NCBI GenBank assembly: GCA_000827325.1
Contig: KN832873.1
Location: forward strand, 189,037 to 253,036
Direction: 5' to 3'
Length of the DNA: 64,000 nt
Source of the DNA: Oidiodendron maius Zn
Taxonomy: Eukaryota; Ascomycota; Leotiomycetes; Myxotrichaceae
In this document: positions 1 through 64,000 of the stretch, piece after piece
Layout of the letters: every line of letters starts with the position of its first letter
How positions within the stretch are numbered: the first letter of the stretch is position 1
Notes under the pieces: model-generated
Databases searched by the model: none
What the model saw: only the letters and a program-made list of their open reading frames with translations
What the model was told of the DNA's origin: nothing
Made by a program: the position numbers and the translations under genes

Positions 1-52
1 ACGTCGTTTATAATCCCCTAAGTTTCATTTAAACCTAACACATTGTATCTAG

Positions 53-295
53 TCCAACATCGCCAATAAGTTCGATCCACGGGTGGATTCAGATCTTGAC
101 GGCCGCGGTAATCGGGAAGGTGCTCTAAAAGGCGGTGCATTCGGTGCATCCGGTTCTCACGCAACTACTGGTTCGGGAACTGCGCAGAATACTGCAGGTC
201 CACATGACTCAGACTTAGCAAACAAGCTCGATCCGCGTGTTGACTCTAATCTGGATGGATCAACTACTATCGGTGGCAATAGAACCCACTCATAG
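53..295 (+). CDS. 3' exon of a small hydrophilic protein with a repeated DPRVDS motif (partial)
   Basis: The reading frame opens at a likely 3' splice site (TCTAG ending at 52, with a CTAAC branch-point sequence about 15 bases before it) and runs to a TAG at 293-295. The 80 residues are strongly hydrophilic and rich in Gly, Asp, Ser and Asn. The block NKxDPRVDSxLDG occurs twice (start and end of the exon). Such short DPRVDSD-containing proteins are common in filamentous ascomycetes and have no settled function; stress or conidiation roles are sometimes suggested. The 5' part lies outside the window, so length and start are unknown. A distant echo of the motif (NRVDPRFDAD) is in the gene at 4381-4653. 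Confidence 0.55.
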   Translation, partial: SNIANKFDPRVDSDLDGRGNREGALKGGAFGASGSHATTGSGTAQNTAGPHDSDLANKLDPRVDSNLDGSTTIGGNRTHS

Positions 296-939
296 GCTCG
301 CCATCTGAGGAGCTTATCGGGCATATGGTGTGGATATACAGCAGAAAACGCCAAGTGATATCAAGAAACTCTAGCAGGTAAAATGGCTTGGTTATATGAT
401 AGCTCTTCATGATCAACATGTACGCGATACCTACTTGAAAACTACCTAATGCCTCTTATTTCCGAAATTTTCTTCTTCGAATGTCTAAAACGTGTGATGA
501 CATTTACTGTAACTTTAATTCTCTTCGTAGACGAAAGATGCCGGCCACACTGGTCAAGAATGTAGTACTGGCTTATACATGCCAAAAGATTTCTAAAGAG
601 CTTTAAGGGGTGTTGCCTGCTGAGTGATTGCCCAAGTGTTTTGAAGGGCATAACCCGGAGGTATATAGCCCGAGCACATCTTCAGAATCAACATCTGCAT
701 GGTGCTGAGCATCACAGCTGAGTTAAAATCGTTTCTAGCGCACTGACCAGCTGAGGATTAAGTTTTATCTGCACAGTCCGTGGTAGACTTGCCATACGCC
801 CATCTTAAGTGCTAGGAATCATATCTCAAAGCTTGAATTTGGCCGGGTCATATTTTATGGGGTCATGAATATACCGCGTTCTAATTTGAGACCTGGGTAC
901 ACGTACTTACACTTAGAATTGCACCCCTGTCGTCAAAAG
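296..939. other. Intergenic stretch, no gene seen
   Basis: Short open frames here lack codon or family support. The only structure noticed is one copy (817-858) of a roughly 42-bp repeat whose partner lies at 2584-2626 on the other side of the ankyrin gene. Confidence 0.5.
817..858 (+). repeat. Left copy of a direct repeat flanking the ankyrin gene
   Basis: The stretch beginning AATCATATCTCAAAGC and ending CATATTTTAT matches 2584-2626 in the same orientation with about six substitutions and one single-base indel. It is the only similarity found between the two flanks of the ankyrin gene. Confidence 0.5.
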
Positions 940-2427
940 TTACTGGTGACCGAGCTTCCCATTCTCTAGGATTTTGCTTGTATATGCCTTCCTCCAGAAC
1001 GGCTTTCTCACTTCCACGTGTGCAGCCAAGCCTTTCTGCTTCAGCTCGTCGGCAGTCCACCCTACCAGGTTTCTGGTATTATGGTACGACGCTGCGCTCA
1101 ACCCGGAGAAGGTTAATAGCTTTTGGAGGAGACCCTCATTGATGGACCTGTGCATGGCAAGGTAGTGGAATACGGTGTTCCCATGGCAGTCCGGTGCTGA
1201 AAGAAGTGCATCAGGTTCCGGTGATTGGCTGAGGATATAGAGTGCTAGCTCCTCCTGGGCTGCGAAGAAGTCGGTCGGTTGTGAGCGTGGAACTCCATTA
1301 TCAAAGATAATAGAACCAATTTCGGCTGCGGAAAAAGGTAGGCGACGTAATTCATGTGCCGACTCATAAATAGCCTCCCCGAAGACGTTAATATAGGAAG
1401 GGTTCCACGGTAGACAGGCGATATGGAGTAAGGTGTGGCCGAATGCCGTGAGACCGGCTTTGGCTAGTTCAAAGCCATACGAAAGGACGCGCTTCAAAGC
1501 CGAGAGTGAGAGGAGAGCGACGACGATGTGGAGGCAATGCACCTTGGTCAACGGAGTAAGCTCATTATAGTCGATATCACCTCTTGACACGAGTTTGGAA
1601 AAGGTATTCCAATCTGGAGGATTATGATAGAGGAAACATGCCATAAGCGGAGAGCAGGAGTGTTGGCGGCAGGCACGGGGGATAGAATTTGGGTTAAGAC
1701 CTAGGCTGAAGAGAGTTTCCAAGTGCTTCGTATGCTTCGACTTGATAGCACAGAGAATTGGGTTAGAAACAGAGAGTGACGAGTGGGTTGGTGGGTCTGG
1801 GATCTCCGTCGAAGATAGCTTCCAGAATGATATATCAGGGTCCGCCGCTATGACCATTTGTAATATATCTGCGGAGTCGTGTTTGCAAGCTACTTCGATC
1901 GGTGTCATGCCATCGCCACCGCTATAAGCATCGAAAGGGATGCTATCGTAGCTTTTCCAAAAGCTAAACATGCCATTTACCCTCGCCACTACTTCTGGCA
2001 CTGTTAGGGGAACCGACTGTGGTGTTGGATTCTGCTTAATTAGAGACTCTGGTGACCTTGACATGAGATCCCGTGGCCGGAATCGCCAGGATAGACATGC
2101 GTATTTTTGCATCTCGTCTAAGGGGTATCCATTTGGATCAGCTCCTCGGTCGAGAAGAATACGCACATTATCCGGAAGCTGAGCTTGGATAGCTTCTGTT
2201 AGGGGAGACTGGAGGCAATGGTACGTAAAGCCCGGGACATACGCGTTGGGAGACCACTTCCATCTCCCTCGTGTATTCTCTCCCATCTCATTGTATTTGG
2301 CGAGCATAGCAGTCAGAATGCGCGAATCTGGATTTCGTGCCGCTCGTATGATTGGCAAGTCGGAGTCGAGGCCAAAATACTGTAGATCATCCTCCGTAAG
2401 AACATATTCATCTTGAGACGAGGCCAT
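940..2427 (-). CDS. Ankyrin-repeat protein, single exon, 495 aa
   Basis: One uninterrupted frame starting at the ATG on the complement of 2425-2427. Ankyrin-type helices are visible across the protein: SPLTEAIQAQLPDNVRILLDRGADPN (roughly residues 75-100, shown here only as a motif class), MTPIEVACKHDSADILQMVI, NPILCAIKSKHTKHLETLF, GHTLLHIACLPW, and a C-terminal HGNTVFHYLAMH unit. The repeats are spaced irregularly, as in many fungal ankyrin proteins of unknown role. No signal peptide or membrane segment is seen and there is no catalytic domain. A protein-binding scaffold role is inferred from the repeats alone. A short repeated DNA sequence flanks the gene on both sides. Confidence 0.82.
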   Translation of the reverse strand: MASSQDEYVLTEDDLQYFGLDSDLPIIRAARNPDSRILTAMLAKYNEMGENTRGRWKWSPNAYVPGFTYHCLQSPLTEAIQAQLPDNVRILLDRGADPNGYPLDEMQKYACLSWRFRPRDLMSRSPESLIKQNPTPQSVPLTVPEVVARVNGMFSFWKSYDSIPFDAYSGGDGMTPIEVACKHDSADILQMVIAADPDISFWKLSSTEIPDPPTHSSLSVSNPILCAIKSKHTKHLETLFSLGLNPNSIPRACRQHSCSPLMACFLYHNPPDWNTFSKLVSRGDIDYNELTPLTKVHCLHIVVALLSLSALKRVLSYGFELAKAGLTAFGHTLLHIACLPWNPSYINVFGEAIYESAHELRRLPFSAAEIGSIIFDNGVPRSQPTDFFAAQEELALYILSQSPEPDALLSAPDCHGNTVFHYLAMHRSINEGLLQKLLTFSGLSAASYHNTRNLVGWTADELKQKGLAAHVEVRKPFWRKAYTSKILENGKLGHQ

Positions 2428-2835
2428 AGGCTGCGCAGTTCAAGACACTTAGGCTAGTGCTAGAATTTACAGTACCAGACGATATGCGGACTTAGATGCC
2501 ATCCGCGGACACCGGATATCCGCACATAGCTGTACTGTCGAGGTTCATGGACCACAAAGAAACATCGAAGCGATGGGCTGAGTAATCATGTCTCAAAGCC
2601 TGAATTTAGCTGGGCCCATATTTTATCATTCTGCAGGATTCGGCTGCCAATCATAGTCGAAGAAGATGTTTCCGGGAACCAAAAGTTACATCATAGGACT
2701 CGGATGATATCCCTGAAGCAGAATATTAGAGCCAGCTATATCACAGTAAGTAACTGATTATTTTGTAAGCGCAAGCCTATCCTGTCTTTTAACTTCCTGC
2801 GCCGGTTTCAATTTGTCTGTGCTGCGAAATTTAAA
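2428..2835. other. Intergenic region between the ankyrin gene and a small TM-protein gene
   Basis: These 408 bases hold the divergent upstream regions of the two flanking genes and the right copy of the flanking repeat (2584-2626). No other feature was recognised. Confidence 0.5.
2584..2626 (+). repeat. Right copy of the direct repeat flanking the ankyrin gene
   Basis: Matches 817-858 in the same orientation (AATCATGTCTCAAAGC at its start, CATATTTTAT at its end). It may be the remains of a duplication or of a repeat family; only these two copies were noticed here. Confidence 0.5.
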
Positions 2836-3201
2836 ATGGTACGTAAACTCTGAATTGTTCTTCCAATATGCAATACGCTGACGGTCCTATATATCCTCCC
2901 TCAGGATGCCACTTTCCACCAGCTGTTCACACGACAGAACTCAGCTTCAGGCTCTTGTAGCTGTGTATCGGGAGGCGCCATAGCTGGAATTGTTATCGGA
3001 ACAATTGCAGGCACGCTATTGATTATGTGGTTGATACACGTCGCCAGGACCCCAGCAAGCGCCTATTACGATGATTCCTCGGTGGGAAGAGGAAGACATT
3101 CACACCACAGAACAAGCTATCCGACGTATGTGGAACGGCGTGGACATGGGCATTCGCATAGGGTGAGAGAGCCTGCTAAGGTGTATTACAAACCGCAGTA
3201 A
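2836..3201 (+). CDS. Small single-pass membrane protein, 99 aa, two exons
   Basis: Exon 1 is just the ATG at 2836-2838, followed at once by a consensus donor (GTACGT). The acceptor is CAG at 2902-2904, with a GCTGAC branch sequence upstream. Exon 2 (2905-3201) reads DATFHQLFTRQNSASGSCSC, then a Gly/Ile/Ala-rich transmembrane helix (about residues 24-46, ending MWLIHV), then a basic, His/Arg/Tyr-rich tail. This plan, a short Cys-containing N-terminus, one helix and a basic cytoplasmic tail, is seen in many small uncharacterised ascomycete membrane proteins. The one-codon first exon is unusual, but the splice signals are good and the unspliced frame would stop quickly. Function unknown. Confidence 0.7.
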
Positions 3202-4380
3202 ACCATGTGCGTGAGATTTCCACACTGCTCCTGCCCATGAGACACTCACATTTAGCAGAGATTCCTGTGCGCTGTCGGTGCTATCGCCATGTCATGTCAT
3301 CATGTCAGACCAAATTAATGCTACTTCTGGAAAACTTCTCACGAAAAATAAGTTACGCATGGTACATTTAGTGGCATTGTGCATATTCTATCAATTCGCA
3401 CCTGCCTTGTCTTAACCTCAGAATCGTTGAATTCTTGTTTGAGGACTACTACAATTCGGATATGGCGGTCTCAGCCCTCTTCATTTTTACTGCATATTCT
3501 ATTTCCTTCTTCTGGGTGTGTTAGGGAAGTGCGAAGTACAATAAAGAGTTTATGAATGAATGAATACGATTATATTTTACATAGTCTCAGCTTAGTTCTT
3601 ATAGAACCTCTCGCTCGGCGCCAATTAAATTCAAATTGATGGACTACAAGTACCAACACGATAAATTGCATAGAATGGATTGCCATCCTAAGTGAAATGG
3701 AACACAAGAGTCTTTCTCTCCTCTCTCTTTTCTGTTTGCTGCTTGGCTAATGCTGGTACCATTTGGTGAATCTAGCTAATTCATGCATTATAAATACCAT
3801 TGACAATTCAGCCGAACCCTCTCCAGGGTGTAGTGAGAAGAGCCGGTTCTAAAGGTTATACTAGAAAACACTGATAAGTATATATGTCTATTTACCATCC
3901 TCTCATACGATTCGTTCTTATACAGATAGGCCCAGATAATCATAAACCCAAAATCAGCGGAGAGGATTTAGCAACTAGAAGCGCCAAGGAGCAGGTAATT
4001 AAAGATAAGGCATATAGTATAAGACTTAGTAGACACTTTCGGGGTACTTCCAGTAGCCTATATACTACCATTGGCCGCGGTAAGTAGAAGCCAAGCAGAT
4101 CGATCATATGCTTCTCGTGTGATATTTGTTAGAAAAGAGCGATCTGCCAACTGAATGCAATGGATCGGAGCTTAGTCCGGTATCGATAAATGAGTAAGTC
4201 TTATTGACGTAGCATGGCCTGACCTGTTACCAACGTTGCACCACTTCATAGCCGCAGCGACGTCACTGACTGTTACTAGCAGTTGTCAGCCACGTCGTTT
4301 GCTTTTAAGAACATCGACTTTCTGTACATTCCCACCACTTTAATTTCATATTTATCGTACAATACGTCTATTATATAAAA
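3202..4380. other. Intergenic stretch of 1.2 kb, no supported gene
   Basis: AT-rich DNA. A 67-codon open frame at 3884-4087 has no recognisable domain and was not called. The last 100 bases before 4381 resemble an ordinary promoter and leader. Confidence 0.4.
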
Positions 4381-4653
4381 ATGTCACAGGCATCGTCAAT
4401 TCCGCAAAGATCCTTTGAGACCAATCCCAAGTCCAACGTCGAAATTAGAGATCCTGCATCAGAGGGGAATAGGAGCGCAGGGGAAAACGGCCCTGGCTTC
4501 AAGGGCCCTGGGAGCTCTACCTCTAAGCAAGGAGGGATACAACTTCATTCGAACAAAGTGATGAACAGGGTAGATCCTCGCTTCGATGCAGATCGGCTAC
4601 AGGAAGCAGAGAAAGAGAGGTCGGAGGTCAATTCGAGCTCAAAAGGACAATAA
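4381..4653 (+). CDS. Small hydrophilic protein, 90 aa
   Basis: A single-exon frame from an ATG in an A-rich context (ATAAAAATG) to TAA. The protein is hydrophilic and rich in Ser, Gly, Asn and Glu, with no signal peptide or helix-forming hydrophobic stretch. Its C-terminal part contains NRVDPRFDADRLQEAEKER, which weakly resembles the DPRVDS motif of the partial gene at 53-295. Fungal hydrophilin-like small proteins have this composition. The call rests on length, start context and composition; no family was recognised with certainty. Confidence 0.5.
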   Translation: MSQASSIPQRSFETNPKSNVEIRDPASEGNRSAGENGPGFKGPGSSTSKQGGIQLHSNKVMNRVDPRFDADRLQEAEKERSEVNSSSKGQ

Positions 4654-5213
4654 GAATACCGGCATATGAGACCGGCAGAAATTCTGGGTGTTAGACGTCT
4701 TAAGGATAGATATTGTTCTTCGTGGCGCTGTTTAGATAAATGATCACCAGCGTCTTCACTTGTATACAGCCTCGCTTTAGGCTATGCTCAAACGCAATTC
4801 TTTGATTGGAATTCAATAATCTTGCTGTCCTACACTCCAATTTAGATAGACTCAAATTTTAAATGGGCCTTCTTTTCTCCATTCTCCTAATCCTCTGGTG
4901 CTGGTATCTCAGTCTTCAGAATCATGGCCAGCAGGATACACAAAAATACAGCACTCGCCTTTCAGCTAGTCCGGTGTGAGCATATGCTGTTAATAATATC
5001 TTCATCGACTTGGCCTTTCATTGTACAGACGTACATTTAATTATTATATTAAAATTCATAGGAGAGTGACTGCAACCTGCCTTTGATTCTTTATTACAAT
5101 AATAATCTCGATTTCAATATTGAGCAGCAGGACTGTTATGCAGTCTCCAGCATCCAAATTCCAATACAGTCATCCGGGTATATATTGAATTTTCGATAAA
5201 TGGTTACAACTAT
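4654..5213. other. Intergenic stretch, 3' ends of two convergent genes
   Basis: Contains the downstream regions of the convergent genes at 4381-4653 and 5214-5708. AT-rich, no feature recognised. Confidence 0.4.
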
Positions 5214-5708
5214 TCAATTTTCTTTCCAGTTATGCAACAACTCCTGGAAGCTCGGTGAAAAGGTATCAAAGTTTTCCATGCTATCATTTGGAATTTTCCA
5301 CCATCTTGCTTTCTTCCCCTCCTTCGTATAGACTCTTTTTCTACCACTTAGAACGCTGACGTTATCTCCCATGCTTTCTTCATTAATGGTTCCCACAGTA
5401 ATGCCGATTATTTCAGGTTGGCAGAAATACTGCATTGTAATCGGACTTCCACATTCCGTGCAGTGGGTACGAATGGCGATATCGCTGTGCTGATTCGACT
5501 TTAAAGTCTTTGTAGACCGAAAAGTAATTGAGGTCGCGGGAAAGTCCGCAAATGGTAAAAATGAGGAGCCAGAAAGCTTGCGGCAACTGAGACAGTGGCA
5601 GTGTGTGACAGCTGTAGGAAGACTGCTGCTCATATATTGTACGCCACCACAGAGGCAGCTACCAGCTACTTCAAAGGGAGCATCTGTTAATGACCCAGAC
5701 ACCGCCAT
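5214..5708 (-). CDS. GFA/CENP-V domain protein (glutathione-dependent formaldehyde-activating enzyme family), 164 aa
   Basis: The protein fits the zinc-binding GFA/CENP-V fold (Mss4-like). It has GSCLCGGVQY near residue 17, CHCLSCRKLSGSSF near 38-50, and THCTECGSPITMQYF near 83-97. These give the family's Cys pairs (CxCG, CHCxxCRK, CxxCGSP), which bind two zinc ions. The length of 164 residues is normal for fungal members and the domain is complete. Family members are often annotated as S-(hydroxymethyl)glutathione synthase or carbon-sulfur lyase, but most fungal paralogues have no tested substrate, so the reaction is not assigned. No targeting signal is seen and the protein is probably cytosolic. 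Confidence 0.9.
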   Translation of the reverse strand: MAVSGSLTDAPFEVAGSCLCGGVQYMSSSLPTAVTHCHCLSCRKLSGSSFLPFADFPATSITFRSTKTLKSNQHSDIAIRTHCTECGSPITMQYFCQPEIIGITVGTINEESMGDNVSVLSGRKRVYTKEGKKARWWKIPNDSMENFDTFSPSFQELLHNWKEN

Positions 5709-6747
5709 ATGTTGGATTGATCGTTACCACCGGGAATTAAAGCCTGTGAGTACCTCTTTTGCATGTCCCTTCAATCCCAACGGTGAAAATGGCAGGAAGG
5801 AAGACAGAGTGCAGACACACCAAAGTCATCCACTCGGTTAATTCTATCCCGAGTTATAGCAACAGAGTATGACGTCAACCAGCAGGTATCCCTCCTAACT
5901 TGTAATTTGGTCCAGTTGGGCGACTGATGTTTATTGGATTTTGTTTTGTTCTATAACAGTTGCACGAATTGCAGAAAACGGCGTGCTGATAGAGTGTGGG
6001 GAACTGATATACTAGCGGGAGCGGCCCGGATGGAGGTGCTAGGGGAGCGACGTTTTCATGCCACTGAAGGAGACTACTAAATGACAAACTAGACTTTGCA
6101 TATACTTCTGAATCTGCAGAATGTTGTGCAGTATTTGCATCAAAATTGACTTCTTCTGGATTGAGATGCAAACATGTCTGGTGAGGCTAAAGACAAGAAG
6201 GGCGGTCAAATCAATATTTCTAGGTTAATAAATCAGTGACGGACGAAAGAGGAGCCGAAAGCCAGAACGTAAGAATCCTCCAAATGTACAAGACAGTATT
6301 TACTCCACCAAATCGTGCTAAGTGCACACAGGTCCTTGTTAGAAACCAGCACGGTCATCATGTTGCACATGATCCAGAAACTTTGGAGGGTATAGAGCAA
6401 AAGAGGCTGATTAGAAGCTGAATGTGCATTAGTAATATTAATCAACTTGCATATTAGAATATTCCTTCCTCTTGAGATAAACCAGGAGATATTCAGCGGA
6501 TCTATTAGAGCAGTCTAGCCCTGCCTCCTAAGATCTTTACGTGCTACCTCGTATGCTGTCTCCACTCATTTAGCCGGAGGGTGGCTCCGGTATGCCCTAT
6601 GACGTGGCTGCTAACTTCAGGTCAGGCCATCATCATGATTCAACGAGTCTTGTTTCTTTCTTGTTCCTTTCTGAACAATAGATAAGAGGTTATGTACTTC
6701 AACTATATTGGTAATTCGCCGTGCCGTTACGCAGGATAATTTGCACT
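5709..6747. other. Intergenic stretch of 1 kb, no supported gene
   Basis: Several open frames of 60-98 codons overlap on both strands (for example 5875-6171 and 6233-6445). None has a domain, good codon usage or clean splice signals. Confidence 0.4.
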
Positions 6748-7243
6748 ATGTCTCCATCTACTCATGTTCGATTTACGGGAAGACTATTACTTAAGCGGCA
6801 CTGTGTCCAAGCTATTCCACTGCGTCATTTTTCCCAGTCACAACGGCCCTGCTGGCCTAAAAAACAGAGTCAAGACAGAGAGAGTATTGATACAGAGTCT
6901 ACAGAGTACAGCAAAAGTGATACAGATGACTCTGCAGCACACTCAGAGGTGGCCTTCGACCCGACGACGAGAAGTCCAGAAGAAGAAAAAGCGCAAGCTA
7001 GCAAGCAGAAAAAGGTCAGCCAACATTTTACAGACCCGTGCCATATAAAATAGTGCTGACAATAAATCGTTACAGGGCTCTAGCAGTCCGTTAGAGGTTT
7101 CCCCTGCAAATCAGGACATCTCGAAACCAGCAACACAGTCGGCTGGTCCAGGCAGACCACCAGATAAAACGAGGAGGAGTGGTACTCAAAAGTTAGATGA
7201 GAATAATAAAGGGTCCTCTAGTGGAAGCGGTCGGACTTCCTAG
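6748..7243 (+). CDS. Small mitochondrial-type fungal protein, 144 aa, two exons
   Basis: Exon 1 is 6748-7014 from the ATG of MSPSTHVRFTGRLLLKR, exon 2 is 7076-7243. The 61-bp intron starts GTCAGC, ends TACAG and contains GTGCTGAC as a branch sequence; phase is exactly preserved. The N-terminus is basic and lacks acidic residues (RLLLKRHCVQAIPLRHFSQS), as in a mitochondrial presequence. It is followed by the acidic blocks DRESIDTESTEYSKS and AFDPTTRSPEEEK, and in exon 2 SPLEVSPANQDISKP and a Gly/Ser-rich tail. Proteins with these blocks are widespread in Aspergillus-like fungi and uncharacterised. The TA target of the large mobile nest begins 18 bp after the stop, so that element landed in or near the 3' UTR. 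Confidence 0.8.
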
Positions 7244-7283
7244 GACAACTCCAGTCATCCGTACAGTAAGATGCGAGACCAGC

Positions 7284-8676
7284 CTCTAAGGGGGAGGGAA
7301 AAGTGGCCGATTTTTGGCCCGTGCGCACCACACCAAAACCCACTAAAAACCCACTATTTACATGTAAACAACACAACGAATTCAGCACTATAGCACGCAC
7401 ACGATCACGCAAATCAGTTGCACGATACTATATACCTCCTCCAGAGCTCTCTCTAGCAGAGGGGCAAGCAAAGACTCCCCAACAAGCCGCTATAATAGCT
7501 GCTAAGGCCTTTGTACAAGAGCTAGGCATCCCAATCCCTAAATCCATTATCCGCAAAGTCACCGGCGTCTCCGAGTGTAGCCAAATATATATATTAGCCT
7601 TATACCAAGTTAGAACACGTTATAATTGGGTAGATTTAGGGCCTGATCCCTGAGGTGGGACACGGTCAATTACACGGTCAGAAACGGCCGCAATTGCAGC
7701 CTATCTTGAAGACGAATCAGTCTTACTTGACGACCGCGGCGCGCCATGGCTTGATATTGCAGAAGCCTCTGGTGTAACACTCCCTTCTACCCTGTATTCT
7801 AAGCCTCCAGGCCTCCGTACAATCAAGCCACAAACTATACGATGGGCCTGTAAGGCAGACGAAGGTATAATTAATACTGTATGTAAGGAGGAGAAGGAAT
7901 TGACGGAGAACCAAGCTACTGTACGGGTCGATTGGACAGACAAGCAGCTAGGTATACGTCTATACTTAAAGGACTGGGAAGACGTGGCGTTTTGTAACGA
8001 GTTTCACTTTGGAATTGGGCTGTAAATTACAAAGAGAGTGAAGAGAAAGGAGGGTAAAGAGTATAGATATAAGCTATATAATATCTACTGTAAGAAGGTT
8101 ATATCTAAAGATATAAAGGCAAAGGCACGGGAAGAGGAGCACCTTCAGCTCTTAAATGTCTTCGTTATTATTGGCTTTAATTATTGTAAGTGTATACTAT
8201 ATAAAGTGTCTAATAATGTAGGCAAGATGACGACCAAAGTCTATACAGGATATATACTCCCTACTATACAAGACAACTTAATTAAAGAGGGCTTAACTCT
8301 TTACCAAGATACTAATTCAGCTTATATAAGTAAAGCTACAATAAAGTATACTCGCAAGCAAGGAATTATACTTCTTACATTACCTGGAGTCTCTCCAGAC
8401 CTCTCTATTTGTAAGACTATAGCAAATCCTCTTAAGAGGGCCTTTCACTTGCGCCGGTATATAACGGAGAGGGCTATATTAGCCCGGTTTGAGCTTGTAT
8501 TTAATCAAATAGATCAGAAGAAGGTACAAGAGCAGTAAATATAGTACTATAAGAGGTTACATAAGTGTAGGAGAGCTAGAGGGCAGATGACTAGATATTA
8601 ATGAGGAAATAATCCATTGAGTTTTAGTGTGGTGCGCACGGGCCAAAAATCGGCCACTTTTCCCTCCCCCTTAGAG
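7284..8676 (+). mobile_element. 1.39-kb Tc1-like DNA transposon, RIP-mutated, 5-bp target duplication
   Basis: Near-perfect terminal inverted repeats of about 56 bp begin CTCTAAGGGGGAGGGAAAAG at 7284 and end with the complement at 8676, with one mismatch seen near the inner end. The element is flanked by CCAGC on both sides (7279-7283 and 8677-8681). The uninterrupted right TIR of the outer element has a single CCAGC at the matching position, which supports a 5-bp target duplication and not the TA of classic Tc1/mariner. A TA also sits inside each end (CTCTA), so a TA-bounded reading was considered and set aside. One long frame fills the element and carries several premature stops. It sits in the left TIR of the outer element and is therefore younger than that element. 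Confidence 0.85.
7303..8601 (+). pseudogene. Transposase of the 1.39-kb Tc1-like element, inactivated
   Basis: A single reading frame runs through the element from about 7303 to a final TAA at 8599-8601, interrupted by in-frame stops at 7651 (TGA), about 8023 (TAA), 8536 (TAA) and 8542 (TAG). These are the codons C-to-T change makes from CGA or CAA/CAG, as RIP does. The C-terminal half has the DDE-type features of the Tc1/mariner and IS630 group: LTLYQDTNSAYISKATIKY with the second catalytic Asp, then LLTLPGVSPDLS with the third acidic region. The N-terminal part (FSTIARTRSRKS through PKSIIRKVTGVS) would hold the DNA-binding domain. The many Tyr and Ile codons (TAT, ATA) where fungal relatives have Cys, His or Thr also fit C-to-T decay. 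Confidence 0.8.
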
Positions 8677-8734
8677 CCAGCTTCCGCCTAACGTCTATCC
8701 CTGTGTGCCGAGACGCACTGTATAACGAGACAAA

Positions 8735-9625
8735 ACGTAGATACTTCAAGTTCAAGCGACTAAAAATCTGTGAACGCGTAAAAATTTCTATTTATTTTTA
8801 TTTCAGTTGTATTATATACCTCTCCTGAACACTCCTAACCTATCTATTCCGAAAATTATAACCATATCGTCGCCGCGCCCTTGAATTTACAGAGGGCCTT
8901 CCTTTGGCATTATATTAGACCCCTTGACTCGCAACACCACTATCAAGCTTTTTCCAACTTTTAAACTCATAAAACGATTAGATATAGATATTCAGGTTTT
9001 ATTATAATACTAAACCGGTTTTCTTAGTCTTGTGGCGGCCAGAGCGCGCTATATCATACTCTATCGCCATATAGGCCGATACCTCCTCCAATCAAGCGAT
9101 CGATGATCCTGGTTAGCGGCGGTGTGATTATAGTAATCTTGGTAAAATTGTAATAAAATCTGTGGCTGCTAAATGTATAGCTGTAACGTTTGTGGCTGCG
9201 TATCCCTTGCTGGAAATTTCTTGTTTCCCGAAAAATTCCGTTCTGCCGATATACTCTGATCACCACATCCTTACATCAGTCCTCACACTCCAGCAGCCGC
9301 ATCACGTGAAAGGCTCTTACTGCCTGAGAATTCCCTATCGGCGGGCCTGTATTAACACTCTCTTATACTTTCTAGAAATACAGGAAAGCAAGTGGCGATT
9401 CTAAAATAGTATAAGAGTAGATGGTTCCCTAGGACCCTCCAAGAAATAAAAAATTTAATTCTTTATAACAAGCCTTGCTCCTTTTTTAAAGCCAACGACT
9501 GAAATTCTCCCAGATGAATGCCCTATAACAAGATTTCTGTTCCAAGTAGCTGAACAAATTTCCCGATAATCGGGAGGTAGCCAAATAATATTCGTATCGC
9601 CTTCCACTACCCAATGATTTGATAT
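8735..9625. other. Non-coding segment between the TIR and the receptor's 3' end
   Basis: About 0.9 kb of AT-rich DNA inside the 5.57-kb element. It would be the 3' flank of the receptor gene. Short frames exist but none is recognisable; no transposase similarity was found by eye. Confidence 0.35.
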
Positions 9626-12600
9626 TTATAGGACTGGCAATAGTTTGCTGTCGGGTGAGAAGGCCACCAATCTGACCGAGCCAGTGTAGCCCTCGAGCGT
9701 CTGCAGTGCTGCTCCTGTGGCCGCATCCCAGAGCCGCACTGTCCCATCATCTGATCCTGACACGACCTGCTTGCTATCAGGTAAGAAGGCCACCGAATTG
9801 ACCGAGCCAGTGTGGCCCTCGAGTGTCTGCAGTGCTACTCCCGTGGCTGTATCCCAGAGCCGTACTGTCCTATCATCTGATCCTGACACGACCTGCTTGC
9901 CGTCAGGTGAGAAGGCCACCGATCTGACCCAGCTAGTATGGCCCTCAAGCGTCTATAGTGCTGCTCCTATAGCTGTATCCTAGAGCTGCACTGTCCTATC
10001 ATCTGATCCTGATACAACTTGCTTGCTGTTAGGTGAGAAGGCTACCAATCTGACCCAGCCAGTATGGCCCTCAAGCGTCTGTAGTGCTGCTCCTGTGGCC
10101 GCGTCCTAGAGCCGGACCGTCTCATTATCTGATCCTGATACGACCTGCTTGCCGTCAGGTGAGAAGGCCACCAATCTGACCGAGCCAGTATAGCCCTCAA
10201 GCATCTGCAGTGCTGCTCCCGTGGCTGTATCCTAGAGCCGGACTGTCTTATCATCTGATCCTGATACGACCTGCTTGCCGTCGGGTGAGAAGGCCACCGA
10301 TCTGACCGAGCCAGTATGGCCCTCAAGCGTCTGTAGTGCTGCTCCTATAGCTGCATCCCAGAGCCATACTGTTCTATTATCTGATCCTAACATGACCTAC
10401 TTGCTGTTGGGTAAGAAAGCTACCGATCTGATCTAGCTAGTGTAGCCCTCGAGCGTCTGTAGTGCTGCTCCTGTAGCTGTATCCTAGAGCTATACTGTCT
10501 TATTATCTGATCCTAATACAACCTGCTTGCTATCAGGTAAGAAGGCTACTGAATTGACCGAGCTAGTGTAGCCCTTAAGCGTCTGCAGTACTGCTCCTGT
10601 AGCCGTATCCCAGAGCTGCACTATCCTATCATCTGATCCTGATATAACCTACTTACTGTCAGGTAAGAAGGCCACCGAATTGACCCAGCCAGTATAGCCC
10701 TTAAGTGTCTGTAGTACTGCTCTCCAATTTGTGTCTACTCTTGGTTTCCTTTCAATCCAATATAGGATACACTTCTTAAATGTTTTTCAGATAATACTCT
10801 TCTCTAGAGTAAAGATAAAGGCTGAACAATATAATTGGAGGGGTGCCTGTTCAATAACTAATCAGTTATATACTACAAACTGTCTTGTATTATATATAAA
10901 CAAATATAAATCAGGGCTTTTATCAGCCTTATTATATTAGTAGGGTTTCTTTAATAACTCCTTAAAAATTAGTATAACTTACTTGAAGCTGGTTCTTAAG
11001 CTTTAAAATTATAACGATACTATTTGGTAGGCTTTTCATTAGGCTAAGCACCTTAAGCCAGTAAATATAACTCGTGCTTAAAAACTGATAGACTAAGCTA
11101 CTGTCTTTAAGGTCATTAATAGTGTCCTCTCTATTATAATGAAGTAGATAGTCAACCTAATAGAGACAAGAGTATTATACTACAGCTAGTAGATCTGGAA
11201 TAGGCGGCTCGACCTTATCAATTAGGAATCCAGGGGTATATAATATATATATATTGTGATGAAGTGTTCCAGATATAACCTTGTGCAATCTCGAGAACAT
11301 TATATAGTTTACCTTTGCCTTGCTAAAGGGAAACATCCTATCAAAAGCCTTTCTAAGCAAAAAGTCCTTTACTGATTGATAGATGAAATAGATACAATTC
11401 TCCTATATAGTGAGGAAAGAGCTATATTTGTTGATAACCTTTATAACTTTATCAAGATTAGTAGCGATTTATTTAGGTAGATTAGAGAGGGCCTCTAACT
11501 CAAGAAGGTAGAGTGGGCAGTATACAAGAGTTATAGTGGAAAGGACAAGATAGCAGAACTCAGGATCTTTATACTATAGCTGTTGAACTTACTATAGCAT
11601 CCGATTGTAGAGTGGTTCCAACTTGGACGGCATTTCCTGAAGTATATTAAGTATATCCTAGCTCTCTATAGGCTTAAGCTCCTTTAAAACAAGAGCTGCC
11701 TAGAGAAAAGTCCTACTAGCCTTAGTGTATATTTAATCTCGGACTGTCTCTTGTAGCGTACTATCATCTATAAGAAGTGGAAGTTTGGACACTTTAAAAT
11801 TAATAAACATCTTGATAGTATAAGAAACATGCTCTTCGTTAAGCTCAAGGCTAAGCCTTATTTATATATTATCAAGTCTTAGCTGTATCTTGATATCGGG
11901 TTCGTTATAGCTTGATATAATCTATTTAACGCAAGGGGATATTGAGGTAGTTTAAGTAACTAGATTTAAAAGCTAGGGAAGGTTTGTTTTGTATTTGTCA
12001 AGCGTATCGATAATCAAGTAGATACTCTTCAAGCTTGGGTCTTATAGAATGCTTATAAAGATTTCAGACAATGCAACCTATATATTTGTATCTTCAAAGA
12101 GGGCCTTGCTAGTATAATTATACTTTTTCTGTATATACAAGACAAGTGATAGTTGCTAGTTGATAAGCAGGTAGATAAGGCTATAGAGTATAGCCGCTAT
12201 ATTATTGATACACAAATCAGTAGCCTAGCAGAAGAAGTATAACAATAGTATAGTTAAGTCCTTGTTTCTTAGCCTTGTTAAGGGGCTTATTTTATCGAGA
12301 ATACTGTAGATCAGCATTGTCTTGCCTTTACTGGGGTCGCCCTTGATCCAGAGCAGCCAGCTCTGTTTGTCATTGCGCTATTGTTGGAAGTCGGGATGTT
12401 TGAAAATCTACTAGTAGGAGTCTTATAGCAGTCTGCCCTTTATATCCTTGATCTGCTTCTTATCCTTATAGGGGTCTGTTGTCTGTAAGTTCTATATATA
12501 GCTTTGACTCTAGGGATTAAGTAGATGCTTGTTTTCTTATAAAAGGTGATTAGAGTATAGCCGACTATAAAGCAGTTAATTATATATTTACCTATTAGAG

Positions 12601-13339
12601 AATTCTGGATCTCCTTCTGGAGCTGTTTAGATATATGCTCTATCTCTTCGCTATAGATAAGCAGCAAATAGATGCCAAAAATTCCTAAAAGTAAGTATAT
12701 CTTGTCTTCTCTATATATTGTCTATCGATTTTCTGCCTACAAGAATCGCTTATTAACTCCAAATTGAGATAAAGAGGCTCCTTCTAGTACTAAGATTGGA
12801 ATTCCTGTTATCTTATGGATATACTGCTTTAGAGATCCTTTATCTCCTAATCGCTTGTAATATCGAGAGAAGAATTCAACTAAGGTTAGGGCAAGAAGTT
12901 CTTGAAGTGTCCAGCCTTGTATAAACTATCTGCTTGTTCGGAATACTGATTCCCAGGGAAGTTGGTAGGACCGGTCCTTATTATTGATGGTTTATCTTAG
13001 AACGTCTGATAAAAAGATGTAGTATTTTGCTGTATTATAGTACTATCGAAATATAGAGTTGATAGCCTCTGCAAGTTCATTATTGTTCGATCTGTCGATA
13101 TAATATATATCAACCCAGAAATTGTATAGGCTATTATGTCTGGCTTGTGCTCTATATAACTGTATCTTCTTGTATCCAACCTTGTTCTTTCTAGTACTAT
13201 CTATCAGGTCTCTATATATGACCTTATCTGTATCTGCCCCCTATATATATGAAAGGATCGTATATTCTGGAATCCTGCCACCAACAAAATCCTTGGTTAG
13301 GCTAAGCTTGCCATTGTTGTTGTATTCTAGTAGACACAT
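9626..13339 (-). pseudogene. HET-NACHT-WD40 receptor gene (NLR, HNWD class), RIP-decayed
   Basis: Reading the complement from the ATG at 13337-13339, fragments follow the order of fungal HNWD receptors. First comes a HET domain: MCLLEYNNNGKLSLTKDFVG, PEYTILSYI, then a region matching the usual 'FWVDTCCID' block (here NFWVDIYYIDRSN), and later the 'AENRQTTREEDKAYSLLGIF' type block in decayed form. Next comes a NACHT P-loop (LLWIKGDPSKGKTMLIYSI, complement of about 12290-12350). Last is a tandem WD40 array (9640-10715) ending at TAA 9626-9628. Stops are scattered through all three parts and the AT content is high, so no protein is expected. Intact relatives act in allorecognition and programmed cell death in fungi. 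The gene lies wholly inside the 5.57-kb TIR element. Confidence 0.8.
9640..10715 (-). repeat. Tandem array of 126-bp WD40-coding units, at least eight
   Basis: The landmark CTGATCCTGA (or its decayed form) starts at 9751, 9877, 10003, 10129, 10255, 10381, 10507 and 10633: exact 126-bp spacing, or 42 codons. On the complement each unit reads like SGSDDxTVRLWDxATGxALQTLEGHTGSV with AFSPDGKQVV. Units are much more alike than normal WD40 repeats, as in the hypervariable HNWD genes. C:G to T:A differences increase toward the 10.4-10.7 kb end. Confidence 0.88.
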
Positions 13340-14218
13340 TACTCAGACAGGATCTGAGAGAATCTCTGAACGGAAGAATGTTAGTGGATAGTTGTTGCAG
13401 GGTCGATATACATATATTTGTCAAGGTGGAGAGTACAGGTTGGGTTAAGGTTGTGCTTGTACAGCTCAGCTGGACAACAGCCTTACGGCATGGCGTGGTG
13501 CATCATCTGCAGGGTATACCAGCCGATCGCGAGCCACTGAAACTATACAAGCTGGGAAGACAGCTGAACATTAGATAAGCCATAAGGGCTTCTTTCTCAC
13601 GGCTCTGCCATTAACTTACACCTAAATTTACGCCTTGCGCTAGGACTTGACTGGCTCTGTCCATATTATCCTGCCGTCGTGATAGTGATAGGGACAAGAG
13701 ACGGCGCTCAGCGCTCATGCAGCCCAGGCCAGCGTGCTGCTGCCTACCGATAGAGAAACCTGTTCTTACGCCACACACATGACCAGTATGCTCCACACAT
13801 GTGATAAGGCCTGTAAAATATAGCGAGCCCAGGCGTGAACATAGTATATTTTGACGAGGTTAATGCACACGACTAAACACCGAAACATGTCGCCCCTTTC
13901 CTCGCAACGGCAAAACTCCCGGACTGCATTCTTTTCCTCTCTAAGTTTCTTTAAAATTTGGAGCCATATTATTTCGTCATAGGGTCTTTCCCCAAGTGCT
14001 CCGAATTTTAAAAAGACTCTAATGGTCGCTATTAAGTAGGGGGGAACAACTAAAGCAGCGATCGGTGGCGTGATTAAAACGATCGACAGCATAATCAACC
14101 ACAGTCTTTTCTCTATTGCTAAGTGGTCTCCTTAGGAGGAAATAGTTAAAGAAAGTGACATATTAATAACAACTTCGTAGACTTGCTAAGAAAAATTTTA
14201 TAATCATAAAACCATAGA
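13340..14218. other. 5' flank of the receptor gene inside the 5.57-kb element
   Basis: About 0.9 kb upstream of the receptor start. A 110-codon frame on the minus strand (13766-14098) has a hydrophobic N-terminus but no recognised family, and was not called. This segment is less AT-rich than the gene body. Confidence 0.35.
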
Positions 14219-14324
14219 TTTGTCTCGTGACAGGGTGCGTCTCGCTACGCAGGGACAGACGTTACACTAAATGTTACTTTTTTAATTTACCTCGCTAAAT
14301 AATACATATGCGGTCAGCCCCATA

Positions 14325-16192
14325 ACGTAGTTGTATAGTAAGCGATCCAGGACAGTACGCGATCCAGGATCCATAAAACTATACCCAAATCTCCACTTTT
14401 GACTAATATTACTCCACAACCAACGCTCCAAATGTCTCAAACCGAGGGCCGAATCATACTTGCGCTTCAAGCCTATCAGCAGGGCCGATTTTCAAGTTTA
14501 CGGGCTGCTGCACGCTTATATGATGTATCACATACAACCTTACTCCGGCGCAATCATGGGACTACCTCTCGATCCGATTTTACCTCCCCTAACCGAAAAC
14601 TCACTCAAACTGAGGAAGCTACACTTGTTAAATAGATATTATCTCTTGATACACGTGGTACACCTCCTACACAAGTCTTAATACATCAAATGGCCGAATT
14701 ACTCCTCAAAGAACGCATCCAGAACGCGTCGATTGAACAGACTACACTAAGTAACCGCTAGGTCTACCGCTTCATAACTTGACAACCTGAAATCAAATCC
14801 CAATACAGTCGAAAGTATGATTATAAGCGTACAAAATGCAAGGATCCTGAGGTTATTCAGGCTTGGTTTCGGCTTGTACAAAATACAGTAGCAAAATATG
14901 GGATTCTTGATAAGGATATTTATAATTTTGATAAGACAGGATTCCAAATAGGTGTGATTTCTACAGCAAAGGTGGTTACTTCTACTGAGAGGGATCGTAC
15001 AGTATCACTGCAGCCTGGAAATCGTGAATGGGTTACAGCAATTGAGTCAATCAACTCGACAGGCTGGGTCTTACCTCCCATGATTATCCTTAAAGGTATT
15101 ATACACCAGAACAGCTGGTATAAGGCTGTACCTTGGCGAATTGGAGTCAGTGATAATAGCTGGACGACTGATGAATTAGGCATTACTTGGCTCAAGAAGG
15201 TCTTTAACCTATACACTCAGGGTCGTACAATTGGAAAATATCGGCTTCTACTTATAGACGGACATGGAAGTCATGTTACAGCTGAATTCGACCAATACGC
15301 CAAACAAAACTTAATTATCGTGCTCTGTATACCTCCCCACTCTTCACATATTCTACAGCCTCTAGATGTAAGCTGTTTTGCAGTCTTAAAACGACTTTAC
15401 GGACAGGCTGTAGAAGCACAAATGCAGGTCGGAATCAACCATATTGACAAGGACGACTTTCTAGCCCTATATCAAGAGATCCGTCCAGCTGTATTTCAAT
15501 CAGGTACAATTCAGAGTGGTTTTAGAGCTACTGGAACAGTTCCCTTTAACCCAGATCAAGTTTTGTCAGAATTACATGTCCAAATGCAGACACTATCACC
15601 TCCTCGAGTACTGACTCAAACCCTATGTCCCTGGGACCCTGAAACACCACACAATATTATTGAATTACAGCTTCAGACTAAGGCTGTTCAACAATTGATT
15701 CGGTATCGTATACAGAGTCCTCCTACTCCAGCTATTCAGGCAGTCAATCAGCTAATTAAGGGCTGCCAAATGGCTATGCATAATACGACAATCCTTGCGG
15801 CCGAGAACAGGCAATTACGGGCCGCAAATACAAGGGTACAGAAGAAGAGGGCTAAGAAAACAATGTTTGTCGGTAAAGGAGGGACTTTAACTGCCCAAGA
15901 GGTCCAAGAGGGTCGGAATCAGGGTCAGAATCAGTCTGTAACTCATGATGAGGTTAGAATTCAGATGGTTGAGCCATCCAGCTGTACGGTATCTATACAT
16001 GCGCCACGGACATGTAGTCTATGTAGATCACTAGAACACACTGCTCGAACGTGTCCAGAGCGTTAATGATTCAATTAGTTTAATTAGCTAGTTAGTATTT
16101 AAAGTGGTTGATTTTTAATTAATTAATATATTTAGGAGTGGTAGGGATGCTGGATCGCGTACTGTCCTGGATCGCTTACTATACAACTACGT
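14325..16192 (+). mobile_element. 1.87-kb pogo/Fot1-type transposon
   Basis: Perfect inverted repeats of 43 bp start ACGTAGTTGTATAGTAAGCG at 14325 and end at 16192. TA flanks both ends (14323-14324 and 16193-16194). Each TIR contains GCGATCCAG twice. The element sits at the TA that ends the left TIR of the outer mariner-type element; the intact right TIR has the same CCCCATA there. The internal gene is nearly full length with three premature stops, so the element looks fairly recent. The 434-bp MITE at 50186-50619 shares its terminal motif. Confidence 0.9.
14432..16066 (+). pseudogene. pogo/Fot1-family transposase with three premature stops
   Basis: The frame starts at ATG 14432 (MSQTEGRIILALQAYQQG) and ends with TAA at 16066; it would code for 544 residues. 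In-frame stops lie at 14633 (TAG), 14758 (TAG) and about 14779 (TGA). Each fits a C:G to T:A change. The N-terminus holds a psq/CENP-B-type helix-turn-helix (SSLRAAARLYDVSHTTLLRR). The DDE_1 core shows all three Asp motifs: YNFDKTGFQIG, LLLIDGHGSHV and LQPLDVSCFAVLK. The C-terminus ends in a zinc-knuckle-like CSLCRSLEHTARTCPER. From 14954 on the frame is open to the end. Inactive as it stands. Confidence 0.88.
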
Positions 16193-16311
16193 TATAAACG
16201 TGCATTAGCAGCTTAGCTCATAACACGTGAAAGGTACTGTTGAGTCCTGGGTACTTCCCTGGCAACTTTTGCATTTTCTTTCTTTTAATTCCCCCGCACC
16301 TGAATGACGGG

Positions 16312-17457
16312 ATGGTAACCTGCACAAGCGTCCATGTGGCTCTGCCCCGAGATGGCCCATTAACTAAGACTGCCATCAAAGATATTGTCGGATTATTTGT
16401 CACTAACGAGTGGCAAAGCGTGGATCCAGAAACACTCGTTGTAACAAAGAATGCCGGAGCAAACCAAAACTACACAATAGAACGACCAAAGACTGAAGGT
16501 GATACAGACCCAGGCCCTTGTAAGGTCTTCCTCAAGATCCACAATGAACTTGACATAGTAAACAATGTGTTCCAGCACTTGGTACCAAACAAGTACGAGG
16601 AGGCACAACTATGTCACGACTACGGTCGGTCAGGTCTCGGTGCCAAGGTTTATGGGTTCTTCCAGACAAAGGACGGCAGTTTGGGAAGGGTCGACGAGTT
16701 TCTGGATGCACGGAATTTGGAGCCAGAAGATGTGGAAGACGCAGATATCCGAGCCGCTGTGGCCAGAGGGCATGCTGCTTTCCACACCATGAAGACGCAG
16801 CTGGAGGAGAAACCGGTACAGGTCTATTACGATATCATCACCAAGCAGCTTGAAAAGTATCATAAGATGGCCAAACTCAAAAAGCTCGCCTATGAAGCGG
16901 GCGTTAACATGGACGATCTCATTGATTACGACTTCGCATCAAAGATAAGGCGCGTAACAGAGAGGCTGGAGTCGATGGGAGGGAAAAAAGGATGGTGCAT
17001 CCACGATGTGTCCTTCGTGAATGTGATGGTGAAGAACACCCCCAAACAAGGAGAAAGCAAAATCGCCCTTATAGATTTTGAGTTCGTCTTTTGGAACTAC
17101 AGGGCTTTTGACGTTGGTGGACACTTCATGCAGAAGGTGTTCAAATGGGTTGATGAGGACGGCAGAATGGCCCGTTACAAGCCTTATACGGAAGAGGAGA
17201 AGAGGCACTTTTGCAAGGAGTATGTCGAGCAGTGGAACCACGAGACTGGTGACTCAGACACAGGGGAGCAAGTCTTTAGGGAATCCGAGCTGGGGTACCT
17301 GCTGGCTATCACTTTTGACATCCATAACATGCTCTGCTACATTGAGCAGGAGGTTGACAAGGATCTCTTGAACCGCTTGGACCTCTTGGCATTTAACAAG
17401 CTATTTGGAGAGTTTGTTAATAGGTATAAAAGGCTCGGACTAGACATTCATGACTAA
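16312..17457 (+). CDS. Choline/ethanolamine-kinase-like phosphotransferase, 381 aa, inside a transposon
   Basis: Intact single exon from ATG 16312 to TAA 17455-17457. It belongs to the choline/ethanolamine kinase and APH-like kinase fold. KVFLKIHNE (about residues 71-79) would contain the ATP-site Lys. GWCIHDVSFVNVMV (about 227-240) is the Brenner loop: catalytic Asp and metal-binding Asn kept, but the usual HND reads IHD. ALIDFEFVFWNYRAFDVGGHF (split about 251-271) holds the second metal-binding Asp and the choline-kinase signature. An aromatic pocket for choline is not assured, so the substrate is unassigned. The gene lies inside the TIRs of the outer mariner-type element, with its stop 2 bp from the break in the transposase relic. 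It is GC-richer than its surroundings and shows no RIP decay. An upstream in-frame extension to 16240 lacks an ATG. Confidence 0.82.
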   Translation: MVTCTSVHVALPRDGPLTKTAIKDIVGLFVTNEWQSVDPETLVVTKNAGANQNYTIERPKTEGDTDPGPCKVFLKIHNELDIVNNVFQHLVPNKYEEAQLCHDYGRSGLGAKVYGFFQTKDGSLGRVDEFLDARNLEPEDVEDADIRAAVARGHAAFHTMKTQLEEKPVQVYYDIITKQLEKYHKMAKLKKLAYEAGVNMDDLIDYDFASKIRRVTERLESMGGKKGWCIHDVSFVNVMVKNTPKQGESKIALIDFEFVFWNYRAFDVGGHFMQKVFKWVDEDGRMARYKPYTEEEKRHFCKEYVEQWNHETGDSDTGEQVFRESELGYLLAITFDIHNMLCYIEQEVDKDLLNRLDLLAFNKLFGEFVNRYKRLGLDIHD

Positions 17458-17458
17458 T

Positions 17459-17790
17459 AGGGTCACTGGCGTCACGGGCTGTGCCGATATAGGATACGGC
17501 TATGTTGTATCCATCCGCAACCCATAAAAGCTTTATCTCGCTGCTTGGAGGCACTAGCTTATCTAGAGCGTATATAGCATCAAACATCAGAAGTGTAATA
17601 TCTTGAGGACGTCCAATATTAGGATGGGCCTTAGTTGTGCTATATTGTCGAGGGCTCGAGTTTATCGCATAAGCGGAACAGCAACTTCTGCTATTTCGTG
17701 AGCTTTAAATGACTTACTGGCTAGCATATCGCTAATCAGAGAATGCCTTTGTTGTGCAAGTCTCGGCGTTATTCTCCATGCTAGATTTCT
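17459..17790 (-). pseudogene. N-terminal relic of a Tc1/mariner transposase
   Basis: On the complement, starting near 17790, the frames give TPRLAQQRHSLISDMLASKS, then FKAHEIAEVA, then after a frame change STTKAHPNIGRPQDITLLMF and VSYIG. This is the order of the paired helix-turn-helix domain in fungal Tc1/mariner transposases (the 'IxDMLxSxSFxxxEIAxVA' and 'TTKAPPNxGRPRSITPPMLDAL' blocks). The relic stops at about 17459 and the catalytic DDE domain is absent; the kinase gene takes its place. It contains at least one frameshift and several stops. Its 5' end faces the right TIR, as expected for the original transposase gene. Confidence 0.7.
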
Positions 17791-17894
17791 CGAGCATGAT
17801 GTTTGCAGAATATAATATCGCAAACAAAAGACGGCGAGGGATGTTAGGACTTGTTGTCTTGTAGTTGAAACCCTCAGCTATGCAGAAGTACCCA

Positions 17895-17982
17895 TATGGG
17901 GCTGACCGCATATGTATTATTTAGCGAGGCAAATCAAAAGAAAACACATAGTGTAGGCGGAAGCTGGTTTCGCATCTTACAG
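17895..17982 (-). repeat. Right terminal inverted repeat of the outer element (intact)
   Basis: Eighty-eight bases, ending at the TA at 17983-17984. The complement starts CTGTAAGATGCGAAACCAGC and ends GCGGTCAGCCCCATA. It is the uninterrupted counterpart of the left TIR pieces at 7264-7283, 8682-8690 and 14265-14324. Confidence 0.85.
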
Positions 17983-18568
17983 TATGGGGTATGATTGTGT
18001 AATTTTAAGGGCTGTAAAGATTAGACCCCTTATATTCGCATAAGGAAACTTAACAATCGGTATAAAAATCAAGGGATGAATAATGGCACCCTCTAGTGGA
18101 GTCCTCTGTTGCGCAAGCTTATACATAAGTTTGTGTTGCTCTGGAAAAATCAAGTTTGCAACTGTTTGCGGACCCAGGTGAACGCAACTTGGAAACCATC
18201 CTCAAAAATTCCATCTCACGCCTTCGGAGCGGAAGATCCCAATGTCCTAGGTGCTTAATTAGAGATGTCTAGAGATATAGACTTATATGACTGAGTAACA
18301 CGATCAAAAAATGACAAGTTGCGAAATTGTGTGAATCACCTGCCGTTGGCTGGCTACTCGCAATTGTACTTATGCCTCGATGCCGTCTAAGATGATTGCG
18401 TACGCTCTGCTTTTGCCTCTTAAGTTGTAGATATGTCCAAAATAGTACAAGCATAGGTATTAGCAGAAAACTCTAGATCAAAAAGTACTGCAAGTTCCTC
18501 CTCCTCTCCTACATAGATAATCAGCCTGCTCGTACCTTGTCAAAGACCTGCTTGTATATTCTTTCATA
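17983..18568. other. Intergenic stretch, no feature seen
   Basis: About 0.6 kb between the right end of the outer element and the 3' end of the MFS gene. No gene or repeat was recognised. Confidence 0.4.
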
Positions 18569-20252
18569 TTAGACATTAGCATGGTCAGGCATAGTCAAGC
18601 ATGGGCCGGTCAAGAAGTTTCGGCCCTTTAAGCTAGGACGACTAGTTAAAAGAGCCTGAAAGCCGTCTTGAATTGACTCCAAAGAGTGGCCTTTTGTCTC
18701 TGGCATTGTAATTGCAAGGACAACTACACTGAACAGCGAGACTCCCCCAAAAAGAAAGTAGGCTCCGTATGTAGAGCGGGAAAGGAATATTGGGGTCGCG
18801 AATGCAACTACCCAGTTCGTAAACTATGATGGCACTTGTTAGTATCTTCCAACGAAGTCAGTGCTGTGCATGCGGGCTTACAAAATTAAGCCCCTGGGCT
18901 GTGCTATTTGCCGCTGCTCTTGTTTGAGCTGGTTGGATCTCGCTGGCGTAGATCTTGCCGACTACTCCCCAGGTTGCAGCGTAGGTCAAGGCAAATATAA
19001 AGATGAGGACAATTACAATCCATCTACCTGCACCAGTATTGTTTTGAACACTGTTTGACGCATACAAGCTTCCAATAACAAACATGCATATAGACAAAGC
19101 AATTCCGCCGGTTATGACTGACGTTCTTCGACCCCAGCTATCAGCATATACAAATGCCGGGATAGATACCACTAGCATGAGGATGGCTGAGACCCCGGAG
19201 GCTAGGAAGGATGCCGTTCCGCCTGGTAGTCCTGCTTGAGCAAACAGGATAGGCGCATACTGCATTAATTTCAATTAGTAATTCAACAATTATTTAATAA
19301 GACTTACATATAGAACACCATCTATCCCGCAAAGCTGGATTACTCCAAGAATGAATAAGCCAAGCATAGTTCGTCCTCTATACTCTCTCTTAAAAATTGT
19401 CACGAAGTCCTTCACAGCGAACTTTCTAGGCGGACCCGGCACGGTGGGTCTTAATATATCTTTCTCAGCTTCTGCTTGCGAGATATCTAGACGTGTAATT
19501 GCTTTCAAAGCCTCGTCACGACGATTATGCAGGAGGAGCCAGCGGGGGGATGTAGGCAGCCATAGGCAGCTCATCGCCAAAGTGAAACCAATCGCTCCCT
19601 GTATAATGAAAGGTATACGCCATGAAAGAGTTGTCTTAATGTGAATTGTCCCATAGCAGGTAAAGTAGCCAGCACATAGTCCAAAAGCGGCCATAAGCTG
19701 CGGCATCGAAACAAGAGTTCCACGCCGGGCACTAGGAGCTATTTCTGTAATATACCTAAGACGTGCCATTAATAATTGTCACAATGAATACCAAGTCGTC
19801 AACTTACACTGATACATTGCTTAGCCATAGCCCTTCCCCAATTCCCGCAAGCGCTCGTCCTACGAGAAACATAGCCAGGTTCGACGATGCGCCTTCAATA
19901 GCCACGCCAACAGTAAACACCAAAGCGCCGGCTATCACCACATGCAAGGTGCCAAAAATGCCTGCCAAATGCCCAGAAAATATCGAGGGCAAGGCACCAG
20001 TCACCATGATCAGAGAAATAGTAAAGCCTCGAAGGACGGGACTCAAGGTTCCGATAGTACTCTCAAAATGTGGCATCGTGGTCAATGCTCCGATGGAGCC
20101 GGTATCATAACTATATCTCATCAGGAGGCTTAATCGCGTAGGAGATTAGGTACAAACCCATTCAGAAATCCACCAATTGAAACGATCGATGCAAAGAGGG
20201 CGTATCCCTTAAGTGGGAAATGTCGGTTCGCATATTGGAGAATTCCTCCCAT
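18569..20252 (-). CDS. MFS sugar porter (hexose/quinate-permease type), 492 aa, five exons
   Basis: Exons on the minus strand: 20158-20252, 19808-20110, 19308-19755, 18882-19259 and 18569-18823. All four introns are 46-58 bp with GT-AG ends and keep phase. The protein starts MGGILQYANRHFPLKGYALF, with the first membrane helix soon after. Sugar-porter signatures are present: GRALAGIGEG with ITEIAPSARRGTLVSM after helix 4, PTSPRWLLLHNRRDEAL before the central loop, YADSWGRRTSV after helix 8, and PETKGHSLESI after helix 12. Length and motif set are normal for the family, so it is probably a working plasma-membrane transporter. The substrate cannot be read from sequence; hexoses, quinate or related polyols are all possible. 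Confidence 0.88.
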
Positions 20253-22151
20253 GGTGATTTCTGTGGAAAGAGAACCCCAAATGCCTGCTTAGAGTAGGTT
20301 TTTATATATCAGATGGCAAAATAGGGACAAAAATTTGAGCCTTGTACATAAAAGTAGGTTCTAGGATATAACGGAAGTTTTCTTGTTGTGAAGCGTAAGA
20401 CTGGGGTGGGATAAGCCCATATATAACATTACTGATACCAAGCGCGGTTCACGAGAGGGTAAAACTAGTAATATATGAAAATATGGGCCGCTAACCTAAG
20501 GGGGAGATTTTTTCAGTTGGTCAATATTATACGCTAGAATCTGTGCTGGTTTAGGCAATAGCGATGCTTCAGACTACGTCAAACAGCAGAGTCTATGCCT
20601 CGGATGCTTGCAGTAAACCTTGCTTAGTAATTAGTATGTGCATCTGGACAGTGGGACAATGAAGTAAATATCTCACTATTATAAATCGAAGGAAATGACA
20701 GCACTTTAATCTAGAAGTTGCCGCTTATACAAACTGTAAGCTGTCATAAGAGTCTTTAGTAGCTTCGATGCTCAGCAGTTTAGCACTCATTAGGCTATAG
20801 ATAGAGAGAAACGCCGTCCTTAACTTACCCAGTACTTATATACAGCCTAAAATGTATTATCTATTGATTTATGCAATTCTCTTTCGTGTAGGAGTATATA
20901 GGAGCGGTTATTATCTTTTGTCATTGTAATATAACACTTTGTGGCAACATAGGCATCCAATTCAAGTACTATCCCACCTCCGGAATAAAGGTCACCTCCC
21001 CACTTTTCGCCCTAAAACTGCTTAACTTGTAAGAGTATGTCTTGAAGGATTCTGTAGGCTCTGGTTGGATGTGCAGGGCAAAAACCCTTCATTTTATACT
21101 TGTCTAAGTTAAGCGGTTTGAAAGATCCGAAGTGGAGAGGTGACATTTATTCAGCGGGGGGGATAGTATTAAAGAGGCTGGATCGGCAGATCGTTATCAG
21201 GCCAAATCACGCAACTTCGGATCAATCCAGCTCCGTATTACATTTTTACGTAGGTCAACAATAATATGCGAAACCATCTTCAGTCTAAATATCTATGATC
21301 TCATAATTCGACGACTATCTTCTCGCTAATTAGTATAGATACGGCTAGCAAACTCGTACCAATGCGTTAGGGCTCCCCTTACAGACACCCCGCAGATGCT
21401 GACATGACACGGTCAGAAGCAAAGGCAAACGATCTCAGCTTTATCACCCAATCTTCATTTCGAAGCCGGTAAATTAGTACATATTACACATCGCTTGGCT
21501 TTGAAGAGTATAAATTGAAGTTATGCGTAGCGGAGGTTGATAAGAAGGCACGCAAGGTTGAGAGAGCTCTGCGTTCCAGGCGGATTGGAGGGGGAAACGA
21601 ACATGCCGTGCGAAGGGAACATTCTTGAGGTTCCCCGAGCATAAAGAGCGTGGTTATTATCCGTGAGTAGCTGCATGGTCCGCTAAAGCTCTCTACAAAA
21701 AGAGATCGCGAAGAGGGAGCAGGAAGGCGGGGATATGTGCGGGGGGCTGTCGTCGTCGTGGTGAGACTTGGTACTTCGACTGAGGCCCTGACTGCTCGCT
21801 GGCGCCAAGTCAGGTGCCCTGTGTCGGTTAATAGGCACCAACGGGAGTACCCGAACCCCATATGTTATCATATCCAGAGGCGTCCTACCTGTCTCCTCAC
21901 TTCTACTTCACCAACAGTAGCAACCGCCATTGCAGCCACCACCACCATAATAGCGGGAACCATCCAAGGCACACATCGAAGCCGACCTGTATCATCGCCT
22001 ATCAGTTGCTTTCAACCGCCGCCAACTGCTATCTTTGATGTTCTATGGTGGTGTTCCATACATGGACAGCGATTACAATTCGGGCAATCCACTCATTCCA
22101 TATATGCTCACGGGCATCTGAACCCTTACCCAGTTCAAGTCAAAGCTGCAC
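20253..22151. other. Intergenic stretch of 1.9 kb with one MITE
   Basis: Apart from the MITE at 20969-21166 no gene is supported. Overlapping open frames on both strands at 21.5-22.1 kb are low-complexity (Ser, Thr, Pro) with no domain. Confidence 0.4.
20969..21166. mobile_element. 198-bp MITE with about 60-bp inverted repeats
   Basis: The left end CTATCCCACCTCCGGAATAA and the complement of the right end, CTATCCCCCCGCTGAATAAA, are inverted repeats that continue for about 60 bp (shared blocks GTCACCTC, CCACTT and GCTTAACTT). TA flanks both ends (20967-20968 and 21167-21168). There is no coding capacity, so it fits a Stowaway/Tc1-mariner-type MITE. TIR divergence suggests some age. Confidence 0.75.
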
Positions 22152-23177
22152 ATGTCAAGTCTATCACTTTTCTTGCTCTGGTTTCTGTGGAGTATCTTTC
22201 CTCCACTGAAACCCGCTCCGGCCATACCGCCTCCAGACGATGGGCTCGACGAGGTGTTGCTCAACTATACCGAGCATAATCCATCAGGAAAGTCTACCGT
22301 GCTCCTGATCCATGGCGCTTGCACCTCGGGCCTGAATTGGGATCTTGTTGTGCCGCACCTCGCAGACACATATCATCTGCTCGTCCCCGATCTACCTGGC
22401 CATGGCCAGTCTCAAAATGTGACTCCATTTTCTGCGGAATACTCCTCTCGTCTTCTAGAGAGGTAAGTCAATTCCTCCCAGCACACTTTCCTGGCTTGGA
22501 TGTCTGGCAAGTTTTCCTCCTCAGAAATGCCTTTCGAATAATACTCCTGAGACGTTATCGCGACTTCCGACTGCTATCACATTGGGTATACTGACTCGGA
22601 GACTTTGACCTATAGATTGATCCGCAAGCACGCCCACGATGGAAGCGCGCATGTTGTGGGCCACAGCCTTGGCGCGAATGTTGCTATCGAACTTATAACA
22701 ACCTACCCTCAAGTCGTCAACACTGCTTTTGTCTCAGGGTTTGCCAAATACCCACCGACAAAACTTACGCCGTTCTTTCCATATGGCTTTTGGGCAGATG
22801 GTCGACTTCAAAAGCTTATTCCCCGCCCTGTAGTAGAATGGCTTATGGACGGAACTGATCTTGGCAATTCGCCTCCATGTTCGATACAGTTATGTCACCA
22901 AATTGTTCCAGCATTAGTGGGAAAGTGGCCCCCTCCCTGGCCAGCACGAACTCTTATTGTTGCCGCTGGAAAGAGTGGGATTCTCCCATCAAGTGATCGT
23001 CTAGAGGATGCGCAGAAACTAATGGAGATTGGGAAAGAGAAGAATACACAGACTATCGCGGTAACTCATCCGCTTATGAGGCATCCTTGGAACAGGCAAG
23101 ATCCACCATTGTTCGCTCAGACTGCGCGCGCTTGGTTCGAGGGAGACGAGCTCCCTGTTGGTTTTCACAATATTTAG
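22152..23177 (+). CDS. Alpha/beta-hydrolase-fold protein, 290 aa, two exons
   Basis: Exon 1 is 22152-22462, exon 2 is 22616-23177. The 153-bp intron starts GTAAGT, ends CTATAG and has TACTGAC upstream of the acceptor; splicing joins SSRLLER to LIRKHAHDGSAHVVGHSLG without a gap. The N-terminus (MSSLSLFLLWFLWSIF) is a hydrophobic signal anchor. STVLLIHGACTSGLNW (about residues 47-62) holds the oxyanion-hole region, DLPGHGQS follows, and GHSLG near residue 119 carries the nucleophilic Ser. The acid is probably in the AGKSGILPSSDRL region and the His in the THPLMRHPW region near the C-terminus. The substrate is unknown; membrane or secretory-pathway location is inferred from the N-terminus. Confidence 0.82.
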
Positions 23178-23667
23178 CTATGTTTGCTTGAGAGATCATT
23201 CTGAAAGCACAATACATTCAAGTCACTATGGCCTCTATGGGTCTTAGACTTTCAAAACCCATGACGAGAACGCAAGTCACTACCTATGTTGAAAGTTATT
23301 GTTCAAGCAGGCACTAGGAATTTGTTTCAAGTCAGTACCGGTTGCTGCCGTTCGTTCACTCTACCACTTCCTATTCATTTGGGATTTATATGCATTTTAA
23401 CAGCAGCCAGAGGTGTAGCGAGAAGCATGTTTGCTTTAGCTTGTTCGTGGAAACCCTGTGTCACATGGAGTATGTATAAGGTGAAGTGGGATGCTATCTG
23501 ATTTAACAAGCTAGCTAAGGAGCGTCGAGGTACTAACAGATATATATAGAAGCGGAAGTCGTTCATTTCAGATTACCCAGCAGAAGCTCTGAAGCACAAA
23601 ATTGACCGCTTGATATACTGATCCAATAAAGTCTCCTCACTGCTCCTTATCTAATCCCCCAATGCAA
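23178..23667. other. Intergenic stretch between convergent genes
   Basis: About 0.5 kb; no feature recognised. Confidence 0.4.
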
Positions 23668-24469
23668 CTATTTCATCCCCATATTCCGCAGACAATCTGT
23701 GAAATCTGCAATCGTTGCATTTCGAGGGGGTATCTGGTGTCGGAGATGGTCTTGGAGGCAAGTTGTCAGCCTTGGTAGTACATTCGGGGCATCGATATTC
23801 GCCTGTAGATCAAGCCAAACTCGATTCATCTCAATGACCGACTTATGTGGGCCAGACCGGATCGTTCCCCAGAACCAAGCGACACCATAAAACAACAGCC
23901 ATATTCCCCAATAGATAAGCACAATCATGAAGATGGCAAACGGAGTTGGGTCGCGCTTGGATTTCTTCGCCATGTCCTTAAACTGCACTAATATTTTATT
24001 TATATGGACCTATATTGACAAGGGTTGATTAGCCATCTTATTCATATATTCTATAAGGGAGCCACGGGGTTGGAATGAAGCGATGGCGTTATACCATAAG
24101 AATTGCTATCCCGAATGAAATCACAGTCGAGTACAATGCCAACCTTTTGAACTCCAGAGGATCCACTCTTGTAACATCAATGGCGAATGAGACGACCGGG
24201 GCAGCAATCAGTAAGGTTATAGTGAGAACAATATGAACACGGTCTTGCCTGCTTAGCGGCAGTGACTCGACCCCGCTGGGGACCGTTGCCGTTTCCTATG
24301 CTTCTGTATCTTCATCAATGCCTGCCAGCGATCGGAAGAGAAGGGACGTAGAAGGATTGCACTCTACTGATTCGTTAAGGGCGTCTTGCACTTGGTCTTG
24401 ACTGAAGGCTGTTGTTGTGTCCACAGGCCCGCAGCAACTATCGCCATTGCTGCAGGATTCGTCCTCCAT
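23668..24469 (-). pseudogene. Three-helix membrane protein gene with one internal stop
   Basis: Exon 1 is 24095-24469 (start MEDESCSNGDSCCGPVDTTT), exon 2 is 23668-23982, with a 112-bp intron GTATAAC to TGCAG. Splicing joins STVISFGIAILM to FKDMAKKSKRDPTPF in phase. Three hydrophobic helices are visible: VHIVLTITLLIAAPVVSFAI, a helix around LYSTVISFGIAILM, and FAIFMIVLIYWGIWLLFYGV. The soluble C-terminus is about 60 residues. An in-frame TAG lies at 24296-24298, before the first helix. Otherwise the gene is well formed, so this may be a recent null, a sequencing error, or a gene starting after the stop. No family name was recognised. Confidence 0.5.
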
Positions 24470-25565
24470 GATTTCTTTGTTTCTTCTAGCACCGGAGATG
24501 GTAGAGCCGTCTTTGAATATAGTATGAAGATGGTCGAAGGGTTGGGAGAAGACGTAATGGAGATTTTTGGAGGTTCGTCGCTTGTAGTGACAACGGACTT
24601 CAGCCTCGTTTTAAAACTCGGCATTTTATTAGAACTAACCCCGCATTATTAAACCCTCGACTCTGGGGATTAACAGTACGGATACCGTCAGCCTTTCCAG
24701 AAAAGGCAGAAATAAAATGAAAACGCACTGTAAAGTGAAATCCTCACACTGGCTAGCTTTTCTTGGGTCGCAACATTTGCTCTGCATTAATTCCTGGGGG
24801 AGTTCGGCTAGGGTACGAGAAAGGAGCCTTCGGGTCGCATGATTGGTAGAAGTGCTGCTTATGTGCGATGACAGTTACGTACTGTAACTTAGTGGTGGTA
24901 ACTTTCGAGTACAGCTGGGCAGGGGTGCAGCTAAATGCCGGCCACTTAGTAGCTAAATCACCGACCACCTTTCCTCTGACTCCCCATATTGGTATACCTT
25001 TTAAGAATTAAATGGTGTTTTGGTTAGGTTAGGATTCAGGCTGCGGCCGCGATATAGCAAGTATGGCCGCGATTTAGCTAGTTAGTCCCGCTATATATTT
25101 CTAAACTAAATTACACCCAGATATCTCAATAAAATCACATTTTACTCTAAGGAAGTATCTTGAAATTGATAAAACATGGACAATGCCTAGACAAAAACCT
25201 GGAGAAAACCTGGAGAAAACCGTGACAAAACCGTGACAAAACCGTGACAAAACCTTGCCAGCCTAAGGCACCAATGCAAGCAAAGACACTAACCTTGTGA
25301 TGCTCCCAGCCTGACCCTCCTCCTCCTCCTTCTTCTTCTCATTCTCATCAGAGATCACTCTTGTCAGCTCAGTTAGGTCAACAAGCGAGTTATCAAATCC
25401 ATTGTTTCTTATCTATTATAGCTTTGGGTCAGGTCTAATTGCTTGAAACGGTTTCACGACCTCACCAACCTTCATAAACCACCCGGTTTCCTCGAACCTC
25501 GTCACAAGGCTTCTGCTTTTCATTTATTGCTTTGCTGTTCTATACTGCCTTTGTTCCACAAGTCA
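24470..25565. other. Intergenic stretch of 1.1 kb with a short minisatellite
   Basis: Upstream regions of two divergent genes. The only structure seen is the 11-bp tandem repeat at 25194-25259, about 300 bp before the Clr5-ankyrin start. Confidence 0.4.
25194..25259 (+). repeat. 11-bp tandem repeat, six units
   Basis: Two units of AAAACCTGGAG, three of AAAACCGTGAC and one of AAAACCTTGCC follow each other without gaps. Confidence 0.9.
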
Positions 25566-28500
25566 ATGATGTCGAAATTCCGGAAGATCCAGGCGTCAGA
25601 GTGGGAACACCACAAACAGACTATCACCAAGCTGTATTCAGAGATGCCCTTAACAGACGTTATCGCAGAGATGGAAATGAAGCATGGCTTTAAAGCGAGG
25701 TAGGCAAATTTCCTGGCTGCTGACTTTTACATCCTAACAGTATTGATTTTATAGCGTCTATCAGTTTGAGACGCAGCTAAGGCACGTCTGGGGCATCCGC
25801 AAGAATACGAAACGAAATGAGTGGGAGGCGTTTTTCGAGGGATCTAACAGCATGAATCTACCAGCTGAATCTATGCGAACTCCAACCGGGCGCAAGATAT
25901 CGGTAGCTAGTTTGAAACGAGCAAAGCGATATGCCAAGCGATGCCCGTTGTATAAACAAGGCCCGTTGCCAGCCCAAGGCTTATTACCTCAACGTCTGCC
26001 AAGTTATGCTTCTCCAACGTCACAGGATGCAGTTGGCAGTATTTTGAGTGACGTCTCGTTTTTACCGACTCCCGGTTCGCAATTCGACATCGAAAATACA
26101 TTGGCGAGCCTAGGGACTATGTTATCGAGCCCAGGTCGAGTCAACTTGACCAGCCAGGATGTCCCAAAAAGTCCTCCCACAATAGATCCTTGCGACTTCA
26201 ACCTTAGTGGCGATACGATTGGGCTTGGCTTTGATCAGACGTTCGACGGTAGCTCTAGTTTACAACTAATCAGCACAAGAGCCTCACCTAACCCGCTCTT
26301 CCACATCCCTCTCAGTCCGAGTTTTGCGGAGCATGACGGATTACTCGAGGCGGCTCGCCTTACCTGGTGGCCGGACCATCCGTCCGTTAACCAGTCCGTG
26401 CCCGGCAATATTCATTCTTTGTCACGCTTCGCGGAGTTCGAGGGGTACCTGCATTCGAGAGGCGTCAAATTCACCTGCCATGACTCTGCCGAACCTACAA
26501 GAAACGGCTCATCCCTATCAGCTGGCTTCGCTTTGAAATTCTTTTCCGATATGGTACTTTCAAAGCAGCAACCTCTTACTCGCCGAACATCTGATATAGA
26601 ACATGCGTTTCAGAGGCTTAGTACTCTTATACCTGGAGAGAGCGCAGCGATTATTACCCAAAACCAGGCGTTTGAGACCAAGCTTATTAGGATCCTTCTC
26701 TTCTCCCTTCTTAATGGCTTTGCGGGCCTAAATGATATCCCAATAGAGAGTATACTCAAGTTCCTTGGCCATCTTCAGATCGTTAACCAATATATTTTAA
26801 CGATTATAAAGGATGGCCCCACGCATACTTCAAGGACATTTGTGGATAATATGTTCCGAGCCGCTATCGAGGCAAAGGACGAGCGCGTTTTAAAGCAGCT
26901 ACTTAAGTACCAGCTAGTTGATATTAACAATACTGTCTGCTTTGTCAATAAAGACAGGCATACCCCCGTGGAACGAGCAGCAAGCCTTCAGGCTTTCAAT
27001 CTTATTAGAATATTGGTGGATTCCGGTGCCGATGTGAACAAAAATCATACTGTGGATGGAGGTGCACTCAACCGGCTAATGACAGCCATCTGGAGTGAAC
27101 ACGCCCGTTTTCACTTTCGTTGCCACAAATACACTTGTTCTTCAAGATTCACGGCAGCTCCCGAGATAATTCAAACGGTTCATCTTCTCACCAAGGCTGG
27201 CACGGTGATAACTCAAGATAACCTCATATTTGCTGCACAACGGTTCGCTTGCTATGATATAGCTTACCATATCTCGCTTTACATTCTCCCGTCTCATCAC
27301 CAAGCCTATTTCCAAGCTGATCGGAAAGTTCCTCAGAGGCAAGGTTCTGCTCCCATAGTAAAGGTCGCCCAATATACAGATGACGATCACGCTTCGAAGA
27401 TTATTCAGAACATAATAAATCTTTGTGAAAGGGATGGATGTGGCGAATGCTTAACTTTATGTGCTCAAGAGGTGGAGTGGGCTGCTATTGAAGGTGCAAA
27501 GCGCGGCCTTCTTAGTGTAGTAAAGCTGCTTATTGATCACGTGCCCTCGCCGACGAGAATCTTTAGCGCAGCAATAAGATCCAAGTCAAGGGATCTTATT
27601 GACTTTGTCCTTTCCCACAACCCCGAACTTGACCCTCCTGCGCTCACCCTTCATTCCAAGGATGGCCGTGTGCGCACCACACCATTAGCCGAGGCCGTGA
27701 GAGCTGGAAATGAAGACTTGATCAATCGCTTACACGACGCCGGTGCCTTCTATAATCTCAGTCACGGAGATAGATTCGAACCTTTAGTCCTAGCAGTAGC
27801 CCGTTCTGGGAACATGTCCTATATGCAGATGCTATTGTCGCGCGCTAACAATTCATGTCATCCCTATAGGCTACCGGGGGTGGCGATACATCTGGCGCTT
27901 CAAAACAGTCATGAGAATATCGCGTGGTTATTACTTGAGAATGGCGCCCTCGTCGATCATGGCTATGAGGGAGCTTCTTATCCGCTAAAAGAAAGTAATA
28001 GCGAGGAGGAGGGTGAGTGGACTACATACATTGGAGCAGATCCACTCTATTTGGCTCTTAAATATCAAAATACCCCGTTTATGCGCGCTATTTTGAGCTC
28101 GGATGTTGAAAACGTTGAGCATGAAGACTTTGAGGCAGCGGTCAAGTGGGAAGACACATCGATTATTTCAGATCTTATCTTGGCCTGTCCTGCTATCACT
28201 ATACATGCACAGTCACTCCGCCTTCTCTGTATGCGAAGCATAAAAGAAGATAATGTCAGTATCTTCCAGGACCTACTAGAGTCAATTCACCTCGGCGGTG
28301 AAACATCGTGGTTAAGTTATTGTCTACAAGATGCCGTCAAGATGGACCATACTGAGATGGTTAGGTATCTCCTCGATATCGGAGTGAATCCTTTCGAAAC
28401 CGAAATTTTAAAATCTGCATTGCCCTATCATCCACAGATGTTGCAGTTACTTTTCGACAAGAGAAGAGAGCGGCGGGCTGTTCCTAAATGCATTGGAGCA

Positions 28501-29502
28501 TATGTGCTAAAGCGCGTCATGGTTGAAAGTCTGGGAGACCCTATGGCTCTTGATGCTCTTCTAGAGGCCCAAGCCGTGAATTTTATCGCTCTCGAGGACG
28601 CTGATTATAAAGATCATAACGATATGGATGAAAACACTGATGGCACAAAATATGGCCACCTAACTCCACTTGGACTAGCGCTTGTTAGCATATCGAAACA
28701 TCGTGAAACCCATCCCTGGATGGTAGAAAGACTCCTTCAAGCGGGTTCCGATCCTAATAGAGTAGCACGATCTACATGCGCCAAGGATGCCAAGGATGGG
28801 AGCATAACGAGTTATACTGGACTCATGCTGGCTATCGAGACTGCAAGAAGAGACATCGTTCAGTTGTTGATCGACCATGGGGCCGACTTCAACAAGAAGC
28901 CACATTTCACCATTAAGCGGACGCCCTTACAATATGCCGCCGAAATGGGCCATCTTGACATTGTCCGGATGCTTCTAGATCGTGGCGCAGATGTTAACGA
29001 AGAGCCAGCACTTCGAAGCGGAGGTACAGCCCTACAATTCGCCGCTAGCTCGGGAAACTGTAATATCGCAGCGGAACTATTGAATCATGGCGTGCTACTA
29101 GGTGCACTGCCTTCGAAAGTTAACGGGCGATGGCCACTCGAAGCTGCGGCAGAGCATGGCCGATTCGATATGATCCAGTTCCTCTGGAATATAAGAGCGA
29201 AGATAATTGGTGACGTGGACGGATTCAAACGATGGCACTGTCTAAGGGCCATGAATTTTGCGCGCGAGAATGGACACAGAGGCTGCACAGACTTGATATC
29301 GGAGTTGTCGGAAATTCCAGTGGATAGGCTTGACGTGGAGAATTATGGCGCCCCGTGGCTGGCTTACAGCGGCCCGGATAGAGTATTACGGAAATTATTT
29401 TGGCCAGCAGGTACCGAACATCATTCTCTATATGATGAGGCGAGATATCTTGATCCTTTGCGTGCCACGGAATATTTATCTTGGGAGGGACAAGATTATT
29501 GA
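25566..29502 (+). CDS. Clr5-domain ankyrin-repeat protein, 1293 aa, two exons
   Basis: Exon 1 is 25566-25699, exon 2 is 25755-29502, separated by a 55-bp intron (GTAGGC to TATAG, with CCTAACAG inside). The N-terminal 60 residues, ASEWEHHKQTITKLYSEMPL followed across the junction by ASVYQFETQLRHVWGIRKN, match the Clr5 domain. That domain is named after a fission-yeast silencing factor and is often placed at the N-terminus of fungal ankyrin proteins. A linker of about 250 residues follows, then ankyrin repeats to the C-terminus. The clearest are TPLQYAAEMGHLDIVRMLLD and GTALQFAASSGNCNIAAELL near residues 1115-1190, and an earlier set near residues 370-420. The frame is fully open and codon use is even, so the gene appears intact. 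Chromatin or DNA association is suggested by Clr5 only; partner and function are unknown. Confidence 0.88.
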
Positions 29503-29710
29503 AGACCGATGTAGTCAGGGTACCCTCCCAATCAGCTGTCAGTACTTCGGTATAATTCCGAGTCTTGTGGACTAAATTGTCTTAAATGAGTTTCACTGTA
29601 ATGGTGCTAGTGCCGTAAAATTTGTCGGTCAACAAGATTGCTAGCCTACGGCTCTCAGGAAGCCTTCGAGCCCCTAGAAAAAAAAAGGGTTAACATCCTT
29701 CCCAGCCTCA
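29503..29710. other. Intergenic stretch after the Clr5-ankyrin gene
   Basis: No feature recognised. Confidence 0.3.
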
Positions 29711-30320
29711 TCAGACGCACTCCAAGATCGAACAAATCGCTGGTCTGTCAGCTGCGGCAGTGGTGCATTGGTCCAGATTCATTGCATATTGGTCTTGGCG
29801 GATGTTTCGAAGAGATCTCGACACGTCAATGGCGGATTCGGCCACGAAAGCTGAGGAAACATCCAGCCTTGGAGTGCGCAGGTTCACCACAGCTTTCTCA
29901 GCCGACCCCTTGCTGAGTGAATGTCGTTGCAGGTTGAAATAGAAGAATGACTTCTCATCTGGACCAAAATAATCGTGTTGCTGAGTAAAGACCCTTCCGA
30001 GCTTATCGAAATCGTTGGTGATTTGTAAAGTGATCCGGTAGTAGCGTTCATTCATGGACTTCAACTCTCGGTGCAAGCATTCCAAGGCCCCTTGTATCGT
30101 GTCTCGTAAACGGTGTCTCAAGGCTCTTTTCTAAAGTAGATGAGACGGGAATAAATCTTTGCCCACACTTTTCTCTCGTTAGATGATCTAGTGTGTCTCT
30201 GAAATTAGCGAGCTCCACGATGTAGCCGTTGAGCTTATTCTTTGCGGAGCTTGCAAATTTCCATTTCTGCTCAAAGATGATGTCGCTGTCGAGAGTTTCA
30301 GGGGTTTCCACGCTTTCCAA
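29711..30320 (-). pseudogene. Fragment of an uncharacterised helical protein
   Basis: Two overlapping minus-strand frames look like one protein separated by a frame change near 30120. The upstream part (30320 downward) reads SVETPETLDSDIIFEQKWKF and NGYIVELANFRDTLDHLTRE. The downstream part reads RHRLRDTIQGALECLHRELK and YYRITLQITNDFDKLGRVF. Both are amphipathic-helix rich and resemble the N-terminal helical regions of fungal HeLo/prion-inhibition-type proteins, though not closely enough to name. No kinase or NACHT part follows. Best read as a relic. Confidence 0.35.
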
Positions 30321-30842
30321 AATGGATACCTCTGCCCGGGTCAGAAGATTCTAAATCTACTGCCTTATAAATGCTGGTAATCTAACTCCGAAAATCGAAA
30401 TCTTCTCTCTTCCAGGCAAACAATGGCATCCCAGATGTGGTATCAAGAGTCGTCGTTTGCTCAGGCCTTCGATATAGATGATCCTATGCCAAAGGCTATC
30501 CATGGGCTATCCATGAGATTACGAGAGCAAGGTATGCCTGAGAATTTAATAAGGGTGTCGAGCTATGCTAGTCCGTTGTGTACTATTTTATTATATATTA
30601 GGTGCAATTTTAACGGTGCATTTAATAGAAAAGTACAGTTAAAGATCTGATCCCTCGGCAGTTTGAAGGCCCGCTCCGTATACGCCATGCCCCTTCGCCA
30701 TGATGCCCGCCCAAGCCGGCAAGAAAATAAAGAGAGATGTCCTGTCATAGTCTATAGTAAGCTAGCTATGTATAAGCGTAGATATTGGGAAGCTGAACTA
30801 GCCGCCCAAATTCCGCATGAAGTATTTGCAGTGTGCTGTCCC
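30321..30842. other. Intergenic stretch with one short open frame
   Basis: A 75-codon frame at 30423-30650 begins with a good ATG (MASQMWYQESSFAQAFDIDD), but nothing recognisable follows. Left uncalled. Confidence 0.3.
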
Positions 30843-33314
30843 TCACAATTGCGTGGTAAGCAGGGGTGAAGTAGAACGTCGCGCGACGCGGAGCAGACTG
30901 TCATAGAGGGGATAGACAGTCCCAGCAGCGAATAGGGCGATAACAACACAGAATGAGAACTGGATGGAATAACCGCCGACTGTATTTATGGCATAAATGA
31001 CGAAAGGGAGGGCGGAGGCCCCAAGGCCAGCCGCACTTTCGAGCACGCAAATAACTAGCTTGACACCTTCCCCGGAATTCCGTCCTGCAATGGCAAAAAT
31101 TAAGTTGACCACAAATGACAAGCAGAGTGAGAAGACAAGCGACGCAGTTTCGAGTCCGCCGGCAGAGATCCATTCGACGTTCCTAACAAGCACCGAGAAT
31201 ACGATGCTACTGGCGAAACCGAACAGCAGGAGGATGGGCGGGGGAATGATAAGTGACAAGAAGGCAAAGATGAGTTCGCCCACGCTATATCCAGCAGTTA
31301 AAGCGATTTGAAAATTCGCATTCGTAATGACCAACGACGTGTGTGTACTGAGAGAGATTGCGGAGATGATGTCAGACAAGAAGATTCGGACGCACGTCAA
31401 TGCGCCGGCGGAACAGAACGCTGACAGAGCAGCTATAGCCAATGCTGTGTGGAAGACGGAAAACTTGCCAAAGTTTCTCTGTGGATGGTCTATCCCTAGA
31501 GTATCGCTTCGGGACCGTAGGTCCGATTCCGTCGCTTCCGGGATTGGCATATAGTAAAACACGAGAGCGAGTAGGACCGTAAAAAAAGCGATGGCCAAAT
31601 AGGCCCATTGGATATCAATCAAGCTTCGGGTATCGTTCACGTTGACAAAGAGCACTTTCTGCGCCAGCAGCTGGCTCAACATCCCCCCTAACGCCTCAAC
31701 GGCTTCGCCAAAGAGGACCCGGAATTCAAGGTATTGCGGCGGTCCACAGAGCACGAGAAAGGAGATGGCGCTTATATCGATGAAGGATGAAGCGACACCC
31801 ACAACAAAGTTTGCGACAATAAAGCCGACGTAAGAATTCAGCGCGCCAGATGGCCAGAACATAAGCGTCCCCACGCAGGTGATGCCCAATGCCGTAATGA
31901 AGGTGACTTTGAATCCGAAATTGCGTAGAAGCGGATAACCGAAAAGAGGCCCGATAATGACACCGCCGTAACTAGCGGTTGAAATACCGATAGCTTGGAG
32001 CTGGGTTGTGATAACAGGGATCTCGCCGACGACAGAAAAGAGGATAGTAAAAGTAAATCCAATCACAAAGAGGATGACGCAGATCAAAGCGCAGTATTTG
32101 ACGGATTCGGTGCCTCGCACATCGAGCAAGCACGCGGGGACTTCTGTTGTAGCCACCCTAGCCATGTTAGAGTGTTCGGCTTGTTGTGAGTGATGTCTTG
32201 CTATATCTTGTCGCGCCCCAGGCTCCGTGTCCACTGTGGCGAGAGAGCTTCTTACTCTCATCTGCGACTCCTGGTTTTCAGCGGCAGCGATGGGCCATCC
32301 GGGGATCTCACTATGATTGATTGGATCCGGGGAGGTGGCTTGCGCTCCGGTGACCAGTGCCGACCGCCAGTAACTGCTGCCACGGTTGCGATACGATGAT
32401 GTCTTTGGTACCAATCGCTTCAGTAATGGTCTCAGGGTCGTGATACAAGCACACATAATGCCTACATTGACCTCGACGGCTGACCATAGCAGGGCTAGAC
32501 TAGCATTGTAGGAGAACTCGAGGCTCGTGGTCAGCTTCGTGCTACTTAGATCGCTGAGGCTTGTGGCCGCGAGCTGCACGTAGTAGATGCGCGCAACGTC
32601 CACCACGGTCGCAAAGACGCCAAGGAGGAAAGTTAGGACCAGAACGGTCTTCTGCCGTACGGGTAAGGGCAGGGTGGTCAGCACGGGGATGGGCAAGACG
32701 AGGATGGCGACGTCCGTGGCGACGTTAATGGGAGCTGAGGCAAGATAGATGGTTTCGATGGAGATGCATTTGGGGTTCTGGATGGCGAGATTGTATGCGG
32801 CTTGCACCTGCTGGCATTGGAAGGCGCTAATGAAGGTGAGGACGACGCCGCTGACATTGACAACAGCGAGGATTACGTGCGTGGAATAGTAGAGGACTTT
32901 GGGTTGGTATTGCATAAACCTCAGATAGAGGAGGAGGATGGAGGTTTTGGTGGCCATGAGCGCCGGGTTGTAGAGCACGATGGCGGCATACTCGGAGGCC
33001 AGCAGGGGGGCTTGCCAAGCGGCGGGAATGTTCTTTTCATGGAGTCCTAATCCTTTGTGGGTACCAAAGTCGATGGCAAAGGTCATACCAAAGGCGAGGA
33101 ACTGGGGCGCATGTATCAGTCAGTCACAATCTGAAGTGGAGCACTTGCTTACCCATGCTAGCAGAATAAAATAGTCATCCCAGCCAGGAGCCTTTGTGAT
33201 GGCGAAGCGAGTGACGAGACGCGCAGTCACAAAAACGCTGGCGAGGACAAAGGTCGTGGTCACCCCTATGAAGATCCCCTCGCTGCGGCCGTGTAAATCC
33301 GAGCCCAGCAGCAT
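30843..33314 (-). CDS. Fusion of a fungal rhodopsin-type 7TM domain and a FucP-type MFS transporter, 806 aa, two exons
   Basis: Exon 1 is 33153-33314, exon 2 is 30843-33101. The 51-bp intron (GTAAGC to CCCCAG, with GACTGACTG inside) joins GWDDYFILLAW to FLAFGMTFAI. Residues 1-290 are the fungal integral-membrane 'rhodopsin' domain: GWDDYFILLAW, KTSILLLYLRF, ISAFQCQQVQAAYN, DVAILVLPIPVLTTLPLPVR and a final helix ending in CACITTLRPLLKRL. A polar linker of about 90 residues follows. From about 390 a 12-helix MFS domain resembles L-fucose/glucose-galactose permeases (GPLFGYPLLRNFGFKVTF, VLFGEAVEALGGMLSQL). The frame is open across the join with no stop or splice signal, so the fusion is real in the DNA. 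A nutrient sensor joined to a transporter is an inference. Confidence 0.87.
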
Positions 33315-33966
33315 GGTGTCTCTTCAAGGGTAGAAGGGTTAAAAGGTTGAGAAATCTGGAGTTTGTCCGTCGATGTCAAAGCGCAGGCACGTGATCTTTC
33401 GAAGGCGGCCCAGCCTACAGTAATTTACCCCTTATCTTTCTACCGTCAGTACACAGAACTTTCACACTTAGACAGTCTCCCATAAACCCATTGCATACCT
33501 ACGACCGCCCAGTCTATGGCCGTGACGAACCTAATCCCTGGCGTACTCACGCACTGAACAGACCCCCATTCGCTTAGGCCTACACGTGACCTACAAAGCG
33601 AATATACATAAGGTACGCCTTAGTTTCGCGTTAATTAAAGAATGTTTCTTATACCATTTTCAAATGTTTTTAACCCGTTTTAAATCTATATTAGATGAAA
33701 AAGGTTTACAAAACGTTTCCGGTAAAACGTCGGGTGGACTTCCCCCCTAAAATACGGCAATTCCCGTGACAATTTCTTATTCACGCTAATTTAGTTGCCC
33801 ACTTGAGCTCAGGTGGACGTCCACCAGACCTGTAGACTCATTTAGACTTTCGAAGTCCAATTGACTAACCTATCCAATATCGATGTATTGTTCCATCTCG
33901 GGTAACAATTGCAATTAGGCAAGCGAGAAATGTAATGCTACAAGGTTCAAAGTGTCTATATAATTT
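33315..33966. other. Intergenic stretch of 0.65 kb
   Basis: Promoter side of the 7TM-MFS gene and 3' side of the CoA-transferase gene. A 14-bp palindrome GGTGGACGTCCACC near 33811 is the only structure seen. AT-rich centre. Confidence 0.4.
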
Positions 33967-35274
33967 CTACAGTCCCAATTCTGCTAGTATTGCCTTGTTA
34001 TGCTCCCCAACTGCAGGGACTGCGTCCATTCGAGCGCCATGCCCATCTGCGCAGCCAGGCGGGAGAAGGGCGGGAATTTGGCCTTCGGGCGTATCAATAT
34101 TTATCCAGCGTCCTCGGGCAAGTAATTGCGGGTGGTTCCAGACGCCTTGCATGTGGTTGACGGTCGCATTGGCAATGCTGGCCCGATCCAGGCGGGCAAT
34201 GACCTCTGGTGCGGTAGAGTCCGCAAATGAATCACAGATTATCTTCTTGAGAGCGTCGCGATGCTGTGATCTGAGGGTGTTGTTCATAAATCGAGTGTCA
34301 TTGACAAGGTCCTTGTTCTCCAGTACTTGTATGCAAAAGCTAGTCCACTCTCGTTCGTTTTGGATGCCTAGCATAACAGAACCTCCATCACCAGTCTCAA
34401 AAGACCCATATGGATATATTGTAGCGTGTGATGCACCAGTTGGCTTTGGCCCTGGAGCATTATTGAAAGTGTAATACATCGGGAAACTCATCCACTCCAC
34501 CATGCTCTCGAGCATAGATATGTCAATTTTACAGCCCTGGTTAGTCTTATTTCTTTGCAATAGCGCAGATAAGATATTGGTATAGGCGTACATCCCAGCT
34601 GCAATATCTGCTATTGAAATACCAACTTTAGCGGGCTCAGCTGGAGTTCCAGTGACAGACAGCATGCCGGCTTCGCTCTGGATGAGTAAGTCATATGCTT
34701 TTTTGTCCCGGTATGGCCCATCTTGCCCATAGCCTGAGATATTGCACACAATTAATGAAGGGTGCTTCATATGCAGCTTCTCATACGAGAGACCAAGACG
34801 ATCGGTAGCACCCGGGACTAGGTTCTGGACAAGGATGTCTGCTTTTTCGAGAAGCTTCATCAGGATCGCCAAGTCATCCGAGCTCTTCAGATCGAGAGCC
34901 AAGCTTTCCTTAGACCGGTTAGTCCAAACGAAATGTGAGGCCATACCGTTGACCCGAGTATCGTAGTTCCGCGCAAAGTCACCAATTTTCGGTCTTTCAA
35001 CCTTGATAACGAGGGCACCCAAATCAGCAAGTTGTCTCGTGCAAAACGGCGCAGCAATGGCCTGTTCGAGGCTAACAACAGTAATTCCTGCCAATGGGAG
35101 ATGCGTAGCATTGGGTTGCCCAGATTGTGGTGGCGCCTTTGACGCCAAATATCGACACAGTCCTGGCCATTGCCGCCCGTGGATTAATTGTACTCGGCGA
35201 GATGACAACGTGTTCCTGTCATTCCAGACTAAACGACTCACAGAGCCGAAACTGGAGCGATAACTTGCTTTCAT
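33967..35274 (-). CDS. Class III (CaiB/BaiF) CoA-transferase, mitochondrial, 435 aa
   Basis: Single exon, complete. Residues 1-45 are basic and Ser-rich (MKASYRSSFGSVSRLVWNDR and RRVQLIHGRQWPGLCRYLAS), a likely mitochondrial presequence. Family III CoA-transferase features follow: PLAGITVVSLEQAIAAPFCT, ADLGALVIKVERP, the stretch FVWTNRSKESLALDLKS, DILVQNLVPGATDRLGLSYE, and ISGYGQDGPYRDKKAYDLLI. The last carries the conserved YD.L.Q block whose Asp is the catalytic nucleophile in this family. The protein resembles the human SUGCT and bacterial dicarboxylate CoA-transferases in plan. Dicarboxylate (for example glutarate or itaconate-type) activation is plausible but not proven. It is divergent from an acyl-CoA dehydrogenase gene with a 504-bp shared upstream region, which suggests a joint catabolic pathway. 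Confidence 0.9.
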   Translation of the reverse strand: MKASYRSSFGSVSRLVWNDRNTLSSRRVQLIHGRQWPGLCRYLASKAPPQSGQPNATHLPLAGITVVSLEQAIAAPFCTRQLADLGALVIKVERPKIGDFARNYDTRVNGMASHFVWTNRSKESLALDLKSSDDLAILMKLLEKADILVQNLVPGATDRLGLSYEKLHMKHPSLIVCNISGYGQDGPYRDKKAYDLLIQSEAGMLSVTGTPAEPAKVGISIADIAAGMYAYTNILSALLQRNKTNQGCKIDISMLESMVEWMSFPMYYTFNNAPGPKPTGASHATIYPYGSFETGDGGSVMLGIQNEREWTSFCIQVLENKDLVNDTRFMNNTLRSQHRDALKKIICDSFADSTAPEVIARLDRASIANATVNHMQGVWNHPQLLARGRWINIDTPEGQIPALLPPGCADGHGARMDAVPAVGEHNKAILAELGL

Positions 35275-35778
35275 GCTTTGAAATCAAATGATCATGGCCT
35301 TCTGAGTCGTTTGCAGGTGTATGCTTGAGTGGAATTGACTAATGTATATTACCGGGCAAGGTGATATTGGGCTCTACGAACAGAGACAGCAATAACTAGA
35401 CGATAGAATAGAATTTTAGATTGTCGGAGTTCCCATATCCTTGTTATGCAAACTCTGTGGGCGGCAAAATTCCGTTGAGAGGAGAATCGATGCAATGGCT
35501 GTTAATAATTAGCCCCGGGGAGTTTTCCAGCTAGACGAGTCAGTGAAGTCGGCTTTATGGCCACCATCATGTAAAAGTCGGCTATATGACCGCCATCACG
35601 TAATAGCCGGCTACCAATAATGTCGCTCCGGGATTTCCCAGGGAATATATTCCTTTGACTACAAGAACGCATATTCTTGAAGCTCGTAGCATTTCTTGCA
35701 AGGCGCGTCCTTGCTTGTCCCGAGACCCTCTTGTCGGCCTTTTTGAACTCCGACATTCGTTTGTGTTCATCACGCACA
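35275..35778. promoter_or_regulatory. Shared divergent promoter of the CoA-transferase and acyl-CoA dehydrogenase genes
   Basis: Five hundred and four bases between two divergent starts. It contains a 29-bp tandem repeat at 35547-35615 (units starting AGTCGGCTTTATGGCC, AGTCGGCTATATGACC and AGCCGGCTA). No known fungal factor site was assigned. Co-regulation is inferred from the layout. Confidence 0.55.
35547..35615 (+). repeat. 29-bp tandem repeat in the divergent promoter
   Basis: Two full units and the start of a third; unit starts are at 35547, 35576 and 35605. The core GTCGGCTWTATGRCCRCCAT contains CGG and CCGCCAT elements. Confidence 0.8.
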
Positions 35779-37188
35779 ATGGCTGCAGTTTTTCCTCGGC
35801 GCATGTGGCGCCCCATCTTTGGGCTTGCTCGCCATCGATCGTCGATCTTAGGATCTAATAGACCGAACAAGATGCCTTTAAATCATTTTTCAGCGTCTGT
35901 ATCACGATCAATTATGGGGATGGCCGGTTTCTCCGATGCTCAACTGACGGTCCAAGAAGCAATCTCTCAAGTTTGCTCCCAGTTTCCAAATACATACTGG
36001 CAAGAACTTGACCAGAATGAGCAAGATCCCAAGGAATTCCATGCTGCGATGGCCAAAGATGGCTGGTTGGGCATCGCTCTCCCTGAGGAACTTGGTGGTT
36101 CTGGACTAGGTAAGTCCAGTGAGGCTCTGGCATGGTATGCATATTTCAAGTTAATGAGGCTAATAACCTTCGTATATTAAGGAATTTCAGAAGCTGTGAT
36201 GATGATGCAAACTATCACACAATCTGGCGCGGGAATGGCCGGGGCCCAAGCAATTCATGCTAATGTATACGCGACTCAGCCTCTGGCAAGATTCGGCACC
36301 AAGGAGCAACTAAAAGAAACAATTCCTAATATCATATCTGGAAAGTGGCGTACCTGCTTTGGTGTTACAGAGCCAAATACTGGTCTTGATACACTTCGGC
36401 TGAAGACTATAGCGAAGAAGCAACTCGACGGAACTTACAGTGTTACGGGTCAAAAAATCTGGATTACATGTGCCCAGGTTGCTTCAAAAATGATCCTGCT
36501 TGCTCGAACTACTCCTATAGAAGAAGTCATAAAACCTAGCGAAGGGCTGTCATTGTTTTGTATTAATCTTGACAAAGCCAAACCTGGTTTACACATGCAG
36601 AAAATCAAGAAGATGGGTGGTCGTGCAGTAGATGCGAACGAGGTGTTTTTTGACAACTATAAAATCCCGGCAGACTCCCTTATCGGCGCCGAGAACCAGG
36701 GGTTTAAAATTATTCTACATGGGATGAACGCTGAGCGGTGCTTACTTGCAGGTGAAGCACTTGGTTTAGGATACGCTGCTTTAGCAAAGGCAGCTAAATA
36801 CGCCAAGGAACGTATTGTATTTCAGAGACCTATTGGTATGAACCAGGGCGTTGCGCATCCACTAGCCGATGCCTACATGAGACTGGAGGCAGCAAAACTG
36901 GCAACGTATCATGCTGCTAGGCTCTATGACTCGAGCAAGACCGACAGCTCGATTACTACGGATGCTATCGGTGTAGCATGCAATAGTGCCAAGTATGTGG
37001 CTGCGGAGGCCGCATTTACGGCATGCGAAAAGGCCCTTCTAGCTCATGGCGGAATGGGATATGCACTGGAATATGATGTAGAGAGGTATTTCCGGGAATG
37101 TCTCGTTCCACGCATCGCTCCTGTTAGCCGTGAGATGATTTTGAACTACATCAGCGAAAAGGTGCTTGATCTGCCTCGGAGTTACTAG
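35779..37188 (+). CDS. Acyl-CoA dehydrogenase, probably mitochondrial, 445 aa, two exons
   Basis: Exon 1 is 35779-36109, exon 2 is 36182-37188. The 72-bp intron (GTAAGT to TATTAAG) joins LGGSGLG to ISEAVMMMQTI in phase. The N-terminus is basic (MAAVFPRRMWRPIFGLARHR), consistent with a mitochondrial presequence. The ACAD fold follows in order: helical N-domain (DGWLGIALPEELGGSG), beta-barrel (CFGVTEPNTGLDTLRLKTIA and VTGQKIWITCAQVA), then C-domain (RIVFQRPIGMNQGVAHPLAD and LLAHGGMGYALEYDVERYFR). An upstream in-frame ATG at 35677 would give a longer leader; 35779 was chosen because it starts the basic targeting stretch. With the divergent CoA-transferase it could activate and then desaturate a short acid. 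Substrate not assigned. Confidence 0.9.
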
Positions 37189-38130
37189 ATATCGGGCGCA
37201 AGGAGTGCTACTGTACAATACTTTCACCATATTTGAGGGGTGCTTCGTTGGTAGGGTTAATTCCCAATTCCTCTTCGAATGCGACCAGTGTGAAGTAGAC
37301 TAGGTGATAGCAGGGGGAGATCGGCGTGCCGTCTTCAGTGGAGTGGATGCAACCGACAGGTTCGAGTAAAGGTCTTTACAGTTGAGCGTAAGGCTAAGTT
37401 TTTGTACTTGATGAGCTTTAAGAGCCTGGAGCGCGACAGTGTTTTGCCTTGGTATCTGCTTAAAAGGTCGTTGGTTGTATTCGTGGCCGAGGTAATCATG
37501 GTCCTACTTTGGCTACACACATGGCAGAAGAACGCATGATGCTGGAATATTATGGCAGATATCTGCGCCGTGTTAAAGAATGGATGCTCCTTATTCCAAT
37601 TCTTGGGTGAAACGTACCTTTATCACCTTTGCACAATCCTGCTTCTTCCACCTATCAAGAAGAGAGACTGAGTGCCGCCTAAATAATTGCGACAAAATTC
37701 CGCAGCCGAGGGGATGTCTCTGGCACTCGAACTAGCTAGCTGTAAATTTGATGAATATATTAGAGATTCCTTAGTAAAATTCGCTAGAAATAACCAAGAT
37801 TATCCGTTGCTCTTCGTGGTTTTGCATCGTCGATTGACTAATGCGCAGTCAAGTCGGCAACCTCAGCTTTTGAGGAGCCGGAGATATTTTGCCTTAGCAT
37901 TGGGAACAATTGTGTTCCAGTCCTGTCTGGATTCTCTTCTAAGTACTATTCCTGTATTATGAGATTATAGGCACGGTAAACAAAGAGTCAGGTTACTCTA
38001 TTCTCTAATAGTGCGCGTGGGAGAAGATTTCATCTGCGCAAGGGTGCTGCCTTCTTGATGTTGTTACCCACCTCGAATCGGCTATTTGGTTCGAATAAAG
38101 TACATGGTATATTTGTTACATACATATTGC
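37189..38130. other. Intergenic stretch of 0.94 kb, no supported gene
   Basis: A 91-codon frame at 37687-37962 lacks recognisable features. This is the 3' flank of both neighbours. Confidence 0.35.
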
Positions 38131-40807
38131 TTATAAGTATCGCTCAAGAATATCGAAATCTTGCACGCCTTGTTCATCGTTGACGTAATTGTCTGGATTC
38201 AGGTAATATTCGAAGTCATCACCCATATCTTCCATTCCCCAACTTAGCAGCGGGACATTAAAAACTTGCTCTTGATTCACAGATAGGTTTGAGGGTTCCA
38301 AAGGCATATGATTATCCTGCGGGGAAGTATGTGTACTTCCGCTTGGATGTGTCATTCCCGTATTCTTAGATGCTGTTTCAACGTTTGGTCGGGCAGCACT
38401 CAGTCCCGACTCCTGCACGCGTTCCGTTTCATTGCTGCAGAGTATCTGAGCGATTGGTTGGTCAATATATTGAAGAAATAGTTCCAACACGGTATTATTG
38501 ATCTTCCAATACTTCTGGATCTCTTTTAGCCCAAGTAAGCAAATTTGAGCTCGATGTTCTGCGAGTTTCTTGGCGACCCCTGTGGAACGTCGAATATCAA
38601 TCGTATGAATACACAGCGACGCAAAGATGCTGGTGATTCTATATGCATAACTTAGTAAAGGTTTCCGGCATATAATGTACGCATCTTACGAGTGCATTTG
38701 ACCAAACTGAATCATATTTTGAGATAACATATCTTCGACGATGCGAGTTATTTGACAAGCTGCCTGGAGTGCTATCCGTCCGTCCCCACTATTATTGTCG
38801 TGTGTATATCGCAGAAAGCTATTACGATATATCAAAATCAGCAGATGACTATCACCCATTGTTAGTCTAGTATTATCGTAGGCGCTCATCGCATGCTAAC
38901 ACTTACTTGTATGCTAAATTCAGGAGATCTGTCCAAATGTTCCGGGCCTTGTAGCCTAATTCAGAACGGTTCGTCTCTGCCGGTACATCCTGTGCCCATT
39001 GATGAAGGGCTGCAATCACTTCTTCGTTACCATCGAGGTCAGAATGTTTCTCGCCTAGCGAAAACTGGCGGTTTATGACCTTTCCGACTGCTCTGGATCA
39101 TTAGCAAGTGATCAGTAAAACGGTAAAGTGAAGTGGGACGGACGCAGTCTAGCAATTTCCACCATCTTGATAGAATACGCAGCGTGCTCCGGTTGGGTCC
39201 GTGCAAATGGACAAGGAAGGCTCTCCTCAGTGTCAAACTCGAAGTCGGAGAGACTTAGGCTTTCAGCATCGCAGTCTTCGTCTTTAATACGCATTGGCAA
39301 GCCCAATGAAGCAGAACTCTGACGATCACGGACCTATAAGAGTTAGCACAGCTTTATGTCATACTCAAGTCGATTGACTGACATAGATAGACCACCAAAT
39401 TCGTCTCCTCAACCGAGCCGCCTTAGTTTCCATTGCCGTAAATCGCGATCTGGCCCCCTTAGTCAGACTCTAGAGAAACAGACGGCTAGAAACTTACGAT
39501 CTGTGAAAACCAGAGGATTGTGCCAGGGTTACTGCTATGCCCAACCAATATCTTACGTCTTTGATGTCTGATATTCCTGCTCTCCAAAAGCTCAGCAGAA
39601 ACACAGTCTGAAGCGTTATTACCTTGTCCGTTTCCCAATCTGCCTCAAAAAGAATTTTTGCGCGATTGTACAGCTGATGTTTGGCTTCGCGGCGATCTTG
39701 GAATCCTAATCGGAGAATGGCATCTTCGTCGCAATATGTTGTTCCAATAAAGAGCACAGCTTGTAGTAACAAGGGTGACAACGTCTCGGCGCTAAACTGT
39801 TGAGCGGTTTCCACCTTATCAAGGATCGGAAAACAAGGATGGAACCACTGGAAGTAGGCCTGCAACGCTGGAAGGTAGTTATGAGCCTCAGGTAACTTAA
39901 AAGCGCCCTCACCTTCGAGATACCGAAATTTATACGATCTATGAGACTGGCCGGCTGGTGTTCCACCCTGGCCGTCCAGAGGCTGGGTTTCATCGGAGAT
40001 GGAATAGCATAATTGATTCTTTCGCGCTTCCAAAGTATCCGTTCCTGTTGATGGATGCTGACTAAGGTGGCGAAGGGGTCACTGGCATCCGTGTATAGCT
40101 TAATTTAGTGGTGATAACATGAACTCAGTCCCAGGACGCAAGGGATGAGCATTCCGATATTCGGCGCCGAATATCGGAGGAATCACTGAATGTTCGAATA
40201 TATAAGGAGGCTATTCAGACGCTCTGTAGTTAGTGAGTAGAGTCAAAATATCAGCTGTGTTCTATCCTATATGCTTAGTAATTCATTGCTTCAGCCAATC
40301 AGAAGAGAGTTCCACCAACAGTTCCATGCCGGGCAACCGTTCGCGTGACACAAGTCAACAAATTTGACTCGCCAAAGAAAAAAAACTTCTCCTTTGGTGT
40401 ACCTTGCTGCGCGGAGGGCGAAACATGCGTCGGCGTTGAAGCAGGGCCCGCAGATGATTCTGTTGTGAGTGGGTTATGCACAACAGAAGAAGTATCAGGG
40501 TCATTAATGCGTGCATTTTCAGCAGGTGCGTGGGCACTTGCTACGGACGATTGCTTTCGAGCTTTCCGGGGATATCTTCCGAGCCACGCGTCAGTCCTAC
40601 TATTCAACAAAGGCATCGTTCGCAAATTTACCTGCCTCGCCGAGAGGGCAATACCTCACAGGCCGATTTGCTGGATTGGCAGTTCCAACAGGGTTGCATA
40701 TCCATCACATTACAACGGACTCGGCGCAGATTGCATTCCCTACAGGCATGCTTCGCACGGAGTCCTGTACGAGGCATTTCCGGGCGTATATTTAGAAACG
40801 CCGTCAT
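38131..40807 (-). CDS. Zn2Cys6 fungal transcription factor, about eight exons
   Basis: Exon 1 (40632-40807, start MTAFLNIRPEMPRTG) holds the zinc cluster KHACRECNLRRVRCNVMDMQ with PCWNCQSSKSAC: CX2CX6CX7CX2CX6C. Exon 2 starts at 40575 after a 56-bp intron and reads RYPRKARKQSSVASAH, reaching ESNLLTC near 40340. Its 3' boundary and the start of exon 3 (near 40064) are uncertain. Exon 3 ends at 39498 and begins the fungal_trans regulatory domain (LPALQAYFQWFHPCFPILDK). Well-supported exons follow: 39383-39449 (LRRRIWWSIY), 39144-39333 (VRDRQSSASLGLPMRIKDED), 38907-39087, 38690-38848 and 38131-38638. The C-terminus is acidic (DMGDDFEYYLNPDNY), a possible activation domain. It resembles cutinase-type regulators. 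It may control nearby metabolic genes, by proximity only. A 26-bp palindrome lies in the uncertain exon 2-3 interval. Confidence 0.78.
40153..40178. promoter_or_regulatory. 26-bp perfect palindrome inside the Zn2Cys6 gene
   Basis: The half-site TCCGATATTCGGC is followed by its exact complement, GCCGAATATCGGA. CGG/CCG triplets recur, the kind of unit bound by Zn2Cys6 dimers. A hairpin in RNA or an autoregulatory site are both possible; neither is shown. Confidence 0.55.
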
Positions 40808-41529
40808 GAGACGGTCATGAAGCCGCAGGTGCCCGAATTTGTCCCCGACGGAACTTAAACGACGATATTGTTTGCACTGAGAGGCGGCATTTAGGGGTTC
40901 ATGTTGTCGCCACAAACCTCTGAGATCAAAGTGCTCGGGAGATGAGGTAATATATGCCGGGCCCCGCTCCCACTTACGAGCAGTCATCAAGCCGTGAATA
41001 AGAGTATTTACAACTTTAAGTGGCTTTCCTTATCCCTGTAAAGTAGATGGTGTGATGGCAGCCAACTATTTTAGATTGTTATAAAATATTCATTTAGTGA
41101 TTTGGGATGAGTAACCCCTCTATGGGCTGCCTCGGCCTACGATAGTTAAGTCCGATTTGTAGTCCTGGTATTAGCAAGTCCTCGTATTACCCGCATAGCT
41201 CGGAGAGCTGCGTGTTGAACAATCGTCTCCATAGGTAATATTATAGAATTATTAAGTAGAAATATCACTTATTTACTCATGGCTATAATATATCTTACAC
41301 ATATATATTACAATATAAGGGACTAAGTAATAGGTTATTAGTACTTAAGTTGACACTAGACTAAAGAGAGAAGAAGTACAATTATGGAGTATAAATTCAA
41401 TATAAATATAGTATATAGGTAAGCCTAGCTAGTCCTTAAATCAACTAGTCACAAGCTGAAACCTTCTAGTACTAGTGAGATTGCCTGTTAGGTGACGAGG
41501 GCTATCACGGGTACAGTTTGTGATAAATA
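40808..41529. other. Intergenic stretch of 0.7 kb, AT-rich
   Basis: Upstream of the regulator and downstream of the secreted-protein gene. The minus-strand frame upstream of 40807 continues open to 40990, so the regulator might start earlier. No other feature. Confidence 0.4.
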
Positions 41530-44500
41530 CTAGGCTAACTCAGAACAAGGTAAAAGTTGCGGGCCACACCAACATGCTGCCGAGCCCTGAATCCCAGCTA
41601 CATTACAAACTGCCACTCCTGTAGGTAGTTCGGAGGGTGCACCTGATGTGAATGTGGTGCAATACGTTGTAATTGCAGGAGTCACAGTTGTGATTTGTGC
41701 TTCACATAACTAGAATCAAGTGTTAGCTTAGATCTTCCACTTCTAGACTCCAGCTAAGTTTCTGCGATTAGAGTTACTCACGTCTGAAGCAGGAATATTT
41801 GTAGGGGATGTTGTGATTTGGGCTCCCGTCGTTGGTGTGGACGAAAGGGTGGTGGCGCTGGTGAGCGAGGTAGTGCCGCTCGAACTTATTATGGTGGTTG
41901 GAAATGTGCTGCTCGTTCCAAATGAGCTTTGAGATGTTGGGCTTTGAGATGTTGGGCTTTGAGATGTTAAGCTTGGAGATGTTGAACCGGCTGTGTTGAT
42001 CGTAGAGATCGGAGTTCCTGTAGTAATTTCGGTAATGGTAATTGCGGTTGTAGGCGCTGAGTTTTGAAGTAAACAGACTGGAAAGGTCGTCGTTGTTGAA
42101 GCCGTAATAGAACAGCCTGTAACTACAGCTTTACTAAGAGTCGTACAAAATTCAGAGGCAGATGAATAGGAGCAAGAGACCCAGCAGTCAGTGACGGTAC
42201 TTGTCGAGCAGGGACCTGTAATTGATGCCGTCGTTGCCGAATTTGTCACCTCGCAACCTGCAAGATCAGGAGTTAATGCGAGAGTTTATTGGGTAAGAGT
42301 AGATAAATTCAATAGAGTTTATATGTGATAGAAATCTCAACAATACGATATGTCCCTTGAACGGAATTCTAGCTTTTTGAAGTTGCTTACCAAGGATAGT
42401 AGCACAACTCGGGGATACGAGTGTCGTCGAGGGTCCAATGGACGATGTCGTTATACATAGTGATGCCGACTTGGTAGTACATTGGTTGTTCTCTGGTTCG
42501 GAGGGATAAGTAGGAATTGAGTCTGGGCCGACGCTATTGCCCTGAGTCAGTCATCCTGACCTTTAGTGAACGAATGCACTTACGTGAACTGTGGCCACGG
42601 TGGCAGTGTTCCTTCTATATGGATAGAAGGTGGGAGTTTGATAATATTAGGCGGTGGTGGCCCCCTTTTATGATAATTAGATGAGCCATAAGTATAAAGA
42701 ATGACCAAAGCACGTACGGTGGATAGATGCCAATAGGCAGTTCCCATTCCCAGCCACCAATCTGGATGTCATCTGTCATGATACAGATCTGCAGCCGTAT
42801 TAGTTACTATAACACACGTTTGTGCCACTAAAATTTTCCCAGGATGCCTACAAAGAAGAACCACAGATGACACGGAGTAACACTACCACCATCTGTCTGC
42901 TGTGGGCTGTTGACAGATGTTGTTACTGGTATAATCACGGCATTAGAGGGCCAAGTAGTAAATGTTACAAGTGGTCCTATTGACGAAGAGGACGACGTGG
43001 TTGACGCTGGCTGATTTGGAACCGACGAGCTCGATGTTGATGTGGGCTGTGGTGACAATGTAAAGGTCTCGCCATCCGTGGTAAGTGTTGTTGGCGAAGT
43101 AACACTGGGGAGGGTAATGGTATTTGATCCAACGATGATAACCCCGGAACTCGAAGTCAATGTCTGACCGTCAGGTAGAGTAGTTATTAGCTCGCCAGGT
43201 GCTGTTGTACCAGAAGTTGGCGATAGCGTAAAGGTCTCTCCATCGGTAGTAAATGTCGTTGGTGAAGTAATACTGGGGAGGGTAAAGGTATTTGATCCAA
43301 CAATGATAACTCCAGAACTCGAAGTCAACGTCTGCCCATCGGGTAAAGTAGTTATTAGCTCGCTAGGTGTTGTTGTACTTAAAGTGCTAGAAGTTGGCGA
43401 TAGCGTAAAGGTCTCACCATCAGTAGTGAATGTCGTTGGTGAAGTAACACTGGGGAGGGTAAAGGTATTTGACCCAACAATAATAACCCCGGAACTCGAA
43501 GTCAATGTCTGCCCATCGGGTAAAGTAGTTATTAGCTCGCCAGGTGTTGTTGTACCAGAAGTTGGCGATAGTGTGAAGGTCTCACCATCAGTGGTAAGTG
43601 TTGTTGGCGACGTGACGCTCGGGAGGGTAAATGTGCTGCTCCCAATGATGACAACTCCAGAGCTGGAAGTCTCTATTTGACCGTTTGGAAGTGTGGTTAT
43701 GAGCTCGCCTGGAACTGTGGAACTATTTTCAGGTGCGGATGATGTGGTAACGATCTGGCCACTAGATGTGAAGGACGCCAACCCCGTGCTCTGTAGTGAC
43801 GGTGAACCTGTGGAGGGAGGAACCAAGGTGAATGTCTCACCATCAGTAACGAGAACTGTCGTGTCTGTGACGCTTGGTATAAATACCGTTTCACTCCCTC
43901 CAATGACAAACTCTGATCCGCTGGAAACAATAGTCTGCCCATCTGAAGCTGTCCATGTTGTGGCGCCTGCAGTGTTGCCAAGCTTCGAGGTAGTTTCCGT
44001 TCTAGTATTGGAGCTCTGTGATGTGGTGGCGGTTGAGCACCCGCCCGACGTCCCGCAAGACGGAGACAGGGAAGCGAATCCTGTAGAGCTGCTACACGGC
44101 TTACAGAGAGTTAACGTGGTGAAGTCGGTAGAAGTGCAATACTCCGTAATGATTATCTGTGCTGTGATGGTGGACGCTGCGCCGCACATCCCCGAGATAG
44201 AAGTGCTCCCAGATGGTAGCTGCGGAGCAGAACTAAATCCTGGGTTGTCGCAGCCTCCAATGGCGTTGCATATAGTGCCGGCTGGACAACAGCCATACAT
44301 ACAGCAGATTGTTCCTAAGCAGTCTTCTTAGCTACTCGCTACTTGCCAGTGTTCCTCTGAGCATACTTACCGGCACCACAGAGATTATGTTGACCGTCAG
44401 GTGTTTGACAGCAAGTGTCGCCGTATGCGTCTGAGCCGCATCGGTCTTGGCACCAATACTCGCCTAGTGCGCAGCTTTGGGTGGAGCGAAGAAAAAGAGC

Positions 44501-44566
44501 CTCTGTCAAGGCGAAGAAGAATGTGGCACTGAGCCAGAGTGTTCTTGTTCCGGGTAAAATCCACAT
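41530..44566 (-). CDS. Secreted Ser/Thr-rich repeat protein with Cys-rich N-terminus, 869 aa, seven exons
   Basis: Exons: 44371-44566, 42852-44314, 42718-42788, 42584-42664, 42391-42533, 41782-42257 and 41530-41709. All junctions use GT-AG and together keep one frame of 870 codons. Signal peptide MWILPGTRTLWLSATFFFAL, then a Cys-rich segment (CALGEYWCQDRCGSDAYGDT and ICCMYGCCPAGTICNAIGGC). Next are five related Ser/Thr-rich units of about 50 residues (PGELITTLPDGQTLTSSSGV, then a stretch ending TTDGETFTLSP). A domain with PCHLWFFF, DIQIGGWEWELPIGIYPPGP and EGTLPPWPQF follows, and a second Thr/Ser tract with an 18-bp tandem (SQSPTSQSPT). The C-terminus is Cys-rich with no clear GPI signal. It resembles large uncharacterised ascomycete wall proteins. 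Heavy O-glycosylation and wall location are inferred. Confidence 0.8.
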
Positions 44567-46442
44567 GGCGGCTCAAACAATGATACAATCGGTTCCTGCC
44601 ATAGGTTAGAGAGAAATTGTTGCAAAATCAGAGTACTGAATTCAGCAAACCTGAACGTACAGTATATTAGATAAGACCAGGGGAGGTTTGAAATAGCGAA
44701 AAGTTTCTCTGGGCACACGCAGTCACATTTCTGTTCCTTTATTCATACTCAAGCATGTCCAGCCCCTCCACGACTATACGCCATTAGTCCTTATTCGAGC
44801 TAGATCACATCAGGTTCTACCCAGGAGCCAATTATCCTATTCCACAACGGCAACAGTTCAACGTGATCTTCTCAGTGGCTCGGAGAGTTTGGAACGGTGC
44901 GGTAAGTAGTGGGATGTAGGAAGAGCCAAGAGAGTAAGCATGGCTAAGCAGAATAAGTGAAGATAAGCATTAATAATTTCGAGGCCAAAGCAAAGTTCAA
45001 TGTCTTTCGCCAGGACGACCTCATCTTGTAAGGGTGGTGGAGCTATTTGACGTGCACCTGCAGCTATGTGCAACATTTCTTGGAGCTGCATGACCGTCGT
45101 TGGAATGAAATTTCCCGTGTGTCTCACGTCAGCTTTATAGTAACAGCGGAAGCATTTTTGTCGACCAGGGAAACGGTCAGATACCTCCAGGACAGCTTCC
45201 TATCCAAACAGCTCCTGAATCATAGTGTCAATCAAATAGGAGTTTTCACAGATGGTCACATCAGCTAGGCAACAACGTCTATCGAGAATATAATCGAAAA
45301 TGACTTGCAACGTAGATAGTGAATTATGATCTAGATACTAGCTTCAGCCTAATGCCTATCTACCTACATCGTCGATATAGGTCGATAATCTACGCCGTAC
45401 GATAAGCTCTTCTTTTTAACCGATCTATTCTTTGCGCATATTGGAACAGTAGCTGCAGAGAGTCAGCCAAAGCTTTTTTACCTTTGAATGAATTACGATA
45501 CTACTTACTCTTCGAGCGGGGTAGGCCCACACGGGCTGCCAGAGCAGCCAAGGTAGATCTCAAGCCCCCGGAGCAGATATGTAGGCTGCTAAAATCTGAC
45601 AACAGGCAGGCAAACATTGCAAATGGAACGTTCAGTATTACCACATGATACTTCTGGAGATTGACGATGGAAGTACCGACATCCAGGTAGTAACGCCCTC
45701 AAAGGCTGACAGGGACAATCTATTATTCTCATAGTGGGGCTCTGGGCCACACGCATGCAGAATATCCATGCATGTAAGCACTGTTTCAGCCCTATAGGCA
45801 CCGGAGCCTAAGGCCACAACAATGGACGGAAATCAAGGAGGGTGTCGTCCATTGACATAAATCTTACTGCCGTAATAGGTCGTATCATTCGATCAGGCTT
45901 TGGGAACAAACATGCGTAAGTCGAATGACGACTTCAGAGTTGCGAGCCGTAGATCACCTGTCTTAATCAGAGATCTGGTAGCATCACGACAGCCAATACT
46001 AGGAAGGCTTTATGACATTCTCCAATGCTGTGCGGGACGCCAGACATTCGGTTCCAAATGACACCAAGGATGGATTACAGAGTGTCTGCCGACACGGAGT
46101 TAAGCTCATAGCTTGGTCTGACTCCTCTACTAATTGCTGATCTGGGATTTATATTGAGTGAGCAGACAGGGAATATCACGAGCAGTTATGAACGGGGGTC
46201 CATGAGCAGGATGTAACGCTAGAGTGTACTCGGTAAGAGTCTAAGAAGCTCCAGTTACGCTACAGGCCTGACCATAGCGAGCTTGCACGACAAAGCATTT
46301 CCATTAATTGAAATTCGTATGCCCGTAGATCCTGTTAGTCTTCGATCCCTCTGCGTAGCGACGGGGCTAGCATTCTCAACTCCCGTAATTGTGCTGTCTC
46401 ATACACCAAATTCACCTCCTTATATCATCAAAAGCAATCGAG
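44567..46442. other. Intergenic stretch of 1.9 kb, no supported gene
   Basis: Open frames of 60-90 codons on both strands (for example 44858-45127) have no domain, and no repeat was found. Upstream regions of two divergent genes. Confidence 0.35.
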
Positions 46443-47459
46443 ATGAGCGGTAACGACATCCTCATTGACATCTTCAATGCCCTCCGCCGCCTTGAGACTC
46501 GCATTGCGAGCCAGGGCAGCCGCCTCAGCGCCATTGACCACTCCAACTGCTCTGCTCCTTTTACGCCGGAAGGCTCCTTCGTCCACAGTGCTGTTCATGG
46601 ATTCTCTGAAGATAAGCAACTGTCAGAGTTCTCCCAAGTCCTCACGCCGCCTCCGTCTTCGCCGGCCGAATCTCCAATCTCATTGTACGAAGCATCTATT
46701 CTAAAGCTGCGAAGACGCTTCGAGTTCATGGATGACAGCTGTTCTAATGTCCATGACACGAGTGGAGAGTCTTCAGGAGAATACATCGCAGGAGATAAGC
46801 TCATCCTCCCTCCTTCGGATGCAGACAGGCCGAATGGCTGGGTTTTTCGGACCGAGCCGAGTGTCGAGGGTGGCACATTGTATAGAGATAACGACGATGT
46901 GTATAGCCAGTCTATCTACTCCTCACGGCCGCTTTCTCGTGCCGAGCCGCCCATTTCTCGGATACCTCTCGCGCCTCATATCGACCGACTACAGCAAGGT
47001 AGCCAGGAGTATGACGACGGACTCGAAACTCACACAGCTGTCCTAGGCAACACAATTTCCATCGCCCCGCAAGTCAGTCATACTCATAATGAAGTACTGC
47101 CAGTTACTCCTCTAATGAGAAATAAAAGCCAGAAGTCTTCGACAGGCAGTAGCCGCTCCTCACGTTCTTCGTGCATGAGTCAGCAGCCTAATTGGCGGGT
47201 CGAGATGGCTTACTGCGCCTCTGACATCTTTGTGGAGTCACTCCGATCATCTTGGCCTTTCCACTCCAAGGAGAGACGCGACGAGGCCAGACGACTTAAA
47301 CGTCTAGTTTCGCCGGTAGCCGAAGACAGCACAATGTCTGCGTCCATTCTGCCCCCGCAAGGGAAAGGGAAATGGACACCAACGCTACGCGGCCTTCTCC
47401 TTCAGCCATTCAGTAAGGCAAGGCTTCATCACTCTGGAAGAATTTCCTTTGTCTCTTGA
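46443..47459 (+). CDS. Uncharacterised protein, 338 aa, Ser-rich
   Basis: Single open frame from ATG 46443 (MSGNDILIDIFNALRRLETR) to TGA. The first 30 residues could form a short coiled coil (IFNALRRLETRIASQGSRLS). The rest is Ser/Pro/Arg-rich and probably disordered, with a basic C-terminal segment (SKERRDEARRLKRLVSP). An upstream in-frame extension to 46389 exists but 46443 has the better context. No membrane helix, signal peptide or known domain. A regulatory or scaffold protein is possible; function unknown. Confidence 0.6.
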   Translation: MSGNDILIDIFNALRRLETRIASQGSRLSAIDHSNCSAPFTPEGSFVHSAVHGFSEDKQLSEFSQVLTPPPSSPAESPISLYEASILKLRRRFEFMDDSCSNVHDTSGESSGEYIAGDKLILPPSDADRPNGWVFRTEPSVEGGTLYRDNDDVYSQSIYSSRPLSRAEPPISRIPLAPHIDRLQQGSQEYDDGLETHTAVLGNTISIAPQVSHTHNEVLPVTPLMRNKSQKSSTGSSRSSRSSCMSQQPNWRVEMAYCASDIFVESLRSSWPFHSKERRDEARRLKRLVSPVAEDSTMSASILPPQGKGKWTPTLRGLLLQPFSKARLHHSGRISFVS

Positions 47460-48494
47460 TCAGAAAAATCTGTCATGTTTTTCTCTGTTATGCACTTTCA
47501 AGCTAGGAGAGACACAATTTTGTAGCTAGCAAGGCTTCAGACCGAGAATGTTTTCATATAGCTTTTACCGTCCATACAAATTTGATCAACCCATCAAGCA
47601 AATAGCTTCCTTCGCCATCTGGTGGCGGAAATGTAAGATCACCAACCACCGTTACCTCTTGCCTCACGTACGTGATCCCTACATGTATTTCAAGTACTAT
47701 TATACACGGATTTATCACAGCAGCGGCACATCGTCATGGCCGAGGGCTCCTGTATCTGGATATAGCTAGGTGGTGTGGCTGGGCCCACTTGCCGACGACA
47801 AAGATATACGTACATTGCTTACCCCTTCTGACGCCCCATGTGGACAAAACCTTAAGCGTTAGAGTGACTTCGTTCCCACTGATCGCCATGTACCTCTGCC
47901 GCGCACCACCATTCTGCCCCTGGAGATTTTCGGTATTTCCCGATCTGACGTGAGCGAGACAGCAGCGTCTGCACAGGGCTGCCACTCATGCTGATGGGTC
48001 AAGATAAGGACGACATGGAAGGCAATCATAATGCGCCCGGCGGTGCATGACGCCAAAGAGATGTCTAGTAGATATTTGCCGCACTTTGGAGCAAGGAAGA
48101 GAGCGGAGACATATTTCCTAGCGCTGACCCCCAATGGAGCTCGCCACGCGGGCAGTCGAGAACTTAACAAACTATGCGGGCGTGGTTCTTTGACGTAGCC
48201 TACATGGCGGTGTAGTTCCTGCCTCAGCTGATCGTTGTGCCTTCATCTCGCATCGAAATTCCTCTCTGGTCAACTGATTGGAATTTCCCTAGGATTCTGC
48301 AGAGGACCGTCATGGCCGGCTCATCTTGCCTAGAGCATGATGACGGGATGCCGAGTGTGAGATTACGATGACTGATGAGCTGAAGGCAGATTAGAACATG
48401 GAACCTATATGTGGTTGTCCCCCAACATTGGCAGTCTGTGTTTCCAAACTGGATCGACAGCTTGCCCATAACCCCTAACTCGCCTTTTGTGACT
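47460..48494. other. Intergenic stretch of 1 kb, no supported gene
   Basis: Overlapping frames around 47.5-48.2 kb lack family or codon support. The last 200 bases are presumably the promoter of the secreted-protein gene at 48495. Confidence 0.35.
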
Positions 48495-50039
48495 ATGAAG
48501 CTCTTTGCTATCCTAAGCTCCGCAGCGGCTCTGCTTCTCAGCACTTCCGGCGCAAGTTGGCTCAGCTACACTAATGACTATGCCAGACGCGGTGACGACA
48601 GATGCAAGTTTACCATCTCTAGTGCAAATTCTTTTACCTGTCCCGTTGGCCAGCTGCCGGATGGGCAGATCCGATTGAACGGATCAGAGGACACGGCGAG
48701 TTTCTATATCGCTTCCAATGGCGAAATTGTAGACTCTCGCGGGTTTGGATGTCTTGTAACAGGTATATGTTATGAAATTGGTGATATTGAAGACTCCCAA
48801 AAAACTAACTTCGACAACAGATCCGCCAACCACCCAGGTCCAATGCGACCAAGGCCAACCACCAGCTCTGGGTTTCTCGATTGATGCGTCTGAAAATCTC
48901 CTTTATCATGGATCTCCTAATTTCTACGCATGCCCAGCAACTGATACAGAGTACAATGTCTACGTCAACCCGGACTTTGGCCAGACTAAGTGCTTCCCCA
49001 TCACGCTGAAGACGAGTGGCTGTGGCGCCAGCACCTCGTCCTTGTCGTGCGCACTGCCGTCGACCGTATGGCAGACGCAGACCGTGACGCAGGACGTCAC
49101 GCAGACTGTCACCATACTGAGTACGAGCAGTGAGGCTTGTACCAGTGTGCCTCCCGTCGGACTAAACTCGACCATCTGTCCTCACTGTAATCTTACCAAA
49201 AGCGTGGAGACATACCCCACAGACTCTCCCACGGAGTCTTGGAAAAGGAGGTAGATAAACATGCTACTGCATGTCAACATTAATACCCTACTGACATCTG
49301 ATTTGAAAGCATCACCGACGTTCCTCAAAATGAGGAGAGACTCGCTCCACGACTACCCGCTACTCATATGCTATCCAAGCGCGACCTGTTTTCGGACTGG
49401 AACAGCATCCGCCTTGGTAATCCAAACAATTTTGTCCTCACAGACCAGGTCAAGGCTTGGAATCTTGCCTTCGGCACATCGCAAAGCTTTGCCACATCCG
49501 AGTTCTATGGCTGCACCATATTTGTCGTCGTCAGTTCCAGGCGAGTGCTCGTGGGCCATGCCCGGCAGATAATTGGGAATCCACCAGAATGCCCCCTCGA
49601 AGATGAAGATGGGGTGACCAACGTTCTGATCCCTTACATCACTGCACGACTGCCCGATCAAAGGGTTATTGATCCCAATGACGACTGTAATAGCGTCTAT
49701 GTAGTGATTATGGGTTTCGAGGACGCTACCATCTCGACCGGCCCCCCCACGCTGATGGCGTGGTTTAGGGACCAGAACATTGCCTCGCAAAACATCGGGT
49801 ATTTTCAATATCAAAGCACTACGACGTCTTTTGATCCTAATACTGTATTGTCGGGCCCAATAGGCAAGTCCTTCATTAACTGGGTTAGTTTTGGTGGCGC
49901 ATTGGGAGGGCAGATGTACGTCTATTTTTCATCCGACACTGCTAGGTTAACGGTCGATTACAATAGCGATGGGACCGTGTCTGACGTGACGAGGGATGAG
50001 GGGCCAAAAGCCATCTGGGGAGTCCCGGCGGGCTATTAG
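48495..50039 (+). CDS. Secreted PIR1-like cell-wall protein with a second uncharacterised domain, 475 aa, three exons
   Basis: Exons: 48495-48762, 48821-49250 and 49310-50039. Both introns (58 and 59 bp) keep phase, and the second contains CTACTGACATC. The signal peptide is MKLFAILSSAAALLLSTSGA. Residues 25-175 match the PIR1-like C-terminal domain of fungal cell-wall mannoproteins: GSEDTASFYIASNGEIVDSR, GCLVTDPPTTQVQCDQGQPP, LLYHGSPNFYACPATDTEYN and SGQTKCFPITL-type end (here FGQTKCFPITL). A Thr-rich stretch with repeated TQT/TVTQ follows. After exon 2 the chain continues through HMLSKRDLFSDWNSIRLGNP into a second domain of about 220 residues (AWNLAFGTSQSFATSEFYGC, LVGHARQIIGNPPECP). The two parts can look like separate genes, but the splice is good. 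Wall association is likely; the second domain has no name known to me. Confidence 0.78.
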
Positions 50040-51057
50040 GCCCAACGCGACGGCTTGTCGTTACACGCTCTTCTCATGAAGAGGTGGAGGTTGGCATATA
50101 ATATCCATTATCTACATTGCATAAATCCACTAGTACGGAATTTTGTATGTCCGTGCGTTGTAGACGATGCGTACACCAGGAACTAACGTAGTTGACAGGT
50201 AAGCGATCCAGATCAGTACGCGATCCAGCTAAATTTACTGCAAAAACCACGATTTTAAAACTGCAATAACTTACCCATTTCTTAATATTTTAATATAAAA
50301 TTAAAAATGCCACCTATTTATATATATGCGATTAATATTTGTAAATATAAAAGAAATCAAGTTGTAAACTTTTGAGATACTAAATTTTGGCTAAATTTTG
50401 GCCTTAAATTTGACCTTAACCTGTAGAACCTAATAACTATATAATGGATCATTAATTTAAGCTCAAATATTAATTATATATAAGTAAATACGTGGGATTT
50501 TTAATTTTACACTAAAATATTAAGAAATGGGTATGTTATTACAGTTTTAAAATCGTGGTTTTTGCGGTAAATTTAGCTGGATCGCGTACTGATCTGGATC
50601 GCTCACTGATCAACTACGTTAGCTAGTAAGATCTTACATAACCGCCGTATCTTCTCTTCACATGGAGCCTCTGTCAAGACCTTGTGCATTATCACATCAG
50701 CGTCTAGAGGGCTGGTTGTCGGATTCCAAAGATAGTGGTGAACAACTCGATTAGTAGGGAAGGTCAGCTCCTAAGGAGCATATTACAGACATCCCGTGAC
50801 CAATTATCACGTAATTCTCCGTCTGATACCGGGCTGCCAACATCTCTCTGTCAACTACCGAGTTTCTCCCCATCGAGTCGTCCCACCACTTCCCCTCTAG
50901 TCAGCAATGTCGCCTTGAAATTCTCCTAGGGTACGTGTCCTTGGCCGCGATTAAGACCATCTCGACAACCAGGCAACGGTGCTGACTTCGATCTACGGAT
51001 ATCTTGTTCATGTGTTGCCCACCCCATCTCAATCCGAGAGCTGTATCCATTTGAGCC
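50040..51057. other. Intergenic stretch of 1 kb holding a MITE
   Basis: Apart from the MITE at 50186-50619 no feature was seen. The segment 50622-51057 is the promoter side of the F-box gene. Confidence 0.4.
50186..50619. mobile_element. 434-bp MITE related to the pogo element at 14325
   Basis: Inverted repeats of about 107 bp at both ends, about 90% or more identical by eye (starting ACGTAGTTGACAGG and ACGTAGTTGATCAG). TA flanks both ends (50184-50185 and 50620-50621). The outer 45 bp share ACGTAGTTG and two GCGATCCAG units, with CAGTACGCGATCCAG, with the TIR of the pogo/Fot1-type element at 14325-16192. There is no coding capacity. It is therefore likely a MITE family moved by that transposase type. 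The centre is AT-rich. Confidence 0.85.
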
Positions 51058-52323
51058 ATGCTCAACACTCTGATCACCGAGCTCGTCGAGCACATCATCC
51101 GCTTTCTGGATGACAAACACGATCTGTTCTCGGTGCGTCTCGTTTGCCGACAGCTCCGCCAGAAGTCATTGGGAACATTCGCGACGACCTGGTTCCACAC
51201 CGTGGAGTCTGATTTATCTCCTCTAAGCCTGCATCGACTGGAGAACATTGCCCGCCATGAACAACTTAGAGTATTTGTCCAGAAGCTGCGCATCGGCAAT
51301 TGTGGCAAGGCCCCTCAGGAGCGCCCGCTAGGCCAGGGCGGTCACTGGACTCGCACCAATTCGGGATGTCTTGACTCCTCTTCACCTATTGCCGTGGCGC
51401 TCCATCACTGGCTAGCGACCCGCCTCATCCATTGCCGGGAGTTTGAAGTTACAGACAGCTGCGGCCAGTTCCCAGAAATGGATGGCACGGATACAAGCCT
51501 CTCGCCTACCGATGCAGCTCAACTCCTCTTGGCGATATGGGCGGGGGGTTGCTTGCCAGTGCGGTCCTTCCGCATCCATCTCATCCGATGCGGAATCATG
51601 AATTCAAGCCAGATTTCGCTAGAGACACTCAATTCAGGACCATTCCGTGAGTCGCTAGCATCTCATCTCCAAGATTTGGAATTTTCATGGGACTTGAGGC
51701 AAGATGCCTGGTTTGAAGCGGCGTTTGACCTGGTCACTACCGCAAAACATCTGAAGACACTCTGCTTGAATTGGTATATATCCAAGGCTGCCCAGCAATT
51801 CATTAGCCGCCTATGCAAGGCACAGAATGTTCCGGCTCTTACAAACCTAAAACTAGGCGCCTTAAACGTGATATCGCAGACTACTCTCTCCAACATGCTC
51901 TTCCGCTTTCATGGGAGCCTTACTTCTCTCCACTTCTTCCACGTCCATCTTGCCTCGGGCACCTGGAGTGCGGTATTTAGGCATCTGCGGCAAGACGGTT
52001 TCTCACATCTAGAGTGTATTACGGCGTCTAACTGCTTTGAGGATCCGAAGCGGGGCCGCGTTCTTTTCTGCCCACTTCGCGGGAGACCTAATATGGCTCA
52101 AAAATGTGATGGAGCGTTCGAGTTCATGGCAGCGGGGTATTTAGGCAAAAGTCGAGTACAGGGTGTGCGGTATAGAGGCACGGGGATTGGCATGCAGCTA
52201 GCATTGGAGGCACTTGAGGAGACTAATTATATCTTGTATCGAAATGGGCCACCGAGTCCGGGCTGCCCTGACGAAAAGCCAGGTAGAGAGGGCCTAGGCA
52301 ATATGGTCATGAACTTTATATAA
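51058..52323 (+). CDS. F-box protein with LRR-like C-terminus, 421 aa
   Basis: Single open exon. The N-terminus, MLNTLITELVEHIIRFLDDKHDLFSVRLVCRQL split as LITELVEHIIRFL and DLFSVRLVCRQLRQKS, is a clear F-box, which binds Skp1 in SCF ubiquitin ligases. The rest is irregular and leucine-rich (HLQDLEFSWDLRQDAWFEAA, KHLKTLCLNWYISK, NLKLGALNVISQTTLSNMLF), as in the divergent LRR-like tails of many fungal F-box proteins. No membrane segment. The target protein is unknown. An upstream start is unlikely because the F-box begins at residue 1. Confidence 0.82.
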   Translation: MLNTLITELVEHIIRFLDDKHDLFSVRLVCRQLRQKSLGTFATTWFHTVESDLSPLSLHRLENIARHEQLRVFVQKLRIGNCGKAPQERPLGQGGHWTRTNSGCLDSSSPIAVALHHWLATRLIHCREFEVTDSCGQFPEMDGTDTSLSPTDAAQLLLAIWAGGCLPVRSFRIHLIRCGIMNSSQISLETLNSGPFRESLASHLQDLEFSWDLRQDAWFEAAFDLVTTAKHLKTLCLNWYISKAAQQFISRLCKAQNVPALTNLKLGALNVISQTTLSNMLFRFHGSLTSLHFFHVHLASGTWSAVFRHLRQDGFSHLECITASNCFEDPKRGRVLFCPLRGRPNMAQKCDGAFEFMAAGYLGKSRVQGVRYRGTGIGMQLALEALEETNYILYRNGPPSPGCPDEKPGREGLGNMVMNFI

Positions 52324-52778
52324 TTTATGTAGGAATTTAACTGCAATGCATTTGTAATTTATACATGGATATGGAACCATCCTAGAGCGGCCCAGTATAC
52401 AAAGAATAATAGAACCTACATGGCATGAACCTATAACCTTTTTAATGCCTTTTGCAGGGAGTTAAGCTTCGGTAAGAATTTCATTATATAGTTGTATTTT
52501 CATACTCTAGACATCATCAGCCTAGCTAATTAGGAAGTACTAAGGACGCTCTACAATACTTTGAATTAAACAATCCAATTTTTTGGTGTTATAAAAAGTA
52601 GGTGTCAACTAGCTTTACAAAGATTGATAGGACTCCCAATGTAAACACAATTTCAGCAACATTTTGATATAGAGAGTCAAAACAACTATGCCGCAAATCT
52701 GTGCTTCTTATTCAGCTAGAAACAAGGCAATAAAGCTAACTCGAAATACGTCCTACTGGCGGTGCTTGTGTTGCTTGC
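52324..52778. other. Intergenic stretch between convergent genes
   Basis: About 0.45 kb, AT-rich; no feature seen. Confidence 0.4.
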
Positions 52779-53762
52779 CTATGGGCCACTGTCACCAGAG
52801 TAGGTCATAAGCACTGAGGGACTTTCCTCCACCGCAGTAGAGAGAGTAGTCCCTCCCTGAACCAAGTTGATCAGCGTTCCATTACTGACATTGACCTCCT
52901 TATCCTTCGTCGCCGCCAGGCAATCGTAAAAGAAAACAGCGCCATAATCCGAGAAAGGTGCCTCACTGCCTCCAATTGAGTCATCTTCCAAGATCCACTC
53001 TGCGTTCTGGCCCTGCAGAGCGGCTGCCGCATTTGGTGCATCAATAGCTATACTTGTGAACAGATTTGCTGTTGTATTATGCACCGACGCGTACCCTGTA
53101 GTTGGCGTGGTCGCACAAACTAAAACCTCTACTGTATCACCAGCCAGAACCGGGAAACCAGTAAAGACCATTTCGAAAGCAGGAAACCATTCGAACCAAG
53201 CCCAGCATTGATGAGTGACAGTTCCTCCCGTCACAGTGACCACAGATTTGGTCCCTGCTTGCAAAATTGCGTTTTGTACTGACCACCCATCAATTCCGAC
53301 CCAGGCTACCGATTCCCAGGAGCCGTCGTTCCATCCACTCCCGTTCCATGCCGACAGAGGAGGCCATGGATTTGGAACTACCCATGATGCGGAAGCCGAA
53401 GTAAAAGTCTCGCCAGCAGGCGGACTCATAACCACGGCTCCGGACCAGTTCGTAGACGTGCCATTCGCTTCTGAAAGAACTTTATTTGCCGCTGGTTGAC
53501 GCCCCGTCTTAAGGGCCGTAACGGTTGGAGCGACGAAATATGCGGGGGTATTCATAAACCGCTTCCACTTTTGAAAATGTTTCGGCCATTTGGTTTCATC
53601 AGGACGAGCAGGGTAGCCGTATTTCACAAGATCGGCATTACTTGCTGTGAAGGGATCGAAGTCTTTCGGTGTTGCTGTGGGGGAACGAAGAGATTTGAGA
53701 ACATTCTGTGAAAGAATGGATCTAGTTTCTTGGTCTACAATAATAGGCTTCTGGCCGGACAT
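52779..53762 (-). CDS. Peptidase G1 (eqolisin)-like protein, 327 aa, no signal peptide
   Basis: Single exon. From about residue 104 the protein has the eqolisin pattern: STNWSGAVVMSPPAGETFTS, SWVVPNPWPP, ESVAWVGIDGWSVQNAILQA, CWAWFEWFPAFEMVFTGFPV, AGDTVEVLVCATTPTTGYAS, and AEWILEDDSIGG followed by PFSDYGAVFF. The Gln in AILQAG and the Glu in AEWILED are candidates for the family's Gln/Glu dyad. The first 100 residues (MSGQKPIIVDQETRSILSQN, KWPKHFQKWKRFM) are polar with no signal peptide, unlike secreted glutamic peptidases. It may be intracellular, use an unannotated upstream exon, or be a non-catalytic relative. Confidence 0.78.
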   Translation of the reverse strand: MSGQKPIIVDQETRSILSQNVLKSLRSPTATPKDFDPFTASNADLVKYGYPARPDETKWPKHFQKWKRFMNTPAYFVAPTVTALKTGRQPAANKVLSEANGTSTNWSGAVVMSPPAGETFTSASASWVVPNPWPPLSAWNGSGWNDGSWESVAWVGIDGWSVQNAILQAGTKSVVTVTGGTVTHQCWAWFEWFPAFEMVFTGFPVLAGDTVEVLVCATTPTTGYASVHNTTANLFTSIAIDAPNAAAALQGQNAEWILEDDSIGGSEAPFSDYGAVFFYDCLAATKDKEVNVSNGTLINLVQGGTTLSTAVEESPSVLMTYSGDSGP

Positions 53763-55221
53763 GTTTGCAGTGCTAGCAGCTTAGAGGTACTGTGTGCAAG
53801 TTGGCCTAATATCAGGGGTTGGAAGACTTTTCTCCCCACAGTTCAGTTGGATATTGGATCTTCTTGAGGAATGCTCGAACTTCAGACAAAGAGTTATAAA
53901 AACATGAAATAAGGAGAGCGGGATTGGGTCTTCCTTTTATAACATTTGTTTCGCTGATATTCTTCAGAATAATAGAAGGATGGGCATTCAGCCGGCCTAA
54001 GCTCAACATGTTGAACATGCAACCGCATGAGCTAGAGTTAATTCCCCAGCCTTCCCCTCTTCTTCCCAACCTACTGATTGGCATACTCTTTTCTCACGCT
54101 CACCGATATGTTCAGCTGACTCTAATACTTCGTATTGGGTCCAAAATCTCCACAAGCTACCTAGGTAGTAACTGGTGGATTCTATGAGCCTTATTGGATG
54201 TTTTCCCTGCCGCCACAATCCTGTCGAAAGCTTGATTGAGCTGATGCCGCAGCACTACAGTATGTGGATTCTCCCGTCTCTCAGCCGCATTCACAATCGC
54301 AAGACAACGCCTTTCCAACAGACCTAACCCAATTAGATGCGCACAATCGACCTTGAGGAATTTCTTAGGTTTGAGGAGATTGCATGACGAACATTCGTGG
54401 GGTTGCACAGCTTTTCGTTTCCGCGTAGAATCGGTCGAGGAAAAAGGAGGCGCACAATATGAGAATCCATTCGTGTGTGTCCCGTCCCGGATATATGATT
54501 CGAGATGGTGAGTAGTCAAGAAACGGAGACTTCCTTACGAGGCGGGTTCAGCTCAGAATGTGGCGCGGCATGAACTGGTTGTTTCAAATAGTGGGTGACC
54601 TAATAACCTGGAATCGCCGATGTGATTGCACAGCATCGATAAATCTTATGGTCGCAGGTCATACGACTTCTCAGCTCCTCAGCCCTGCGGAATCAAATTT
54701 TACGAGGCAGCTCTAATCCTTCCAAATTGCGGATGACTGCATACGATGGCGATAAAATAGGTCGTCCCAACGCTAGAATACGGAGAACAAAAGGTTGGAG
54801 CAATGCGTTGATGGTAGTTTGGAAATCAAGTCCAGCCACTAAACTTGTGCTGACCGTGTTGCCGCTAAAATTGTACATGAAGCCCCTGCCGTAAAGGCGG
54901 CCTTCGTTAGGAGCGGTAGAGAAGAGAGAGCGCGAGAGCGCATGAAAGGGGGCTTTTTGGGTTCTTCCTACTGGCGAGCAATTGTCTAGCACAAACCACC
55001 CTTTTGAATTCTGAAAACGTAAGTTCGTGGTTCTACATCTGAGTGGCCTGCTCGGCTGATAACCCCGGCCCGGATAAAGCGAGGAACGACTCTCTGCAGC
55101 AGGGACATAATGGCACTGTAAATGGCATCACAGTAGTAAATCTAATCTATTATGCTGGCATCACCTCTAAGTTTTGCTCGAGATTTTACAAGCAAAATAT
55201 TGATTTTGACGCACGTTCACA
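53763..55221. other. Intergenic stretch of 1.5 kb, no firm gene
   Basis: Minus-strand frames at 54157-54519 (120 codons, with a CSSCNLLKPKKFLKVDC stretch) and 54693-54992 (99 codons) have no recognised family or splice support; they could be fragments. Confidence 0.35.
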
Positions 55222-55590
55222 ATGGCACAAACAAGCAAAGACTGGCTTCTTGAACGCCCTGACGCAGAAATGCCCTTGGGACGTCGCTGAGAATCCCATC
55301 CCGGATCGAAGCGATCATGAGGTCCCCGTCAGAATATACGCCGTTGGATTGAACTATAGAGGTGTTATGATTGTACGGGTAAGGGATTCTCTACCCTCTT
55401 AATGAGGATTTGCTGACAGAAGGCTGAATCCACAACCAAGGGCAACTATCACTGGGCGGTGAAAGAGGCAAAGTGATCCCATATGCTGATTGATGGTGCT
55501 GGGGAGATTGTTTAAGGTCGGAGCGAAAGTCACGCGGTTTAGCCCGGGCAACCGAGTGTGTTCTGTATTGTTCCAGCATCACAAATACAG
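55222..55590 (+). pseudogene. 5' relic of a zinc-type alcohol dehydrogenase/quinone reductase gene
   Basis: Starting at ATG 55222 the frames read MAQTSKDWLLERPDAEMP, then in another frame AENPIPDRSDHEVPVRIYAV followed by GLNYRGVMIVR, then VGAKVTRFSPGNRVCSVLFQ. This is the N-terminal GroES-like domain of MDR-family dehydrogenases ('VSLNYRDLMIVRG', 'DGAGEVVEVGxxVTRFxPGDRVCSxFFQ'). The pieces fall in different frames with stops between. Homology ends about 25 bp before the pogo element at 55616, and nothing recognisable continues after 57476, so the gene is decayed and truncated. Confidence 0.6.
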
Positions 55591-55615
55591 TATTTCAAGA
55601 TTTATTAAATTACTA

Positions 55616-57476
55616 ACGTGTATGTACAGTGAGTCGCTTAGGACAGTAAGCCGTTCATTTTCTATAATTTCCCACCCTACTACACTTTACCCTACTTTTT
55701 CTCCACTGTACATTATGGAATCAACTTCTAATGAACGCAAGGTTATCCTTACCCTCCAAGCCCTTAAACATAACCCCTGTCTTAATGTTACACGTACAGC
55801 CAAGATCTATAGTGCTCCACTTAGAACAGTCCTTGATCGACGCAGTGGCCGACCATCACGACACGATATTCAACCCAAATCTCGAAAGCTTACTGATTTA
55901 GAAGAATCAGTGATTGTTCAATATATTCTTGACCTTGATTCCAAAGGGTTTCCACCTAGGCTTTGTGGTATAGAAGATATGGCTAATCATCTGCTTACTA
56001 AACGAAATACAGGACGCATCGGAACGCGCTAGGCTTCTTGCTTTATACAACAACAACCACAGCTTACTACACGTTTTAATCGAAAATACAATTACCAGAG
56101 AGCTAAATATAAAGATCCGATTATAATTAGTGGCTGGTTTTCACTCCTCAAGAATACAATTGCAAAGTATGGGATCGTGGACGCGGATATCTATAATTTT
56201 AACAAGACTGGGTTTATGATAGGCGTTATCTTAACAGCAATGGTGGTTACAAGCTTAGAGAGGTCTGGTAGAGCAAAGGCAAAGCAGCCTGGTAATCGCA
56301 AATGGGTTATAGTAATCCAGGCTATAGATGTGCTTGGCTGGTCACTACCGCTATTTGTGGTTGTGAAGGGTGTATATATCCTACTCTCCTAGTATAATGA
56401 GTTCAAATTACCAAAGGGTTGGAGGCTCTCTATTAGTGATAATGGGTGGACTACAAATGAGATCAGCCTAGATTGGATCAAGCATTTTGAATTATATATA
56501 CAGCCTCGAAAAGTAGGTGGATATCGACTCCTAATACTTGATGGCCATAAATCCCACCACTCAACCGAATTTGAGCTTTTCTGTCAGGACCACAATATCA
56601 TTACACTTTGCATGCCTCCTCATTCCTCTCATATTCTCCAGCCACTTGATGTAGGCTGTTTTAGTCCATTGAAAAAGTCATACGGCAAGCAAATTGAGGG
56701 TTTAATACGTGGTGGTCAGACCTATATCACAAAGGAGGATTTCTTTCCAGCATTCCAGGTGGCATTCCAAGAGTCAATGACTATACAAAACATCCAGGGA
56801 GGTTTTAGAGGGACTGGAATTACACCTTTTAATCCTCAGCGAGTCCTAGACATCCTCCCTCCTTGTGCAAAAACGCCAACTCCTTCAAACTCACGTCCTG
56901 GTACAGCCCAAACCTAGAACCCTAGGACTCCAAAGAATACAACCAATACCTCACGACAGTCTACCTTTATTAAAACCCGAATTAATTACCATCAGGGTAG
57001 CTCTCCAACACAGGCTATTGATGCTGTAGACCAATTTACTAAGGGTTCAGTGGCAATTATGTATGAGGTAGCTCTATTGCGGTCACGGATTACTAAGCTA
57101 GAAGAGGCAAATAAGAGGCTTAGCAAGCATCGCAAGCTAAAAAAAACCAGACTACAAAAAGGAGGATCACTTTCTATAGAAGAGGCAGAGGAGTTAGTAG
57201 GTTGTATTAATGTAGATGGCTAGCAGAGTGAGGAAATAGGTAGTAGTGGTGGTCAAGGGCAAGGTATACAATCATGTATTCGGCACTGTGGTAATTGCAG
57301 CAAGACTGGACATAATATACGCACCTGTCAAATAGTACTAGAGACCTCTGAGGAAGAGGATTGATACATTAATAATTAGTTTTAGAGTGTTATGGTTGAA
57401 TAATAATTAATCTTATACTAGGGTCATAGAAAAGTGAACGGCTCACTGTCCTAAGCGACTCACTGTACATACACGT
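55616..57476 (+). mobile_element. 1.86-kb pogo/Fot1-type transposon, second family
   Basis: Inverted repeats of about 50 bp start ACGTGTATGTACAGTGAGTC at 55616 and end with the complement at 57476, with only a few mismatches. TA flanks both ends (55614-55615 and 57477-57478). The size, ACGT terminus and gene layout match the element at 14325, but the TIR sequence differs (GTCGCTTAGGACAGT core), so it is a distinct family. The gene carries four premature stops. Confidence 0.9.
55715..57364 (+). pseudogene. pogo/Fot1-family transposase, inactivated
   Basis: A single frame from ATG 55715 (MESTSNERKVILTLQALKHN) to TGA 57362-57364, interrupted by TAG codons at 56030, 56390, 56915 and about 57221. 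HTH N-terminus (NVTRTAKIYSAPLRTVLDRR). Of the DDE_1 motifs, the first reads YNFNKTGFMIG, with Asn where Asp is expected. The second (LLILDGHKSHH) and third (LQPLDVGCFSPLK) are kept. The C-terminus has a zinc-knuckle (HCGNCSKTGHNIRTCQ). All changes fit C:G to T:A mutation, including the Asp-to-Asn. Confidence 0.88.
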
Positions 57477-57570
57477 TATGTTTTATTATATAATTTTACA
57501 CTTTTAATATATATTTTATAAACGCCTTATATGATTCGTGGCTATATAAATAATATTATATATTACTACC

Positions 57571-58599
57571 TTAAGAGCTCCTGCCTAATCGCCACTTCTT
57601 ATTTGAAAACATTATTGCAAGGAACCGAGGAGATATTGCAGTAGTCGTGAATATCCAAAACAGTGATATTATAACGAACAACGGAATTTGAGCGATGATC
57701 AAAATTATAATAGCCCAAGAAGAGTATTTAAAGCTGGATACCAGCCAATCGGGCTTCTCATCTGCTGCCAGCGCCACCTGCATTGCTGTAAGAGCCAAGC
57801 TGAAGTACACGAAAATCAGGGCAATATATGCACCGTAGGTCCGCCAGAAGCCGAAAAGCGGATCCTCGATTTGGTGAAAATGGCTTTGACCACCAGGACG
57901 GGTGAGCCACATGATGGCATTCAAACGAGGAAGTCGAAGCGAACCAAAGTGATAACGGGGATGGAATTTTGGGAGGTCCGCATCAGTCTGCATTCTGTTC
58001 TCAGTATCGACATAGGTATCATATGCAGCGGCGTACGCCTGCCACAAGTCCCATCCATTTTCATCCATAAAACTCTTAGGCAGTAGGCGTTCCTCGATGG
58101 CTAAGTCGAAGTCGAATTCAGTGACAATAAGCTTCGTATACGAATGGAAGAGACCTCGCAGACACGGTTTCAGCTTTCCAAAATCAGGCAAGATTTGGCC
58201 GAAACATGAAGGCAGTGGCTTGATATACTGAGTTTCGTTCTTCCAGAGGAGGTGTAAACCATGATCGTTGACGCGCTTGAATTGGCGTCCTTTATTAGTT
58301 CTTAAACTAGAAAAGGTTCCATAGTTGCCTGGAAAGCCAGCCCAATGAAGGTGTTTTTGGATTTTGTCGAATTTTTGAAATAATCTTCTGTTTAAAAACT
58401 CCTCTGCTGTATCAAAAGGGCTTGCGTGTGCTTCTGCTAGGTTCGTACCGTTGGTCGAAGTATGGATTGGGTCCGACCCCGGCCCTTTTGCTCCAGATTG
58501 TCGTGCCGAGCCTTGCGCGGAGCTATCTCCAATAGCTGTCAAACTAGGACCGGAATCTAAAGTAGCAACAGGAAGCTGTAAATTTGTCTCTGGGTCCAT
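57571..58599 (-). CDS. Two-helix membrane protein of an unnamed fungal family, 342 aa
   Basis: The frame starts at ATG 58597-58599 (MDPETNLQLPVATLDSGPSL); an in-frame extension to 58815 exists but looks less protein-like. The N-terminal 80 residues are low-complexity. Then come FLNRRLFQKFDKIQKHLHWA with GFPGNYGTFSSL, then LPKSFMDENGWDLWQAYAAA with FHPRYHFGSLRLPRLNAIMW. Two hydrophobic helices lie near the C-terminus (TYGAYIALIFVYFSLALTAM and AIIILIIAQIPLFVIISLFW). This arrangement, 'FHWAG...NPRYxxGELRLSRLN...VYFSxVLTAMQVGL', recurs in uncharacterised ascomycete membrane proteins, sometimes mislabelled as subtilisin-like. Function unknown. Confidence 0.72.
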   Translation of the reverse strand: MDPETNLQLPVATLDSGPSLTAIGDSSAQGSARQSGAKGPGSDPIHTSTNGTNLAEAHASPFDTAEEFLNRRLFQKFDKIQKHLHWAGFPGNYGTFSSLRTNKGRQFKRVNDHGLHLLWKNETQYIKPLPSCFGQILPDFGKLKPCLRGLFHSYTKLIVTEFDFDLAIEERLLPKSFMDENGWDLWQAYAAAYDTYVDTENRMQTDADLPKFHPRYHFGSLRLPRLNAIMWLTRPGGQSHFHQIEDPLFGFWRTYGAYIALIFVYFSLALTAMQVALAADEKPDWLVSSFKYSSWAIIILIIAQIPLFVIISLFWIFTTTAISPRFLAIMFSNKKWRLGRSS

Positions 58600-60353
58600 G
58601 GCTGGCAAGCGGGGGATAGAACGGAAATTGTGAGTAGGAGGAACATTTCCGACCGCTGCAAACTCAGAGTGGGAGTCTGGTTTGTTGCCAACAGGCTGGA
58701 AATTCGTGGCTGCATACATACCTATGTGTTGAGCAAGGCTGAGGTGGATAGGAGATCTTGGTTTGCCTTGGAGAAAGTCATATTTTCTGCATCTGAGACA
58801 ATGCAATTTGTGCATCAGTATGGGCCTGTCTACATTCTCACGGTTCAGGGGCCCCTTGCGATTTTTAAATTTGGTAATTGGCCACTTCCTCTGTTACTGT
58901 TCAGCTGAGCTCCCCAGTCCTTCATTGAAAGTGTCTCAGCTGCGTGGTGATTGGTTACAGCTCCATGTCTGATTGTCCACGCATCACGACCCCTGTTTAA
59001 TTTTAAATATTGTAACATTAGGTGCTAATGAAGAAGGGTTTAATTAATTCTTATAATAGACCGGCATTCTCCTTAAATAAATTCGAGTCCGCCCTATATT
59101 GCAAGATAGATAGACCATAATAGATTATATGGTATATTTTTTATAAAGTATAAAATTTAGACCCACACTTAAAAGAGCAGAAGCTATAGAGCAAATGCAA
59201 CTTGGCACTCGTGTACTCCCCTTAAAACTGCTGCTTAAACTCTGAAATTTATACTAGAGATAGTGCATTCTCTAGTAATGCTAAATTTGGTTTAATTTTC
59301 ACTATCTTTATTAGTTGTTAAGATATATAATTCTATAGCTCATAATTTGAAGGCTAAATTAATATTCCTTTGCTTTGATTTTTTGCTATTAAAAATAGGT
59401 ACAAGTCCGCTACAAGCTTCGTGGAATCGTAAATTCCATGTGTATACTAAAACGGGCTTGTTTTACTCCTTTGGTAAGTAGTGTGAGGAGCTTGCTCACA
59501 GCGGCCCTAGTCCTGCTAGACTTAAGAGGCAGATGTGGAGGCCTAGAACCTTTGGTTGCGCTGACTCGCGGGCCGAAAATCAAGGCGAAATCAAGGCGAA
59601 ATCCGCTGAGAGAAGCCTACGGGAAGAGTTCATATGCTCAAGAATTACAATGGAACAGTTGCTGGAAATAGAATAATATTATTATATTAGATCTCAATAA
59701 TTCAAGTCCAATCACCCCTACAACCAACCTCTCTAATATCCGATTTCAAGCGATATATATTTCCATATAATGAATGATCAACCCAAATGTAAGTTGTCAT
59801 GATACTATACATCCGCTTTTAGCAAGTTGAAACGATATTCTCTGGTATATCAAGAGCAAAAGCACTGCGACAGCCCCTTAGACTGGGTCTTGTACATTAC
59901 TGGACTCTGAATTGAGGGTGACTTAAGATATTTATCCAGCCACTATACGGTCATTTTACTTCCATGATAAGTAGTGGATATATCCTCAGAACTTAGGCCG
60001 TTGTAAATTTATATGGTGGCGTCCATCAAGGCCATTTCATTGAACTAGCATGGTATATCGCCTCAATTACGGATCTAGAACGCCAGATCTCCTATCGCCG
60101 GGAAGATTTTCGTCGGCCTCGAAGTACCAACTCATCAACCTGCGATCAGATCTCCTCGCTGGTCTCCACTCTAACCTCCTCTATATCTGTAGCTCGATAG
60201 CCTTCCCATCATTTGTTGCCACCCACGAAGAAAGTCTTGAACATTTCGAACCAAGTTTTGCTAGGTTTCGGTTGGTGGAACCCTTCAGGGACTTTGGTCG
60301 AAAACGCTGTTGCAGAAGATTAGCATTGCCATCCTCCATTAGAATTTTTAATG
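58600..60353. other. Intergenic stretch of 1.75 kb, AT-rich centre
   Basis: The segment 59000-59450 is very AT-rich and may be a decayed repeat, but no ends or coding relics were recognised. Frames at 59438-59671 and 60050-60415 were not supported. Confidence 0.35.
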
Positions 60354-60830
60354 CTAACTCATTTCCCGAGTTTCAAAGTCTTGCCATTCCCCTTTGTCCT
60401 TATCCCAGATCATGAATTTCCGACTCTCCTGATCTGAGAGCTCCTTGCACATCCATCCGACGTTACTTGAGCTCCAGAATGCCGGCTCCTTAAACCGCCG
60501 AGGCACCGTTGGTCGTTCGCAGTCCGGTTTAGGCTTTGGATTATCTTCTTTTTGCTGACTCTCTTTGATTGCCTCTTCTGCGAATTTTAGAGCTCGGGAG
60601 GGAAGCTTTCCTGGCCTCTTGACTTTTTCTTCCTTGCCCGTCACCAAGGGCATTTCGGTTGAACCTCTGTACTCGGTGTAGTTGCAGAGATGCCTTGAGC
60701 GTAGACCGGCAATATATGAAGATTTTTTCCGTGGCGAGGAGGCGGTGGCTCTGTTTTCGGAGAGTGGGTTTGCTGTCCGCCCCGGACATGTCACAATGAT
60801 TGATAACGACACCCAAGATTCGAGAAACAA
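60354..60830 (-). CDS. Hypothetical protein, 158 aa or shorter
   Basis: Open frame on the minus strand; the likely real start is one of the internal ATGs (for example MPLVTGKEEKVKRPGK). The C-terminal 100 residues are charged (FAEEAIKESQQKEDNPKPKP, ELSDQESRKFMIWDKDKGEW) with plausible codon use. No domain was recognised. It could be a single exon of a larger gene or a fragment. Confidence 0.35.
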   Translation of the reverse strand: MFLESWVSLSIIVTCPGRTANPLSENRATASSPRKKSSYIAGLRSRHLCNYTEYRGSTEMPLVTGKEEKVKRPGKLPSRALKFAEEAIKESQQKEDNPKPKPDCERPTVPRRFKEPAFWSSSNVGWMCKELSDQESRKFMIWDKDKGEWQDFETREMS

Positions 60831-61217
60831 CTGGAGGCTTCTAAGTCTCGTGGTTGGTCATCAGACCTGGCTGGAAACTTTGTGGGAGTGGTGCTATAAA
60901 TGAGTATACCCTATAAGTGATTTGAGTGGGCTTAATAATGGCGCTTCAACGAGGGTTTGCGTTACGGACGCAGCCCGTACAGCCACAGCATTCGTGTCAA
61001 AACTCTAGTGGCTAGTTCGATTAATGACCTCCACCCATACGAAAGTGCGGCTGTCGATCGAGATGTGACCTATTGAAGAAGTGTCAGATGAGAGGCAGGA
61101 TATTGAGCCTCTTTATTACCGATGGGAAGAGAGCCTCAGAGTGCGTCTTCGCCATCCCAGATTTATTCTCCTTATTATTGATATTTCTTTTAGCTCCATT
61201 GGCAGATCAGATGCAGT

Positions 61218-62482
61218 ATGCCTCATACAGACTTTGACTTGGAAAACATGAATCAATCGAAAGCCCAGCCTCTACAGCCTCGTGCAGCAACTCAACATAA
61301 GCAACTTCAACTCTCAAGCACTCAAAGCAATTTAACGGTTCCCACCCCCCCAAATACAACAGAGTCCCAAGATTATCTCCTCCGTGAAGAAAACTCTCCT
61401 GAATCTCTGGTTCATTCTTGTGACGTGCCAGAAAACCAGGCTCGCACATCTAGTATCCGAGCCTCCTCTCCCATACTTCGGTCCTCAGTACCCGTCACAG
61501 CAAGGCCATCGACAGAGAGCGAGTATTCTGACGATTCTGACGTAGATTTTGTTGAAGATCCCGAGAATGATACCAGGAATACTCCAGAAAATGCACCATG
61601 GAAGTATGTTGGATATCGGCTCTTCTCGAGATGGCTGGCAAGGGATAACGCCCTCTTGATCGTGCGTCGATTTGGGACTCTAAATAGCCGCATTGCCCTT
61701 TCCATGCAAGATGACATTGTCGTGCTTGAGAAAGAACTCGATGGTATTGAAAGGATCCTCAGTGACAAGAAATATGACTGGAGAATTAATAATGGTTCAT
61801 TTCGTAATGACCCCCTTGGGCCGCAAGGACGAAGACATAAAATTATAAAGGAAGAACTGCCAAAAAAACTTGCAGAGTACAGTAAGCTTCCATACTCTAT
61901 AATGATAACTAGAGATTGACTTAGCCAGATGCTTTTATCAACGGCTATACCCAGCTTATTTCTCGACCTGATATACACAAAGACGACCTCTCTGCGGTAC
62001 AGAAATGGTTCAGGGTTAATAATGGGGCTATCGATGACGAGGAAGCTCAATATATTCTTGCCAATTGTGACTTGATTGGTGTCCAGCCTAAACCTCGATC
62101 ATGCCTCCGCCAAGTCCTAGAAATGACAGTGCTTAGAATACCGATCTTCAGGTCTTGTTTCACACGGCGGCCGTGTCCAATATATTTAGAGGGCAATGAG
62201 AAGGGGTTTAAAGGCAAGACCATTTTGCAAGATGATAGGAAAGTTGAAAAGGCATCTTCGTTCATCGTTGCAGTTGTTGGTATTGGCATGCTTTTAGGAC
62301 CTCTATGGATCCTAGCTTATGTCACATCGACCACAAATCGTTTAGGGGTCATAACAGCATTCGTTGCTATCTTCTTCATATTGGTCAAGGTGGCGACCAA
62401 AGCTCGGATATTCGATTCGTTGGCTGCTACGGCTGCTTACTCTGCTGTATTGATGGTTTTCCTCCAAGCTCCTGGGATTTGA
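61218..62482 (+). CDS. DUF6594 membrane protein, 405 aa, two exons
   Basis: Exon 1 is 61218-61881, exon 2 is 61929-62482. The 47-bp intron (GTAAGC to GCCAG) joins LPKKLAEY to NAFINGYTQLI in phase. The first 125 residues are disordered (Ser/Thr/Pro, then acidic: YSDDSDVDFVEDPENDT). The DUF6594 domain follows: PWKYVGYRLFSRWLARDNAL, VRRFGTLNSRIALSMQDDIV, NNGSFRNDPLG, and three C-terminal helices (SFIVAVVGIGMLLGPLWILA, VITAFVAIFFILVKVATKAR and LAATAAYSAVLMVFLQ). The domain is complete and common in ascomycetes, often in accessory regions. Function unknown. Confidence 0.85.
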
Positions 62483-63506
62483 CGGTAATAATGGCCTGAG
62501 TTTTAATTATAAATATCTTGTGACAAAATAATACTTTACAAACTACGTGACATAAACCAGTATTTATAAAGTTATGTATATTTAAGGTACGGTAGGTGGT
62601 ATAGCCGAAATCACGGGGACTTTCTATAACGGACGACAGTAAAATGCGAAATCTACATTTCAAATTGGCCCACAATTTTACTAACACCTCTGGATTAAAT
62701 TCGCTTGGCTAACCTCCCACATGCGATATTCTGCCTAGGGGATAACAATGTACTGGAAATTGCAGTTCTAGATCAATCTTACGTAAAGGGCGCTCCCGGT
62801 CAGATCCCTTCTGACACTGTACAATAAGGGGCGGATTGTGGCGATAGACATGCTAGATCGCACACACGGTTGGTCTCTGGAAGTCCCAAATAATACACTT
62901 TTGAATTTGTTGGCAACCATAATGTCATCCTAGCTTGCCTCTCCAATGGCTACATCTGCAACAAATTTGGCAGTAACCCTCGTGATCTGGATGACTTTCT
63001 CATTTCTATCTATTAAGTTCAGCCTGATGGCTGATATCCGCGGAGTTCCACGCAAGATTAGATTCAGCAATGTGGTGGTTAGCACGCCTGTGGGGCAGTT
63101 TTCCTGGGGTAGTGCAATGTGGTTCTGGCACAGCGAAAGGAGTGGCAGCTTCAAGCGGACTAGGTCACTAAACAATCCTCCAAGTGCATTACTATCAGCT
63201 CTACCGAAATTTAATGCGGACTATGAGTTAACCATCCCTTGAAGCCCACCCACTGTCGAAACAATTTGGGACTTCAAAATACAATTGATGAAGTCGTCAT
63301 GTTAAATGAGGGATTATATGGTCATATTCAGGAGGAATTGAAGAAGGGAGCTAAGCTGGAGGAAAGGGGGATTTATATAACCCTATCGTCAGGAGTTGCC
63401 TAAAGTATTGCCTAACTGCCAATCACTGCCTATCACTGCTTAGAGTATGTTATATCCATCGAACGTATTATACGGTATTATCTCTTTGCACGTCGAATTG
63501 ATTTGG
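62483..63506. other. Intergenic stretch of 1 kb, no supported gene
   Basis: Overlapping frames at 62930-63242 on both strands (81 and 98 codons) have no recognisable domain. Confidence 0.35.
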
Positions 63507-63998
63507 TTAAATCTTCAAGTGAGAACAATACTTGCACGTCACAAACGGTTGGTCGCTGAAATAGCCCTTATCGCCTTGAATTGTAGCGAGTAATAATCCA
63601 AGGCTATAAGTCTGAATTTTAAAATCATGATGGTGTTCGAGGTGTGCATACAATTGCTCTTGTCCAAACTTAGACATTGATTCTTCACATCCTGGAAGTT
63701 TGCATTCAACTTTATATGGGCTTAGATGATATTGCTGAATGTGCCGGTTCATAATATTTCCTAGGGATCGAAAGTCACAATGGTCAAACGTGCACTTTGG
63801 GGGATCATGCTCAGCTTTGATGTGTTTACTAAGCTTTGCTGTGGTGGTGAATCCATTGCTGTGTCGGGTGCAGCTCTCAACTGGGCAGCGATGTTGGCGA
63901 TTATATTCGTGCGCAGTCACGAAATGCGCCTTCAAGTCTTCAACAGTATTAAAAGGCTTCTTAGTCGCACATCCATGAACATCGCATCGGAGGGACTG
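63507..63998 (-). CDS. C2H2 zinc-finger protein, C-terminal 163 aa (partial)
   Basis: The minus-strand frame enters from the right edge of the window and ends at a TAG near 63507. Visible fingers in order: LRCDVHGCATKKPFNT with LKAHFVTAH, then HRCPVESCTRHSNGFTTTAK with LSKHIKAEH, then PPKCTFDHCDFRSLGNIMNR with HIQQYH, then KVECKLPGCEESMSKFGQEQ with LYAHLEHHH. A last CKYCSHLKI lies at the extreme C-terminus. Each has the C-X4-C...H-X3/4-H spacing typical of fungal C2H2 arrays. The N-terminal part is outside the window. Nucleic-acid binding is likely; the target is unknown. Confidence 0.75.
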   Translation of the reverse strand, partial: QSLRCDVHGCATKKPFNTVEDLKAHFVTAHEYNRQHRCPVESCTRHSNGFTTTAKLSKHIKAEHDPPKCTFDHCDFRSLGNIMNRHIQQYHLSPYKVECKLPGCEESMSKFGQEQLYAHLEHHHDFKIQTYSLGLLLATIQGDKGYFSDQPFVTCKYCSHLKI

Positions 63999-64000
63999 GA

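Follow-up and report, generated by a model that had tools for sequence, protein, structure and literature searches.

A choline-kinase-like gene in the window (the whole 64,000-nucleotide stretch analyzed here, part of contig C4 of genome G000) is, with a probability of roughly 80%, the cargo of a non-autonomous Tc1/mariner-type transposon. Both TIRs, their TA flanks, a transposase remnant and an open kinase frame are present at this locus (Table 1), and a search of the genome (45.9 Mb in 58 contigs) recovered other facing pairs of the same termini that enclose genes, as well as a broken transposase beside a family terminus. About a dozen candidate elements came out of this search, most of them with other genes inside, and they suggest a simple vehicle by which single fungal genes are picked up and moved. 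If these dozen pairs hold, a single fungal genome contains a cut-and-paste family that repeatedly encloses entire genes one at a time, HET and NLR-type genes included, and this would provide a concrete, searchable route of fungal gene movement on a far smaller scale than that of Starships. HET and NLR-type genes are linked to non-self recognition. The TIR motif CAGTAADATKCGAAACCAGCTTC would allow other genomes to be surveyed for the family.

Table 1. Coordinates of the element and of the features within it (positions of the window).
Feature	Positions	Strand	Remarks
Whole Tc1/mariner-type element	7264–17982	+	Three nested insertions inside; 1877 bp without them; TA at 7262–7263 and 17983–17984
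Left TIR, piece 1	7264–7283	+	CAGTAAGATGCGAGACCAGC
Nested insertion A, 1393 bp	7284–8676		Inverted ends of 59 bp match at 97%; direct repeat CCAGC (5 bp) at either edge
Left TIR, piece 2	8677–8690	+	Begins with second CCAGC copy
Nested insertion B, 5572 bp	8691–14262		Inverted ends match at 83% over 46 bp; target duplication TA
Left TIR, piece 3	14263–14324	+	89% to 17895–17955, inverted
Nested insertion C, Fot1/pogo-type	14325–16192	+	Inverted ends (54 bp with the TA) match at 96%; target duplication TA
Left TIR, piece 4 (inner part)	16193–16257	+	85% to left arm of L012
Choline-kinase-like gene	16312–17457	+	381 codons, single frame; Pfam, PDB alignment
Decayed N-terminal (DNA-binding) Tc1/mariner transposase remnant	17576–17824	-	Frameshifted
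Right TIR	17893–17982	-	Terminus CTGTAAGATGCGAAACCAGCTTC on minus strand; shorter than that of L012

The element, its kinase gene and its transposase remnant

By profile and by its catalytic Asp, Asn and second Asp, the kinase frame is a putative member of the Choline kinase family. It scored 93.8 bits with Pfam Choline_kinase (PF01633), for which the cut-off is 29 (E = 1.5e-26), and PDB choline kinase alpha matched its product (E = 1.2e-20). The stop-free frame around it spans 408 codons, compared to a longest frame of 215 codons in 300 dinucleotide shuffles of 16259 to 17893. Within HDVSFVN (residues 231 to 237) and LIDFEF (residues 253 to 258), the Asp, the Asn and the second Asp align with those of human choline kinase; we take the Asp and Asn of the former to belong to the catalytic loop and the Asp of the latter to be the second Asp. 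A first-pass annotation of this DNA had described the kinase as undecayed, with its Brenner Asp/Asn and second metal Asp kept, and it was right on both counts. The predicted structure was uninformative (mean pLDDT of 53.3).

The borders of the element fared differently. A small TIR element had been placed at 16195 to 17982, and its right end is exact, with the terminus directly followed by TA. Position 16195 directly follows the TA target duplication of the nested Fot1/pogo insertion, and the true left end is at 7264. A repeat search of 15600 to 18600 gave five inverted pairs of 15 to 20 nt, none joining the claimed ends, and self-comparison of 13000 to 19500 gave two distinct inverted repeats, 14263–14324/17895–17955 and 14322–14375/16142–16195. 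The kinase as cargo of Fot1 was ruled out, since Fot1 has an inverted end and a TA of its own at 16192. Each of the three insertions that interrupt the left arm is clean and has a target duplication, which shows that the arm was originally continuous. Once rejoined, it matches the right arm in 80 of 85 aligned positions, with two gaps; its inner part (piece 4) has no counterpart remaining in the right arm. The outward pieces of the left arm (8677–8690 and 7264–7283), together with the TA flanks and the match between the arms, define the element as given in Table 1.

The catalytic part of the transposase is absent from the element, where only the N-terminal remnant is found. The first-pass annotation had called an N-terminal transposase on the strand opposite the kinase, beginning 2 bp past the kinase stop; the remnant does lie on the minus strand, but it is frameshifted, and its homology-backed start is 118 bp past the stop. 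The remnant and locus L017 (contig C30) share 71% identity over 269 bp, the remnant having Ile at the position of L017's initial Met, and shorter parts of the remnant match L012, L014, L015, L016, L018/L058, L019, and L020. In L017, the sequence beyond a family terminus at 4387 contains a relative of a full-length DDE_3 transposase, broken yet recognizable (4675–5554), which matched the protein of locus L068 on contig C29 (tblastn E = 5.5e-27), itself a DDE_3 protein with an open frame (Pfam E = 1.2e-28). The full-length mariner for which the first-pass annotation had advised a search has a broken representative beside a family terminus; L068, with its open frame, is a candidate autonomous partner at most, since none of the 100 listed termini lies on C29. 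Because the remnant adjoins the right arm, the TIR is linked to a Tc1/mariner transposase. TA precedes the terminus in 24 of 26 arms, in one of these with a one-base offset. The window element has the Tc1/mariner features of a TA duplication and of paired TIRs common to transposase-bearing relatives.

Family termini and the genes between them

The 21-base terminus, with up to two mismatches, occurred 101 times in the genome, and the reversed control occurred 0 times. Neighbor and pair counts are based on 100 listed terminus places, among which 23 neighbors lie at most 7 kb apart: 15 facing, 4 diverging, and 4 on the same strand. This is an excess of facing neighbors (binomial P = 5e-5 against 1/4, with neighbors treated as independent). 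Thirteen facing pairs span 5 kb or less; 12 of them were read whole (L012 and L057 to L067), along with 2.0 kb of the thirteenth (L075, contig C8). Another five span more than 5 kb, namely, the window element and four that were not read whole (C11:414707, C1:744525, C15:135054, and C30:166386). A degenerate terminus with three mismatches also occurs at 21261–21281 of the window, where no partner was seen.

A Pfam-recognized gene is enclosed in 9 of the 12 facing pairs of up to 5 kb that were read whole. This is a raw count, and gene density alone could yield many of these cases, as a 2- to 4-kb stretch of a fungal genome often contains a gene anyway. The recognized cargos are an alpha/beta hydrolase (L057), an aldo/keto reductase (L059), HET plus an AP-1-type C-terminus (L060), HET (L062 and L063), ankyrin (L064), HET-ankyrin (L065), SesA and NACHT-ankyrin (L066), and an OTT_1508-like deaminase domain (L067). 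Two further pairs (L012 and L061) hold an open reading frame (ORF) without assignment, L058 has no ORF of more than 120 codons, and the part of L075 that was read contains a frame of 609 codons or more that, by eye, resembles ankyrin repeats. HET domains form a large set in this genome (at least 150 matches, from 150 scored of 481 first-look candidates), and with HET this numerous its presence among the cargos is only suggestive. The HET and NACHT-ankyrin genes, together with the Fot1-type transposon, suggest a filamentous fungus. In L060 (C11:420170–422400), the cargo at 376–1923 seems to consist of a HET domain and, after it, the bZIP/PAP1 C-terminus of an AP-1-type factor, with a possible GT-AG intron where a gene on C1 (C1:2325383–2325895) seems to have one, again by eye.

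How many of these pairs are single elements is a separate matter. The partner was the best match in only 7 of 26 arms (both arms of the window element, both of L057, and one each of L062, L063, and L066). Several of the remaining pairs may thus have arisen by chance or be composite, and the inverted repeat measures only 33 to 78 bp in L058, L059, L060, L061, L065, and L067. Some facing pairs may be two independent insertions, or elements with ends from two copies. Applied to the window, the former would make the kinase a resident host gene between two independent insertions of one TIR family, with no capture involved. This would suit the 64 of 100 listed termini that belong to no facing pair up to 12 kb, the density of genes in fungal genomes, and the fact that no other kinase copy was found inside such an element. 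However, each arm of the window element has the other as its best match in the comparison of 26 arms of 13 elements, and the two share the bases CCGCCTACACTA, which are absent from the other 24 arms shown; the element is flanked by TA, a transposase remnant is attached to one arm, and facing pairs are in excess. We therefore consider a resident kinase quite improbable.

The genome search found no second copy of the kinase in a TIR element. The first-pass annotation had looked to such copies for support and had held that TIR copies which never bracket the kinase would speak against capture. Taken literally, the genome fits that condition, since no other TIR copies were found to bracket the kinase, yet other facing pairs bracket other genes, which favors capture rather than refuting it.

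If the kinase is transposon cargo, an ancestor with long TIRs and a DDE_3-type transposase would have lost the catalytic part of that transposase and gained a complete kinase gene between its ends. The transposase of an autonomous relative would then, most likely, act in trans, cutting at the TIRs and inserting the whole unit at TA, and the unit would have moved together with its kinase cargo. Acquisition may have followed either of two routes. Repair of an excision gap on a foreign template would leave a remnant beside one TIR and similar arms, as in the window element and L012. Use of the outer ends of two neighboring copies, a route proposed for plant Pack-TYPE elements (PMC8903248 and PMC8616336), would give unlike arms and complete genes without a donor, as in several other pairs. 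The TIR may also provide the promoter of the kinase, considering that its right copy adjoins the transposase start and that the kinase start codon lies 54 bp beyond the last base homologous to the L012 TIR.

Source of the cargo genes and comparison with known systems

The only full-length relative of the kinase in the genome, a single uninterrupted frame at C5:1919280–1920407, is 61% identical at the amino acid level, and C3 has a further match of 79 residues at 39%. A recent duplicate was rejected as the source of the kinase: none was found, and synonymous sites between the kinase and its best full-length relative are saturated. The C5 kinase was likewise rejected as a second element of the family, as no terminus with up to five mismatches occurs in the 9.9 kb of L021 (C5:1915000–1924900). 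That region contains a 90-bp inverted repeat (748–836/6772–6861, 86% alike, ~6 kb apart) around the kinase relative and other ORFs, with a sequence that differs from the Tc1/mariner TIR.

No high-identity donor gene was found in the genome for any of the six cargos searched (the kinase, L057, L059, L060, L067, and L012). The best relative of the AP-1 piece of L060 is the C1 gene mentioned above, at 62%. Relatives of the L057 hydrolase reach 34% over nearly the whole length and no more than 40% over parts, and those of the L059 aldo/keto reductase 33%, at most 41%. The L067 protein had no other match in the genome, and the L012 interior had none at the DNA level. Without close donors, the cargos would be old acquisitions, unique genes moved leaving no copy, or genes from elsewhere. 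It is possible, if doubtful, that the kinase is a long-term passenger which came with its element from another species and was not captured here. Its sole full-length relative is only 61% identical and saturated at synonymous sites, yet the TIR arms agree at 80 of 85 bases, and the other cargos are likewise without close relatives; against this, third-position GC is the same in the kinase (0.583) and the C5 relative (0.582), as expected of a native gene. A broader and, in our judgment, unlikely reading takes the family as a set of one-gene cassettes, in which non-autonomous Tc1/mariner shells would each hold a complete, still-selected gene, with HET/ankyrin/NLR-type genes prominent, and the cargos would be unique genes moved or transferred from other species rather than resident copies. 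If true, such a system would be a miniature counterpart of Starships.

The window element is a non-autonomous TIR element enclosing non-transposon coding sequence, and judged from its sequence it appears to work like a Pack-TYPE element, aside from the high-identity donor gene in the genome, which was sought for the searched cargos and not found. The Pack-type capture proposed in the first-pass annotation is accordingly upheld as to the non-transposase gene between TIRs and the other pairs that enclose genes, but not as to a recent source gene in this genome. Like the rice Pack-Mariner elements (PMC8903248), the window element has a non-autonomous Mariner-type TIR shell, a TA duplication, a non-transposase gene inside, and a low copy number; in contrast, the plant elements hold short gene pieces 93 to 98% identical to a genomic gene, whereas here a fungal element holds a complete gene without a close donor.

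Capture of this kind had been thought undescribed in fungi, but Manning et al. 2013 (PMC3538342) report transduplication in Pyrenophora tritici-repentis, by hAT and in one case by a Tc1/Mariner element, the latter having 46 members, 31 of them almost identical. Those elements, too, are TIR transposons of a fungus that bear an additional ORF between their TIRs; there one cargo was amplified to many copies, whereas here the cargos differ and each searched cargo was found once. The hAT elements that carry histone H3 in Mycosphaerellaceae (PMC6710886) similarly place a host gene between the TIRs of a cut-and-paste element but have 8-bp duplications and carry a single gene, and RIP has inactivated their hundreds of copies. 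Intact genes, including NLR and HET, are also carried by the fungal mobile elements ToxhAT and the Starships (PMC9594970, PMC12506042, PMC6737239, and PMC12134995); they range from ~14 kb to hundreds of kilobases, compared to 1.9 kb and one gene here, and Starships are classed by their tyrosine recombinase. A Starship was ruled out for the window element on the basis of its size without nested insertions (1877 bp), where the kinase and the transposase remnant are the only recognized coding parts. Pack-MULEs, Helitrons, and Starships are named as gene-capturing elements in PMC10799480. A literature search at the level of titles and abstract openings, with most subscription papers and preprints outside it, returned no family of fungal Tc1/mariner elements in which many different genes each form a single cargo. 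Gene capture by fungal TIR transposons is already published; what would be new is a family with many different single genes.

Selection on the kinase and decay around it

Comparison of the kinase with its C5 relative gave identities of 72, 79, and 41% at the three codon positions, a dN of 0.29, and a pS of 0.79, at which saturation of synonymous sites precludes a dN/dS ratio. The codon-position pattern and dN indicate purifying selection, for which the first-pass annotation had proposed a test, on the window and C5 branches taken together; the pattern may largely be older than the insertion.

Evidence closer to the insertion comes from the nested elements. Since the Fot1/pogo insertion lies inside the left arm, it is younger than the Tc1/mariner element, and it has HTH_psq and DDE_1 in one frame with three internal stops. 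The open kinase frame, set against the three stops of this younger insertion, argues for selection after insertion. The kinase might instead be a dying gene, captured and then released from selection, with its frame open by chance. With no more than 5 differences between the arms in 85 bases, the time for decay may have been short, and we estimate that a neutral 381-codon frame could survive that with some luck; the arms are a poor clock, since they need not have been identical at insertion. A dying gene is harder to reconcile with 381 codons without stop or frameshift, given that Fot1, though younger, is broken, as is the transposase remnant, and with the retention of the catalytic residues, and we regard it as somewhat unlikely. 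We have moderate confidence, based on these sequence comparisons, that the cargo kinase has been kept by selection since its insertion.

Heavy mutation had been ascribed to the repeats neighboring the kinase. This holds only in part: the Fot1 transposase frame has three stops, and the composite RIP index is +0.47 in insertion A but weak in insertion B (+0.10) and 0.00 in Fot1; the kinase gave -0.49 and the whole window -0.33. A positive composite RIP index suggests RIP. With the index raised in A, weak in B, 0.00 in Fot1, and negative in the kinase, RIP accounts only partly for the decay nearby.

The right boundary of insertion B recurs in the genome, with 31 of 48 matches stopping there (query positions 765 to 767). 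Within this insertion, 9645–10722 is a tandem array with a 126-bp unit and shifted self-matches 81 to 85% alike. Elsewhere in the window, 50184–50621 has inverted ends ~87% alike to those of the nested Fot1 and is probably a miniature non-autonomous derivative. At 56153–56662, two pieces match the nested Fot1 coding region at 71% and 81%, perhaps another pogo/Fot1 copy, and a 179-amino-acid ORF (55493–56032) lies just before this stretch.
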